From Mycoplasmataceae bacterium (lineage in GTDB: Bacteria > Bacillota_I > Bacilli_A > Mycoplasmatales > Mycoplasmoidaceae): DNA of 64,000 nt. Positions 1 to 64,000 of the stretch are shown here, piece by piece; positions within the stretch are counted from its first letter, which is position 1; every line of letters begins with the position of its first letter. The notes below the pieces were generated by a model. The model searched no databases. It had not been told where the DNA came from and saw only the letters and a program-made list of their open reading frames with translations. A program made the position numbers and the translations under genes. Where the stretch lies: positions 1-64,000 of the forward strand of contig JAISBY010000011.1 in assembly GCA_031265955.1 (NCBI GenBank), written 5' to 3'.

Positions 1-2
1 TT

Positions 3-110
3 AATATGTTAATCAACCTTACACATCGCAAAAGACTTAACGGTAAATCAGCTTATGAAACGTCTAGTATAATTTCGTTGTCAAACTTAAAGTGTTGCAC
101 TTGGATTTAA
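3..110 (+). pseudogene. 3' end of a gene, possibly an IS30-like transposase
   Basis: An open frame enters from the left edge and stops at 108-110. Its last 35 residues contain HRKRLNGKSAYE, which resembles the C-terminal PRKxLxxKTxxE stretch of IS30-family transposases. The rest lies outside the window, so completeness cannot be judged. Only about 30 residues support the call and the match is by eye. It could equally be a chance frame or a decayed element. Confidence 0.33.
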
Positions 111-185
111 AATTTGCACTATTTTGCATACTCATTCATCTTAATCAACTTATTATCAAAAAAGATTGCTTATAATTTAGGCATT

Positions 186-314
186 ATGTTAGAGAAAATT
201 AAAAAAGATTGTCCTTGTGCAACTAGAACTTGTCCAAACTGAGGCAAATGTAAAGCGTGTCGCAAAATGATGTCAGCCGAAGGCGTAAAACCAGTGTGTG
301 AATGAAACATATAG
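186..314 (+). CDS. Small cysteine-rich protein (42 aa)
   Basis: This 42-residue frame begins MLEKIKKDCPC and has six cysteines in CPC, TCPNWGKC and KAC arrangements, plus a late PVCEW. One UGA is read as Trp in the NWG part and one near the end. The spacing resembles small Cys-rich peptides of Firmicutes that end in a PxCE motif (DUF6485-like), which are of unknown function and probably bind metal. It lies 13 bases upstream of a glycosyltransferase on the same strand. The family assignment is from memory; the cysteine pattern itself is plain. Confidence 0.6.
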
Positions 315-327
315 GCACAATTAGTTA

Positions 328-1389
328 ATGTCTAAGATCTTAACCATAGTCATTCCCACATATAATGCCGAAGCAACTATTAATAATGCATTAATGTCAT
401 TAAATTACAAATATCAACATGATTTTAACGTATTAATCGTAGATGACGGTGGTTCAAGACCTGTCAAAAAATTCATTCAACCTTGAATTGATCGCTTCCC
501 TTCCATTATTAAATGCGTTAGAAAAACAAACGGTAATTGAGGTAGTGTAGTAAATTACGCAGCGAGGCATGTAAATACTAAATTTATTAAAATTCTTGAT
601 GCAGACGACACTTTCATTTTTGATAAATTGGGTGAAATAATTCATTATTTGAAACATTTAAAATCAAATGTTGATGTTGTTTTATCATCATTTTATTTTT
701 CTCTTGATATGAGACAAAATAAAATAACACCAAGGAAAATTTCAAAAAAATCATCAATCATATATACAACCTTTGATAAATTTAAAACTAATTCTATTTT
801 GACTCACCACGCTCTTTGCTTCAACACAAAATTTTTACTGAATAAATTGCATGTAGAAGAGCGTTTTCGTTTCAGTGACAATATTTTGATTTACAAAGTT
901 ATTTTATTTTCTAAAAAAATTGCAATTTTACCAAAGCAATTTATTCTATATAGATATCATATTGGCGTGCCAGAGCAACAGACGTCGCTAGAACAAATGG
1001 TAAATCATTATCAAGATGCTAGGAAAACTCTTACCATTATTTCACAAATAAAACTTGATAATCATATGTCCAAAAGAAGAATTAAAACACTATGGATTAT
1101 TTTAAAATCTATGTATTTTTTCTCATTAATTCTTATTAGTCTAAATAAGAAATTGTATTTTTGGCAAAAAAAAATGAATTTTGAATTAATAAAGAAAAGT
1201 GTAGAACAAGCCAGAAAAAATGGTTATGACAAAATTATTAAGCAAAGTCCAATACCTTTTCTAAATAAATTAAACTTTTTTTCAACCAAAACTATCTCTG
1301 TAGCAGCTTTCAAACTAATTCAGGTAGGTTTTATAAAAATAATTAAAGATAGTGAGCGATTAACTAAGAATAAAAAGTCTATCTATTAA
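328..1389 (+). CDS. Glycosyltransferase family 2 (353 aa)
   Basis: A GT-A fold glycosyltransferase that would move a sugar from a nucleotide donor to a lipid or glycan acceptor at the inner membrane face. The N terminus has IVIPTYNAEATI (about residues 8-18), the nucleotide-binding VDD near 38-40, and the metal-binding DADD at 91-94. UGA-encoded Trp occurs at about 53 and 71. The C-terminal half is basic with a hydrophobic stretch near 165-180, so it may sit on the membrane. The donor and acceptor are unknown. The start is the ATG at 328. The tail overlaps the convergent hydrolase gene by 30 bases. The family call is secure; the product is not. Confidence 0.88.
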
Positions 1390-2238
1390 TTCAAATAACT
1401 TTTCTCCTCATTTTTCTTCTGCTGATAGCACATGATATCCACCATTTATTACATGGCATTTATGATATTTATCTAATTGTAAAATTTTATTAAAAAAAGA
1501 AAAATGCATCATTTTATCTTGCTTAGATTGAATATAAAAAAATGGTAATTCTTCGTTTTTTAAGAATTCTTTAATTCTCTTTCATGAAGGTTTTATTGCT
1601 CATCAAGCCGCTAACAACGAAACATTATTACGCCTATATTTTTTAATATTAATTTTTTTAATTCGTCTGACTAAATCATTAGAAGATAGAATATCTACTT
1701 CATTAGTGTCAGGGAAAGGATCGTATGTTTTTAAGCCAAATAACACACTTAATATAACACCTGGTACAATTTTAATTTTATATCATAATGAACGACCACT
1801 AGAATCTTGAACACGATCTGGAATATTTCAAACAGCAACTCCTGAAATTTTAGACTTGTGTTTCTTATAGTAAGCAGAGGCAATCCCCCCCCCTCATGAT
1901 TCGCCTGCTAAAAATAACTTACGATTCCCAAATTTCTTTATTGCATAATCAACTATACGATCTAACTCGCATACATAACATTTCATTCATCGCTTTGCAT
2001 TATTACGGTTTTCAATGCTACCCATACGTTCATACGACAACAAATAATTTTTATTAAAAGCAGAATAATTCATTAATCTAATTTGCGCATTTGTTCCATC
2101 TAAACCACCTAAAAAAATGATTATCTTAGTGTCTTCGTTAAGCAAAGTAGGCTTAACATAAAGTATCGGAACCGGATATTTATACGGTTCAATTTTAATC
2201 ATTTTTTCGACACAGCGATTGCTCGGAATAAAAGACAT
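1360..2238 (-). CDS. Alpha/beta hydrolase (lysophospholipase / S33 type, 292 aa)
   Basis: A serine hydrolase of the alpha/beta fold, common in mollicutes and often called lysophospholipase or esterase. The nucleophile elbow is GESWGGG with Ser about 114. A likely oxyanion segment is FLGGLDG near 42-48, and the catalytic His lies near the C terminus in NGGYH. The three glycines after the Ser-Trp are encoded by a run of nine G (1885-1893), a tract prone to slippage. At nine the frame is open. One base more or less would truncate the enzyme just after the nucleophile. There is no signal peptide. The substrate is unknown. Confidence 0.82.
1885..1893 (-). repeat. Poly-G tract (9) at the hydrolase active-site motif
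   Basis: Nine consecutive G on the minus strand encode Gly-Gly-Gly directly after the Ser-Trp of the GESWGGG elbow. In DNA this AT-rich such a run is an outlier. Homopolymer G tracts of this size are classic slipped-strand sites in mycoplasmas and other host-associated bacteria. Confidence 0.8.
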
Positions 2239-2276
2239 ACTTTAATAATAAGAAACTATTTTCAATTTATAAAAAA

Positions 2277-3269
2277 TTAACGATATTTTCTATCAATCTT
2301 ACGTTTGCAAAAAAAATGTCAAAATATTCTTCTTCTTCAGAATTTCGGCGATTTTAATTTAACATTAAATCTATCAAACACCCTATATAACTCTCTAAAA
2401 ATTTTATGAGTAAATTCTTTTTCTGGTGGTTCTCACCGATATCAACGCCTTAAAACATATAGCACGGAATATATATATGAAAAGCTACAAAAAATATACT
2501 CATTAATCAAAGTATCACTTAGCTCTTTTTTGATGCTTAGAAAGTATTGTAATTGTTTTATTGTAGGCAATATATTTTTATATTTACTATTTCTAGAATC
2601 TGTTAGCGAATCATCATGTTGCACAAAATAATAAGTTTTTTTTCTACAGATGCCAATTGAACTAAACTTTGGAAACATATAAAAAAGCATACACATGTCC
2701 TCTCCAATATTAATTCCACTTTTAAACTTAAATTTAGTCTCATTAACACTTTCTGTTTTAAAAAGGATATTTCATAAAATCGGGACATTTGAATATAGAT
2801 ATTGTTCTGCAGTCATATGATTTTTTAAATGCGAATTTAACGGTCAGACTCGTCTATGTCCATTTTTAGATAATCTATAAGCTTTAGAAACAGTTGCATC
2901 AGCTTCGCCATAATTGCTGGAAATAAATAAATTATGAATAGCTTGATTTGCAAAATAATCATCAACATCACAAAAAATGAAATAAGCAGTTGACACATTG
3001 TCTAATAACTTTTGTCGGGTATATGAAACACCGTGATTTTCCTGGTGTATAACATTTATTCTGTTAGGAAATTTTTTTTGAAATTCTTTAATAATTTGCA
3101 AAGAATTATCATTGCTTCCATCATCAATGCATAAAATTTTCAAAAAATCTATAGGATAATTTTGATTTAATATTGAATTAAAACATCTACTTATTGTTTG
3201 TGTTCCGTTGTAACAAGGAACAAGAACGGTAATAGATATTGGATTCTCAATAATACTATTTATTCTCAT
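2277..3269 (-). CDS. Glycosyltransferase family 2 (330 aa)
   Basis: A second GT2 enzyme, with [12 protein letters not shown] near 15-26, IDDGSNDNS near 48-56 and the metal-binding DVDD near 100-103. The C terminus is very basic (KFWRRRIFWHFFCKRK), suggesting contact with membrane lipids. Its start overlaps the end of guaA by 10 bases, so it is probably read from the guaB-guaA transcript. Several Trp are UGA, including near 142 and in the C-terminal tail. It likely builds a glycolipid or capsule sugar; donor and acceptor are unknown. Confidence 0.87.
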
Positions 3270-4789
3270 TCAATTGTGCCTGGTGGCTTAGAAGTAACAT
3301 CGTAAACAACTCGATTAATGCCTGATATTTCATTGACTATTCTATTGGATATTCTATCCATAATTTTATATGGTATTTTGGCATAGTCTGCAGTCATACC
3401 GTCGTGACTTGTAACCGCACGAATAACAATAACATCTTCATATGAACGTTGGTCACCTTTCACCCCTACTGTTTTTACCCCTGGTAAAACAGTAAAAAAT
3501 TGTCAAATACTTTTAGTCAAATTTGCCTTAAATATTTCTTCTTGTAATATTGCATCAGAATCTTGAACCAATTTAATCTTCTCTCTTGTAATTGCACCAA
3601 TAATACGTATTGCTAAGCCTGGGCCAGGAAATGGTTGGCGATTAACCATAACTTCAGGCAACCTCAATTGTTTTCCTAATTCGCGAACTTCATCTTTAAA
3701 TAACTTATTTAAAGGCTCAATCAACTTTAATTTCATATCTTTAGGCAAACCACCAACGTTATGGTGTGATTTGATTGTATGTGCAGTTTTTGTACCAGAT
3801 TCAATGATGTCAGTATACAAAGTGCCCTGTGCTAACCATTTCAATTTTTTGATTTTTGATGCATATTTGTCAAATGTAACTATAAATTCTCTACCAATAA
3901 TTTTACGTTTCTGTTCAGGTTCATAAATTCCGTTTAATTTTGTTAAAAAATGTTTAGATGCATCTACTTTTATAAAGTTGACATTAAAATGTTTTTTAAA
4001 GATTCGAACAACGTCTTCACTTTCGTATTTGCGTAGCAATCCATGATCTACAAACAAACAAGTCAAGTTTTTACCAATTGCCTTCGCAATAATTGCTGCA
4101 GTTACTGCAGAATCAACCCCACCGGATAATGCACATAAAACTTTCTCATTTCCAATCAGGCTCTTAATCTTTTGTATTTCACTTTTAATAAATGTTTTCA
4201 TTGATCAATCTGCTTTAACTTTACAAATATCAAAAATGAAATTATGTAAAAATTTCAATCCATTAACTGAATGCCTAACTTCTGGATGAAACTGAATTCC
4301 ATACAAATTATCTTTTTCATTCCCCATTATTGCATTGGTGCATGTTAAAGATGATCCTATTTTTTTAAATCCTTTTGGTAAAACTTTTACTTGATCACTA
4401 TGAGACATCCAAACCAATTGATTAGAAGATAGATTTTTGGTAATTTTACTACTATGAATGGTGAGTTTTGTATTTCCATATTCCTTTTTATGCGAAGCTT
4501 TTACTTTACCACCATTTTGGTATGCCATTAATTGCATTCCATAGCAAATGCCAAGAATTGGCAATCCTAAATCATAAATACATTTATCAATTTTGGGAGC
4601 GTCTTTTTCATAGACTGAGTTAGGCCCTCCAGAAAAAATAATGCCTTTAATACTAGAATCATTACGAATTTTATCAACATTAATATCAGGCGTAATTAAT
4701 TCACTATATACTCCAAAATCACGAATTCGTCGAACAATTAATTGGTTATATTGACTACCGAAATCAATAACTAATATTTTATTTGCCAT
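3260..4789 (-). CDS. guaA: GMP synthase, glutamine-hydrolysing (509 aa)
   Basis: Converts XMP, ATP and glutamine to GMP. The class I amidotransferase domain has the nucleophile in GICYGMQ (Cys 82) and the His/Glu pair in QFHPE (168, 170). The ATP-pyrophosphatase domain follows with SGGVDS at about 222-227, and the chain ends with the typical PGTIEWE. The gene is whole only if TGA is Trp (for example DWSMKT at the domain junction and near the end). The start at 4789 is the ATG of [10 protein letters not shown]. It overlaps guaB upstream by 11 bases and a glycosyltransferase downstream by 10, making a tight operon for de novo GMP synthesis. Confidence 0.96.
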
Positions 4790-5912
4790 GATAGTTTGGA
4801 GCTTCTTTAACAAAATCTAAATGATGAACATGTGATTCGTTAAAACCAGAAATTGATATTTTGACAAATTCAGCTTTTTTCTGGAGCGTTGGAATATCCT
4901 TAGAACCACAATATCCCATGCCACTTCTTAACCCACCAACTAGTTGATAAAGAATATTATCTACTGATCCTTTATATAACAAAGCTGCTTCCACACCTTC
5001 CGGAACTAATTTTGAGGCATCCATATTATTTTGAAAATAACGATCGCTAGAACCACGTTTCATTGCAATCATTGAACCCATACCTACATATGATTTATAT
5101 TTTTTTCCATGCATAGTGATGATTTTGCCAGGAGATTCTTCAGTCGCAGCCAACATGCTTCCTAACATCACACAATCTGCACCAGCTGCTAAAGCTTTAG
5201 TAATATCACCTGAATATTTAATACCACCATCAGCAATAATTGGTATTCTTTGTTTAGAAGCAATTTCATATACATCAGAAATTGCAGTTAATTGTGGTAC
5301 GCCAACACCTGAAATGATTCTTGTAGTGCAAATGGAACCGGGACCAATACCAACTTTCAAACCATCAACTCCAGCTTTAATCAAATTTGTAGCACCAGAT
5401 TTAGTAGCGATATTACCAGCTATTAATTGAATTTTAGGGAATAACTTTTTAATGTTCTTCACAGCATTGATAACATTTAAAGAATCTCCATGAGCACTAT
5501 CAATTGTTAAAACATCAACGCCTGCAGCAATCAATAGCTTAGCACGCTCAACGTTATTGTTAGCAATTGATATGGCGGCACCCACAATTAAATGGTTGTC
5601 GTCATCTACGTTAGCATCAGGATATTCTCTAAAATTTACCTTATAAGTTTTCACATTTTTAACAATGGACGCTTGCTCCTTGGGCGCTAGATTTTTATGA
5701 ATAAAACCAATACCACCATTCAGCGCCATATGAATTGCCATTTTTTCTTCAGTTACAGTATCCATTGCTGCAGAAACAATAGGGATTTTTAACTTAAGAT
5801 TACGAGTTAACTTAGATTTTGTGGAAACTTCTCTTGGAATGACATCTGAATATTGCGGCACAAGCAGAACGTCACCGAACGTATGACCTTTTTTAACATT
5901 AATTTTTAGCAT
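4779..5912 (-). CDS. guaB: IMP dehydrogenase lacking CBS domains (377 aa)
   Basis: Oxidises IMP to XMP with NAD, the step before GuaA. The catalytic loop GPGSICTTR puts the active Cys at 195. SAAMDTVTE (about 48-56) and the IMP-binding [10 protein letters not shown] are present. The protein is 377 residues, against about 485 for the usual enzyme. The missing part is the CBS pair normally inserted near residue 90-200; here KTYKVNF and GAAISIA are joined by a short loop. Lost CBS domains usually mean lost nucleotide regulation rather than lost catalysis. It is first in the operon with guaA. Confidence 0.95.
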
Positions 5913-5978
5913 ATATCGCCTTTCTTACAAGACTTAGTGATAATTGTAGATTATTATATCTAAATATATAATACTTAG

Positions 5979-7549
<1,571 letters not shown>

Positions 7550-7553
<4 letters not shown>

Positions 7554-7984
7554 TAATATTTCTTAGCTTCTCTTTTAATATCTCTAACCTTTATGTCGTG
7601 ACGTTTATCACGAGCGTTTTTTGATTTACATAATGCAATTTCAATTTTTATTTTCCTGTGATTTAAATAAACTTTATTAGGTATTAATGCTAGACGTTCT
7701 TTTTTCAATTGATGCTCAATTTTAATATTTTCTTCTTTATGTAGTAATAATTTCCTTGTGCGATAGCTGTCTTTGTTATTAATATTGCCATGCTCATATG
7801 GGGCAACATACATATTTATAATAAATGCTTCTTGTCTCTTAAAAATTACAAACGATTCGTCAATACTTGCATTACTTTTTATCAAAGATTTCACTTCAGT
7901 TCCAAAAAGAGAAATACCACATTCATAACGTGATAAGATGTGATAATTTAATCTAATCTTCTTGTTAGGTAATAGTATTTTCAT
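7550..7984 (-). CDS. smpB: SsrA-binding protein SmpB (144 aa)
   Basis: Binds tmRNA and brings it to stalled ribosomes for trans-translation. Family marks are NKKIRLNYHIL at the start, YECGISLFGTEVKSLI near 20-35, APYEHGN, RTRKLLLHKEE, and the basic C-terminal tail with RDKRHDIKVRDIKREA. Length 144 is typical. The start ATG overlaps the rnr stop by one base, so the two are translationally linked. The rnr-smpB pair is a common arrangement, since RNase R degrades trans-translation targets. No tmRNA gene is visible in this window. Confidence 0.95.
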
Positions 7985-10161
7985 TATTTTCTTAATAACG
8001 ATATGAAGCTAAATTCAATTTTTCTAGTTTCTTTATTTGAGGCAATTACTTTAATTCGTAATTTAGTGCCTAATGTAAATCTAATACCTGTTTTTTTGCC
8101 TATTAATTCATTGGCTTTTTCGTTGAAGGAGTAATAATCATTTTTTAAATTAACTAATTTAATTAATCCTTCGACTGTATTCTCCAATTGCACGAACAAA
8201 CCGAAAGATGAAACATATGTGACAAACCCATCAAATTCTTCATCTATGTGTTTCTCCATATATTCAGCAAATTTCATCGCAGCTACATCTCGTTCGCATT
8301 TCACAGAACGTAATTCGTTTTTAGATGATAAATTCGCTTGCTCTGATAATAAGCCCAACATTTCACGGCGACTGCCTTCATTTACTTTTTGTTTCTCAAA
8401 TTCACACATTCAATAGATTCTATGTACTAATAAGTCAGGATAACGGCGAATTGGTGATGTAAAATGAGTGTAATTTTTTAACGCCAATCCAAAATGTCCA
8501 ACATTTTTTACTTCATATGTTGCTTTTGCCATCGTCCTCAACAGCATCATATTAATTAAATCTAAATTAGGGTTGCTCTCGTTTTCTTTGATTCAACGAG
8601 CAACATCTGCAGGTTTTACATCCTTTAAGTCAGTTGTAATTTTGAAACCTAATTTTTTAGCTTCCAAAGCAAAAGTTTTTAAATGATCATCTTTTGGTTT
8701 GTCATGAACTCGGTAAACAAAGGGTCATTTTTGTTTTTCAGCATATTCTGTTACAGCTTCATTAGCAACCACCATAAAATCTTCGATTAATTTTTGAGCA
8801 GTGCCAGATTCGTATTTCTTAATTTCGGTCGGCACTCCTTTATCATCCACAAGAATAATAGGTTGAGGAATTTCAAAATTAATATAACCTCGTTTTTTCT
8901 TAGCCGTGTCTAAAATTTTGTGTAATTCCAATGAATCTAATAGCATTTTCTTCACTTCATCGCTATCTTTTTCTAATTTATCTTTGCCATTAAAAAAAGC
9001 GTTAACCTCATCGTAACTATAACGACGGTGTGATTTGATAATAGCCGGATAAACTTTAATATCTGTAATTGCTCCAACACTATTGATAATCGTATCACAT
9101 GTTAATGTTAAACGTTCAACATCGGGATTCAGCGAACATAAATCATCCGAAAGATTATGAGGCAACATTGGAATAACGCGGTCTACTAAATAAATTGAAC
9201 AACCTCGCTTTAATGCTTCTTCGTCTAGGATAGATTTAAACTTTACATAATGACTGACATCAGCGATGGATACCGATAATAAAAAATTACCTTTATCCAA
9301 TTTTTTTGTATAAATTGCATCATCAAAATCTTTTGATGTAGCAGGATCGATTGTGACAATTGGTAAATTAGTTAGATCTTTACGTATTTGTCTTTGGTAT
9401 TCATCAATTTCCAATTTTATATTACGAGCATACTCTAAAACTTCGTTTGGAAAATCGGGTTCTACACCATTGTCATAAACAATAGATAAAATATCAACAC
9501 CAACATCTCCAACGTGGCCGATGATACGGCTCACTGTACCATAAGCCATTTTGTTTTCATATTTTCCGATTTGAATTAATATTTTTTGGCCTGTTACCAA
9601 ACCTTGAATACTGTCTAATTTAATGTCTAAATAAAATTTCTCATCATCAACTTTTATTTTATACGTTCCGTCTTTTTCAATGACAATAATACCAACATAA
9701 AAATTTTTAGCATGAGAAATTATCTTCGTAACAATAGCATCTTTTAAATCTCGTTTAGGAGGTTTCATCATTTCTGCAAATTCAACAGAATCTCCATTTA
9801 ACGCTCCGTTCAGATTTGTTTTGAAAACATAATATGTTGCTTTGGCTGTATTATCTAAAGTAATAAATCCTGAACCAGCACTATTAATAGAAATAGTACC
9901 ATGTTGCAATTTAGACATATCAGCAGGAGCATTTGCATATCCCATGATTAATGAATTATTTTTCAATTGTTTGAGTTCGCTAGAACGTACTAAATCATCA
10001 ATGGTTTTGTAAACAAGCCCCTTGTTATTGACGGCATCGTTTTGATGGGTATCCTTAAATTTACGAAGAATGATTCCAGCAGGAATTGGTCTACCTTTTT
10101 CGTTAATAACAATGTCGATTATCTCTTGTTTGATCGACGTTTCGGGTTTTTTTTCATTCAT
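7984..10161 (-). CDS. rnr: Ribonuclease R (725 aa)
   Basis: A processive 3'-5' exoribonuclease of the RNB family that degrades structured RNA. The N-terminal cold-shock OB domains (about 70-250) include [14 protein letters not shown]. The RNB catalytic core begins with [13 protein letters not shown] at 271-283, whose aspartates bind the metals. The C-terminal S1 domain has [15 protein letters not shown]. Two regions depend on reading TGA as Trp. secG lies just upstream (3 bases) and smpB just downstream (1-base overlap), so secG-rnr-smpB form one operon, a layout seen in many Firmicutes. Confidence 0.95.
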
Positions 10162-10164
10162 ATT

Positions 10165-10440
10165 TTAATATTTTCCTGTGATGGTTCCAACGATGGCTAT
10201 AGTAAACATAATAAACATCAAAATGAACATGGTCATTTGTAGAATTTTTACAAATCCACGGTCTTTTGTTTTCTTAAATAATTCTAAATCTTGGCCAGCC
10301 AAAGCTGTTAATCCTGTAGTAGAACCAGAACCAGATAGCAAAAGGCCGATTAGCAGACACACAATCGATACAACTAATAATACAATACTTATTCAACCCA
10401 TATTAGGACTAATATTATATAGACAAATTGTTATAGGCAT
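10165..10440 (-). CDS. secG: Preprotein translocase subunit SecG (91 aa)
   Basis: The small SecG subunit of the SecYEG channel. Two hydrophobic helices flank the typical glycine/serine loop LLSGSGSTTGLTALAGQDLELF, which includes the family's GLxxLxGxDxELF sequence. The ATG at 10440 is chosen because a TAAGAG purine stretch precedes it; an internal ATG at 10401 is possible. It heads the secG-rnr-smpB operon. Its 5' end is only 15 bases from the divergent ORF at 10456, so promoters must overlap coding sequence. Confidence 0.85.
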
Positions 10441-10455
10441 ATAATTTACTCTTAA

Positions 10456-10761
10456 ATGATAAATCGTAAGTTGGATAGTCCTTTAAGAACTAGATTAAAC
10501 ATTCGTTTTGTACCAAAAGATAAATTAAATAAAATTGTTTACAAAGATAAATATCAAATAGTACAAATTTGTTGGGATCACTTGTATCGTAAAAATCACA
10601 TTCTTTTTACCACGCACTTTACGCCGATGAATTTTCGTTATCAATATCAAGAAAAATTAAACCATAATTCAAAAATAATAATCCTTGGCGATTGAAGGAA
10701 AATGACTAAATTTTATCGAATTTTAGATTTTGCTAATTATGACGTTTATTTGACAAAATAA
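10456..10761 (+). CDS. Hypothetical protein (101 aa)
   Basis: An uninterrupted frame of 101 codons, with one UGA read as Trp at about 80 and one UGG. It is basic and Tyr-rich, with no signal peptide or membrane segment. A central hydrophobic strand (HILFTTHFTP) suggests a small folded domain. No family recognised. It is divergent from secG by 15 bases and its 3' end overlaps the convergent whiA by 29 bases. That tight fit argues for a real gene but could also mean chance. Confidence 0.5.
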
Positions 10762-11662
10762 ATAATTCCTTGATTTTCATTACATAATGGTTAATTCCAG
10801 TCCGTGTAATTCGGATTTTATATCTATCTTGGAAAATCTTTACCATTTCAGATAAAGATGCATATGGGTTTTGTAATCTGATGGAACAATAAAATTTGAA
10901 TTTGTCTGATTGATTCTTGAATTCGTTACTATCTCTTATTAATTTAATCATTTTAATTTGTTGAATTCCTGCATGAGAAGATTTGTGTAAATTAGCTACA
11001 TCTAAATTATTTAATCTTTGAATATTGGCGTAATAATCCCTGGCAATAATTTTATCTTCCAACTCATACATTGAGTGATTTGCTCCAATAATTTTTAAAA
11101 AATCCGATACATCTGTTGCTTTCTTGATGTATAGAACAAAAATATTTCTACGTTTTAATAAAGAAATAGAAACATTGAATTGTTCTAATAATTTTTGAAT
11201 CAATCTTAAATAATTAATTTTGGTTGAACGGATTTCTAAGTGATAGATACTTTTTTCAATGGAACTAATACTTCCTCCACTTAGAAAAGCGCCTACTAGA
11301 TAAGCTCTCTGGTCAATGATTTTTGCTAAAAGACGAATTGGTTCCTTAGCGTCTAATTCCAAATCTCTAGAAATCTTTTTAAAATTACCGGTGATAGTTA
11401 ATTTGTATGTACGATGTTTATTTAGTTGATTGATATCTGTATATGAAAAACTCTGTTTGAAGTTATATAGATGTTTTAGAAATGAACTGATTAATTTAAT
11501 TGTTGATAAAAATTGGGTTCGAAGTTCTCAAATTTCACCATTTTCATTAAAGGTAATAGTTAAATTATTGGTAATGAAAGAGGCGAGAATTGCTTTCATT
11601 GAACTGTTCTCGTAATTAAATTGAGTAAGTTCTTGTTTTACTTTTTCGCTAAAAGTTTGCAT
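10733..11662 (-). CDS. whiA: WhiA-like DNA-binding regulator (309 aa)
   Basis: A WhiA/DUF199 protein: a degenerate LAGLIDADG-type domain joined to a C-terminal helix-turn-helix. Family features are RAYLVGAFLSGGSIS near 120-135, a LEIRS strand, a KIIGANHSMYELED region, and a C-terminal HTH in PYASLSEMVKIF followed by TRTGINHYV. The start is the ATG at 11662; the N-terminal 100 residues hold a UGA Trp. It sits immediately behind trxB (stop 11663), in the order hprK-lgt-trxB-whiA. In Firmicutes WhiA is linked to cell division and chromosome segregation; its exact role here is unknown. Confidence 0.9.
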
Positions 11663-12622
11663 TTATTTTGATTGTCATTCCAATTTGATAAATTTAATTG
11701 CCGATAAAGTGGCTGTAGCGCCATCACCTACAGCAGTCGATATTTGACGATAAATATTTTTAGAAACATCACCAGCTGCAAATATACCAGAAGTTTTTGT
11801 TTGTTGATCCTTGTCAACAACTATAACTCCATCTGAATTAATTAATTCATTATTGGCTGACAAAAAATCACTTCCTGTATGTGAACCAACAAAAACAAAG
11901 ATAAAATCAGTTTTAAGTGTTTGTTCTTTGCTGTTAATTTTAATATCGACATCTGTAACCTTGTGTTTATCACCCTTAACACGAATACATTCAGCGTTAG
12001 TGATAATTTCAACATTCGAACATCTTTGAACGGCACTTGCCAAGTCATTATTAGACTGCAGTTTTTCTTCTTTAATTACTAAAAAAATTTTACGAGCAAT
12101 TCCTGCCAAGTAAATGGTATCTTTTAGTGCCACATCGTTGTTCCCAAAAACGGTAACAACTTTATCTTTAGTTAATGAACCATCGCATATCGCACAATAA
12201 GAAATACCTTTGTTTTTGTATTCGTCTTCTCCAGGAACATTTAATTTTATTTCTGTAGTTCCTGTAGCAACAATTATAGCTTTGGCGAAATAATTTACAC
12301 CATTTTCCAAAAAGGCAACATGATAATTTTGTTTTTTTACAATACCTGTAACCTTACCATAAATGTATACAGCACCCAATTCAGTAGCCTGGTTGTACAT
12401 ATTCAAAGCTAAATCAGCGCCAGAAATATTTTTATGTCCAGGATAATTAGTGATCTCTGGTAAATTCACAATCTTACCACCGGGTACCTCTTGTTCAATA
12501 AAACCCACTTTCATATTAGCCTTACGGCCGTAAATCGCAGCAGTCAATCCTGCCGGGCCTGCACCAATAATTAAAATATCATAAGTGTTAGCATCGCTTG
12601 CTGTTAATGTTTCTAAAGCCAT
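11663..12622 (-). CDS. trxB: Thioredoxin reductase (319 aa)
   Basis: A flavoprotein that reduces thioredoxin with NADPH. The FAD-binding GAGPAGLTAA is at about 20-29, the redox disulfide is CAIC (Cys 143 and 146), and the C-terminal FAD motif is TSGIFAAGDV. The NADPH motif reads FGNNDVALKD instead of the canonical GGGxSA, so its nucleotide specificity could differ (inference). The true stop is at 11663, after a UGA Trp. It follows lgt by 4 bases in the hprK-lgt-trxB-whiA cluster typical of mollicutes and clostridia. Confidence 0.93.
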
Positions 12623-12626
12623 AATT

Positions 12627-13715
12627 TTACCTACCTAAATAATATAATGTTTGATCAAATGTTTTTAACGTTAATTTTTTATTTTTAATAGTTGAAACAA
12701 GACTATATTGTCTTAATTTAACGAAAATTGTATGGTTTAAAACTAATAATGTAATAGCGAGAGCGACTCATAAACCGCTCATCACATATGTTGAAGCAAA
12801 TGAAAACTGTGAATCTCGTAAAGGTTCTAGGCTTAAACGTAAAATTCCGTATCACAGAAAATAAATAAAACCCATATCACCAATTCGTTTTTTAGGAATA
12901 AATTCACAGGCAAAGAAAATAAAAGCCAAGCCAATTCAATTTAAGCAACTTTCATAGAAAAATAACGGTTGATGCACTATTCCATTGATATTCATCAATG
13001 GAAATAGATTTTGAATGGTATTAGTATAAGAACCACTTGAAATAACAGCTCCATAAAGTTCCTGATTTTGATAATTTCCATAACGTCCAATTATTTGTCC
13101 AATTAAAATGGCGGGCACAATTGCATCGACATATGCCAAAAAAGATACCTGACTTACTTTATTAGGTTCAATTGATAAATCACGCACTTGATATTTGGGA
13201 TATTTTAAAATGAAGGGGAACCATCAACAAGCTAATATTATGGTGAATACCACTCCCCCTTCAATTGCCAACCCGCCTGAATGAAAATCAAAAAAACTAT
13301 TTCATTGTGCGTCCCCAATAGCACAAGACCAGAATCTAGCTCCTAAAATTGCAGTCGGAATTCCCATTAAACAAAATCAATAAAAAGGATCGATTGATAC
13401 TTTGTATAGTTTTCATAATTTAATACAAGCTATTGCAATCGCTGACGCAAATCCAAAAAAAATAAAAATACCATACCATGCCACTGATAAAGAACCAATA
13501 TGAAAAGCAATATTTGCTTCGCCAGGAAGTGGAGGAGTTTTTAATGCTAATGAATTCACTAGAAAAATGATCAATGGAACTAATATAGCAATAGAACCTG
13601 TAATAATAATTCACTTTCATGTTCCACTACGATCATCTAAAATAGAAAAATCATTTCTATTTTGCACAGAAACCCTTGGTAATTGTTGAGGTTGGTTATC
13701 AGAAAGAGAATTCAT
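12627..13715 (-). CDS. lgt: Prolipoprotein diacylglyceryl transferase (362 aa)
   Basis: Transfers diacylglycerol from phosphatidylglycerol to the lipobox cysteine of prolipoproteins. It is a polytopic membrane protein with several hydrophobic helices. Diagnostic sequences are GARFWSCAIGD, HSGGLAIEGGV (the Lgt signature) and IGQIIGRYGNYQNQELYGA. The N-terminal cytosolic extension of about 30 residues is hydrophilic. Many Trp codons are UGA. It lies 4 bases after hprK and 4 before trxB. Its substrates in this window include the lipobox proteins at 18853, 24449, 35025 and 39914. Confidence 0.93.
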
Positions 13716-13719
13716 GTTA

Positions 13720-14646
13720 CTATTTGTGATTTACTTTCTTGTAATTTGACATGTAATCATCTGCCGAATTGTAGCCGTGTTGTTTAAGTTTCAAATCAAT
13801 CACAGCAGTTTCAATAAGATCAGACATTTTACGCCCTGGTGTGATTGGTAATTTATAATAAGGGATTACAACTTTCTCTAAAACTTTTGTTTTTAAATTA
13901 GCACCAAGACGTTCAAATTGTAATTCTTTTTTATCATCCACTATTAATTCAATAATGACATCAATATTAGAAGAGTCTTGAGTTTTTTCAATTCCTAACA
14001 TTCTAGGGATGTTTAAAATACCTAATCCACGTACTTCTATAAATTTGTTAGCGATAGCATTTGGTTTGCCATATAAACGATCCGCCAAATTGGCAACGTC
14101 TACTGCATCATCGGCAATGAATAGGTGGCCTTTTCTTACCAACTCTAAAGCAACTTCAGATTTACCAACACCTGATTCACCTTGTAGCAGAACACCAACA
14201 CCGTATACACTAATTAATGTACCGTGAACCGTCCTAAATTCAGCCATTTGTTCATTAATTCATGCCGCAACCGTTACGTACAATTGTGCCGATGGCATTG
14301 ATGAAAAAAGTATAGTAGTAGAATAATGTTTAGCTAATTTTTTTAATAAATCAATATGTTTAAAAGCTTTAGTTACAATAATTACAGGTGGTTTTAATGC
14401 CAAAACATTTTTCATAGCATCAAGAATTTTCTTCTTATTAAATTGTGTCAAAAATTTACTTTCATTGCCACTTCATAGAACTGCAGAAATTAAATTTTCA
14501 AACACATTGTGTTTGGAGGCAAGTTCAATTCCGGTTCGATTTAAACTAGGAATTGTAATTTTGTTGCGGGAACTACCTTTGTATAAAACTTCAAAGTTAA
14601 ATTTATTTATTAACGATTTTATGCTGATAGATTTAACATATTTCAT
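13720..14646 (-). CDS. hprK: HPr kinase/phosphorylase (308 aa)
   Basis: Phosphorylates and dephosphorylates Ser-46 of HPr, linking PTS sugar uptake to metabolic state. The Walker A motif is GESGVGKS at about 156-163; HGTLISVYG precedes it, and the family signature EVRGLGILNIP follows near 210-220. The start at 14646 (MKYVKSISIKSL) matches the usual N terminus; an ATG 21 bases upstream is the alternative. Two in-frame UGA Trp codons split it under the standard code. It leads hprK-lgt-trxB-whiA. Its presence fits the PTS permease at 38304. Confidence 0.94.
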
Positions 14647-14742
14647 AGTATTTATGATTATATTCATAATGTTGTAAATAACTTACCTTGAAATCATTGA
14701 ATTAATTAAATTTATTAAAATTTTAAATATTAATTATCTTAC

Positions 14743-14913
14743 TTACTCTGTTTTTAAGTTGTTTAACTTAATCACATTATCAAGTTTAGCGTCCAGTGAT
14801 TTAATCATTTGAATAACGTCTACTAATGTATAGTTTTTGCTATTTAACCTAGTTAATTCTACTTGTCCGTTATTCTTGTCTTCACGTTTCAGCACTTTGT
14901 AATTATACATCAT
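14743..14913 (-). CDS. Small hypothetical protein with coiled-coil-like tail (56 aa)
   Basis: Last of four tiny ORFs downstream of recA. It starts MMYNYKVLKREDKNNG and ends LDAKLDNVIKLNNLKTE. The N-terminal part resembles the 69-aa ORF nearer recA (YNCHVVKRQGKDNS). The C-terminal LDNVIKLNNL closely matches the ends of the two coiled-coil paralogs at 22840 and 42402 (RLDRIIKFNNL, RLDNVIRLNHL). It overlaps the preceding 22-aa ORF by 11 bases. Function unknown; the repeated family resemblance supports it being real. Confidence 0.6.
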   Translation of the reverse strand: MMYNYKVLKREDKNNGQVELTRLNSKNYTLVDVIQMIKSLDAKLDNVIKLNNLKTE

Positions 14914-14971
14914 GCATTTTTTGTCCTTTTCTACACTCGTTCTTATACTTTGCTTGTTCTAATTCAGTCAT
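14903..14971 (-). CDS. Tiny ORF (22 aa) in the recA tail
   Basis: A 22-codon frame, MTELEQAKYKNECRKGQ and a few more residues, between two other small ORFs. It starts 6 bases after the previous stop and overlaps the next start by 11 bases. That packing hints at translational coupling. It may instead be a leftover of a longer decayed gene. No function can be assigned. Confidence 0.3.
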   Translation of the reverse strand: MTELEQAKYKNECRKGQKMHDV

Positions 14972-14977
14972 TGCTAT

Positions 14978-15067
14978 TTAGATATCTTGCTTATCAACTT
15001 TTATTATATTTTCCATCTTAGAATCCATTATTAGCAGCTGCTCTTTAGACTTATCCATGTTTGACAT
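14978..15067 (-). CDS. Tiny ORF (29 aa) in the recA tail
   Basis: A 29-codon frame rich in Lys, Met and Asp, ending DSKMENIIKVDKQDI. Its ATG overlaps the stop of the 69-aa ORF by one base (TAATG), a coupling layout. The MENIIKVD stretch resembles the heptad tail of the neighbouring 56-aa ORF. It may be a real micro-protein or a fragment of one. No known family. Confidence 0.35.
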   Translation of the reverse strand: MSNMDKSKEQLLIMDSKMENIIKVDKQDI

Positions 15068-15276
15068 TAGACACCTACTTTGTTAGCAATCTTAACAACT
15101 AACTCTCTTAACTCATTGAAACTATCTCAATCAACATACTTTGGTCTTTTACCACCAATTCGCTTCAACTCAACGATACTATTGTCTTTGCCCTGTCTTT
15201 TCACAACATGACAATTATACAATACTCCATTTTTGATATTCTTCACAGAACTATCAAAATTGTTAATTTTTTTCAT
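15067..15276 (-). CDS. Small hypothetical protein (69 aa) coupled to recA
   Basis: Starts MKKINNFDSS inside the last codons of recA (14-base overlap), so it must share the recA transcript. It contains VLYNCHVVKRQGKDNS and VELKRIGGKRP, related to the 56-aa ORF three genes on. It then has a helical acidic/hydrophobic end with one UGA Trp. Unknown function. Position behind recA and shared sequence with other members of the set suggest a role tied to recombination or its control (inference). Confidence 0.6.
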
Positions 15277-16267
15277 TAACTTTATTAATTTCAGTTACAG
15301 CAAAAGCTTTTTGTTTTATCTTGTCAAACAAGTCAATGTTATTCAATAAAAATGTTTTGGTTCCGTCTTTACCCTGACCAATTTTATCACAAGTGAAATA
15401 ATATCATGCACCACGTTTTTCGATTACGCCCTTTTCCAATGCAAAATCAATAATTTCAATTGTGTGATCAATACCCTTATCAAAATAGATATCTACGAAT
15501 GCTTTATAAAGTGGCGGAGCCACTTTATTTTTGACAATCTTTACACTGGTTTTAATACCAATGCAATCATTACCGTTCTTGATTAATTCTACTTTTCGCA
15601 ATTCCATTCTAATGGTTGAATAAAATTTTAACGCCCTACCACCGGTTGTAGTTTCGGGATTACCAAACATTACACCAATTTTTTCACGGATTTGATTAAT
15701 AAAAATAACGGTAGTGTTATGTTTTGCCATCAACCCTTGAATAATTCTTAATCCCTTTGACATCATTCTCGCCACTAAACCAATGGTCTGATCTTCAAAA
15801 TCCCCAATTAATTCTGCATTAGGTACTAATGCAGCCACTGAGTCCACTACAATTAGGTCAATCATATCCGTTTTGATTAGTGCCTCAATCAAAGCGAATG
15901 CTTGTTCACCCGAATCAGGTTGGGCTAATAGTAGTTTTGATAAATCAACCCCGTTCACCTCGCAATATTTACCATCAAGCGCATGTTCTAAATCGATATA
16001 GGCGCACTTACCATTTAATTTTTGACATTGTGAAATTGCTTGTAATGCTAAAGTGGTTTTCCCACTCGATTCATTTCCATAGATTTCAATCACCCTACCT
16101 TTGGGGTAACCTCCTACACCTAATGCACGATCTAATTGAATGCTTCCTGACGGAATTACTTCAATCGGCTCATTGTCATTAGCAAACGTGGTAACGCTTC
16201 CTTTCCCAAATTGAATCTCAATTTGTTTAATAGCTTCATCAAATAATTTTTGTTCATTTATGCTCAT
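15263..16267 (-). CDS. recA: Recombinase RecA (334 aa)
   Basis: Forms the filament for homologous strand exchange. The Walker A motif GNESSGKTT is at about 64-72; MMSKGLR and FINQIREKIGVMFG are present, as is the loop-2 region NPETTTGGRALKFY. The chain is 334 residues because the acidic C-terminal tail is short, as often in mollicutes. A UGA Trp near residue 289 hides the true end, which overlaps the next small ORF by 14 bases. A GGAGG ribosome site precedes the ATG. Upstream lies a 20-bp element identical to those of two coiled-coil genes. Confidence 0.96.
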
Positions 16268-16275
16268 TTTTGTTT

Positions 16276-16330
16276 ATTTGTCCTCCACTATATAATTCAA
16301 GTAAAAAAATAAATTTGCTAAATTATTTTT
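16276..16330 (-). promoter_or_regulatory. recA promoter with shared 20-bp element
   Basis: On the minus strand the core AAAAATAATTTAGCAAATTT (16311-16330) is followed by a T-run and ACTTGAATTATAT, then GGAGG and the recA ATG. The core recurs letter for letter before the genes at 22840 and 42893. AATTT-AGC-AAATT is a near palindrome. TTAGCA could act as a -35 hexamer about 18 bases before the -10, or the palindrome could be an operator. Which applies cannot be told from sequence. Confidence 0.6.
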
Positions 16331-16991
16331 GTTTTTTTTGAAAAACTGCACACATTTCGTAGAACATTTTTAGTTGAAAATAATTAGCTCGTGACGTTCA
16401 TTTTGTCGTGTAATTATCGTTAAAAACGAGAATATTGAGTAATGTCTGCTCGTATGATTTTTGATCATAGTTTTCAATCGACAAAATAATTATTTTAAAA
16501 TGTTGGTCCAAGTTAGAAAGATACCGAGCCGACCTGACCTTAAAACGAGCGATATAAGCTTCGTCTGGTTTATGTGACTCCAGGTCATGTAATAAACTTT
16601 TAAAGTCCTCTTGACGAAAGTTTTGAATCTGTTTTTTATTTTTATTAGCTATTTTGGGAATAAAAATAAGCAAAAGTAAATGAATAATGCCTAGAGTTGT
16701 TAATATTCATGATAGAGAAATCATATAAAGATTGTTATCAAACAAATCATTGCTGCTACCATAGTGTAGGATTGTAACAATTAAAGCAATTAATAAAAAT
16801 AATAAGATAACAAATCCTACAAGAAGGTAAGTAGTCATTTTAACTTTTAATTTGTTGTACACTTTCATACTGGCATTTTTATAAAAAGCATAGCTGAAGA
16901 TAAAAACAACAATATATAAAATACAACAAAAAATATAAAACACTAAAAAACCTGGTTGAAATTTTAATGGCTCGGTAGCAGTTAAATGCAT
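16323..16991 (-). CDS. Hypothetical membrane protein (222 aa)
   Basis: Begins at the ATG overlapping the dnaX stop and runs through two UGA Trp codons to 16323. Three hydrophobic segments at about 15-37, 53-74 and 90-113 are followed by a charged, helical cytosolic part (KNKKQIQNFRQEDF onward) of about 110 residues. No known domain recognised. It is in operon with dnaX, and the shared recA promoter element overlaps its last codons, so recA is probably also reached by readthrough from dnaX. Confidence 0.72.
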
Positions 16992-18691
16992 TATTCGCCT
17001 CCGAAAATCTCGAATGCTGCCTGTTCAATTGAGTTATTAGCTTTTAAAATTTCTTTTAGTGGCGTAACATCAGGTTCATCGTATGTCTGACCTTGTTTAC
17101 GAGCTAGCATATAGCTCTGAGCTAACTTTTTACTTTCTTCCTTGGAAAAACCAATGAAATAAATTGGGTGCCCAAAATATTTTTTAATTTCAATTAAAAA
17201 ATCATAGTTTTTTGTTTTTATGTTTAAAAGCTCAGCATCAATTTCGTCATTAAAAAGTAAAATAGCGCCATTATTAGAAGCTACTAAAACTTTTTCTGCT
17301 GCAACAACAAAAGATAAAACTTTGAGTCTATTATGATCTTTTACACCGCTTAAAAATGTTTTTACAATATCTTGCGATGTTTTATTGTTGTTGTGTGCAA
17401 TTTGATTAAAAAGTAACTCTTTGTCTAAAACCACAGATGGTTTAATAACAGTTTCTTTAATTTTAGGCTTGTCTGGTTTTGCATACGTTGTTACTTTAAA
17501 TACTTTGTCTAATGGTGGTAATTCCATATTTGATGGACTCTCGTTTTTTGTTTGAATTGGTTGTTTAATTTCATTTTTTGGTTGAACAATAGACGATGGT
17601 ATCTTTTGAGCTTCTTGGCTATTTATCTCAAACGAATTAAAGATAGCTAATTCAAAATAAAAACGTAAATCAATGGCATTACGCATCTTCATAAATGATT
17701 CTTGCCACACATTAATCAATTTAATACATTCATTTTCATTAATATTGATAGCTTCTACATTAGTTTCGTTAAGGGCTTTAAGAATTGCAATGTTTTTGGT
17801 TTGAAGATAAATTAACTTGTCAATTAAAATAACGGTTAAATCGTTGGCTAATTGTGAAAAGTTAATGCCGTTTTCACTATATTGATCTAATAACTTCATA
17901 ATCGCTTGTGTGTCTTTAGCTAAAACTAAATTAATTAGATTTATTTTATTATCAAGATCTATCAAACCAAAAAGTTCTATGATATCTTTCAAAGCTACTT
18001 GATTGTTGGTATACATTGCCATTTGTTCTAAGATACTCAAAGCATCTCGAGCTGAACCATCCGCTAGTACTACTATTTTGGCTATAGCATCTTGGTCAAC
18101 CTTGATACTTTCTTTACTAGCAATATCGCTGATCATATTAGTTAATTGTTCATTAGTTAAACGGCTAAATAAGAAATGTTGTGATCTTGACAAAATAGTA
18201 GCCGGTATTTTATGCATTTCTGTAGTCGCAAATATAAAGATTACATGGCTTGGTGCTTCTTCAACTGTTTTAAGCATGGCATTCCATGCTTGAGTAGTTA
18301 ACATGTGTGCTTCATCAATAATGTAAACTTTTTTATTAAGATTAGCTGGTAAAAATCTAACGCCTTCAATGATGCTACGTACTTCATCAACACCATTATT
18401 ACTAGCAGCATCAAGCTCTAAAATATCAGTTGTTTGATTTTCATTAATAATCTTGCAATGTTCACATTGATTACAAGCATCACCGTCAATGGGGTGTAAA
18501 CAATTAACAGCTTTGGCAAAAATTTTCGCAATTGTAGTCTTACCAATGCCTTTAGGCCCAGCAAAAATGTAAGCATGAGATACTTTGCTTTGCTTAATAG
18601 CGTTGGTAAGAGTACGAACAATGAATTCTTGACCAGTAATGTCACGAAAACTTTTAGGACGATATTTACGATACAGAGAAATGTAACTCAT
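16991..18691 (-). CDS. dnaX: DNA polymerase III subunits gamma/tau (566 aa)
   Basis: The clamp-loader ATPase. It opens with the family's SYxxLYRKYRPxxF, has Walker A GPKGIGKTT (about 45-53), the zinc cysteines in CLHPIDGDACNQCEHC, the Walker B DEAHML, and the sensor-1 TTEMHKIPATILSRSQ. The C-terminal 200 residues are the less conserved tau part. No internal UGA occurs in this frame. No sign of a programmed frameshift site was sought beyond eye inspection. It overlaps the downstream membrane protein by 3 bases. Confidence 0.95.
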   Translation of the reverse strand: MSYISLYRKYRPKSFRDITGQEFIVRTLTNAIKQSKVSHAYIFAGPKGIGKTTIAKIFAKAVNCLHPIDGDACNQCEHCKIINENQTTDILELDAASNNGVDEVRSIIEGVRFLPANLNKKVYIIDEAHMLTTQAWNAMLKTVEEAPSHVIFIFATTEMHKIPATILSRSQHFLFSRLTNEQLTNMISDIASKESIKVDQDAIAKIVVLADGSARDALSILEQMAMYTNNQVALKDIIELFGLIDLDNKINLINLVLAKDTQAIMKLLDQYSENGINFSQLANDLTVILIDKLIYLQTKNIAILKALNETNVEAININENECIKLINVWQESFMKMRNAIDLRFYFELAIFNSFEINSQEAQKIPSSIVQPKNEIKQPIQTKNESPSNMELPPLDKVFKVTTYAKPDKPKIKETVIKPSVVLDKELLFNQIAHNNNKTSQDIVKTFLSGVKDHNRLKVLSFVVAAEKVLVASNNGAILLFNDEIDAELLNIKTKNYDFLIEIKKYFGHPIYFIGFSKEESKKLAQSYMLARKQGQTYDEPDVTPLKEILKANNSIEQAAFEIFGGE

Positions 18692-18806
18692 TAGTTTCCT
18701 AATTATAGTTATTAAAAATAATTTAAAAGAAATTCACCTATTGATCATAAATCTAAGAAAGCATCACAATGGTGTTGATATTGAGACAATTATAAAAAAA
18801 ATGCAA

Positions 18807-18842
18807 ATTAAAAACAAAGCCTTTTGGGCCTTGTTTTTAATT
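18807..18842 (-). terminator. Intrinsic terminator after the papain-like lipoprotein
   Basis: An inverted repeat pairs TTAAAAACAAAGCC (18808-18821) with GGCCTTGTTTTTAA, with one G-T pair. On the minus strand a T-run follows at about 18797-18804. It lies 11 bases beyond the stop of the gene at 18853. A-rich and U-rich flanks would let it act on both strands. Confidence 0.75.
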
Positions 18843-18852
18843 TATTGATTTT

Positions 18853-20115
18853 TTAAATAATTCCTTTTTCGTTTTGAATTAGAATTTTAGTATGTTCGTA
18901 ATTATAAATATTGTGAGGGGTAGCACCTGGCTCGCAACCTATAGTGGCTACTCATTCATGATTTTGAATGTCTAAACCCACAGATTTGTAAGCAGCTCAA
19001 GCTAATTCAGAACAATATCATGACGGACTATCAATATCTGTTGACATAGTCATGAAAAGTGGCAAATAGTAATCTTTGAATAATTGTTTTTGTGCAAAAG
19101 CTACAACTTGTTCCCTTTGTGATTGATCGCTATTAGCAATGTGTAATATTGATAAATTGTCAAGATCAATTCTTTCATCACAAACTGCACAATAATTTAC
19201 ACCATATTGGTCAGGTTCAATACATTGAAGGTAACGAATTCCGTTAGCATCAGTTTTTCAACCGGTAATTATTCCCATATGTCCAGTGTTGACATCTCCA
19301 ATAGCGAATCCGTTAGCAGAATATACTAAATCACCAGCTTGAACTGTAGAGTAGTCATATTTAGTGTAAGTTGGCATTTCAAAGTTCGGAAGTGCTTCAA
19401 GGTCAATTTTGTCTGAGCTTAACACATTACCATCGCCGTAGTGTTCACAATTAATTCCTAAATATCATGGGTTGCCATAGAATAAAGAAATTCAGTCTCA
19501 TAATCCCACACCCGGAGTGTAACGATTACATAATATTGGTTTTAATAATCCTTTAAAAATAGTTTCACGTAAACCTAATTCATTTTTAGCCCAATCTTTA
19601 ATTCTAAATTCGTCATTTAGCATTCCTTGGCATCAGTTGGTTGCAGCTGCACGTTCTTCAGGAGATAATAAAAACTTCATAAAGAATGTATCATTGATAA
19701 ATCAATTGAATATAGGCATAACAACTGGTTTAAATAATTGCAATGTCCCTTGAATTCAATCTGCTGGTTCGTAATCATATCAATGAAAAGGTGGTGCTTT
19801 TTCTAAACCGTTATTAACTACGTCAGTCAATTGATTAAAAAATGAGTTTACTTCGTCAAACGATAATTGGCTACGTTGAATGTTATTATTTTCATCCACA
19901 ATTCAACCTTCAGAACGTGCTGAAATGATCATTCCTGAAATCATATCAAGATCATATTTTGATTGGTTAATTTCATAGTCGTCTATTAACTCGGCGATTT
20001 TGTTATCACCAATATTTGAACATGATGTAACGGTTGTTGCTATTGTTGTACCAATACCGGCAACAACTAAAATTGAGCTTACGGTGATTAGTGATTTTTT
20101 AAAGTTTAATTTCAT
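18853..20115 (-). CDS. Lipoprotein with permuted papain-like (NlpC/P60-type) domain (420 aa)
   Basis: A signal peptide (FKKSLITVSSILVVAG) leads to a lipobox-like VTSC with Cys 32. The C-terminal half carries GDLVYS, then GHMGIITG with a His near 277, and later WYCSELAWAAY with a Cys near 366. His before Cys, with an aromatic-Cys-Ser-Glu sequence, is the order of circularly permuted NlpC/P60 relatives (YiiX/YebB-like), which are cysteine peptidases or amidases. The middle is Trp-rich and unassigned. It may cut peptides or acyl groups at the cell surface. The substrate is unknown. It has its own terminator and stands alone. Confidence 0.72.
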
Positions 20116-20198
20116 AATGCACATATTAGAACATAGACAACGTTTTGTTCAACCATACATTAACAATTTAGAATAAAAAAATGTAGTGGATGTAGTGG

Positions 20199-21473
20199 AT
20201 GAATATTATAATTTGTACTATGTTTATTTTAATAAAGCCTAAACCTATTACCAAAAAATCTAGAGTTTACCTAATAAAATCTTATCGCGATATAAACGGC
20301 AAGTCACGTCATAAATTTATGAAATGTTACGGCTCATACAAAAAATTAGCAAGCCAAAATTCACAATTTATGAATGTTTTAAAGCAAGAGGCTAAAGAAT
20401 ATGAAAATAAAAGGGAAATAGATAATAAGATCACCATTGACCTAACTCGTCCAGGCAATTGACACAATATTTATAACATTGGATATATTTTTGTTAAGGC
20501 AGTAATTGTAGCTTTTAGACATGATTTTTTGAAAACTATACGACAATTGAATCTTGGAAGATTTTATCGTTATTTACTTTACCGAACAATTTACAGTAAT
20601 CAAGCTACTTTTCAACACGAATTATTTTTTGAAGGATCGTTTAATGACAAAATTAAATTTCCTAAATATATAGTGCTACAACAATTGACAAGCAAACTAG
20701 GCAACGCAAGTAAATGTGGAATATTAATTGTTCAAAAATTAAGTGTCTATCATGGAGATGAAACAAAAGATCGTCTATTTTATCTATTACTTGATGAAAA
20801 TGGGCATCCCATTTATTTTCATTTAATAGATTTTAAACAAATTAATTTAAATACCACCATCAAGGGTATTGCTCAATCATTAGAAATAAAATTCAAAATG
20901 AAAATTTATTTATCTATTCACGATTCGGTTCTACTGCATTTAACTACAAATAAACCTGTTGCCCACCGCTCGTGACACGAATATAAGAAAAACTATCGTA
21001 TGTATTTAAAACTAGAAATTAATTTGGATTTCACAGATTACCAAATGAAAATTTTAAATCATACAGTCGTTGGTATTAATAAATATATTAGTCTTCAAAG
21101 TGCGCAGCTACCTACCAATGTAACTAATGATCGTTTCCAGCTTTTAGGTTTTATTCTTGCTTTTCAAATAGGAGTGTTTAATTATTTCCGTATTCTAACT
21201 TTTACTAAATTAAATATTGATTTTTTATTAAATGATATTCAAGAAACATTTACTCAAATTGCTTTAAACGACTTTACAAAGGATTATGTCCATATTGTTT
21301 TAAATACTAAAAACGAAAAATGGCGTCAATTGTATTATTTAATTTTTGATAAGAATGATGTAAATAACGTAATAATCAACCCTTACTATAAAGTCGTAGA
21401 TTTAGATGAAAAAGTTTGAGTCAGTTACATTGCTAAAAAATATATTGCGTTAGTAAAAAGGAAGATTGATTAG
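20199..21473 (+). CDS. IS1634-like transposase, short or decayed (424 aa)
   Basis: One frame with UGA as Trp. The start (VYLIKSYRDINGKSRHKFMK, then CYGSY) matches the N terminus of IS1634/IS4-type mollicute transposases, and LLLDENGHPIYFHLIDF resembles the strand after their first catalytic Asp. Full-length relatives are about 550 residues, so roughly 120 are missing, and the catalytic DDE spacing is not clear. MFILIK at 20220 is the more likely start. No inverted repeats were found at its edges. It may be an inactive remnant that has kept an open frame. Confidence 0.6.
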
Positions 21474-21755
21474 TTAAAGTGAAATGATAATCAATTTTCA
21501 TAAAAAAAATATTGGTATCAAATTCGAAACTACTACATACTAAATGATTAATATGCTAAGAATGCATTTTGCTTCAATTTTCTATTCATTATGTCGCTTC
21601 TCCTTTTCATTTTATATAGAGCACCTATCCTGCGTGTGTAATTCAAAGAAAAATAAAACTTGGCAAATTATTTTTTAGATTTTATCTAAAATTTTCTTAT
21701 CAATTAAAGAAAATCTATACATATATAATATTCCAACATAAATTAGGAGTGCTTC

Positions 21756-22739
21756 ATGTCAATAATTGAAACTTTAAAACAAAAATTACAAAACACTACA
21801 TATAAACCAAAAATTGTTTATGTGGAAGGATGAAATTCTAACATTCGTGATGCTGCATTAGAAGTAAGTAATAATAAAACCATTAATCCTTTTTTAATTT
21901 TTCATACTAAAAGTGAAGTACCTAGTGGTTTTAATTTACCTCATATCATTATTGATGAAACTGATTTGTCGAAATATACCAACTTATTATTTGAATTAAG
22001 AAAATCTAAAGGCATGACCATAGAACAAGCACAACAATTGGTTAAACAACCCAATTACTTGGCTACATTAATTGTTAAAGCTAATGATGCTGATGGTGAA
22101 ATTTGCGGGATTGATTACACTACGAAAGATACACTAAAACCAGCGTTACAAATTATTAAAACTGCTCCAGGCGCAAAATTAGTTACTAGTGCTTTTATTA
22201 TGGAAAAAAATGATGAAGTATATGTTTTTGGCGATTGTGCCATTAATATTTATCCCACAAGCGAAGAATTAGCCAATATTACCAAAATGATCTCTTTATT
22301 TGCTCACAACACTGCCAATATTCCCGATGTACGTACTGCAATGCTAAGCTATTCCACAAGTGGCAGTGGTGCTGGTGAATCGGTTGATAAAGTTAAGTCT
22401 GCATATCAACTGATTCAAAATGATTCAGAATTGAAGGCACAGAATATTCAAATCTTTGGTGAAATGCAATTTGATGCTGCTTTCAATTCACAAGTTATGC
22501 AAAAGAAGGCTAAAGGTATTTCATGAAGTAAACCTGCTAACGCCTTTATTTTTCCAAATATTGATGCTGGTAATATTGGTTATAAAATAGCTCAACGTAT
22601 GGGTAATTACAAAGCCATTGGTCCTACACTAATTGGTTTAGCTTTACCGGTAAACGATTTAAGTCGTGGTGCTAGCAAAGATGATGTTGTGGGTCTTTCT
22701 TACATTACAGGCAACCAGGTTTTACAAATTAAGAAATAA
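21756..22739 (+). CDS. pta: Phosphate acetyltransferase (327 aa)
   Basis: Converts acetyl-CoA and phosphate to acetyl-phosphate and CoA, giving ATP with acetate kinase. Typical PTA sequences: VKANDADGEICG, SAFIMEK, FGDCAINIYPT, ARTAMLSYSTSGSG-like (VRTAMLSYSTSGSG), GEMQFDAA, NAFIFPNIDAGNIGYK and a C-terminal RGAS. Length is normal. A strong AGGAG site lies 7 bases before the ATG. A 7-bp palindrome and a TATAAT box (21724-21729) precede it. With pflB/pflA here it completes the pyruvate to acetyl-phosphate route; ackA is not in the window. Confidence 0.95.
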
Positions 22740-22794
22740 CTGTTAATTTGAGCAAATTTGATTGATATTTTTAATAATTTTTTAGAACATTTAT

Positions 22795-22839
22795 AAAAAT
22801 AATTTAGCAAATTTTATTTTTGGCTTGTATTAAATAAGT
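22795..22839 (+). promoter_or_regulatory. Shared promoter element before the coiled-coil gene
   Basis: AAAAATAATTTAGCAAATTT (22795-22814) is identical to the recA element, followed after a T-rich spacer by GGCTTGTATTAAATAAGT and then the ATG. TATTAA fits a -10 box. The -10 is so close to the ATG that the mRNA would be nearly leaderless. Confidence 0.6.
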
Positions 22840-23328
22840 ATGGGAAATAAGGCTCAAAATAATAAAACAACGCCAATCATCGTTCTTGTATCAATTAATG
22901 AATTTGCAGACAAACTCAAAGATATTAGAAGTATTTGTAGAAAGTACAAAGCAATAGAAACTTTAGATAATGCCACTAACACTATTTTGTTCTATTTTCA
23001 TGATAATGGATTATGGTTACGAGCAAAACAAGAGATTCAACTACTAGTAGTTGGGCAGATAAATTTCAAGTTATCGTCGAAACGTGTTATCATAATGGAG
23101 AAAATGAAAGACACAATTGTTGAACCGCCACAACCACCAACCTGATTTCTAGAATTTCAGAAATGAATAGTCAATAAATTTGAACAAATTGATGCTCACT
23201 TTGATAGACAAGAGCAGTTTAATAGTAACGTTATTTCAAGACTAGATAAAATAGAAACAGATATCAAAAAGATTGATAATCGTTTGGATAGAATTATTAA
23301 GTTTAATAATTTAAAAGAATGGATTTAA
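22840..23328 (+). CDS. Hypothetical coiled-coil protein, paralog A (162 aa)
   Basis: The N-terminal 80 residues form a predicted alpha/beta domain (IIVLVSINEFADKLKDI, then NTILFYFHDNGLW). A strongly conserved linker, MKDTIVEPPQPPTWFLEF, leads to a coiled-coil tail with heptads (FEQIDAHFDRQEQF, RLDKIETDIKKIDNRLDRI) ending FNNLKEWI. It shares the whole layout with the gene at 42402-42893 and the tail with a mini-ORF behind recA. No characterised family recognised; the tail recalls DUF16-type coiled coils of mycoplasmas (weak). It is controlled by the recA-type promoter element. Confidence 0.78.
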
Positions 23329-23340
23329 TGATTTCATTAT

Positions 23341-23360
23341 TCAAATAATTGATTATTTGA
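23341..23360. terminator. Perfect inverted repeat between convergent genes
   Basis: TCAAATAA and TTATTTGA flank a TTGA loop, between the stop of the coiled-coil gene (23328) and the stop of galU (23353, inside the stem). It has no GC and no long U-run, so termination would be weak. Position between convergent genes is the main argument. Confidence 0.4.
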
Positions 23361-24252
23361 GCGTTTTAGCTAATTCTACAATATAGTCTTTTATATCTTG
23401 ACTAATTTCTGGATCCTTTAAAGCAAAATCAATATTTGCTTTAACCAACCCACTTTTTGCACCAATGTCATAACGAATTCCCTCATAATTAATGGCATAG
23501 ACTTTTTGTTCTTGTAGTAATTGAATGATAGCGTCAGTTAATTGTATTTCACCACCATATCCTAATTGTTGTTTGCCTAAATATTTAAATATTTCTGGGG
23601 TTAGTATGTAACGACCTGTAATTGCTAAGGTACTGGGAGCTTTAGCAGTTGTAGGCTTTTCAATCATTGATTCTATCTCGCATATTTGTTTTGTTTTATC
23701 TAAATATTTCTCAGGGTTAATAATTCCATACTTGCTTACATCTTTTTTAGCAACATCCTTAACTCCTACCACTGAAAGATGGTATTTTTCATAAACTTCC
23801 ATAAGCTGTTTAATAGCTGGTTGTGTTTGTGGAGTCTTTTTTAAGATTACATCATCCCCCAGCAGAATAGCAAACGGATCATTACCAACAAACTTACGAG
23901 CCAAATAGATAGCATGTCCTAAACCCTTTGGTCGGACTTGATATTTAAAACAAATATTTACACCTTTAGCAATGTTGGCTATTTTGTCGTATAAATTTTG
24001 TTTATTTGCCTTTAATAAATGCTTTTCTAGTTTAGGATAACGGCGGTAAAAATGCTGAATACTGTGCTTAGTAAACGAAACAATGATTAATATATCTTTA
24101 ATGCCACTTTGAATTGCCTCTTGTACTATGAGATCAATTGTAGGTGTGTCTAAAATAGGAATCATTTCTTTGGGGATTGATTTAGTAACTGGTAAAAAAC
24201 GCGAACCTAATCCAGCCGCCGGAATTACCGCTTTAGTAATCTTTGTAGACAT
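23353..24252 (-). CDS. galU: UTP-glucose-1-phosphate uridylyltransferase (299 aa)
   Basis: Makes UDP-glucose from UTP and glucose-1-phosphate. The N-terminal nucleotide-binding motif is PAAGLGSRFLPVTKSIPKEM, followed by QEAIQSGI, RPKGLGHAI, LLGDDV, a Mg-binding VEKP-like segment (IEKPTTAKAP), and the late GGEIQLTDAI. Length 299 is standard. UDP-glucose would feed the glycosyltransferases at 328, 2277 and 58269. It is divergent from the lipoprotein gene at 24449; two palindromes lie between them. Confidence 0.95.
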   Translation of the reverse strand: MSTKITKAVIPAAGLGSRFLPVTKSIPKEMIPILDTPTIDLIVQEAIQSGIKDILIIVSFTKHSIQHFYRRYPKLEKHLLKANKQNLYDKIANIAKGVNICFKYQVRPKGLGHAIYLARKFVGNDPFAILLGDDVILKKTPQTQPAIKQLMEVYEKYHLSVVGVKDVAKKDVSKYGIINPEKYLDKTKQICEIESMIEKPTTAKAPSTLAITGRYILTPEIFKYLGKQQLGYGGEIQLTDAIIQLLQEQKVYAINYEGIRYDIGAKSGLVKANIDFALKDPEISQDIKDYIVELAKTLK

Positions 24253-24318
24253 ATCTTGTAATTTTAACTTACTTTAAACAATTATTTATGTAAATATATA
24301 CAGTTTAGCTAAGAGACC

Positions 24319-24363
24319 TTTGACGTGTCAAATTAACATATGTATACCATTTGTATTACAAAT
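24319..24363. promoter_or_regulatory. Two palindromes in the galU / lipoprotein divergent region
   Basis: TTTGAC-GT-GTCAAA (24319-24332) and ATTTGTA-T-TACAAAT (24349-24363) lie 16 bases apart in a 196-base divergent spacer. Each is long enough for a dimeric regulator. No known operator was recognised. The rest of the spacer holds an imperfect CCC/GGG hairpin near 24412-24438 and no ORF. Confidence 0.4.
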
Positions 24364-24448
24364 ATGAAAATGTTTTAAACGCTACTACGGTATCTGTTGA
24401 TAATCAATAATAATATTCCCATAAAATAAGGGATATTTTTATTAAAGC

Positions 24449-26095
24449 ATGAGAAAAAAGAGGAAAATGTTGCAAATATTACCTGCAGCCTTAATTTGCC
24501 AAGCCACATTAACATTTTCATCATGCGCTACAAAGCCATCGTTACCAAATGCAACTATTAATTTAGATACTAGTCATATAGTTTTAAATCAAACAAATGA
24601 TGTTGCCTCAATTAGTGCTAATGTAACACTATCTGACGGTTCAAAACCAACAAATGTTTTATATGACTTCTCGGCAACACATTCATTACCACTGCTATGC
24701 ATAATTGACGAAAATAGAAAAGATCGTAACACATTAGTAATAAGCCTAAATACTGGAGAGGAAGTATCAACACAACAAACCGTAGAAATTTACGCTACTT
24801 ATCCTAATTCTCAAAACAAACCAGTAGTAGTCATCAGAATAACTGTTGAAAAATTTATTCCATCATTCCCTAATGTTGATATTTCATTGAGCAAGACTGT
24901 TGTAAATTTAAACCAAAGCAATCACTCCGACACAATTAATGGCACTATAACTATTTCTGACTTAACACCTCCAATTGATATTACCTATGAGCATGATAAC
25001 GCCGATAATTTTCCTATTAGCTTTCAACAAAGTGCTAATGCTTTGATTATTTCTCTACAAGTAGGTTCTAGAATTGAGAAGAATGAAATTATTTTAATTT
25101 ATGCTACATATCCAAAATCTAGTAACAAACCAAGAGTCGAAATTCAAATCAATGTCGAACAATATATACCACCAGCACCACCTCCTGAAGCTTGGGATGC
25201 AACATGAGTGCCAAAAGAAAATTTAATTATCAATAATAATGTTTTATCTGGTGTTACTTCTCTATCATCAAAAACAATTTTACACATACCAAAAGATGTT
25301 ACCACTATATCAGCAAATGCATTTTCAAAGAATAAACTCGATGGCATTACTCAAGTTGAATTTCCATCTGATAGTAATTGTGTTACCATCAGTTCTTATG
25401 CTTTTGCTGAGAATTCAACCATTGCAAACATCGTTTTGTCTCCTAACATCACTAATCTTGGTGAATCATGCTTTATGTTGTGTTCGTCATTACAAGAATT
25501 GGATTTTTCAAAAAACCAGAAAATCACTAACCTTCCAAAGTGGGTTGGAGCACATTCTTCAAATTTAAAAACATTAATTTTACCTCCTAATTGTATAACC
25601 ATAAGTAATGAAGCATTTGAAGATAGCTTAGGCTTAACCGGAAACTTAATCATTCCTAGAAGTGTAACTACTATTGGTGAAGAAGCGTTTTTAAATGCAG
25701 GTTATAACGGACAGGGAATAGCGCTATTTTTTGAAAATAATTCCACACTTAAAAGCGTAGCGTATGCTTCTTTTGCAGTAATGAAATGTACCGGAACACT
25801 TAATTTACCATCTAGTTTAAAAACATATGCTAACAATTCATTTAACAGTAATATGGCTGATTTGATTATTGTTAATAGTTCAAGCGGGAATACATTCGGC
25901 ACTAATGTTTTGGATGGTACAAAAGCAAAAAGTCTACATTTAAATATTGATAACTATTTTGCTTATCCAAAAGATTTCTTATCATTTTCATACATCAAAG
26001 AAAATGCTGACGGAAAAATTTATGTCCCAAATTCACTCTTGGATGATTTCAAGAGTGGCTGAACTGATTTTACCACTAAAATCTCTTCGCTTTAA
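24449..26095 (+). CDS. Lipoprotein with two Ig-like repeats and BspA-type LRRs (548 aa)
   Basis: The signal peptide ends in a lipobox, TFSSC (Cys about 26). Two tandem beta-rich repeats of about 105 residues follow, each ending in IYATYPxSxNKPxVxIxI or close. A proline-rich hinge PPAPPPEAW leads to about 290 residues of BspA/LRR_5-like repeats (ISANAFSKN, ISSYAFAEN, IGEEAFLNAG), closing with IYVPNSLLDDFK, the usual BspA C-terminal cap. Such proteins bind host proteins or neighbouring cells. One UGA joins the two halves. Its partner is unknown; surface exposure is well supported. Confidence 0.82.
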
Positions 26096-26150
26096 TTGAT
26101 TAAGATTTTAAAAAATATATAATAACAATAAATAATTAGAAGGAAAAACA

Positions 26151-26705
26151 ATGACTAAACAAACAAAAACTTTAAAGGGATCACAAACAGAAAAAAACTT
26201 ATGAACTGCATTTGCAGGTGAATCTCAAGCAAGAATGAAATATACATACTATGCTTCACAAGCCAAGAAAGACGGATTTGTTCAAATTCAAAAGATCTTC
26301 GAGGAAACAGCTGGTAATGAAAAAGAACATGCTGAGCTTTGATTTAAAGCTCTTCACAAAGGAATGCCTGTTACCACAGTCAATCTATTAGATGCTGCTA
26401 GCGGCGAACATTACGAATGAACTTCAATGTACAAAGAAATGGCTAAAGTAGCACACCAAGAAGGATTCCATGATATCGCTAACCGCATGGAAGGTGTTGC
26501 AAAAATTGAGTCCATTCACGAAAGACGTTACCGAGATTTATTAGAAGCAGTACAAAAAAAGACTGTGTTCAAACGTTCTAAAGCCGTTACTTGACAATGT
26601 CAAAATTGTGGCCATCACCACGTCGGAACAACTGCGCCAATGGTTTGCCCAGTGTGTGCTCACCCACAATCTTACTTTCAAGAATTACCTAAAAAAAATT
26701 ATTAA
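26151..26705 (+). CDS. rbr: Rubrerythrin (184 aa)
   Basis: A di-iron peroxidase that removes hydrogen peroxide in anaerobes. Ferritin-like helices carry FAGESQARMKY, ETAGNEKEHAE and the later AHQEGFHDIANR and KIESIHERRYR, each with iron-binding Glu or His. The C-terminal rubredoxin knuckle has CQNCG and CPVC. The first UGA Trp comes only 16 codons in. A GAAGGA site precedes the ATG at 26151. Rubrerythrin is unusual in mollicutes and supports an anaerobic habit. A perfect hairpin terminator follows 6 bases after the stop. Confidence 0.95.
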
Positions 26706-26711
26706 TAATAC

Positions 26712-26744
26712 AAAAATAGTAGATAAATTTTTATCTACTATTTT
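26712..26744. terminator. Bidirectional terminator between rbr and rarA
   Basis: AAAAATAGTAGATAAA and TTTATCTACTATTTT form a near-perfect stem with A-run and T-run flanks, suited to both directions. The rarA stop codon (26731-26733) is inside the stem, so the gene end and terminator are shared. Confidence 0.8.
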
Positions 26745-27972
26745 CTTTAATCTTTTTTAAATACTCATTCATTTTTGGTTCAATCGGATTATTCACATTA
26801 ATCTTATAGTATTTTTTGTCAATTAACTCATTGGGCAAATATTGTTGATTAACATATGCGTTTTGGTAATCGTGTGGATATTTATAGCCTGTGCGTCCTA
26901 GTTTACTTGCAGATTTATAAGATTGATCCTTAATATGTTTTGGAATACTATATGTTTTGCCGTTTTTCACATCTTCCAAGGCTTCAACGATCGCTAAATA
27001 AGCTGAATTAGATTTAGGCGATAAACAAATTTCAATTACAATTGAAGCAAAAATTTGTTTACATTCAGGAAAGCCAACTTCTTTCGCTGCATCGCATGCT
27101 GCAATAATTCGATTACATAATTGAGGGTTAGCTAATCCAATATCTTCATATGCCATTGCAATTAACCTGCGGCATAGAGATTCAATATCCCCAGCTGTTA
27201 ATAGTCTAGCTAAATAATAAATAGCTGCGTCTGGATCACTACCTCTTAACGATTTATGAAATGCTGATTTAATATCGTAATATTCATCACCATAGTCTGC
27301 GGATAAAACATAAGATTGTTGCATTACATCTTTTAAGATATCTTTATTAATTTTTTCTTTCGCATAAAGTGTATTCAATATATCAACGATATTAATGGCT
27401 GCTCTTAAATCACCATTTGTTTGTTCGGCAATTGTTTCAATTACATCGTCATCAAATTTAGTATTTAACTCAATTGTGGAAATACGTTTTTTTAATCCTT
27501 TAAAAACATCTTCTTTGGATAAGGGGTTTAATTCAAAAATTTGACAACGACTACGAATCGCAGGATTGATAGTAAAATATGGATTTTCAGTAGTAGTTGC
27601 AAAAATATGTACAATACCATTTTCCAAAAACGGTAAAAGAATGTCTTGTTTATCACGATTTAAACGATGTACCTCCTCCAAAATAATTACATAACCATTG
27701 TCGGATCGTTTTGCCATTTCAATGATACTCATCAACTGTTCTTTTTTGTCTACAACCGCATTGTAGATAGTGTGCGGTACACCAATATCATTAGCTAAAG
27801 CTAATGCAATAGAAGTCTTGCCAATGCCTGGTACTCCATAAAAAATCAAAGAGTACAAAGCTTTAACTTTGACCATTCGGTCTAGAACAGAATTTTCGTT
27901 GAATAGATGGGATTGGCCAATAATTTCACCAATACTTTTAGGCCTTAAAATTAATGCTAAAGGTTGTTTCAC
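26731..27972 (-). CDS. rarA: Replication-associated recombination protein RarA/MgsA (413 aa)
   Basis: An AAA+ ATPase acting at stalled replication forks. It opens with the family's PLALILRPKSIGEIIGQ, has Walker A GVPGIGKTS (about 46-54), Walker B-like VIILEEVHRLN, the sensor FATTTENPYFTINPAIRSR, and the C-terminal MgsA tetramer region (RKYPHDYQNAYV-like YKYPHDYQNAYV). The start codon is GTG at 27970-27972, overlapping the stop of the HxlR gene, which indicates coupling. An E replaces the D of the DEVH-type box. Confidence 0.92.
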   Translation of the reverse strand: MKQPLALILRPKSIGEIIGQSHLFNENSVLDRMVKVKALYSLIFYGVPGIGKTSIALALANDIGVPHTIYNAVVDKKEQLMSIIEMAKRSDNGYVIILEEVHRLNRDKQDILLPFLENGIVHIFATTTENPYFTINPAIRSRCQIFELNPLSKEDVFKGLKKRISTIELNTKFDDDVIETIAEQTNGDLRAAINIVDILNTLYAKEKINKDILKDVMQQSYVLSADYGDEYYDIKSAFHKSLRGSDPDAAIYYLARLLTAGDIESLCRRLIAMAYEDIGLANPQLCNRIIAACDAAKEVGFPECKQIFASIVIEICLSPKSNSAYLAIVEALEDVKNGKTYSIPKHIKDQSYKSASKLGRTGYKYPHDYQNAYVNQQYLPNELIDKKYYKINVNNPIEPKMNEYLKKIKENSR

Positions 27973-28337
27973 TATTTTACACCCTTATACATTTCACAAT
28001 CCACATGTATGCCTTGTTTTGTCAAATAATTTTTACCTCACTTATACATTTCTTTCATTACATTACTTATCGTCTCTCCAAAAGTCGTAAGACTGTATTC
28101 TACTTTCGGTGGCACTACAGGATAAACTTTACGAACTATCAATTTATCCTTTTCTAGTTCTCGCAATTGTTGGGTGAGCATTTTAGGAGTAGCATTGTCA
28201 ATGTAGCGTTTTAATTCACCATATCTCGTTGTGCCTTTGGTTAAATATCACAAAATAACAGGTTTATATTTACCTCCAATTAAACTAATTGTTGCTGTTA
28301 CAGGGCAATGGTGAATCGTATCGTGAATATGTCTCAT
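27972..28337 (-). CDS. HxlR-family transcriptional regulator (121 aa)
   Basis: A winged-helix regulator of the HxlR/MarR-like group. Marks are CPVTATISLIGGKYKPVILW, YGELKRYI, TPKMLTQQLRELEKD, LIVRKVYPVVPPKVEY and LTTFG. The early Cys (about 11) corresponds to the redox-sensing Cys of YodB-type members, which react to quinones, aldehydes or disulfide stress. It overlaps rarA and is divergent from the metallothionein-like gene. A GTAC-TTATAT-GTAC palindrome sits in its promoter, so autoregulation is likely. Confidence 0.9.
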
Positions 28338-28352
28338 GGTTTCCTTTTAGGT

Positions 28353-28404
28353 ATTATAGTACTTATATGTACATACTTGACATTATGAAACCGCATGATA
28401 ATAT
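28353..28404. promoter_or_regulatory. Divergent promoters and candidate HxlR operator
   Basis: For the Cys-rich gene: TTGACA (28377-28382), 16-base spacer, TAATAT (28399-28404), then GTAGGAG and ATG. For the HxlR gene on the minus strand: a TATAAT box at 28353-28358. The near palindrome GTACTTATATGTAC (28359-28372) lies between them, touching both. One bound regulator could control both directions. Confidence 0.6.
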
Positions 28405-28423
28405 ATTATTGTAGGAGAGAAAT

Positions 28424-28528
28424 ATGAGTAAGAAAAAAATGTGCCCTTGTGGCTGTGGACATACAATTGATAAATGTACTTGCCCTAAGAGTTGCGGATG
28501 CCGTACTGGCGGTCCTTGCAAGAAATAA
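28424..28528 (+). CDS. Metallothionein-like cysteine-rich peptide (34 aa)
   Basis: A 34-residue frame with eight cysteines and one His in CPCGCGH, CTCPKSCGC and GPCKK, the spacing expected for a metal-thiolate cluster. It has a good ribosome site (GTAGGAG) and a near-consensus promoter, so it is not a random frame. The likely role is binding zinc, copper or another soft metal in the cytoplasm. Its 3' end overlaps the convergent rnmV by 44 bases. The gene is divergent from an HxlR regulator that may sense the same stress (inference). Confidence 0.75.
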   Translation: MSKKKMCPCGCGHTIDKCTCPKSCGCRTGGPCKK

Positions 28529-29036
28529 AAACTTCTTTTAACATTTTGGGTGTTATCCCCATCATGTTCAAACGTTTAAATAGTTGCTTGTTATTTGATT
28601 CACTTATTTTAAAATAATCAGTAACTATTTTTCTTTTCATAGCATTCATATCAAAGAATAAATAATCATTTCAATCAATACTTTGGGCAAGCTTAGTAAA
28701 AGTGATAGCCGATTTTAAAGCATTCACAATTGCTAAATCGTTAGCTTCTGCAACACCTATTTTCCTACCTTTTACCACATCAGTTTTTCTAATAAAGGCT
28801 TGTTTAAATTCAACCAATGAGTTTTCTAATTTACGTCTAATTGCTTCTCCTACACCATCAGGATCCAAAAATAAAATTACCCCACGATGTAGCGCAGCTT
28901 GTTGAATTAAAGAAATTGTTTGTTTTTTAAGATGACTACCATTTGTTTCAATTGTGTCAACATTAAATAATGACTTTAATTTAACAGTGTCAGTTTTACC
29001 TTCAACAATAATAACTTCTCTAATGTTTTGTTTCAT
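28485..29036 (-). CDS. rnmV: Ribonuclease M5 (183 aa)
   Basis: Matures the ends of 5S rRNA. It has a Toprim domain: VIIVEGKTD (about 9-17), the LFLDPDGVGEAIRR metal site and a KGRKIGVAEAN segment. A UGA Trp at about 122 hides the C-terminal half, which ends with NMMGITPKMLKEVF, the usual family terminus. About 13 residues beyond that overlap the convergent Cys-rich gene. The start is coupled to the prs stop (TAATG). Confidence 0.9.
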
Positions 29037-30028
29037 TATTTAGCATAACGAGGTGCGTAATGCTCATAGATTTTAGAAATGGAACCACTCTCGCCGTAAT
29101 AAACTTGAATAATTTCTGATAAATATTTACCTAGATCACATATGTGCAAATTAGGAATCTTTCGTTGGTAAACAGATTCAATAGAGTTGGTTAAATAGAT
29201 ATTAGAAACAACTCCTGTTTTCACAGCTTTAGTTAGTCTTTCTGAAGCTGGATCGCTTAAAATACCATGAGATGCAGCGATAGTAATGCTCTTAGCCCCG
29301 TGGCCTTTTAAAACTTTGCAAGCGGCAACGATTGTACCAGCAGTATCAATCATGTCATCGCTAATTAAACAGTCTTTCCCTTTTACATCACCTAATACAT
29401 TAGAAATTTCAGCGTGGTTTGGTGATGGTCGTCTCTTATCTAAAATTGCTAAAGGTAAATTTAATACATTAGCAATTTGACGCGATCTTTTAATACCACC
29501 ATAATCAGGTGATACTACAACTAAATTACGGCAATGCAGTTTTTTAATAGCCTCTCTTACCGTTATAAACGAAGCCTTTAAAGTATCTACAGGAATATCA
29601 AAAAAACCTTGTGTTTGCTCACTATGAATATCTACAATTGCCACTCTAGTGGCTCCAGCTCTTTCAATTAAAGAAGCAATTAATTTACTGGTAATCGGTT
29701 CTCTGCCTAATGTTTTGCGATCTTGTCTTGCATATGCATAATAAGGTATCACCACATTAATGTAACGGACTGATGCCCGTTTAAGAGCATCGATAGTAAT
29801 TAATAATTCCATAATGTTCTCATTCACTGATTTAGTAAGCGATTGAATCACAGTAACGTTGTGATATCGTAATGTAATTTCTGGTCGTACCATTATTTCA
29901 CCATCTGCAAAGCGAGCAATGGTAACAGGCACTTCTTTAACCCCTAAATATTTACACACGCTAGCAGCTAATTTCTTCGCACCAGATAACCCGATGATAT
30001 GGATACGACTCTTATCTATTTTATTCAC
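29036..30028 (-). CDS. prs: Ribose-phosphate pyrophosphokinase (330 aa)
   Basis: Makes PRPP from ribose-5-phosphate and ATP for nucleotide salvage and synthesis. Family motifs are ARFADGEIMVRPE, PYYAYARQDRK, VDIHSEQTQGFFDIP, VVSPDYGG and the PRPP loop LISDDMIDTAGTI. Length 330 is normal. It is cotranscribed with rnmV (1-base overlap). PRPP feeds purine and pyrimidine routes, alongside guaB, guaA and pyrG in this window. Confidence 0.96.
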   Translation of the reverse strand: MNKIDKSRIHIIGLSGAKKLAASVCKYLGVKEVPVTIARFADGEIMVRPEITLRYHNVTVIQSLTKSVNENIMELLITIDALKRASVRYINVVIPYYAYARQDRKTLGREPITSKLIASLIERAGATRVAIVDIHSEQTQGFFDIPVDTLKASFITVREAIKKLHCRNLVVVSPDYGGIKRSRQIANVLNLPLAILDKRRPSPNHAEISNVLGDVKGKDCLISDDMIDTAGTIVAACKVLKGHGAKSITIAASHGILSDPASERLTKAVKTGVVSNIYLTNSIESVYQRKIPNLHICDLGKYLSEIIQVYYGESGSISKIYEHYAPRYAK

Positions 30029-30092
30029 ATAAACCCCATTGACTAAAATGTATTCATATTATAAATGATAAGTAATAACTTATAATATTAAA

Positions 30093-30172
30093 GCCGTTGC
30101 AACATCGGTTTCGAACCGTGTCAGACCAGAAATGGAGCAGCACTAAGATATAACTGATGTGTGCAGTGGCTT
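30093..30172 (+). ncRNA. ffs: Signal recognition particle RNA (small 4.5S type)
   Basis: An about 80-base stem with the conserved SRP domain: GTGTCAGACCAGAAATGG followed by AGCAGCACTAAG matches the symmetric and asymmetric loops that bind Ffh. The ends GCCGTTGCAACATC and GATGTGTGCAGTGGC pair. A TATAAT box (30081-30086) is close upstream and a T-run follows. It lies between prs and pflA on the opposite strand, and its T-run overlaps the pflA stop codon. Confidence 0.9.
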
Positions 30173-30173
30173 T

Positions 30174-30896
30174 TTATTTGACTAAAATCAACTGTTTTGC
30201 TTTGGCAACGTCTAATTTAGAAGGTTCTTTAACGTTGATGACAGAATTTTCTAATCCTAACTGCTTATATTTGTTTATACCCAAGCGATGATATGGTAAA
30301 ATTTCGAAACGATCCATAAATTTAAGATTACTAATAAATTTATGAAGCAATTTTAAATCTTTAGGATCATCTGTATATTTAGGTACTAAAACTTGTCTAA
30401 TTCAATAATGTTGTTTGTTTCTCTCTAAGAATTTAATCAATGATAGTTCGTTTTGAATTGATACTCCCGTAATTAATTTATGCTTTTTTGGATTAATATG
30501 TTTAATGTCAACAATTCATAACGGACGATATTTAATCAATTTTCTATAAAAAATTACATGAGACTTACTGAATGTAGCTCCAGATGTATCCAAAGCTAAA
30601 CTAATGTTTTGCTCATTACATAATTTTGCTAATTCTAAACAAAACTTTTCATGAATCAATGGTTCACCACCACTTAAGGTAATACCACCATTGCGATAAA
30701 AACCATGATTTTTCATGTAAATTTCTATGACTTCGTTGGGAGTTATACTTAAATTACTTTTTAACGATCAAGATTCAGGGTTGTGACAATAAATGCATCG
30801 TAATGGGCAACCTTGCAAAAATACTACCAAGCGAACACCAGGTCCATCAACAGCACCAAATGTTTCTATTTTAAAATATGGGGCAGATACTTGCAT
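30174..30896 (-). CDS. pflA: Pyruvate formate-lyase activating enzyme (240 aa)
   Basis: A radical SAM enzyme that installs the glycyl radical on pyruvate formate-lyase. The 4Fe-4S cluster cysteines are in [12 protein letters not shown] (30, 34, 37). [11 protein letters not shown] is the SAM-binding GGE region. The N terminus [12 protein letters not shown] is diagnostic for PflA. Length is normal. Its substrate should be the split PFL at 48070-50443, about 17 kb away. A hairpin (ATTGCTAA...TTAGCAAT, 30946-30967) lies 50 bases upstream. Confidence 0.94.
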
Positions 30897-30945
30897 TTTA
30901 ATAAATATAAGATATTTTTAATAGTCTAGAATATTGAAATTAATT

Positions 30946-30967
30946 ATTGCTAAAAAATATTAGCAAT
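30946..30967. promoter_or_regulatory. Palindrome upstream of pflA
   Basis: ATTGCTAA, a 6-base AT loop, TTAGCAAT. It sits between pflA (minus) and the surface operon (plus) and could be an operator for either. No known regulator site was recognised. Confidence 0.35.
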
Positions 30968-31007
30968 TTCCCTGAGATATTCACGTTATCAGCAGTTAAA
31001 AAACATC

Positions 31008-31075
31008 ATTCAATCCCCCCCCGAATAACATATAATTAATATGATTTGGTAGTGATTCTAAATGTTGCTTAGAAT
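31008..31075 (+). promoter_or_regulatory. Surface-operon promoter with poly-C tract in its spacer
   Basis: A TATAAT box (31031-31036) is preceded by eight C (31015-31022). With ATTCAA (31008-31013) as -35 the spacer is 17 bases and the C-run fills half of it. Gain or loss of C would change the spacing and so the promoter strength. Downstream in the leader, ATTCTAA and TTAGAAT form a 7-bp hairpin (31055-31075) before the purine-rich ribosome site. Confidence 0.6.
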
Positions 31076-31090
31076 TGAGAGGGAAAGAAT

Positions 31091-33982
31091 ATGAAATTAA
31101 AAAGGGAAATGGTTCCGATTACAGCAATTGGCGTTGGTTTGGTTGCAAGTGCTGCTATTTTAACCCCACTAGCTTTGCATTGGAAAAAACAAAATTATTA
31201 TACGCTAAACGATGCATATGTATCTCAACTCAAAAGTGTTAGTGATTTACTGACTAAATCACGCGAAGCTTTAGCAACAAAAACTGCCTGATTAGTACAA
31301 AACGGTTTAATTGAAACATTATTGTCGCCAAACGATGCGGCCTTAACGCAAGTGAGCGTTTATAACGCTAGATTAGCTGATTCATCTGATTGTTTGAAAG
31401 CCATTATTCAAAATAAAATTTCTGTCCCCATTGATGATAACCAAGGTTTTGATGATCAAGATGTTTCAGATGCTTACGGTTTAGTTGTAAATTTAAATAA
31501 AGAGCTTGGCTTACCAACAATTGATTGAATTAGTGAGATTAATAATCGTCCAAGCGACATTTACGACTCAACTTATAGTAGCTATCAATCAAGAGGTTAT
31601 ACCAACGCTGAAGCTGATGATGTTGCATCAATTATGCGAACCGCTTATTCTGATGCCGCAACAACTGGTGGAAGTAATTATGCTGATACTTTCCAAATCA
31701 ATAACTACAATGTTACTAACTTAGAAGAACACCACATCAATACTTACTTAAAAAGTACTGACCAAATTAATTATCAAAATGCCGTTTTAGCTGGTGTTTT
31801 AAGTAAGTTCCAAGTTATGCTGGGGGGGGATTTATCCCTTAAATCAGGACCTGATTTAGCTTTTTTGATTAGTAAGATTGATGGTTATTCAGATAATGCA
31901 CCATACAATACAAATCCTGAAAATAATGAAATAGATAAAACAGATGTTGCACAAATGTTTAATCTACGTGTGGATACAACCTATAGTGTAGATTATAGTG
32001 ACAGTGATATTCCAAGTATTGATTACACTAAAATTTCGTCAACTACAACTTTTGATTCAACTTTAAGTATCTACAAAGACATAGATTTTTCACAGGGATA
32101 TAAAAATGATGTCTCACAAGTAGTGTGAAGTGAATGCGAACCCATTCCTGGTTATCAACTTCATATCAAAATCATAGAACTTGATAATACAACCGATTCT
32201 TCTGTATGTAAAGCAACATTACAATTTGGTGTTAGTTTAAACGATGAACCTGATATATGATGAGGTAGTGACGATACAATTATTATCAAACAAGATGTTA
32301 ATATTCCTGTTGAAAATCTGGCTAATAAACAATATATTGCTGATAACACTTATTACCCAGAGATTCAATATGACTTTGGTAGTTTAGATGTTGATGGTGG
32401 CAATAACAGAATAACCACTGGTATTGGTAATCGTCCTTTTTTAGAAGATGTAATTGCCAAATTTTCTAATTGTTTTAAAACCAATTCATCTGGTGTGCGT
32501 GAATATGATTTTACAGACCACAATATAGCTTTAGCTTTATCAGATATCGTAGACATTCCAATCAATTCAATTTCATTAGCAGACGGTAACACTCTAACAC
32601 CTTATGGAGGTTTACTCCATACTAACCAACAATTACAATTTGTAGTTACTGACATCAATACTGATAGTGGTACTTCTGCACTAATTGGTTATTTTGGTGT
32701 CGTTGATAATAAAAAAGCTGCTAATGATACAAATGATATCGAAATTGTTAAGAAGTTACCTTGTTTATTAAACGGTAATCCTTCTGAAACTGTTATGATT
32801 GGTTTTAATCTTAATGGCAACGACCGAAAATGAGTTGAATATGGAACAAGAATTACTGACGGAGTTAAGAGCATTTTAACTGTTGCCGATACACTAAAAT
32901 CACACTGAAGTAATTACGACGGAGTTACTAGTGCACTTGACAATGCTATTACCGACCGAAAAATTGCTATTGCTTTTAGAGCGTTAAGCGCAGCAGCAGC
33001 TATTGTTGCAGCAGTAATAGATGCCATTTCTTTTAACGGCACAGCACTAGCTGCAGATGTTGTTGTGCTTGCGATTGATACTGCTGCAGACATTTGTGAA
33101 GGTATTGTTACAGAAGAGGAAAGTAATATTGAAAGCGATGCTATCAGTGTAGAAAAAACTTCTGGAGCAATCGCTGGATTTAACCCAAATACAAACAAGT
33201 TTGATAGTGATTCTTTAGATGATTTAGAAGTTACTTGAACTGATTGAAATACTAACGCAACAATCACAGATAAATTTATTAATTTTGTTAATAAAGTAGA
33301 TGAATTAATGGATGACCCTGAAGGTGTAATTAATGATAAAGTGAGTGCCGCTAAGCAAGTCAATTTGGTTTTAAGTACTGCTACATTTCAAGATGTCGCT
33401 ATCTTTACCTACATTGAAAATTGACTAGTCTCATCTTTCAATAATTTTAGAATTAATCATGGCGAGAGTCAATTGAGTGCTGATGAGAAAAATCAAATTA
33501 GTAATGAATTCAATAATATTGATCCTGACAATACAGCAACTGACAATCATGCAGTTAATGTTGCAGCTTTAATTAACAAATCCACTTTACTTGCTAGCAA
33601 TGCGATTCTCAATGCTTTTAATTTGATTGCATCAGAAGGTGATCAAAGTGATGATCGAATGGAAAAATTTGAATCACTAATTACGACTTTAAAACAAGAA
33701 TTAAGTAATGTTTTAGCTTGCACAAATGACAGTTCTCAAGAAATCTTAGAAATTTCGGAGGATATCTTTAAAACAGCCGAAATTTTAACAACGATACGAA
33801 CTGTTATTGACGGAATTGATGCATTAAAAACTGTTTTAACCACTGTTCAAGCAGTTGCTAACAATGCGATGGAAGCGTCACCGTTACTAGATGTTTTATC
33901 ATTAGTTTTGTCAATCGTTAGCATCATCTGTGATACATGTGCACAAACAGCTATGGATTGAGCACCAAGTGATAGTAAATAA
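31091..33982 (+). CDS. Large surface protein, N-terminally anchored (963 aa)
   Basis: A signal-anchor (VPITAIGVGLVASAAILTPLAL) without a lipobox Cys is followed by about 930 extracellular residues rich in Asn, Asp, Thr and Ser. Two hydrophobic alpha-helical patches occur late: AFRALSAAAAIVAAVIDAI near 640 and LLDVLSLVLSIVSIICD near 945. These might insert in a membrane. A run of eight G (31822-31829) lies in frame at residue about 245. More than a dozen UGA Trp. No known domain recognised. First gene of a three-gene operon behind a poly-C promoter. Confidence 0.75.
31822..31829 (+). repeat. Poly-G tract (8) inside the large surface gene
   Basis: Eight G in the codons for Leu-Gly-Gly-Asp. In frame at the present length. 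A change of one base would truncate the 963-residue protein at about a quarter of its length. Confidence 0.75.
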
Positions 33983-33993
33983 AGGAGGACACG

Positions 33994-35022
33994 ATGAAAA
34001 ACAACGAAATTAATGTAACGAAAGTTTTAACTGCCGGGATAATGACGGCAAGTTTAATCCCGTTTATTACTTATTTTCAGTCTTCAGAAAATTCTCCACA
34101 AGCTAATTCAGAAAAAAATGACGAAGTCAATTCAGCCGATTCTCCTGTATCTTTTTATGCGGGGTTTCAAAGTCAGAACCCTGTTTTTCAAGGCGGCAAA
34201 TTTTTGAACAGTGACAATAGTCATTACCTTACCACATCTGCTTTTGCAGATTTAAACTTAGGTTTGAGAATCATTGATGCCACCACTTTTAGTACAGCTT
34301 TTGACGGAACTCATCCGGATGATCCGTACATAGATGTACCATTAGATACTCTAATAAATACATTAAATTGTATTGATAATGACATTGACTTGGGTTTTGT
34401 GCCCCGAGCAAATAATGATATTATGTTAAATTATGTGTATTCTGATTGATTTGATTATTATCAGCGCTGGAGCAATGAAGAGGTGGATCCTAGCAATAGT
34501 AGCGTCATATCTTGACTATTTCAGCAATTAATGGTGGATTACTATGAAACAAAACATGTTGGCATAAACGAACCGGATGAAGTAAATATATCTACAGGCT
34601 CAATGGCTAGATATTTACCTACATCATACGGCACAATTGGTGCATCAACGAATAGTTCTTTTTCAATTATCACTACGCCAGATCCCCTATTAACATATAA
34701 CATAGCAATGCTACCAGATGTCAATGTGAGCAATCAATACAATGGACAAATTGAAATTTTTTGAACTTCAATAAGTTGCTCACTTGTCCCAGTATCTAGT
34801 GGTGTAGAAGCCAACTGAAACAATATGATAAAAATTCGGAAACTCTCTGATGACAAATATTATGCCTATTTGCAATATGATTCTAATTTGGACATAACAA
34901 TATCTTTCCAGATACAAGGATCTACTAATGATAAGCAACCATCTTCGCGTTATGATGCATCTTGAACTGATAACGATACTTTTTCATCCACCATTTCTCT
35001 AAGTGACTATTTAAGGCAGTAA
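33994..35022 (+). CDS. Hypothetical surface protein (342 aa)
   Basis: The hydrophobic N terminus (VLTAGIMTASLIPFITYF) works as a signal or anchor and has no lipobox. The mature part is acidic and rich in Asn, Ser and aromatic residues, with six or more UGA Trp. No domain recognised. A GGAGG site lies 8 bases before the ATG. It starts 11 bases after the large surface gene and stops 2 bases before the next, so the three are one transcript and could form a complex (inference). Confidence 0.72.
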
Positions 35023-35024
35023 CA

Positions 35025-37211
35025 ATGCCATTAAAAAAGAAAGTTATTCGTTCATTAATTTCTGCGGTTCCTTTAGGGGTGACGGTGGCTAGTTTAACAG
35101 TAAATTTAACTGCATGTAGCACTTCAATCACTTTGCTAACTTTATTAGGAAATGGTCAAAACGGTACCATTGATACAACCATAGTAACTTTAACTAGCGA
35201 TAAACCAATCATCGGATTAAGCAATAATGACATTTCTTTCACCAATGCTAATGTGGTTGTTAATAGTGTTACTACCGACAAGAATGTTTATACCATTAAC
35301 ATAACAGGTGATTGAATTAATAATACAACAGTCGGTATTAAAGTTTCTAAAAAAGGTTATAGGTTCGCTAACAAAACATCATCAATAACTTTATGAAAAG
35401 ATACACAAGACTATGTTGACGTTACCAATTTACGTCAAAATGGTGGCATGTTTGCAACTGTTGACACGAAATCTTTATCTTTTGATGCGGATAGTGTCAT
35501 TCCTGATTTAACCATTGATAATATTACCTTCACTAATTCCAAAATTAACAAGGGTACATTGAGTTTCACTGGCACAACTTATACGATTACTATTACTGGT
35601 AATTGAGCTAACAACGATACCACCACTATGACGATTGACAATCCAACGGGAGATGTCATTACCAACGATACTACTGCCGTCACTCTTTACAAAGACACCC
35701 AAGAATATGTTACCATTTCTAATTTGCGTCAGAATGGTGGTGAGTCTGGCACTGCTGGCACGGTGTCTTTGTCTTTTGATGCGGATAGTGTCATTGATAA
35801 TTTAACCGTTGGTGATATTACTTTCACTAATTCCAAAATTAACAAGGGTGAGTTGAGTGTCAGTGGCACAACCTATACCGTTGCTATTACTGGTAATTGA
35901 GCCGACAAGGACACCACTACTATGACGATTGAAAATCCTGTGGGAGATGTCATTACGAACGATACTAATGCTGTTATTTTATACAAAGACACCCAAGACT
36001 ATATTACCATTTCTAACTTGCGTCAGAATGGTGGTAAGCCTGATACTGCCGACACGGTGTCTTTGTCCTTTGATGCAAATGCTGCCATTCCTGGTTTAGC
36101 CGTTGGTGATATTACCTTCACTAATTCCAAGATTAACAAAGGTGAGTTGAGTGTCATTGGCACAACCTATACTGTTACCATTGATGGTACTTGAGGCAAC
36201 ACCGATACCACTACTATGACGATTGAAAGTCCTGTGGGGGATGTCATTACAAATGATACTAATGCCGTTACTTTGTACAAAGACACCCAAGAATATGTTA
36301 CCATTTCTAACTTACGTCAAAATGATGGTAAGTCTGGTACTGCCGACACGCAGTCTTTGTCTTTCGATGCGGATAGTGTCATTGATGATTTAGCCGTTGG
36401 TGATATTACTTTCACTAATGCCAAAATTAACAAAGGTGAGTTGAGTGTCAGTGGTACAACTTATACTGTTACCATTGATGGTACTTGAAGTAATACTGAC
36501 ACCACTACTATGACGATTGAAAGCCCTGCCGGAGATGTCATTACAAATGATACTAATGCCGTTACTTTATACAAAGATATCAGACCACAAATTGTTGTTT
36601 CTGATTTACAATCTAATGGAACTAGTGACGAATCAACTACCACCAACATTAGTTGAACTATGAATAATCAATCTATTAGATTTACCGTTGACGATATTAC
36701 CTTAACCCCAGGTGGTACTGCAACTATTAATAAAGAACATGTTTATTATGATGTTGACACTGGAAAATATTTTTTGGAAATTTCTGGTACTTGAGAGGAT
36801 TCTACCAGTGCAACATTAAGCATTACAAAAGCAGGATACAAATTTACAATAGATAACCCAACCGTTACGTTATACAAAGATAATCAAACTCACATCCATT
36901 TGTTAACTTTGGTAGCAAATGGTGGGGATGGTCATTGGACCAGTCAATTGTATCTATTTATTGATGATTTAAGTAAGTGAGATGATAGTTGAACTGCAGA
37001 TGATAATATGACATTTACAATAGATGGTAATCCAGTTTTTGCTGGCAAAGGACTAACGATTGAAAAAAACACAGATTATATTACTATTGTTTTAACAGGT
37101 GACGCTCAGGCACAATTTAGTAATGGTAAAATGGTATATTTTGAAATGTCGGCTTCAGGTTATGAATTTACTGGCGGTCCTCTAACGGCAATACTAAAAG
37201 GAGGTCTTTAA
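35025..37211 (+). CDS. Repeat-rich surface lipoprotein (728 aa)
   Basis: Lipobox LTAC (Cys about 31) after a clear signal peptide. The body is a beta-sandwich-like repeat of 98 residues. Each unit begins LYKDTQxY and includes ISNLRQNGG, SLSFDADSVI, ITFTNSKINKGELS and TYTVxI. Four units run from 35391 to 36566 with exact 294-bp spacing, then diverged units follow to the C terminus. Codons within repeats are nearly identical, so copy number can change by recombination. It is third in the surface operon, 2 bases behind the previous stop. Confidence 0.85.
35391..36566 (+). repeat. Four tandem 294-bp repeats in the surface lipoprotein
   Basis: Units start at 35391, 35685, 35979 and 36273, each beginning with a Leu-(Tyr/Trp)-Lys-Asp codon set; a diverged fifth begins at 36567. 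The period is exactly 98 codons. Similarity is high at both DNA and protein level, pointing to recent expansion. Confidence 0.9.
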
Positions 37212-37312
37212 CCTGATTCCCAGACTTAGGTAGAAAATTTCGTACACAAAGATTGTATATTACCCTAGCTTTTTTAAATCCAAATTGTTGTATTCATAGA
37301 GAAATTTAAAAA

Positions 37313-37398
37313 AGTGATGCTCAAGGATAATTCAGTGAGGGTGATGTCATATATTTTGAAATGTTCCTATTATGAGATATGTACTTACTGGCAACCAT
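37313..37398 (+). pseudogene. Fossil copy of the surface lipoprotein 3' end
   Basis: About 85 bases resemble 37100-37190 of the intact gene: GTGATGCTCAAGGATAATTC matches GTGACGCTCAGGCACAATTT, then ATATTTTGAAATGT is identical. Frameshifts and stops break it. The stretch 37212-37312 holds no gene that I can see, only an AT-only inverted repeat (37269-37279 with 37304-37314). Confidence 0.6.
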
Positions 37399-37433
37399 TT
37401 GCAACAGTACATCATCAATCATAAGATTTTCCA

Positions 37434-37949
37434 TTATTTTATTTTGTAAGTCACAATATTAGATACTTGAGTGTATGGCACTTTATATTTGTTGTGATAT
37501 ATCACCTGAGCTTGAAAGTTAATATTTTGTATTTTTGTATTATCATTGGTAGTTAAAACAAACGATAAATCTTGTCCAACATTAGGAAAAGGTCCTTGAT
37601 TTACTTGCAAATTTGCTTGTTCTTCTAATGATGAAATATTTTTACTATTTCATATTGTGTTATCGACCAAAGATAATATTTGTTCTTTTCCACTATGATT
37701 AACGAATTTCACTTGCAAATCTTTAATAACTGCTAAAAACCCTTCATATCGCACAATTTTCATACTCAAAGTAGCAGAATTATTTGTTTCAACCAATGTT
37801 AACTTAGCTTTAGGTAATTTATTTTGAACAGATGTTGACGACCATATAAATGGAGAAGCAATTAACGCACCACCAGCTAATCCAAACATACCATGGCCAA
37901 CAATTTTTAATATTTGGGTTTTAGATAATTTTTTTATTGGTTTTACCAT
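37434..37949 (-). CDS. Hypothetical membrane-anchored protein (171 aa)
   Basis: The N terminus MVKPIKKLSKTQILK is basic and followed by one hydrophobic segment (IVGHGMFGLAGGALIASPFIW). The other 130 residues look extracellular and beta-rich. One UGA Trp near 100 joins the two parts. No lipobox and no known domain. It is divergent from the PTS gene cluster starting at 38034. A ATTTAGCCAAATTT stretch at about 37970 resembles, but is not, the recA-type element. Confidence 0.65.
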
Positions 37950-38033
37950 TACTCAATAAGTATAAAATATTTAGCCAAATTTATATGTATTAATATCTAC
38001 TCTCAATACACTATAAAATGGTATAAATCTTTG

Positions 38034-38291
38034 ATGGAATTTGTTGATAAGTACAAAACTAAAAATGAATCGTCCGGATGGAATGCATTAAGTAGCAAGC
38101 GAAAACGTTTTATTTATCTTAGTATGATTATTGGTATGTTAATAGCTGGATTAGGCATTGCTTTATTAGCCACTAAATCTTACTTAATTACAGGTTGTAT
38201 TTTGGCAATAATTGGTACGGTTATTTTAATTTCCATAAGCATTCTATGATTATTTTGAGCTCGCAAAATTTCTAAAGAAAGTCAAAACTAA
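38034..38291 (+). CDS. Small membrane protein before the PTS permease (85 aa)
   Basis: Two hydrophobic helices (IYLSMIIGMLIAGLGIALLA and SYLITGCILAIIGTVILISI) with a basic N-terminal stretch SSKRKRF and a charged end. The start is ATG 38034; a TTG at 38031 is possible. The stop lies 12 bases before the PTS gene, so they are cotranscribed. It may be a helper of the permease, but no family was recognised. Confidence 0.6.
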
Positions 38292-38303
38292 ATAAAGGGA
38301 ACT

Positions 38304-39893
38304 ATGGCGCAAGATTACAACAAAATTGCAAAAGATATATTTGATGAGGTACAAAAATACGGTATTGTTAGTGCTGACATATGCATGACACGTCTACGAA
38401 TAAAACTAAAAGCTACTAAAGTAGATTTACCTAAATTAAAAAAGATTCCAGGTGTCTTAGGTGTCATTGTAACTGGTGATGAATTTCAATTTGTAGTTGG
38501 CCCTGGTGTAGTAAAAAAAGTTTATGCTAGTTTTAAACCGTTATTAGATTCCGATGTTGCAGTAAGTTCTAAAGTGGCAGCTAACTGTGCTCCTAGTTTG
38601 AAAGAAGTTGCTGATCAAGTTAAAAGTGAAAATAAAAGTAAACGCCAATCTAATTTAGTGGCGATTGCTTTGAGTAAATTTGCAAAGATATTTACACCAC
38701 TAATTCCAACTTTTATTGCTGCTGGTATTTTAGCAGGAGTAGCAGGCATATTACAATCTATTTATACAACCGTTGATATTACCGGTAGTAGAATTTGAAC
38801 TAACACTACTGCTAGTGAATGATACTGAGTATTCCAATTATTGATTTCAGCATGATCTACCGGATTCTTAATAATAGTAGGTTATCGTTTTTCCGAAGCT
38901 TTTGGTGGCACAGGGTGAATTGGCGCGCTAATTGGTGCCATCTATACACCGTTGGCTGGTACTGCTTTTGCAAGCATGTATAATGCCACAGCACAAACAT
39001 TCTTAGGCATACATGTTGTTCAAAATCATTTAGACACATTTTGATTAACTTCGGGATTGGTAACATTAGGTAATGATGGTAATCCTACAGGTGTTGGTAC
39101 ACCTCATGGATCAATATTTGGAATTATACTAGGTTGTACTGTGGCAATTTATTTAGAAAAATATATTACCAAAGTAATGCCTGTACAATTGGATACTGTC
39201 GTGACTCCGTTTTTAGTTGCTTTATTTATGGTATTCATTAACATCTTCTTAATTATTCCAGTTTCTGGTTACCTATTCTTTGGCATGACTTGATTGTTTA
39301 GTAAATTATGCCGTGGCCCAGGAGCCCCATTCGGCGATATGGTTTTAGCATCAGTGTTCTTAATTGCGGTAATGTTCGGAATTCATCAAGGTTTTTTACC
39401 AGTATATGTAGCGATGATTCAAGATCCAAACATTGGCATTAACATACTATTCCCAGTGTTAGCGTTAGCTGGAGCGAGTCAAGTTGGATGTGCGTTAGCA
39501 ATGTGAGTAATTGCTAAAAAAGGCGGCACATTTCGCAAACAAATTCAAGGAGCGATTATTCCTGGTTTTCTAGGGATTGGTGAACCATTAATTTACGGAG
39601 TTTCATTACCAAGAATAATCCCTTTTATTTCAGCTTGTGTTGGCGCAGCAGTACCAGGATTCTTCGTTGGCGCAATTAACGCTTGAGGTGGAATTGACAT
39701 GGGATTAAATTCTATTTCTGGCCCTAGCGGTATCTTAGCTATTTTTATGATTACTAGTGCGAAGGGGATGGGAATTGGTATCGCTGTTTATACCTCCGCT
39801 TTACTAATTGGTTATGCTTCTGGATTCGCAACTGGTTTACTAGGTTATCGTTTGTTCAAAAACAACCCAAAAATTAATTGGAATTTAGAATAA
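38304..39893 (+). CDS. PTS EIIBC permease, probably MurNAc or a related glucoside (529 aa)
   Basis: A glucose-superfamily PTS component. The EIIB domain has its phosphorylated Cys 27 in [13 protein letters not shown] linker of about 40 polar residues leads to the EIIC domain with around ten membrane helices, [11 protein letters not shown] near 358 and the signature [10 protein letters not shown] near 422. There is no EIIA. Sucrose, trehalose and MurNAc permeases look alike; the MurNAc call rests on the neighbouring MurQ and the YbbE-like hydrolase. It is convergent with those genes, with 20 bases between. A symbol such as murP would be plausible but is not proved. Confidence 0.8.
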
Positions 39894-39913
39894 TTTCCGA
39901 AAATACCTTACAT

Positions 39914-41370
39914 TTAATCAATAATTCGAGCATCGTAGATTCACTCAGAAATAACTTTACCAATTCGATTGCCAGAGGAAACACCATCTGGTAAAAAATA
40001 ATGATTTTTAGCAAAGAAATTATTTCCGTCGACATCGTGATTAAATAAAGGACTATGAATCGCGTTTGTTAAAATACAAATTGTTAAATGGTTTAGTGGA
40101 TCGATTATGGTGTACGTACCAGTTCAACCATCGTGGCCATAACTTGATGTTGATGCAACATCACCGAAAATATAGTTATTGGCATTACCATAATGTGTTT
40201 TTCAGCCTGTATCAAATTCAAATGTATGAGTTCCTGGTGCAGCAATAGGTGTAGTGACATTATTTACAATTTGTTTATCAAAAAATTTATGATTTCCATA
40301 TGTACCATTATTTAACATCATATTCATTAAAACTGATAAATCACAAGCAGTCGAAAATAAACCAGCATGTCCAGAAGCTCCATTCATACAGTAATATGCC
40401 TTTTCATCATGAACTTCGCCCATAATTGTTTGCGTACGAATATCGTCTCATGATCTTTGTAGTTCTCTTGTATTACCAATTAATTCGGTAGCCGCCATGC
40501 GTGTTTTGTTTAACCCTTTGTCTAAAGGATTAAACATAGTGTTTTTTAAACCTAGCGGTTTATAGATTTGATTTTCAGTGTATTCGTCAATTCATAACCC
40601 TATAACTTCGTGAATCAATATATCTACTAACATAAAATCAACATCACTATATGCTTGTACCGTCCCTGGTTTATTTTCTAAATCTAACATCAATATTTTC
40701 TCTAACGCTAAATTTTTATCTCTAAATTTTAAGTTAGGATTAGTAGCGCCTGTTACAAAATCAGATGGATCAGGAATAAAACCAGAAGTATGAGTAAGAA
40801 TTTGACGGATGGTAATGTCACCTCATTCAACTATATCCCCCCCATTTCTTGTTGCTTTTGAAAACTTGGAATATATTTACTTAATTTATCATCTAATGAT
40901 TCAATTTTGCGCTCATAAAGTAATTTTTGAATTGCAAACATTCCTGCATACATTTTGGTATTACTAGCTAAATCATATAAGGTATTAGTAGTAGCATCAA
41001 CTTGTTCGACAGCTGGTAACTCTTCGTAATAACCATTTCTGGGTCAAGTGGTGTCTCCAGTATCACCTTGTGAAAAACGAAGAGATTTACCAAAGGCTTT
41101 ATTGTAAACCACTTTGCTATTTTTAGTAACACAAATTTGAAGACTTGGAAATCCTTGAGAAGGATCACCATTACTATCAGTGATTACTCTTTCGATTTGT
41201 TCGTTAATATTCCCGTTAATTATATCTAGTTTGATTGGATCAAAACCAGCTGCAGTTGGATTGTTTGTGTAGTCTTGTAATGTTGGTCCGTAGGAAGAAC
41301 ATGAACTTAAGCTTAAAGCACTTGTGCCGACAATAATAGAAGTCAAACCCAAAACATTACGTTTCTTCAT
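39914..41370 (-). pseudogene. Beta-lactamase-family serine hydrolase lipoprotein, frameshifted at a G7 tract
   Basis: The signal peptide ends in LSLSSC (Cys 24). The serine hydrolase motif SNTK (Ser 136, Lys 139) lies in LYDLASNTK; after the shift come THTSGFIPDP, AYSDVDFMLV (the Y-x-N/D site) and GHDGWTGT (the HxG box). This is the class C/YbbE group of penicillin-binding-like hydrolases. The first 180 codons are in one frame and the rest in another. The join falls at seven G (40837-40843), and eight G would restore one frame. So it is either switched off by slippage, or decayed, or misread. It lies 2 bases behind murQ, as ybbE accompanies murQ in Bacillus. Confidence 0.8.
40837..40843 (-). 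repeat. Poly-G tract (7) at the hydrolase frameshift
   Basis: Seven G in the codons Met-Gly-Gly. At seven the frame hits TAG two codons later; at eight it reads on into the motif-bearing second half. All other parts of both frames are open, so this tract is the only lesion seen. Confidence 0.8.
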
Positions 41371-41372
41371 AA

Positions 41373-42287
41373 CTAACCTATTATTTTTCTAAGATCTTGA
41401 TTATTTACCTTCAATAATTTTAATGCATCTTGATAATTTACTTTTTTTGAAATCATAACAACCGCTGGCTTGACTTGATTGTGTGTGGTTTGCATTATTT
41501 TTTTAATTTGTTTATCGTCTGCATTAGTAATTTTTTTAACTAGGCTATGAGCACGTGCAATTAATTTCTGATTTGTTGGTTGCACATCCACCATTAAATT
41601 ACCATAAACTTTACCAATTTTAATCATGGCGCCAGTAGACAACATATTTAAAATCATTTTTTGAGCAGTACCTGATTTCATTCGCGTTGAACCAACTATT
41701 GTTTCGGGGCCAGTAACTGCTTCAATTTTAATTTGAGCAATTTCGCCAATTTCAGAATTACTACTTGTAGCAACACTAATGGTTTTACACCCTAATTTAT
41801 TGGCATACTTTAATCCACTAATAACATACGGCGTTCTTCCGCTAGCGCTAATTCCCACCAACACATCTTTCTTAGTTAATTTAATTCTTTTTAAATCTCT
41901 AACGCAGGCAGCTTCATCATCTTCAGCACCTTCAATTGGATTACGAATGGCTTGGTCGCCACCCGCAATTAAACCAATTACCAATTTATTGCTTACACCA
42001 AAAGTTGGTGGCATTTCACTAGCATCAAGCACGCCAAGGCGTCCGCTCGTACCAGCACCAATATAAACTAAACGACCACCATTTCTAAAACAAGCAGCAA
42101 TGGCACGAATGCCGTTGGCAATAGCGGGAAGCTGAGTTTTGACAGCCTGAGTTATCTGTTCATCTTGTTCATTAATTAATTTAGCTAATTTTAATGTACT
42201 AACCGAATCAATTGCCGCAGTATGTTCGTTATGCCCCTCTGTTGATATTTTTGATAAATTAACAGTTTTAATATTGCTGTTGCCCAT
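41373..42287 (-). CDS. murQ: N-acetylmuramic acid 6-phosphate etherase (304 aa)
   Basis: Cleaves the lactyl ether of MurNAc-6-phosphate to GlcNAc-6-phosphate and D-lactate. SIS-domain features: STEGHNEHTAAIDS, GRLVYIGAGTSGRLGVLDASE, GLIAGGDQAIRNPIEGAEDD, GISASGRTPYV, GPETIVGSTRMKSGTAQK and LMVDVQPTNQKL. Length is normal with the C-terminal helical subdomain present. It leads the lipoprotein hydrolase (2-base gap). A mollicute has no wall of its own, so the MurNAc must come from other bacteria. Confidence 0.95.
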   Translation of the reverse strand: MGNSNIKTVNLSKISTEGHNEHTAAIDSVSTLKLAKLINEQDEQITQAVKTQLPAIANGIRAIAACFRNGGRLVYIGAGTSGRLGVLDASEMPPTFGVSNKLVIGLIAGGDQAIRNPIEGAEDDEAACVRDLKRIKLTKKDVLVGISASGRTPYVISGLKYANKLGCKTISVATSSNSEIGEIAQIKIEAVTGPETIVGSTRMKSGTAQKMILNMLSTGAMIKIGKVYGNLMVDVQPTNQKLIARAHSLVKKITNADDKQIKKIMQTTHNQVKPAVVMISKKVNYQDALKLLKVNNQDLRKIIG

Positions 42288-42401
42288 AAAAACATTATAT
42301 CTTTATGTTTATTTAATTCAACTTGCACAAAATTTGTTGGAGATGATGGGGGTTAAATCCATTGTTATATATAAAATAAGTTATTTGTTAACTTCCCTAT
42401 A

Positions 42402-42893
42402 TTATTCAATTAAATGGTTAAGTCTAATGACATTGTCTAAACGATTGCCAATCTTGTCAACTTTTTCTTTTAGTGGATTAAAGTCGCTTTTAACCCAATC
42501 ACCAAATCAAGCCGGTTGATGAGTATCCATATTCTTAAGGCGTTCATCCTGTTTATCAAACCGAGCATCAATTTGCTCGAATTTATTTACGATTCATTTT
42601 TGAAATTCTAAAAACCAAGCAGGTGGTTGTGGTGGTTCAACAATTGTGTCCTTCATTTCCTCCATTATGATAACACGTTTTGTTGATAATTTAAAATTTA
42701 CACGATCAACGGAACGTTGAATTTCTTCTTTTGCCTTGGTTCATGCGTTATTGTTATAAAAATGAAAGATGATAGTGTTAGACAAGACATCCGAGATCTC
42801 TTTTCCATTGTTTTTAAGGCAAATTTGTTTAATTGTTGCGATTTTATCGGCCAATGTATTTGCTGATATATAAATAGTAATTGGTATAGTCAT
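42402..42893 (-). CDS. Hypothetical coiled-coil protein, paralog B (163 aa)
   Basis: Same layout as the gene at 22840: an alpha/beta N-terminal domain (ITIYISANTLADKIATIK, then NTIIFHFYNNNAW), the strongly kept linker STKRVIIMEEMKDTIVEPPQ with PPAWFLEFQKWIVN, and a coiled coil (FDKQDERLKNMDT, KEKVDKIGNRLDNVI) ending RLNHLIE. The linker is almost identical in DNA between the paralogs, while the ends differ. A GGAGAG site lies about 15 bases before the ATG. Function unknown; shared control with recA. Confidence 0.78.
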
Positions 42894-42963
42894 ATTCTTT
42901 TTAGCTATTCTCTCCTATATCTATTTAATACAGGCAAAAAAATAAATTTGCTAAATTATTTTT
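42894..42963 (-). promoter_or_regulatory. Shared promoter element before paralog B
   Basis: On the minus strand AAAAATAATTTAGCAAATTT (42944-42963) is followed by a T-run, GCCTGTATTAAATAG and GGAGAG. The core is letter-identical to those at 16311-16330 and 22795-22814, and the -10 region CTTGTATTAAAT is nearly that of paralog A. Confidence 0.6.
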
Positions 42964-43001
42964 AAATTTTTATTTTGAACAGGTAAAAACTTGTATTAAT
43001 A

Positions 43002-43143
43002 TTTAGAAGCACTATTCAAAATACTTACTGGGGTAACATTTTCTAGTAGAACCATTTATGTTCCCGATAATTTAATTGATGCTTACAAAGCATCGTCTTG
43101 ATTAAATAACACAATTCTATCGTTATCTCAGTGACCGAATTAG
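43002..43143 (+). pseudogene. Fossil copy of a surface protein C terminus
   Basis: Encodes ILTGVTFSSRTIYVPDNL and on to SLSQWPN with a stop at 43141, nearly the same as the end of the gene at 46491-48065. One extra base near 43020 breaks the frame at the left, and no start is present. The likeness runs a little past the stop codon. It was probably left by recombination between surface genes. 43144-43258 holds no gene. Confidence 0.75.
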
Positions 43144-43258
43144 TATTTTACAGATCGTTGTGGAAAGTTTCTTCATAGTGATAAAATTTGTAGTTCTGCC
43201 ATTTATGCTCAAACAACGATCAAGGCAAATTTCTAGATGATTTAAGAACTCTTTATAT

Positions 43259-44662
43259 TTACGGTAATTTAAACCCTACATAAGATCAATCGTCCGGTAT
43301 ATTTGCTATGGGTTTATGCTCTCCTTGATTGTCATTCCAAGCTCATGCAGTAGTTGAATTATTGTTGTTGTAGTGAATTGTGTGATTTGCCCCAACCCCA
43401 CATTCATCAAAAGCTTGATTGCCAATAGATGTTGGATTACTAGAATTATTTCAATATACATCGGTTAAATTATTGCATCCGTAAAATAGCAGTGAGCCGA
43501 TACTAGTCACCCCTACTGGAATATGAATTTCTTTAAGACTTGTACATTTATAAAAAGTTGAATTACAAATTTTACCAGTTGCTTTGGCATTTGTTAAATC
43601 GATACTCTTCAAACTTGTGCATTCCGAAAAGGCTGCGTCAACGATAGAATTTTCCGAAGTAAATCAATCATTAAGAGAATCCTTCATATCACCAGAAATT
43701 AGTCCTGCTTTACGAATTCAAGTTTTCCCAATTGCAGCAACGATTGCTGCACCAACAATATTATTTCCTGATTTATTTTCTACATAAGCGAGATTACTTT
43801 TATTGATACTATTTTTTAATTTCTCAATTCCTGAAACTGTTAAGCTTGGACAGCCTTCAAAAGTACCATCGGCGATAGAATCAATTATCGTAGTCTTACT
43901 AGTTGAAGGGGTGATTGTTTCCAAATTTGTACATTCTTCAAAAACATTTATTCCAATAGAAAAAGTACCTCCTGGCAATAAAATTTCCTTAAGATTTTTA
44001 CACTGGCTAAATGCTCTTTTAGCAATAGTACCTGCAAAAGATGTTGACGACAAGTCAATTTTTTCTATTGATTCACAGCGGAAGAAGGCGCTGGCCCCAA
44101 ATAATGATAATGTAACGTTAGAATCTATAGGAAATAAGACATTTTTTAAACCAGTGCATTGAGTAAAAGCAAAATCTCCGATTGAAAGACTACCAGATTT
44201 TGGTAGCACCACGGTTTCAATCTTAGCACATGCAGCGAAGGCACCCATGTCAATAGAAAGACCAGATGTGTTATTTTCAAAAGTAATTTTAATGTTTCTT
44301 GCTTCAGTTGTTAGAATTGGATTTTCCATAAAAGCTTTTTCTTTAATAGAAGAAAAATTAGATAAATCTATACATTCGTATGCTGATGCAGCGAATGCTT
44401 TGGTTGTATCCTTTTTAAAACCACTCAATGCACCGTTTCTTTCAGCAAAATAGGTATCTCAATCTGGACTATTAGGTGACAAGGTTTTAGAAACTATTGG
44501 AGGTTGTGGCGGAATGTTATTTTGCTTAGTATGCCATATTGCATAGCCAATACCCAATCCAATTCCTCCAGATATAACGAACGAAGAAGCTATGCCTAGC
44601 ATAATTTTCCTTCTACGATTTTTCCATGATTTTAATCATTTTTGTATTTCTTTGTTTTCCAT
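43259..44662 (-). CDS. BspA-like leucine-rich repeat surface protein (467 aa)
   Basis: A short basic cytosolic end (LKSWKNRRRKIM) is followed by a single helix (LGIASSFVISGGIGLGIGYAIW) and no lipobox, so the protein is membrane-anchored with an outside C terminus. Then come about 350 residues of LRR_5/BspA repeats, for example GAFAACAKIETVVLP, FAFTQCTGLKNVLFP, RAFSQCKNLKEILLP and VFEECTNLETITP. Late Trp are UGA. It likely binds host or bacterial surfaces. It is divergent from the AG-repeat leader at 44988. Confidence 0.82.
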
Positions 44663-44946
44663 ATTTGTTCTCTTTAAATATATTTATTAATTGTCATTAT
44701 TCAAAATCACAATAAATGAATAGTTATTTTTACTATTACTCACAATTATTTTGAATAACATATTACTAATATATTGGGAAAATTTACTTCTTTAAAATAT
44801 TTAACTAATGTTCATAAAAAATGATTTTTTTGTAATGCAAACACTATACATGGTATGAATTTTGTGACGCATAAATATTAAATGAATCATCACGGATGTA
44901 ACTCATTACCTTTGACTACTGCGTTAGGAATAATGATTTACAATAA

Positions 44947-44977
44947 TTGAAATGGGAAAATATGTTAATGCTATAAT
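44947..44977 (+). promoter_or_regulatory. Promoter of the AG-repeat leader
   Basis: TTGAAA (44947-44952), 19-base spacer, TATAAT (44972-44977). Transcription would begin at about 44984, a few bases before ATG 44988, giving a nearly leaderless short ORF that holds the AG repeat. The segment 44663-44946 is otherwise AT-rich with no gene seen. Confidence 0.55.
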
Positions 44978-44987
44978 GTATTCCAAC

Positions 44988-45032
44988 ATGAGAGAGAGAG
45001 AGAGAGAGAGAGTAAATATGCCTACGGCATAG
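44988..45032 (+). other. Leader ORF containing an (AG)11 repeat
   Basis: ATG is followed by eleven AG units (44991-45012), giving Met-(Arg-Glu)n. At eleven the frame reads MRERERERVNMPTA and stops at 45030-45032, 18 bases before the terminator stem. With twelve units it stops at once (TAA). With ten it runs through the whole terminator hairpin to a TAG at 45110-45112. So unit number decides whether ribosomes cover the hairpin. The ORF has no ribosome site of its own and could be chance. The repeat is certain; its role is inferred. Confidence 0.5.
44991..45012 (+). repeat. (AG)11 dinucleotide repeat
   Basis: Twenty-two bases of perfect AG, the only long dinucleotide repeat I saw in the window. 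Placed just after the promoter of a surface protein gene. Such tracts change length by slippage. Confidence 0.95.
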
Positions 45033-45050
45033 TTTTTTCTTCTTTCTCTA

Positions 45051-45085
45051 AACAAGATATAGCTTTTGCTATATCTTGTTTTTTT
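45051..45085 (+). terminator. Perfect intrinsic terminator in the leader
   Basis: AACAAGATATAGC (45051-45063), loop TTTT, GCTATATCTTGTT (45068-45080), then a T-run to 45085. The 13-bp stem has no mismatch. It stands between the promoter and the gene at 45132, with no upstream plus-strand gene to end, so it acts as an attenuator or ends a small RNA of about 100 bases. Confidence 0.85.
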
Positions 45086-45131
45086 GCACCTCTCAGTCTA
45101 AATACAAACTAGAAAAGGAGACAAATAGATA

Positions 45132-46466
45132 ATGAAAAAACATTGGTCAAAAAAGGCGAAATTTACATTATTGATTCCATCAATAACAATAGGCGTGGGT
45201 GGCGGTACTTATGGAGGACTAGCGATTGCTGGATATGTATTCCATGTTGGCCCGTTGGCACATAACGCAATAAACGTTAACGAAATTTTTGGAATAGGTT
45301 TTGCTTGAAATGCAAATAATTATGAAGGACCTGGTTCATCAGAAGCAAATGCATTAAACGACAATCCAAACATCGATGTAATGAATGCCAGAATTATGAC
45401 ATGATTAACTGAAAATGATAAAACCCAATATTTCAATGTAGTTAATGACTTAATATATGGCGCGCCAGTTATTTCAGGAAGTACTTATACCATTACTGTC
45501 ACTACTTCTGGTTCTAGCTATTCAGGTAGTTTTACAATTACTAGTATTTACATTGACACATCCACGCATAATTTGAATACCGACGTGTCAAACAAAATTG
45601 TTGACGATACATCTGTGCTAGGAACAACTGTAGGAGCAGTATTGCAAAAACTTAAAGATAATAATACAAATCTAAATTTAAATGCAGTAGCAATTTCTAC
45701 TGCAGGTTTTGTTGATCCTAGCGCTACTATTAGTAGAGATACAGCAAGTTCTTTATGAACTGAATACGACTCCACTAATCACTACTATGCATATCAATTC
45801 ACACTAAGTGGCTTAGACAATTCACAATACACAGGCCAAAGCATTTTAATTAATGTTAAATTACAAAGAACTGCTTACCCACTGGAATCAGCGGTAACAT
45901 TTGCAAGACATTTTTATGAAGTTCCTAACTTAGAGCAAGTAAAAGATACATTTGATAGTGCTTATTCTGCTCAATCTTGATACACGAACTTTATGTCTGT
46001 GTCAACTAATTTATCTTGAGGAACTATCTCCACTTCATGCACACTTACGTATGGAGATGCTAATCAATATTATTTATCGGGTTCTACATCATTCACACTA
46101 AATATCGATAATCCTACAGCAATTTCTGAATTATTTTTAAGTGACGATAAATCTCTAAACATTGTGAACGATACAATTGCTACACCATTAGTATTCTATA
46201 CAGATCCATCTAGCGCTGATTTATCAAACGCTTATCAAGACGTATATGTCTTATTAACAAATAGATATGTTGGTAATTATGGAAGTGAAACTTGAATTAA
46301 TTTCAATAGTTTAGATTTTACATCAATGTACGCTACAGGAGTAAATGCTAGTGCTGGAACTAGCGGTAATAAAGGAACGATCACTATTAGCGCACTTAGT
46401 GGTTCAACAATTTATTCTGGTTCATTAAACATAACTTGACAATCTTGGAATTACATTCCCGTTTAA
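45132..46466 (+). CDS. Surface protein, N-terminally anchored (444 aa)
   Basis: A signal-anchor (FTLLIPSITIGVGGGTYGGLAIAG) without a lipobox is followed by an extracellular part rich in Ser, Thr, Asn and Tyr with repeated beta segments such as STYTITVTTSG, STIYSGSLNIT and YSGSFTIT. Five or more Trp are UGA. No known domain is clear. An AAAAGGAG ribosome site lies 11 bases before the ATG at 45132. Expression would depend on passing the leader terminator. It is followed by another surface gene 24 bases on. Confidence 0.72.
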
Positions 46467-46490
46467 TTAACATATTGTCTATAAAAACAT

Positions 46491-48065
46491 ATGAAAAAGC
46501 ACTTATGTAATCTAATCGTTCCTATCGTAGGGGCTGTTTCATTAACTTCTAATGCAAATATAAATCATTCACTTGCAAATGTTGAATCTATAGATATAGG
46601 TACTATTATTACCAATACCAACATGGGTTTATTGTTGACAAAACCGACACCTAATACAATTATGGCGTTTATCAATAATCAAATTATGTCCACACAATAT
46701 AAGGATTTAATTAATGATTTAGAAATTGACGGTTCCATCGGCGGTTCGCAAACAACCGTAAAAGTGGCATGAGGTACTAAATACATAGGAAGCGTGAACA
46801 TTGTCTACACAATTTCTGTCAAACAAAATTTATCTAATATCCAATTATTGAATAATGGTGAGATAAATTCATTATCCAATCCATATTCAACTATACCGGC
46901 AGATGGAGAAATATTAAATGCATTGCTTAATTTAGATAATGATTTACGAATCAATCAACTCTACATCTTTTCTATACAATATGACGAAACTCACACGATG
47001 ACAGGAAGCGACTATTCAGGTGCACATTCTGTCATAGTTAAACCATACGAAAATAGTAATATTTATACTGGATCACTTGAAGTGTTTTTTTGTACAAGTA
47101 AAATGAATATTGCTGATGATTGTACTGTAAACTCAATATCAATTCCATCATATTACACATTGAGTAATATTCCTACCAATACTTTATTAACAAAAATTAT
47201 AGTTAGCAATCCTAATATTACTACTAGTAAGTTAGCCGGAACTAGCTACTCTCTCGCTAAAGGTGCGTCTAATATCACTCTAACCATTAATAATTCTAAT
47301 CAATACTACAATGTCTCACAAGTAACACTAACAGTAAATACTACTAATTTAGACACATGTAAAGCTTGAAATTATACACTAGATCAAGTACTTGCTAATT
47401 CTGATGATTCAGGATGAGACATAGTTGGTGACAATACTAAAGGTACGCTAAGTTTTTTTGTAATTGATGAGAACACAAAGGAAGTAAATGTTTGTGACTC
47501 TGGTAAATACAAAAATGTTTCGCCTGGAGTCAATGCACGAACCGAACCTCCTGCTGGAAAAATTTCAACGTCTAAATTAACACTTGGCACTAGAATAATT
47601 AGTCCTGATGGGAAAATATACAGATGTACAGGATTTGTCGGCAGCGATGCGGCATTAGTTTGGGGCGGAGCATTTGCCAATAACTCGTCTCTTATCGGAA
47701 CTATAACTATACCGTCGTCATATGGAAATTTAGTCAAAGATATATTTAGAGCTACAAAAATTCAACATATCGTATTTGGTAATGGTTGAAATTCAATACC
47801 AAATTCTAACACTGATACTTGTTGATTTATGAGTACTACTCTGCAATCAATAGATTTTCCCGAAACTTTTACTACAACTCCTGTTGCCGCTAATTCCAAT
47901 ATATATTCGGCAACACAATATGCTTTTAGAAATACTACTCAAGTACTTACTGGTGCAACATTTTCAAGCAGAACCATATACGTTCCCGATAATTTAATTG
48001 ATGCTTATAAAGCATCGTCTTGATCAAACAATACAATCTTATCGTTATCTCAATGGCCAAATTAA
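46491..48065 (+). CDS. Variable-type surface protein with BspA-like C terminus (524 aa)
   Basis: A hydrophobic N terminus (LCNLIVPIVGAVSLTSNANI) acts as a signal sequence and has no typical lipobox. The next 130 residues resemble mycoplasma lipoprotein-17-type repeats: NTNMGLLLTKPTPNTIMAFI followed by a beta strand pair ending KYIGSVNIVYTI. The last 150 residues match BspA/LRR_5 repeats, with SIDFPETF and the cap RTIYVPDNLIDAYKASSW. A broken copy of this cap is at 43002-43143. It probably shares the transcript of the gene at 45132. The ligand is unknown. Confidence 0.75.
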
Positions 48066-48069
48066 TATT

Positions 48070-48309
48070 TTACAGACTGTCGTGAAAAGTTCGATTGATG
48101 ATGTCGTTTTGTTGGTCTTTAGATAGTTTTATAAAATTAACAGCATAACCACTAATACGAACGGTGAGCTGTGGATATTTGTCAGGGTGCTTTTGAGCGT
48201 CTTTTAATGTTTCGCGTGTTAAAACATTAACATTAAGGTGATGTGCTCCTTTTTCAAAATATCCATCTAGTAATTCCACTAAATTTTCTTGTTGTTTTTT
48301 ATTAGTCAT
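48070..48309 (-). CDS. Detached glycyl-radical domain of pyruvate formate-lyase (79 aa)
   Basis: Corresponds to the last 80 or so residues of [43 protein letters not shown], then GYAVNFIKL and [11 protein letters not shown]. The radical glycine is Gly 54 in RISGYA. It has its own ATG 7 bases after the pflB stop and in a different frame. In ordinary PFL this domain is covalently joined. It resembles the GrcA/YfiD spare part of enterobacteria, but here the large subunit lacks the domain, so it must supply the radical in trans. Both parts look intact. Confidence 0.88.
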
Positions 48310-48316
48310 AATTTAC

Positions 48317-50443
48317 CTACTTATTTTTCTTTTTATTAGAAGCTTTATGCTTTTTAGTTTTGACACGATGAACAGCATCAATGTTGAATGCATCATCATG
48401 AGTGATTATAAACTCATCGCCTTTACCTAATGCATCAGGAATGATACTAAAAGTATTTGATATCCCGTCAGAGGCATGTTTGAATGGAATTTTAGCAACT
48501 GAAGCTAATGATGCCACCGCCCCGTTTTTATCTCTGCCATGCATTGGATTAGCACCTGGCGCAAACGGTTCTCCACCCTTGCGTCCATCTGGTGTTGATC
48601 CAGTGTTGCGACCATACATTACATTAGAAGTAATAGTTAAAACGGAAGTAGTTAATTCTGATAAGCGATAAGTCCCGTGTCGTCTTAACATATTTACAAA
48701 TAATCGCAATACATCTTGTGCTAGCGAGTCAACACGATCATCATCGTTACCATATTTCGGGTATTCTCCCTCGACTCGATAGTCAATTGCAATATAACGT
48801 TCTGTATTAGGAATTTGTTTTCATACTGGATACACTTTCGCATGCTTAATAGCGGATAGCGAATCAGCTACGACTGATAATCCGGCAATGCCAGTTGCAA
48901 AGAAACGGTGAATATGAAAATCATATAACGCCATTTGCCCGGCTTCATAATAGTACTTGTCATGCATGTAATGAATGATGTTAAGTGTTTTAATATATAG
49001 AGAAGCTAATCAACGTAATACGACTAAATAACGGTCTCAGATTTCTTGAAAGTCCAATGGCTTAGTAAGATCAAGTTGTCCTTGTCTTGGACCAATTTGG
49101 TGCTCTGGATGAATTTCATCAAAGCCACCATTAATGGCATAAAGTAATGCTTTAGCAAGATTAGCCCTCGCCCCAAAGAATTGCATTTGTTTACCAATTT
49201 TCATTGGTGAAACACAACAGGCAATACCATAATCATCACCATGAGTTACGCGCATCAAATCATCAGATTCATATTGAATTGATGAATAAAGAATGGAGTA
49301 CTTGGCACAAAATTCTTTAAACTTTCTAGGTAAATTTTTCGATCATAGTACTGTTAAATTTGGCTCAGGTGCAGGGCCCATATTTGCTAATGTATGTAAT
49401 GTACGAAAAGAAGTTTTAGTGACTAAAGTACGTCCATCTATGCCCATTCCAGCGACTGACTCAGTCGCTCATACCGGATCACCTGCAAAAATATCATTAT
49501 ATTCAGGCGTCCTCATAAAACGTACCATTCTTAATTTCATTACCAAGTGGTCAATTAACTCTTGCGCTTCTTTTTCAGTAATGTTTTTTTTCTTTAAATC
49601 TCGTTGAATATAAATGTCTAAAAAAGTAGAAATACGTCCTACAGACATTGCGGCTCCGTTTTGATCTTTGATAGCAGCTAAATATCCATAATACGTTCAT
49701 TGAATCGCTTCTTGAGCATTTTTCGCAGGAGTAGAAATATCATGACCATAAGCCATTGCCATTTTTTTCATCGCTTCTAATGCCCTAATTTGATCAGAAG
49801 ACTCTTCTCTTAAACGAATGACAGCATCGTTCATATCGTACGGAATAAGATTACGCGTTGCTTTTTTCTCAGCAACCAAATAATCTATTCCATACAAGGC
49901 AATTCTTCGATAATCACCGATAATACGTCCTCTAGAGTAAGCGTCTGGTAGTCCTGTAATAATATGTAAATGTCGAGCTTTACGCATCTCTTCGGTGTAA
50001 GCATCAAACACTCCTTGATTATGTGTCTTTCGGTATTTAGTGTAAATTTCATTAATATGTGGGTCTGTCTTAAAGCCAAAAGCTTGGGCAGCTTCTTTAG
50101 CCATACGAACACCACCGATTGGCATGTAAGCTCTTTTAAGTGGCACATCAGTTTGCACCCCAACAATCTTTTCTAACTTTTTGTCAATGTACCCGGGACC
50201 ATAAGCGTCAATAAAAGAAACGCGTTGATCCATGTCTAAAACACCACCTTGTTTACGCTCTTCATCCATTAATTTGAGAACTTTATTTCAAAGTTTTTTG
50301 GTATTTTCAGTAGGCGGAGCCAAAAAAGATTCGTCACCTTCGTAGGGAGTGTAATTTAATTGGATAAAACTTCTAACATCTACTTCGTCACATCAAAATC
50401 CAGATACAAAACCATCTCATTGTTTAAATCATTTTCTTACCAT
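48317..50443 (-). CDS. pflB: Pyruvate formate-lyase core subunit, without glycyl-radical domain (708 aa)
   Basis: Splits pyruvate with CoA into acetyl-CoA and formate. The catalytic cysteine pair is in [10 protein letters not shown] (409, 410). Other PFL sequences: [71 protein letters not shown] and [20 protein letters not shown]. The usual link to the radical domain is replaced by about 30 residues with a lysine-rich end ([15 protein letters not shown]) and a stop. Many Trp are UGA. Activation needs PflA (30174). The next gene carries the missing domain. Confidence 0.93.
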
Positions 50444-50518
50444 ATGCGCCTACCTAAGTGAGTCAATTAAATATCTATTGTGCTAATAAATATAATAGGA
50501 TTATATTCGTTAAAATAA

Positions 50519-51562
50519 ATGGCAATCATTATAAGAAAAAATACTATTAAAGTTTTGGTAGGCAATGTCCAAATTGGTCATCAAAACAGAGTTGTTATTC
50601 AATCTATGACTAACACTAAAACTAGCGACATATCCGCTACTGTTAACCAAATTAAAGCTTTAGTTAAAAATGGCGCTGAATTAGTTAGAGTGGCTGTTTT
50701 AGACAATGCTGATGCAAATGCTTTAAAACAAATCGTTAAATTATCGTCTTGCCCCATCATTGCCGACATTCATTACAATAATCATTTTGCCATTACAGCT
50801 ATTGAAAGCGGAGTCGGCAAAATTCGCATTAATCCTGCCAATATCAAACTGGATTCATTAAAAGAAATTGTAGAATACGCCAAGAAACATAAAACAGCTA
50901 TCCGCATTGGCATTAATCAAGGCTCTAGATTAAATAATCATGGTTATAAAAACATCAAAGACATGGTAAATTGTGCTTTAAGTTTTATTAGAAAATTTGA
51001 GTCATGAAATTTTAAAAAGATTATTGTGAGTTTAAAATCATCTGATCCATTATCAGTAATTGAACTATATGAATTGGCCGCGCAAAAAATTAAATATCCA
51101 TTACATTTAGGTGTCACCGAAGCTGGAACCTATGATAATGCGTTAATCAAAAGTACATTAGGGCTGTCTCCGTTGTTGTTAAAAGGAATTGGTGATACTA
51201 TCCGTATCTCAATAACTGGAAATCCAATCATCGAACCAATCGCAGCCAAAAAAATATTAAATAATACTGGTTTATACAGAAATATCCCTAATATCATTTC
51301 ATGTCCGACATGCGGTAGATTGCAATGAAACTTATTGGATCTATTAAAACAAGTTGAGCAATATACTCAAAATATAAATAAGCATTTATCTATCGTAATT
51401 ATGGGCTGTGCTGTCAACGGTATTGGCGAATGTGAAAAAGCTAATATTGGTATTTACGGCAATAAAAATTCTTTAGTTCTTTATAAGAATGGTAAACAAA
51501 TAAAGAATATTCCCTTCAAAAATGGGTTTAGCGAAATTAAAAAATTAATTCAATTGTTCTAA
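50519..51562 (+). CDS. ispG: 4-hydroxy-3-methylbut-2-enyl diphosphate synthase (347 aa)
   Basis: Sixth enzyme of the MEP isoprenoid route. The N-terminal TIM barrel has VVIQSMTNTKTSDI, VRVAVLDNADA, PIIADIHYN and KIRINPANI. The C-terminal 4Fe-4S cluster cysteines are in SCPTCGR (262, 265) and MGCAVNGIGE (297). Length 347 is the short bacterial form. UGA Trp at about 163 and 270 break it under the standard code. The ATG at 50519 lies 75 bases from the divergent pflB. Its presence implies a working MEP pathway elsewhere in the genome. Confidence 0.95.
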
Positions 51563-51568
51563 TCAATT

Positions 51569-53170
51569 TTATAACTTGTGTTTCTCATGTTTAATTGCTG
51601 AGCCAACAAAACCCGTGAAAACTGGATCCGGTCGTCCAGGTCATGAGTTAAATTCCGGGTGAAACTGTACCCCGAAAAAGAAAGGGTGGTCTGGTATTTC
51701 AGCCATTTCCACAGTTCTCTCCTTATCATTTGAAAAAGCGGTAAATTTAAAACCAGCTTTTTCAAAAATAGGAATAAACTGATTATTAAATTCCCAACGA
51801 TGGCGATGTCTTTCGCCAACCATATCGCTTTTATAAAGTTTATAAGCTAAAGAATTTTTATCGGTGATAACACATTGTTGTTCGCCTAATCGCATACGTC
51901 CATCTATGTAATCAAATAATTTAAATTCTGCATCAGGATTAATTTCAGTAGTATTTGCATTTTTTAAGCCTAGAACATTACGACCAAATTCGATTGTAGC
52001 AGTTTGCATTCCATAACAAATACCCAAATATGGAATCTTGTTCTCCCTGGCATATTTAATTGCTTGTAATTTACCCTCAATACCACGACTGCCAAATCCT
52101 CCAGGTACTAAAATACCGTGACAACCCCTAAAAACCTTCTTCATGCTCGCATTAGGTTTTTCTAATTCTTCAGAATTTATTCAAGCTATATTAATATTTC
52201 GTGAAAATTCTCATGAAGCTAGTTTTAACGATTCCACTAAAGAATAATATGAGTCATGTAAATCGTTATATTTACCAACCATCGCAATTTTAATTTTCTG
52301 CTTGATGTTCTTAATTTTATGAACATATCGATTTCATTTATTGATATTTTGTGATTGTTTTAGTTCTAAACCAAAATATTTATATATAGCCTTGTGCATA
52401 TTTTGTTTGTAAAGTTCGGTAGGTAAATAATAAACGGATGGTAAGTTTAGTGATTTAAAGATGTTTTCAACTGAAATATGCGACAGCATACCAATTTTTT
52501 CAACTGTATTTTTATCAATAGCCACATCGCTACGTAATACCAGCATTGCCGGCATAACACCCATATTACCAATTGTTTTTACAGCATGCTGTGTAGGCTT
52601 AGTTTTAAGTTCACCACTGGTAACTACTTTAATTAATGGGGAACATAAAATAAATAAAACATCATCTCTACCATATTCACCTCTAAACTGACCTAGAGCC
52701 TCTACAAACGGAATAGATTCAATATCGCCCACCGTTCCACCAACTTCAATAATTAAGAAATCGGGCGTCTCAGCCTTGATGATGTTCATAATTTTAGATT
52801 TAATTTGATCAGTAACGTGAGGTATAACTTGGACAGTTTTACCGTTATACCCACCGGCACGTTCTTTTTCAATAATTTCTTTATAAATACGACCACTGGT
52901 AATTGTAGATAATTTAGTAATTTTACGGCCTAAAAATCTTTCGTAACTTCCCAAATCTAAATCCGTTTCACCACCATCTTGTGTAACGAATACTTCCCCA
53001 TGTTGTAACGGGCTTAAAGTCCCTGGATCAACATTAAGATATGGATCAAATTTCATCATGGAAACTTTATTTCCTAGTTCAGTCAAAATACGAGCGATGG
53101 ATGATGCTACTATACCTTTGCCTAAAGAACTATATACACCACCAAAAATAACCATCACTTTCGTCTTCAT
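51569..53170 (-). CDS. pyrG: CTP synthase (533 aa)
   Basis: Aminates UTP to CTP using glutamine. The N-terminal synthetase domain has GGVYSSLGKGIVASSIARIL, KFDPYLNVDPGTLSP and HGEVFVTQDGGETDLDLGSY. The C-terminal amidotransferase has GICYGMQTATIEF (nucleophile Cys) and VQFHPEF. Length is standard. Reading TGA as Trp is needed in the middle and at the end. It is convergent with ispG, 6 bases between stops. Confidence 0.96.
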
Positions 53171-53300
53171 TAAATTACCGCCTTAATGATTTTTATTATA
53201 TATAAAAATTAAATACGAACTTGTCCAGGTATTCTAGTATGGTTAGAAACCATTATCTATTTTGATACATTGATAAATTAATGATAAAATTAATAACTCT

Positions 53301-53864
53301 ATGGAACAAGTTTCAGATAAAAAACAAAACGACATTTGGAATAAATTCTTAAAGTATTTGAAAAATAATTTTTCTAAAAAAAATAATTTGTGAAGGTTAT
53401 TTGGTTTTGCTATAGCGTTAGTTGTTGTTCTAGTTCCATCGTTAACATGTAATTTAATGATTCGTAACGGTGATTGACAATGACCTCACAATATCGCTTA
53501 CAATGATGGTATCGCTTTTAGTGCATTGGTTGGCAAAACAGCATTAATTTATTTCCTACAGGCATTCATTTGCTTCATCGTTCTATTAGCCACTCTTTTT
53601 ACTGATAAATGATATCATTCTCTATTATTATCACTAGCTTTAGTTGGAGGACTTTTTAATCTTATTGATAGAGCAACACAACCATCACCTCATTTAAATA
53701 CAGTAATTGACTATTTACCCACTGGTAATACCACTTCTAATTTTCCAGACGTTTTTATCCTTACAGGTGTCATTGGTTTTTCAGTTCTATATGTAATAAT
53801 TACTATCTATGGACTTACTAAACGTAAAAACAAGCAAGATAAAAATGACAAAAATAAAAGTTAG
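53301..53864 (+). CDS. lspA: Lipoprotein signal peptidase (187 aa)
   Basis: An aspartic protease that removes the signal peptide of diacylated prolipoproteins. Four membrane helices start at about 32, 70, 86 and 152. The catalytic aspartates are in NTVIDYL (137) and NFPDVFI (150), with FNLIDR at 119-124. The N-terminal 30 residues are charged and longer than usual. Nearly all Trp codons are UGA. Works after Lgt (12627). Its end overlaps the pseudouridine synthase start by 20 bases. Confidence 0.9.
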
Positions 53865-54753
53865 CGGTTTGCTAGAGAGAACACGTTTAGATCTTTATCT
53901 TGTTAAGCATTTAAAAGAAAATAGAACAACTGTCGGAAAATTGTTAGACCAAAAGCTCGTTTTAGTCAATGATCAATTGCCTGGTAAAGCTGGTTTATTG
54001 ATAGAAAATGGTTTTATTATTGAAATAGAAAATTTGTCTGCGAAACCTACTAGTTTATTACCATCTAAAAATAAACTAAAAATTGTTTATGAGGATAATG
54101 ATTTAATTGTGGTTGATAAACCAAAACATATATTAGTTCATCCAACTACTTTTAACGAAGGCAACACAGTTGTGAATATTTTGTTAAAAAAAATTAAAAT
54201 TAAAGAATTCAAAGATTCATTAAGACCCGGCATTGTTCATCGATTAGATAGAGATACAACTGGTTTATTAGTAATAGCTAAAAATAAAAAAACTTGCGAA
54301 TCTTTAATTGCTCAAATTTCCAATAAAACTCTTATTCGTAAATATCTTGCATTAGTGCATTACAATTTTGTGGATCAATTTTTATTAATTAAAGTCCCAA
54401 TTGATAGAAGCAAACAAAATTCATTAAAAATGGTAGTAAGCGATGATTCGAAAGCTAAACCCGCACAAACTGAAGTAACTGTCTTAGAGAACTATAAAAA
54501 TGGTTCCTTAATTGAATGTCGTTTGTTAACTGGAAGAACTCATCAAATAAGAGTACATATGGCCTACATCCACCACCCTGTGTTCAATGATGAATTGTAC
54601 GGAAAATATGATGGTTACAAAGACTACGGACAGTTCTTGCATGCACATTCTCTATCTTTTATCCATCCTACTTCTCATAAATTCTTGCAATTCAATAGTA
54701 ATCCTGACAAAACATTCAATAATTTAAAAAGTAAATTAAAGGATGCAAAATAA
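53845..54753 (+). CDS. RluD-type pseudouridine synthase (302 aa)
   Basis: Converts uridines in rRNA or tRNA to pseudouridine. An S4-like N-terminal domain (RLDLYLVKHL, TVGKLLDQKLVLVN) precedes the catalytic domain with VVDKPKHILVHP and GIVHRLDRDTTGLL (catalytic Asp 136), then LLTGRTHQIRVHMAYI. The start at 53845 (MTKIKVSG) is preferred to an ATG 36 bases upstream that lies deeper in lspA. Which U is modified cannot be told. lspA-rluD is the common pairing in Firmicutes. Confidence 0.9.
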   Translation: MTKIKVSGLLERTRLDLYLVKHLKENRTTVGKLLDQKLVLVNDQLPGKAGLLIENGFIIEIENLSAKPTSLLPSKNKLKIVYEDNDLIVVDKPKHILVHPTTFNEGNTVVNILLKKIKIKEFKDSLRPGIVHRLDRDTTGLLVIAKNKKTCESLIAQISNKTLIRKYLALVHYNFVDQFLLIKVPIDRSKQNSLKMVVSDDSKAKPAQTEVTVLENYKNGSLIECRLLTGRTHQIRVHMAYIHHPVFNDELYGKYDGYKDYGQFLHAHSLSFIHPTSHKFLQFNSNPDKTFNNLKSKLKDAK

Positions 54754-55319
54754 TGTTTGTTCTATTTATAGATGTAACTCAAACTCATTGCAATTTAGCT
54801 ATTTTGAAAAATAATAAAATAATGACCAAGTTCTCTACTAGCACTCACAATAATTTAACTGATATTGTTGTTGAACACATTAATAACTTATTAAAAAAAT
54901 ATAAAATCAATAAGAGTAAAATTAAAAAAATTTTTGTAACAATAGGCCCAGGTAGTTTTACTGGTGTGCGTGTTGGTATATTGATTGCCAAAACATGATC
55001 TTTAATAAATAGAACACATATATATATCATAGATTCTTTGTGACTACAACTACCAAAAAATTCGGGATTATCAATTCTGGATGCTCGGGGTACAATGGTT
55101 TATGTGGCGGTATATAAGAATAGAAAATGTATCATGAAACCCACAATCATTACTGAGCAAAAAGCTGAGTTATTAATAAAAACATATAAGAATTTAGGTG
55201 TTTATATTCAATATAAGTCTGTTAATGTGTTTGATAATTTAATTCACCACTTGCATGATTTTACTTTAGTTAGAAACATTAATACATTAATCCCTCTTTA
55301 TGTAAAGAAAGCGGTCTAA
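54753..55319 (+). CDS. tsaB: tRNA threonylcarbamoyladenosine protein TsaB (188 aa)
   Basis: An inactive HSP70/actin-fold partner of TsaD in making t6A at tRNA position 37. The N terminus is FVLFIDVTQTHCNLAIL, and the family motif TIGPGSFTGVRVGI is near 65-78. Two or three UGA Trp lie near 82-97. Length 188 is a little short. The ATG overlaps the previous stop by one base and rimI starts in its stop codon, so the genes are tightly coupled. tsaD and tsaE are not in the window. Confidence 0.9.
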
Positions 55320-55738
55320 TGCTTAAAAAATTATCACTTCAAGATATTAAATATATTGTAAATTGAGACAATCATTTTTCGTTAAAGCAATTAGAAAACA
55401 TGATTTCTAATATTAATTATTTTCATTATGGTATTTTTAATGATCAAGTGGTTGTTGGCTATATCCTAGCTTCTGTTAGCGATGATGTAGATTTAGTTTG
55501 AATTTATGTTGAATCAGAATATCGTCATCAAGGTTATGCGACTCGGTTAATGAATACATTAGTCAAAACATATGAAAATAAAACAATATGATTAGAGGTT
55601 AATAAAAATAATGATGTAGCTATTACTCTATATAAGAAAATAGGTTTTATTTGCACACATGAAAGGTTAAATTATTATCCAAATAAAGATACAGCGATCA
55701 TTATGAAAAAACAAAACAAGGCAAAAAAACAAAACTAA
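55319..55738 (+). CDS. rimI: GNAT acetyltransferase, RimI-like (139 aa)
   Basis: An N-acetyltransferase fold: VVGYILASV, VWIYVESEYRHQGYATRLMN (acetyl-CoA binding) and IWLEVNKNNDVAITLYKKIG with FICTHERLNYY match RimI. Likely acetylates a protein N terminus. It is placed directly after tsaB, the usual tsaB-rimI order. The C terminus is Lys-rich. The stop lies in a 15-bp perfect inverted repeat that ends the operon. Confidence 0.88.
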
Positions 55739-55763
55739 GCTAATATTTAATATTAGCTTAGTT
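55733..55763 (+). terminator. Inverted repeat ending the lspA-rimI operon
   Basis: AACTAAGCTAATATT (55733-55747), one base, AATATTAGCTTAGTT (55749-55763). The stem is perfect but the T-run is short. It includes the rimI stop codon and lies 29 bases before the convergent RelB-like gene stop, so may serve both. Confidence 0.65.
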
Positions 55764-55791
55764 TATTCCTCTTAAATGAGTAATATTTTTG

Positions 55792-56082
55792 TTATTTTGT
55801 TTTTGATTTTAGTGATTCAGAAAATTTGTTTAAATCTGCAAGTAAATTACTAAATTTGCTAACAGCTTCATCAATTGCTTTTTTGCTTTCAACAGCTGTC
55901 TTAATTTCTTCTCTTTCTGCTAAATGTCTATCAATATGAGAAATATCGAAAGGGATTCTTTTAGTTGTTATAGTTTTTCTAATAAATAAACTTAAAGCAG
56001 CAGATGGAGTAATTCCTACGGATCCACAGAATTGTTCAAATTCTAATTTTTCTTTGTCATCAATTCTAAATGTAATAATCAT
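55792..56082 (-). CDS. RelB/DinJ-type antitoxin-like protein (96 aa)
   Basis: The N terminus MIITFRIDDKEKLEFEQFC and GITPSAALSLFIRKTI with IPFDI is the ribbon-helix-helix domain of RelB/DinJ proteins. The C-terminal half is helical and charged. No toxin frame is found on either side. The 290 bases upstream (56083-56375) hold no gene that I can see. It may be an orphan antitoxin or a small regulator. Confidence 0.78.
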   Translation of the reverse strand: MIITFRIDDKEKLEFEQFCGSVGITPSAALSLFIRKTITTKRIPFDISHIDRHLAEREEIKTAVESKKAIDEAVSKFSNLLADLNKFSESLKSKTK

Positions 56083-56375
56083 GGTTTTCCTTATTATTTT
56101 ATTAATGCTAATTTACAATCAGAAATATTCCTATGGTTTAGACATAAAATAAACCTTTATGGCTCATTTTGGATAGATTTAGTTTTTGGGTCTTAGCATT
56201 CGTGGCCGTTCAAGAAACTAGCGACTTTATGTTTTAGATACATAGAAGTCTAATCATTCACATGTCTTAACACAACATATTGCTGATTGCATTACAATTG
56301 TAACAAATTTTTCAAAAAAATGATTACTTATTTCATATTTTTTGCTTAAAAAACCACTTTTTTAACATTTAAATA

Positions 56376-56404
56376 AAAAAATGCAGTTCATCACTGCATT
56401 TTTG
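56376..56404 (-). terminator. dnaK terminator
   Basis: AAAAATGCAGT, loop TCATC, ACTGCATTTTT, followed on the minus strand by T-rich sequence. It lies 3 bases past the dnaK stop. A clear intrinsic terminator. Confidence 0.85.
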
Positions 56405-56406
56405 TT

Positions 56407-58173
<1,767 letters not shown>

Positions 58174-58208
58174 CTATTTTTAAATTTAGCTTTGTTAATT
58201 GTGAGACC

Positions 58209-58250
58209 ATTATAGCATACATGTTAGCACTTGTCAATAGTGAGTGCTAA
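58209..58250 (-). promoter_or_regulatory. dnaK promoter with CIRCE operator
   Basis: CIRCE is TTAGCACTT-N9-GAGTGCTAA at 58224-58250, one mismatch from consensus. On the minus strand TTGACA (58232-58237) lies in its loop and right arm, then a 17-base spacer and TATAAT (58209-58214). HrcA bound here would cover the -35 box. This is strong evidence for heat-shock repression by HrcA. Confidence 0.92.
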
Positions 58251-58268
58251 CATATTTTAGACCTTTGT

Positions 58269-60002
58269 TTAACTAGCTTTCCTAGTACTTTGAAGGTGAT
58301 GTTTGGCTAATTCGCTGTTTATGACCCTATCCATTTTTAAATATTTAATAGGTTGAATGTTGGAATTAGTATTAAATGTTTCGTTATTCTTATCAGGTCT
58401 AATATTAACAATTAGAGTCATAAAAATAGATAAGAATTGACAGAAATTAATGACAAAAAATGCTTGAAACCATAAAGGCATATATAAAAAATTAGGAATA
58501 ATCCATCATTTTTCGTTTTGAGTCGCTGGAGTTAATATATAAAAATACGCAAGTATTGAAAATAAAATCATGCAAGACATAGCAATTAATTCCCGTCGAT
58601 TATGAATTAAATTTCTGATGAATGAAATTTTATGTTTGTGCTTTGGACTAACTCAAAAAAATGCTTTTTTTCTAAAAATTACCTTTAAAACTCAAGCTTC
58701 AATTCGAGAATAAAACATTGCTGAAAGAGAAATTCCCGTTACTATAGCATATATAACGAATGCAAAAATATTCATTCTTCCCACATAACATAGAATGTCA
58801 TTTAAAAACGGAACTATTGCAAATATGATTGTTCCAAATAATAAAAACTGGCTAGTTGATTGATGAAAATTTAGAGCAACAAATACACAAGTATTCACGA
58901 AACTAAAGAATGATGGGGTAATAGCACTAATTTCGTAAATAAACCTTATCGAAAAAAACACTTTGGCATTAAATAAAGATTTCATTCTAAAAATTTTTCT
59001 TCATTTTCTTTCTACTAATGTAATGTTCGCATAATCCATACGAACCATTAACTTTTTTTCGTTTACATAATTTACTTGCGACATATTACCACATGTTACT
59101 AAGTTAGAAATTATGGAAGTCCATCCTTTTGAAATTACTTCAAATGAAAGAGCCACATCTTCGCTAACAAAATTAGGAAAAGCATAACCAATATCAGCAA
59201 AACATTTTTTACTAATTATTACTCCTCTTCCTAGACAAAGCGGCTGAGTAATACGGTTTTGAAAAAAGTTCAAGTGAAAACCAGCTTCGTAATTGGGCAT
59301 TCTTATATTTTGATAAACACTATTGGTTTTATAACCAGTTTGAAATGTTTGAATATAGCCCAGCTTTTTTTGAGTTGAATAAAATAACGGAATTGAATCA
59401 GATAAAAAATTTTTAGGAGCAACTATATCAGCATCTAAAATAGCAAAATAATCCCACTGGTATTTGTTTGCTCCTCCTGGTAAATTTCTGAAGAAATGAT
59501 TGATATTTCCCGCCTTGTTGTCATGAATGTTTCTTCTCACAACTTTGACATTATGCTTTTTAGCAAATTCATCAATACGTTTGATAAAGACTAAATCATC
59601 GGAATCATCTAAAATGTAAAATTCATAATTTTTATATTCTTGTTTCATAGATTGTAATAGGACATTAGGTACAAAATCATTACGAGTAGGATATAAAACC
59701 AACACCTTCGGTAATTTTTCAGGCATTTTAGCATTCACTCTCAACCGAACCAATTCTCTTGTAATAGAACGTCTTGTAAGATGTGAAAAAATGATGGTAT
59801 ATAAATTACAAAATCCAATAGTTCAACCTAAGATTGTTCAGAAAGCCGTAAAAACTAAAAAAATGCGAATAGTAGTTACTGAATAGCTTTGAAATATCGC
59901 ATCACTATTTCATAAATGGATGACATAAAATTGAACGATGATTCAAATGATAGCAGCCCACACTATAAACACTGGAATATAAAATCATTTTCATTTTTTC
60001 AT
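58269..60002 (-). CDS. Membrane glycosyltransferase family 2, processive type (577 aa)
   Basis: Two N-terminal helices (FYIPVFIVWAAIIWIIVQFY and IFLVFTAFWTILGWTIGF), a cytosolic GT2 domain, and several C-terminal helices. The GT domain has VLYPTRNDFVP, LDDSDD, AILDADIVAP (metal site near 190), QTFQTGY, a FVSEDVALSF acid pair and ERKWRK, which may take the place of the QxxRW box. This layout fits cellulose-synthase-like polymerases that make and export a capsule glycan from UDP-sugar. The polymer is unknown; galU (23353) could supply UDP-glucose. Confidence 0.85.
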
Positions 60003-60183
60003 AATTTTATATTTGTTTTTGTAATCCTCTTAATTTACGAATGCTTAATTATGTGATAAATGAATGCAAAAAAACTATTTTTATTACCAAAATATAATTA
60101 ATTTCAAAAAAATGCATGATGAATATTTCGCTCAAATGTTTATTTAATCCACATATAATTCACTTTATATTTTTAAGGAATTT

Positions 60184-60426
60184 ATGTCTAACCCAAAAAT
60201 TATCAACGCCATTAAAAAAGCATCACAAGAAGCTAATGTTAGTTTAACTTTAGACCCATCTACTTATAATTCAACATTAAAATCACTTGATGTTGACTCT
60301 TTAAATGCCATGAGTATTATTATTAGTGCTGAAAAGATTCTTAATGTTCGTTTACCCGATGAAGACTTAGCCAACTTAAAGACATTAGGTGATTTAATTC
60401 AATCATTTGAAAAACTAGTAAAATAG
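60184..60426 (+). CDS. acpP: Acyl carrier protein (80 aa)
   Basis: Carries acyl groups on a phosphopantetheine at Ser 39 in the LDVDSLNAM motif. The four-helix pattern and length are typical. Helix III (RLPDEDLANLKTLGDLIQSF) is standard. An AAGGA site lies 5 bases before the ATG. It stands alone, with the tRNA-Trp gene next. Mollicutes that lack fatty acid synthesis still keep ACP, often for lipid uptake or transfer. Confidence 0.93.
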   Translation: MSNPKIINAIKKASQEANVSLTLDPSTYNSTLKSLDVDSLNAMSIIISAEKILNVRLPDEDLANLKTLGDLIQSFEKLVK

Positions 60427-60476
60427 ATTCTATGAACATTACATATAATCATTGCTTGTTCTTACCATTCCTACCT

Positions 60477-60552
60477 AGGAGTGTAGTTCAATTGGTAGAA
60501 CAGCGGTCTTCAAAACCGCCTGTTGTGGGTTCAAGTCCTGCCACTCCTGCCA
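60477..60552 (+). tRNA. trnW: tRNA-Trp (anticodon UCA), reads UGA
   Basis: A 76-base cloverleaf with encoded CCA. The acceptor stem pairs AGGAGTG with CACTCCT. The anticodon arm is GCGGT-CTTCAAA-ACCGC, so the anticodon is UCA. The T arm has GGGTTCAAGTCC or close. It reads UGA and, by wobble, UGG, which explains the code seen throughout. Length and the T-arm rule out a selenocysteine tRNA. Confidence 0.95.
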
Positions 60553-60603
60553 GAAATCCTGAATCATTGAATTAGGAATTGGAATAGGTAATGAATACTA
60601 AAT

Positions 60604-60635
60604 AAAAATGTCTTATTTAATATGAAGACATTTTT
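60604..60635. terminator. Bidirectional terminator between tRNA-Trp and tilS
   Basis: AAAAATGTCTT, a 10-base loop, AAGACATTTTT, with T-runs on both strands. The tilS stop codon (60634-60636) overlaps the end of the stem. Confidence 0.8.
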
Positions 60636-61515
60636 ATTTTACAATAACTAACTTATCTTTAATTTTAGCTAGATAACTATTAGTTCCAATTCTTAATTTT
60701 GTTTTATTATTATCACCCATCAAAAACTGTTGAACTAATTTCATTTTGTTAAAAGACAATCTAGATACATCATATTCTCTTAAATATTTATAAATTATTT
60801 GTATTTGTAACCCATCTTCCATTTTTCTATACAAATTAATATTAAATTTACTTTTTTTTCATTGTTCATAATATTTGTTAATTATGAAAAATAATTTTTT
60901 GTGTTTTTTATTAAATTTTTGAAATTCATTGTAAATCATATTTTTGTCTTTTAATGATCATTTAGAAATACTGTTACGAATTCTATTTCTCTCATAAATA
61001 TTTAATTCGTTCGTTTCATCTAACCCATATTTAATCTTGTTGTGATCGCAATAATTTAATATGGTTTTTTTTCACACATTCAATAACGGACGATAAATAT
61101 TTAAATCTTTATACTGACTTTTAGTTTGGATGCCTATAAATGGAGCTGCTGTATTTCTTTGAACTTGCATAATTGCAGTTTCTAGAAAATCATCTTTATT
61201 GTGAGCAATTAAAACAGTATCTAAAGAATATTTATGGGCAATTTTCGTAAAAAAATCATAACGAATTAATCTGGCTATGTTTTGAAAATTATGACTAATC
61301 TTATGATATTCATCATAAATAGATTTTGTCACTAACAACCTTTTAAATATTATTTTGTGTGATTTACAGTATTGTTCAGCAATCTCAGCATCGCGTTTAG
61401 CTGACAAACGTTTTTGATAATTAACATGGCACACTACCGAAATTTGTCTTACATACATATCAAGCATTGTCATTGAATCTGACCCGCCAGATACAGCGGC
61501 TAAATATTTCTTCAT
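60634..61515 (-). CDS. tilS: tRNA(Ile)-lysidine synthase (293 aa)
   Basis: Attaches lysine to C34 of the tRNA-Ile that reads AUA. The N-terminal PP-loop is AVSGGSDSMTML (about 7-18). Further marks are HVNYQKRLSAKRDAEIAE and LIAHNKDDFLET. A UGA Trp near 148 joins the ATPase part to a reduced C-terminal domain (ERNRIRNSISKW). At 293 residues it is short, lacking much of the C-terminal region of larger TilS, as in other mollicutes. It follows fhs by 2 bases. Confidence 0.92.
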
Positions 61516-61517
61516 GA

Positions 61518-63077
61518 TTACATTTTACAAGCAGCTGGTGTTTTAGGTAATCCAGGCATTCTAAATATATCTCCAGTCAATACAACAATAAAATTAGACC
61601 CATTATTTATTATCAAATCTTTCACATGAATATAAAATGGTTTGACAGGAATAATTTCTTTAGGATTATCACTAAATGTGAGTGGAGTTTTTGCCATACA
61701 AACTCATGCCTTAGAATTTTGAAACGTTTTAAGTTTCGCTTCAGCTTTAGAAGAATATTTAACTCCTGCTGCACCATAGCATCTTGCAACAATCTTAGAA
61801 ATTTTAATATCTAGTTTATCATCCTTTGAGTATGCTGGCTTCAATAATTTCTTATGCTTGCATGCTTCCACAACTTTTTTTGCCAAATCTGTTCCGCCAA
61901 AAGATCCTTTTTCAAACACTTTTGTAAAAGAATATGTAATTTTATTAGTTTTCAAAAAAGATTCTAATATATTAATTTCTTCTTTAGAATCAGCTGCAAA
62001 ATGATTAATTGCAACAATCACTGGTAAATTAAAAGCTTTAATGTTTTCTATATGCTGCTTTAAATTTTCAATTCCTTCTACCAAAGCTTTACTGTTGCCA
62101 TGTTCTTTGTTGCCGTGCATTATTAAAGAACGAATACTGGCCACTAAAATAACGACATTCGGATTCAATCCTCCGTTGTCACAAACTATATCTAAAAACT
62201 TCTCAGCACCTAAGTCACTACCAAATCCAGCCTCTGTTACCGTATACTCAGCAATATTCATAGCGGTTTTGGTAGCAAATAAAGTATTGCAACCGTGTGC
62301 TATATTAGCAAATGGACCCCCATGAATCAATCCTACATTACCTTCTAAAGATTGGACAGCATTTGGTCATAAAGCATTATGCAAAATTTTTATAATTGCC
62401 CCAGTAATACATAAATCTTTAACATAAATAGGTTTTTGGTTTTTAGTATACGCCACAATAATGTTATCAATGCGATGGCATAATTCTTTTTCATCGTTTG
62501 CTAAACAAAAAATAGCCATTAATTCGCTAGCCGCGGTAATATCAAATCCTGACTGATATTTAATGTTTTTCGTGGGATTGATATTAACCTCAATCATTCT
62601 TAAGGCGCGATCATTCACATCCATTACTCGATGCCAAATAATATTGTTTATATCAATCTGTAATTCATTACCTCAATAAATATGATTATCAATACAAGCA
62701 GAAATTAAATTATTGGCTGCGGTAATAGCATGAAAATCACCCGTTAAATGCAAATCAATATCTTCTTTTGGGATAACCTGTGATTTGCCGCCCCCATTAG
62801 CTCCGCCTTTAAAACCAAAAACTGGTCCCATCGATGGTTCTCGTAATGCTACAATTGATTTTTTACCAATTTTATTTAGTGCGTCATTTAAGCCGATAGA
62901 AACTGTTGTTTTGCCTTCACCAGCTGGTGTTGGTGAAATAGCTGTAACTAATATTAATTTTTTATTAGCAGAAGGCTTTTTCAAAATGGGTTTAATCTTG
63001 GCTAAATAATCACCGTATAAAATGGTGTTACTTTTATTTATGTGATACTTTTGTAAAACTTTACTTATTTTATTCAT
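61518..63077 (-). CDS. fhs: Formate-tetrahydrofolate ligase (519 aa)
   Basis: Makes 10-formyl-THF from formate, ATP and THF. Marks are [19 protein letters not shown] (nucleotide loop), [78 protein letters not shown] and [13 protein letters not shown]. At 519 residues it is about 35 shorter than usual. Several Trp are UGA. It would use formate from the split PFL to supply one-carbon units for purines and fMet. It is cotranscribed with tilS. Confidence 0.95.
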
Positions 63078-63146
63078 AAATGAAAAGTTATTATAAACAC
63101 TACAATTACATTTTTGCTTTTATTAGATGTTTTATAATACATGAAT

Positions 63147-64000
63147 ATGGAAAATAACGATTTTCTCAATCTACTGGATGAAATTACTGAAAAAAAACAA
63201 TCTTTATTTATTACAGGACCAGCTGGTGTTGGCAAAACGCACCTATTAACGGCAATTTATAACTCTCTAAAAGCACAAGGCGAAAAAATAGTCTTAACCT
63301 CTACCACTGGAATTAATGCTTTGAACTTAGGCGGAATTACGATTCACAAGTTAATGGGATTGCAAAATCGAACTGATATGGGATATATTGGTTTTATGAA
63401 ATCTTCTTTTCTCTTCCGAGGAATTTCCATGCGTATGACTAAAGTTGATTACATCATTATTGATGAGGTATCAATGCTACGAGCTGATACGTTTGAATTA
63501 ATTAATGAGATATTGAAACAGACTACTCAATCAGACAAACCATTTGGTGGCAAGGTTATGATTTTCACAGGTGATTTTTATCAAATTCCTCCAGTAGTCA
63601 AAAGTTGAGAAAAAAAACAAAATCAATGATTATTTAATTCACTTTCGTGAAAGGCAGCAAATATTAAAACTATCCATTTACAAGATGTTTATCGTCAGGA
63701 AGATAAAAATTTCGTCAGTTTTTTAAACGATATACGAACTGGTAAATGAAACCCTAAGACTGCTTCAGTTCTTGAAAAATGCGTGAATCGAGTGATGCCG
63801 AAAGATACCACAGTATTTTTTTCAACAAACGAAGAATGCGATAATTTTAACATTCAGCGTTTAAATGAAATTGATGGCCCTATGTACACATTTGAAGCTG
63901 AAATTAGAGGTAAACGTAATCATAAATTTAAACATGATAAAGAAGCCATTGTTAGAGATTGTATCGCAAAACCACTTTTGCAGCTCAAAGTTGGCACTCG
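63147..64000 (+). CDS. PIF1-like helicase, 5' part (cut by window end)
   Basis: A superfamily 1B helicase. Walker A is ITGPAGVGKTHLL near 23-35, then STTGINALNLGGITIH, DYIIIDEVSMLRAD (Walker B) and VMIFTGDFYQIPPV (motif III). UGA Trp follow. The frame runs off the right edge, so the C-terminal half is not seen. A TATAAT box at 63133-63138 puts the mRNA start within a few bases of ATG 63147, so it is probably leaderless; ATG 63141 is the alternative. Confidence 0.88.

Follow-up and report, generated by a model that had tools for sequence, protein, structure and literature searches.

N-acetylmuramic acid (MurNAc) is, to our knowledge, a sugar found only in bacterial walls. The closest characterised system for its use is the murQ-murP-yfeW operon of Escherichia coli, which encodes MurNAc-6-phosphate etherase, the MurNAc EIIBC and PBP4B. 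Bacillus subtilis has the cluster murQ-murR-murP-amiE-nagZ-ybbC(namZ), and Staphylococcus aureus recovers MurNAc-GlcNAc with a mupG-murQ-murP-murR operon, in which MupG is a 6-phospho-N-acetylmuramidase and the MurP/MupG chemistry is known (PMC6262408). Among wall-less bacteria, reports of MurNAc uptake and of murP/murQ date back to 2013 for Spiroplasma (PMC3563533, PMC4607517, PMC5726471, PMC12453411), and feeding on the debris of walled bacteria was stated for the Hepatoplasmataceae in 2024 (PMC10928387). The MurP/MurQ core is already known in mollicutes, with nagA and nagB also present in several cases, and the idea of debris feeding is already published.

The window analysed here (the whole stretch of 64,000 nt, positions 1-64000 of contig 9) belongs to a genome of 0.98 Mb in 11 contigs that is 89% complete, so that gene absences in it are not final. 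The genome decodes TGA as Trp (code 4). Nine in-frame TGA codons within murP identify it as a code-4 organism's own gene, and since the neighbouring genes use the same code, foreign contamination was ruled out. Translation of 37434-42287 with code 4 gave two small proteins, a permease, a hydrolase in two pieces and MurQ (Table 1). The permease gene is convergent with the hydrolase-murQ pair, the members of which are 2 bp apart. It is likely that the permease, hydrolase and murQ genes belong to a module for uptake and catabolism of MurNAc, probably also of MurNAc-GlcNAc, with which a wall-less mollicute would feed on the peptidoglycan of other bacteria.

Table 1. Features of the MurNAc locus in the window and related genes on other contigs of the same genome (C, contig)
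Feature	Coordinates	Strand	Length	Evidence or remark
171-aa membrane-anchored protein	37434..37949	-	171 aa	weak, sub-threshold Pfam DUF5028
85-aa small membrane protein	38034..38291	+	85 aa	kept upstream of murP in relatives
murP, PTS EIIBC for N-acetylmuramic acid (predicted)	38304..39893	+	529 aa	NF007152, tree
PBP4B/AmiE-like lipoprotein, C-terminal piece	39914..40846	-		other frame; NF002968, E 2e-85
G7 tract (C7 on + strand)	40837..40843			hydrolase frame break
PBP4B/AmiE-like lipoprotein, N-terminal piece	40831..41370	-	179 aa	NF002968, E 3e-22; Pfam Beta-lactamase
murQ, MurNAc-6-phosphate etherase (predicted)	41373..42287	-	304 aa	TIGR00274
nagA	C3:178-1302			adjacent to nagB
nagB	C3:1323-2021			adjacent to nagA
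mupG, 6-phospho-N-acetylmuramidase (predicted)	C5:50165-51283			in L194; 215 bits to MupG_N

The same three genes that make up the E. coli set are adjacent in the window, and both the window MurP and the hydrolase form clades with the E. coli proteins. Unlike the E. coli arrangement, the window genome lacks a detectable MurR, the hydrolase carries a lipobox and is interrupted by a change of frame, mupG and nagAB lie at other loci, and there is no wall of the organism's own to recycle. An earlier, sequence-only reading of this DNA had matched the locus to the core of the Bacillus murQ-murP-ybbE cluster. The three genes were borne out, with murQ, murP and a muropeptide hydrolase of beta-lactamase fold shared with B. 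subtilis, but the E. coli set is the closer counterpart, and MurR, NagZ and NamZ of the Bacillus cluster were not found in the window genome. As in S. aureus, MurP, MupG and MurQ are all encoded in the genome, and MupG lends the module a Staphylococcus-like component; unlike in S. aureus, mupG is on another contig, MurR is missing, a PBP4B-like lipoprotein is added and the organism has no wall of its own as a source of MurNAc-GlcNAc. The resemblance to Spiroplasma and the Hepatoplasmataceae, likewise wall-less, lies in murP and murQ; within open-access literature, covered non-exhaustively and in part, their MurNAc reports make no mention of a PBP4B-like hydrolase or MupG. In Candidatus Tyloplasma litorale, murP-murQ adjoins a SIS-domain gene resembling MurR, a gene absent from the window genome.

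The remainder of the pathway was found elsewhere in the genome. The sequence-only reading had proposed a search for nagA/nagB and an EIIA; besides the adjacent nagA and nagB, a single-copy EIIA-Glc is adjacent to EI on C7, and HPr is encoded on C2. In the proposed pathway, MurP would import MurNAc or MurNAc-GlcNAc as the 6-phosphate, with the phosphoryl group supplied via EI, HPr and the single EIIA-Glc. MupG would then cleave MurNAc-6P-GlcNAc, MurQ would remove D-lactate to leave GlcNAc-6P, and NagA followed by NagB would yield fructose-6-P, all of these being predicted activities. At the cell surface, the PBP4B/AmiE-like lipoprotein would most likely strip the stem peptide from foreign fragments, which may originate from the gut or from neighbouring bacteria, and the sugar could serve the cell as a nutrient.

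The earlier statement that the organism makes no peptidoglycan agrees with the gene content: E. coli MurC, MurD, MurE, MurF, MurG, MraY, FtsI, FtsW and DdlB had no match in the 89%-complete genome, while E. coli RsmH and FtsZ queries did match. MurR, NagZ and NamZ, previously noted as missing nearby, were not found anywhere in the genome by the searches made; the E. coli MurR query had no match in the 89%-complete assembly, and a whole-genome search for NagZ-family proteins or NamZ found none there or in the four related genomes of the genus with murQ. With MupG, NagZ could be dispensable for the pathway. The window-genome MupG is 63% identical to the G006 copy. It lies beside other PTS genes, by sequence mannitol-like and cellobiose-like, rather than beside murQ, and the MupG family includes proteins of other specificity (PMC6262408); both points count against the proposed pathway. 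Only in the relatives G003 and G006 is mupG next to murQ, as in S. aureus, and there it directly follows murQ (L091 3807-4937; L093 8443-9558). Since these two murQ-linked copies are only 28% identical to each other, two MupG lineages have occupied the same spot.

Linkage and co-occurrence were compared across the genus. In four genomes or arrangements of relatives the module genes keep together, with the order reshuffled: G003 and G006 have an operon murP-hydrolase-murQ-mupG, and the order that is convergent in the window genome is divergent in G027. In G021 the genes are dispersed, with a MurP 83% identical to that of the window on a different contig from murQ. Among 36 genomes of the genus, murQ was present in five, all of which have a full nagA. 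MupG was found in 4/5 of the murQ-positive genomes vs 0/31 of the others, and so was the hydrolase (p = 8e-5 for each, or 6e-4 each without the window genome, with shared ancestry ignored in both calculations).

Two small proteins accompany the locus. The sequence-only reading had set its span at 38034-42287; the permease and MurQ do fall within it, but its start is a separate 85-aa membrane protein. This protein has homologues of 65% identity in G021 and 47% in G027 that sit with murP in both, matches nothing in Pfam or NCBIfam, and is possibly an accessory of the MurNAc uptake system. In G021, a 33% identical homologue of the 171-aa protein is encoded between the genes for the small membrane protein and MurP, and the association of the 171-aa protein with the murP locus is tentative. 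Just upstream of the cluster, 35025-37211 (+) encodes a 728-aa lipoprotein-like protein with highly similar tandem repeats of ~98 aa.

The YbbE-like serine hydrolase lipoprotein described earlier is present with its motifs kept, but it is divided over two frames and no single intact reading frame was found in the window genome. The N-terminal piece has the lipobox LSSC and the SxxK motif (Ser136, Lys139). The C-terminal piece, open for 306 codons, has YSD, VHDE, GHAGLF and GHDGWTGT, the last conforming to GHxGxTG, and the frame switches exactly at seven Gs of the coding strand. The combined NF002968 score of the two pieces is near, yet under, the cut-off. Unbroken homologues of 498-522 aa occur beside murP and murQ in G003, G006 and G027, and the C-terminal piece is 67% identical to the intact G027 copy. 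Relative to G027, where synonymous sites are near saturation and ratios are rough, pN/pS was 0.34 downstream of the break and 0.47 upstream, and the downstream part is still under constraint. A generally frameshift-rich assembly was not seen: when 62 proteins of relatives that had a match were used as queries against the genome, only the hydrolase was split across frames.

Two explanations of the break are each tenable, though short of probable. One is a reversible phase-variation switch, by which slippage at the G tract toggles the surface hydrolase in part of the population. Genome-wide there are 79 G/C tracts of 7-10 bases vs 4-6 expected, four of them in the window (1885, 31015, 31822 and 40837), and tracts are also enriched in G027, G021 and G003. 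By a mechanical frame test, the reading frame runs on through 43 of the 79 tracts and changes at 28 (some probably intergenic), and 8 have no upstream frame. Many are located within the signal-peptide part of lipoprotein genes or shortly ahead of such genes, and those in signal peptides occur both out of frame (C2:821) and in frame (C5:83998). At the level of the genome, the tract excess and the occurrence of surface genes in both the on and the off frame look like a contingency-locus system, a large phase-variable lipoprotein repertoire, with which the tract of the hydrolase agrees, and the hydrolase is the sole split gene among the 62 checked. Against a switch at this particular site stand the shortness of the tract (7), its position in the mature domain and its lack of conservation among relatives. 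A scan of viral contigs with the flanking DNA, for a second strain with another tract length, gave no match. It is conceivable, though less probable than not, that poly-G phase variation acts on this surface enzyme for harvesting the wall fragments of other bacteria, such that just a fraction of cells would expose the penicillin-binding-type muropeptide hydrolase at once.

The other explanation, for which a modest degree of belief seems appropriate, is that the module is decaying and the hydrolase is a frameshift pseudogene, with murP and murQ persisting on free MurNAc or by inertia. The split itself, the same shortness, position and lack of conservation of the tract, and the absence of the whole set from most genus members are consistent with decay. 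The constraint and intact motifs of the open downstream half argue against it, as do the intact murP and murQ, with pN/pS of 0.17 and 0.30 relative to G027 (rough ratios, given near-saturated synonymous sites).

The activity of the lipoprotein was considered in light of its phylogeny. The hydrolase falls into the PBP4B/YfeW clade, together with YfeW of E. coli and a Bacillus protein (100/100), and Bacillaceae homologues encoded beside NagZ (AmiE-like) are its sister group; it is thus nearer YfeW than the NagZ-linked AmiE-like group, which was represented in the tree by Bacillaceae relatives of B. subtilis AmiE. Because of this placement, amidase and carboxypeptidase both stand. It is conceivable, though short of probable, that the lipoprotein acts in PBP4B fashion as a DD-carboxypeptidase or a binder of beta-lactams, protecting the cell or trimming fragments, and not as an amidase that frees MurNAc; the position of the AmiE-like group outside the hydrolase's own clade fits such a role. 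However, the linkage of the genes and the strictness with which the hydrolase co-occurs with murQ favour the sugar pathway, and AmiE of B. subtilis, whose gene belongs to the murQRP cluster, acts as a MurNAc-L-Ala amidase (PMC5061867). A further extracellular hydrolase could be encoded at 18853-20166 (-): this lipoprotein matches Peptidase_C92 (YiiX-like papain-fold amidases) weakly, at a score below threshold.

MurQ and the permease, both reported earlier, were recovered as intact genes. MurQ scored 375 bits against TIGR00274, above the equivalog cut-off of 302, and has the SIS fold. The residues Glu83 and Glu114 of the E. coli enzyme, which we take to be catalytic, correspond in the alignment to Glu91 and Glu122 of the window MurQ, and both are conserved. 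The mollicute MurQs form one group, adjoined at modest support by an Acholeplasmataceae sequence.

The permease, first described as a Glc-type PTS permease, has as its best curated model NF007152 'PTS N-acetylmuramic acid transporter subunit IIBC' at 377 bits, compared with 190 bits for sucrose and 106 bits for trehalose models; the score is below the curated cut-off of 516, which counts against the MurNAc reading. It is 39% identical to E. coli MurP (E 1e-87), with TreB reaching only 79 bits, and contains the EIIB cysteine motif CMTRLR. A maximum-likelihood tree of 41 proteins groups it with its relatives from the genus, with Ca. Tyloplasma litorale and with two further members of the order (100/99), and this mollicute group joins the MurP of E. 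coli and Klebsiella (100/100). Because it joins MurP apart from ScrA, SacP, TreB, BglF and AscF, it passes the check by phylogeny that the sequence-only reading had suggested, and it is predicted from sequence to be MurP. That it carries another glucoside (sucrose, trehalose or a beta-glucoside) beside murQ by accident is very improbable: MurP belongs to the same superfamily and the score is under the MurP cut-off, but the tree rules this out with 100/100 for MurP and 100/99 away from other EIIs, and murP-murQ linkage is conserved both within the genus and among further mollicutes. G003 has a second MurP-like permease (L167, G003:C19:30047-30991), 42% identical to the window MurP and located away from murQ.

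Relative to the accessible portions of the published reports, the new points are the PBP4B/AmiE-like lipoprotein, MupG and the G-tract break with possible phase variation. The module would extend peptidoglycan feeding by wall-less bacteria to a further mollicute lineage, and it places a lipoprotein from the penicillin-binding PBP4B/AmiE family in a cell that has no wall for it to remodel. Since the genome has many G/C tracts at lipoprotein genes, a link between nutrient scavenging and surface variation is possible. Growth on muropeptides provides a concrete niche test for such uncultured mollicutes.

Other proteins were observed in the window and beyond it. BspA-type leucine-rich-repeat surface proteins are encoded at 24449-26095 and 43259-44662, one of them just past murQ. 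Paralogues of ~163 aa occur at 22840-23328 and 42402-42893, and also near 13057 of C7 (G000:C7), with a common stretch like MKDTIVEPPQPPAWFLEFQKWIVNKFEQID; the paralogue tested had no Pfam match, and one C7 copy has a G9 tract just upstream.

Follow-up and report, generated by a model that had tools for sequence, protein, structure and literature searches.

What is the function of a leader reading frame built largely of AG repeats that stands between a promoter and a perfect hairpin, ahead of a gene for a surface protein? The locus lies in the window, the whole 64,000-nucleotide stretch of a Mycoplasmataceae bacterium contig (JAISBY010000011.1) analysed here. Its parts and their recurrence in related genomes make it very probable that the leader is a phase-variable, translation-dependent transcription attenuator driven by slippage.

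Organization of the leader

The elements of the locus are as follows.

44947-44977, plus strand: promoter, with a weak -35-like TTGAAA (44947-44952) and an extended -10 box TGcTATAAT (44969-44977), assigned by sequence
44988-45032, plus strand: leader reading frame at 11 repeats, 14 codons, MREREREREVNMPTA-like and mostly Arg-Glu repeats, ending with TAG at 45030-45032; predicted OFF
44991-45012, plus strand: slippage-prone (AG)11 array directly after the leader ATG, among the genome's five arrays of at least seven units
45013-45015, plus strand: TAA right behind the array, where the 12-repeat frame ends, assigned by sequence
45017-45031, plus strand: hairpin 1, 6 bp with a 3-nt loop, overlapping the TAG that ends the 11-repeat frame; suggested to make the polymerase pause
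45050-45085, plus strand: hairpin 2, the putative intrinsic terminator, with a 14-bp stem (45050-45081) and seven T at 45079-45085, assigned by sequence and fold
45110-45112, plus strand: TAG ending the read-through frame (10 or 13 repeats), beyond the terminator, assigned by sequence
45115-45120, plus strand: AAGGAG, ribosome binding site serving the regulated gene, assigned by sequence
45132-46466, plus strand: regulated gene, encoding a 444-aa surface or secreted protein with a hydrophobic stretch at its N terminus

The promoter, near-leaderless ATG, (AG)11 array, terminator and surface-protein gene that a sequence-only reading had pointed out are all found in the sequence. TATAAT (44972-44977) is directly preceded by TGc, giving an extended -10 box, and its spacing from the -35-like TTGAAA at 44947 is poor (19 nt). 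The leader ATG (44988-44990) begins 11 nt past the end of the extended -10 box and likely lies about 3 nt from the presumed transcription start. The AG array, which begins 13 nt 3' of TATAAT, is far beyond chance, shuffles of the window giving an expectation of 0.00 for (GA)7. A search of 44700-45300 against Rfam returned no leader or riboswitch at the gathering score.

The three reading frames behind the array end at very different places. With 12 repeats the leader stops at the TAA at 45013, with 11 at the TAG at 45030-45032 and with 10 at the TAG at 45110-45112, which is 34 nt before, 17 nt before and 63 nt beyond the start of the terminator stem, respectively; the outcomes are those claimed earlier for 10, 11 and 12 units, with a gap of 17 nt at 11 repeats where 18 had been given. 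The window copy, with 11 repeats, is predicted to be OFF. The regulated gene is whole only under code 4 (TGA as Trp), indicating that the organism is a mollicute, and code 4 alters no leader stop because the window leader lacks any TGA that matters.

Elsewhere in the Mollicutes, as in several genes of the present genus (L086, L093, L198 and L212), AG arrays shift the frame of the protein that they lie in, and the window array might likewise be thought to act on the downstream protein itself by coding-region phase variation. The window gene is served by a ribosome site and a start codon of its own, which speaks against such a switch and leaves it a practically negligible probability. A fusion of leader and gene was also considered and rejected, since every leader frame in the window stops before the gene and no frame is shared.

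Proposed mechanism

We propose that transcription would begin about 3 nt ahead of the leader ATG and that a ribosome would initiate at once, translating Arg-Glu repeats across the AG array. With 11 or 12 repeats it would stop at the array TAA or at the TAG in hairpin 1 and leave the RNA before the terminator; with the ribosome gone early, hairpin 2 would fold and transcription would end (OFF). Slippage to 10 or 13 repeats would let the ribosome enter or cross hairpin 2 with RNA polymerase still in place, and with a ribosome on it the terminator could not fold, such that the surface-protein gene would be transcribed (ON). Hairpin 1 may pause the polymerase and give the ribosome time to catch up. 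By analogy with the amino-acid attenuators, we infer that it is a pause site at a point where a newly started ribosome would otherwise be left behind by the polymerase.

The putative terminator and hairpin 1

Hairpin 2 comprises 14 perfect pairs (45050-45063 with 45068-45081) closed by a 4-nt loop, so the perfect stem reported earlier ahead of the gene stands, its length being 14 pairs and not the 13 first counted. The fold has an energy of -17.9 kcal/mol and a z score of -8.5 against shuffles. When the outer ten pairs of the stem were compared in 15 leaders, pairs one to six were standard in all of them and pairs seven to ten in 11-14, and several positions had two-sided (compensatory) changes; judged by this comparison, the stem is maintained though its sequence changes. 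A T run follows directly 3' of the hairpin in all leaders folded (45), and the leaders ahead of DNA methyltransferases, described below, have stems unrelated in sequence with the same T run.

The T run bears on a different view of hairpin 2, namely translational coupling, in which a read-through leader hands its ribosomes to the gene and the hairpin is a barrier to initiation, not a terminator. The read-through stop in the window (45110-45112) lies just 5' of AAGGAG and about 20 nt before the gene ATG, as such a handover would want, and the methyltransferase-type leaders, in which the hairpin stands between ribosome site and ATG, are compatible with coupling. However, coupling has no need of a T run behind the hairpin; the read-through stop falls inside the stem in most leaders; and it lies at widely differing distances from the start of the gene (offset 58 vs 124 in the C7 copy, 79 vs 113 in C5a). 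Coupling is accordingly unlikely, and attenuation by termination is preferred.

Hairpin 1, which the sequence-only reading did not mention, stands between the AG array and the terminator in the window, and counterparts of unrelated sequence occupy the same place in most leaders. It is weak in the methyltransferase-type leaders, and in one leader no counterpart was found. In the window, a pyrimidine-rich tract at 45035-45049 can pair with the AG array, enclosing hairpin 1.

This pairing raises the thought of an RNA-structure switch that works without translation, in which the length of the array tunes the folding through its pairing with 45035-45049. The minimum-energy fold of the window leader does pair AG with the CU tract, and the 16 nt preceding the stem are 76% pyrimidine across leaders, as AG-CU pairing would want. 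Against it, one AG unit more or less should alter little once the CU tract is paired, and the start codons, stop codons and frame pattern are left unexplained. AG-CU pairing as a length switch was rejected on the geometry of the window leader: it has no overlap with the terminator stem and so cannot prevent the terminator. An RNA-only switch is very unlikely, and we return to the translated leader.

A family of leaders in the genus

The window genome (980 kb, 11 contigs) contains exactly five (AG)n arrays of at least seven units, and all five lie in leaders of the same build: a -10 box, the array, a TAA, the small hairpin 1, a pyrimidine-rich stretch, the terminator hairpin 2, a ribosome site and the gene. 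The four arrays besides that of the window lie on contigs 5, 7 and 11. The -10-like box begins 17-22 nt 5' of the array in 5/5, and the TAA adjoining the array is present in each of the five. The genes behind these leaders are unrelated; four encode surface or lipoprotein-like proteins and one a zinc-dependent alcohol dehydrogenase.

Among 36 genomes of the genus searched, 52 leaders were found in 11 genomes (ten besides the window genome), 13 of them in G021 alone. Array, start, frames and terminator are kept across the 52, which backs the earlier proposal of a slippage-driven attenuator. Most of the genes behind them encode surface proteins; besides these there are DNA methyltransferases and a dehydrogenase. 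The array-plus-hairpin pattern, searched in 320 genomes of the order, occurs in 7 genomes of the genus and in one other as a stray match, and a reversed control of the pattern gave zero matches in the same 320 genomes.

A simpler account does without switching: the 5' leader would be an ordinary one, its terminator constitutive and leaky, and the AG array in it frozen or there by chance. The near-limitation of the pattern to the genus and its absence from the reversed control argue against chance, and the same logic in 52 leaders with repeat numbers from 7 to 21 argues against a frozen or a chance array, making this account highly improbable. Slippage in such leaders probably turns entire sets of genes, for surface proteins and for DNA methylation, on and off. 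A broader view can be offered only tentatively, as a possibility to which we give somewhat less than even weight: genus-wide modular attenuators in uncultured Mollicutes would set many surface proteins, and in some species DNA methylation, randomly and independently, with hairpin 1 as a dedicated pause hairpin and the frame alone deciding termination.

The second leader type occurs in G025, G026 and G035, ahead of DNA methyltransferases, and has the ribosome site 5' of the hairpin and the start codon 3' of it. At six methyltransferase starts (L088, L094, L095, L096, L099 and L102) GGAGG stands before the terminator hairpin and ATG just behind it, an arrangement in which the folded hairpin would bring both together; the hairpin may therefore double as a terminator in transcription and a spacer in translation. 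Positions 1-1521 of L088 share 1519 identical bases, including the methyltransferase gene, with L096 (minus strand); the two genomes are filed as different species, and the identity reflects either a recent transfer or a binning error.

Other AG arrays in the same genus (L085, L086, L093, L198 and L212) lie within coding regions of methyltransferase-like or unknown genes and, as their sequences read, are ordinary coding phase variation alongside the leader type. In the rest of the order, most AGn-TAA arrays lie within coding sequences, where it is usually the same frame that continues into a long protein, and it looks as if a coding switch has turned into a leader switch.

Frame logic and start codons

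For 45 leaders the stem was placed by folding and the stop of every frame after the array was located; seven more, found later by a pattern requiring no stop codon behind the array, complete the 52. All 52 have one or more frames that stop at least 16 nt before the stem and one or more that enter it. The seven later leaders all obey this rule, and in three of them the entering frame differs. In 44 of the 45, the frame whose first codon past the array opens with two array bases (AGT or AGC) is among those entering the stem.

Openness of a frame is weak evidence by shuffling (0.34-0.87 per locus), and testing it jointly with an early stop gives a stronger result: for 15 representatives, shuffle probabilities for one open frame and one early stop are 0.17-0.33 each, with a product of 5e-10 if the representatives are independent, an assumption to be read against the fact that many leaders are paralogues. 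A start codon in the open frame stands 3-32 nt 5' of the array in 47/47 checkable leaders (43 ATG, 4 GTG; two of the window-genome leaders start with GTG only), and the product of shuffle probabilities for an in-frame ATG is 9e-8 over 13 representatives. The ATG columns are 100% conserved in 24 paralogues, a figure that is partly circular because the rows were anchored on ATG, and the case for the start codon therefore rests on the shuffle test.

The present states of 47 leaders fall into 29 that stop at least 16 nt upstream of the stem and 18 that stop at or in the stem, with none between. Leaders predicted to be OFF have gaps of 16 to 46 nt, and all five leaders of the window genome are predicted OFF in the assembly. 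Predicted ON and OFF states can be read per locus in this way from an assembly, and the phase states of uncultured symbionts are thus predictable from sequence. The read-through frame has no third-position excess of substitutions (36, 45 and 19 at first, second and third positions), suggesting that the position of the ribosome, not the peptide, is what matters; the leader peptide does not look conserved or under selection.

Repeat-length variation

The number of AG units spans 7 to 21 among paralogues and relatives, and near-identical leaders within G021 have 8, 10, 11, 11, 12, 14, 16, 18, 18 and 21. Two loci from different species bins that are identical over 1519 bp carry 8 units and at least 9 units, the latter array lying at a contig end. 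Several other contigs end exactly at an array (C1 and C20 of G021, C16 of G027 and C1 of G035), as is expected of arrays that vary or repeat. The repeat number of the window array may likewise change within its population.

Relation to known systems

Surface genes of mycoplasmas are known to be switched by repeats in promoter spacers, such as the TA repeats of vmc and related genes and the GAA repeats of vlhA, which alter promoter spacing or a regulator site. The leaders described here share with them slippage-type repeats, surface-protein families and the Mollicutes as hosts. Unlike in the promoter-spacer switches, the window array lies 3' of the -10 box, within the transcript, and not between or upstream of the hexamers. 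Control of a terminator by leader translation is familiar from the trp and his attenuators, in which an early pause hairpin keeps ribosome and polymerase in step and the decision is made by tRNA supply at control codons and an antiterminator hairpin. Here, in contrast, the frame would decide; the leader is mostly Arg-Glu, and hairpin 1 has no overlap with hairpin 2.

Attenuation that depends on translation needs coupling of ribosome and polymerase, as seen in Mycoplasma pneumoniae, where the ribosome trails the polymerase in direct physical contact (PMC8116511). The closest AG array in a characterized gene is that of MmyCI mod in Mycoplasma mycoides and its homologues, which lies in the coding region, with 12 units stopping at a TAA and 10 units being active (PMC3498834). 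As in MmyCI mod, the window array is followed by an immediate TAA, with one open frame and two early stops; the difference is that the MmyCI mod array is in the coding frame of the enzyme, whereas here it lies in a separate leader before a terminator.

The sequence-only reading knew of no switch that joins slippage, translation and termination. This combination has been shown for the pil1 locus of Streptococcus gallolyticus by Danne et al. in 2014, where GCAGA repeats alter how long a leader peptide is, a long leader prevents a terminator and so raises transcription, and removal of the leader start or of the stem acts as expected; pil3 is laid out alike, with supporting data (PMC3894217). Since pil1 has the same parts and logic, the window switch is not a new kind, and the precedent makes the combination plausible but not new. 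The window family resembles pil1 and pil3 in having a repeat array inside a leader frame and an intrinsic terminator before surface-protein genes, and in that out-of-frame changes shift the leader stop into or away from the terminator, with read-through predicted here to be the ON state. As in S. gallolyticus, the stops of present leaders form two classes, predicted here from sequence.

The S. gallolyticus isolates with low expression stop at least 28 nt before the terminator, and those with high expression within about 4 nt of it or beyond (PMC3894217). The window gap of 17 nt in the OFF frame is shorter than 28 nt, and the 11-repeat state could therefore be leaky. The leader variants form a natural series for testing at what distance a ribosome begins to block a terminator.

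The differences concern the repeat unit (7-21 AG dinucleotides here against 22 and 13 GCAGA pentamers in S. gallolyticus), the leader start (near-leaderless here against a clear ribosome site) and the number of loci (5 to about 14 per genome in the richest genomes here against two). Hairpin 1 and the methyltransferase and dehydrogenase targets are features of the present family, unlike pil1 and pil3, and no sequence relation is claimed; the repeat-leader-terminator logic seems to have arisen separately here from Streptococcus. What is new is the dinucleotide, near-leaderless version in Mollicutes, its use at many loci and the recurrent extra hairpin. In the open-access literature, no second system joining repeats, leader and terminator was found besides S. 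gallolyticus; the one described switch of this kind that was found governs two pilus loci of one Streptococcus, against many uses per genome here.

The putatively regulated gene and its neighbours

The product of the regulated gene (45132-46466) has no match in Pfam or NCBIfam. A second surface ORF lies on the plus strand at 46491-48062, 25 bases 3' of the regulated gene, and may be on the same transcript. Divergent from the switch, the minus strand at 43262-44662 encodes a BspA-type leucine-rich surface protein. Farther away in the window, the ORF at 35025-37211, read with code 4, encodes a lipoprotein-like product of 728 aa that contains four tandem repeats of 98 residues (294-bp period, 84% matches).
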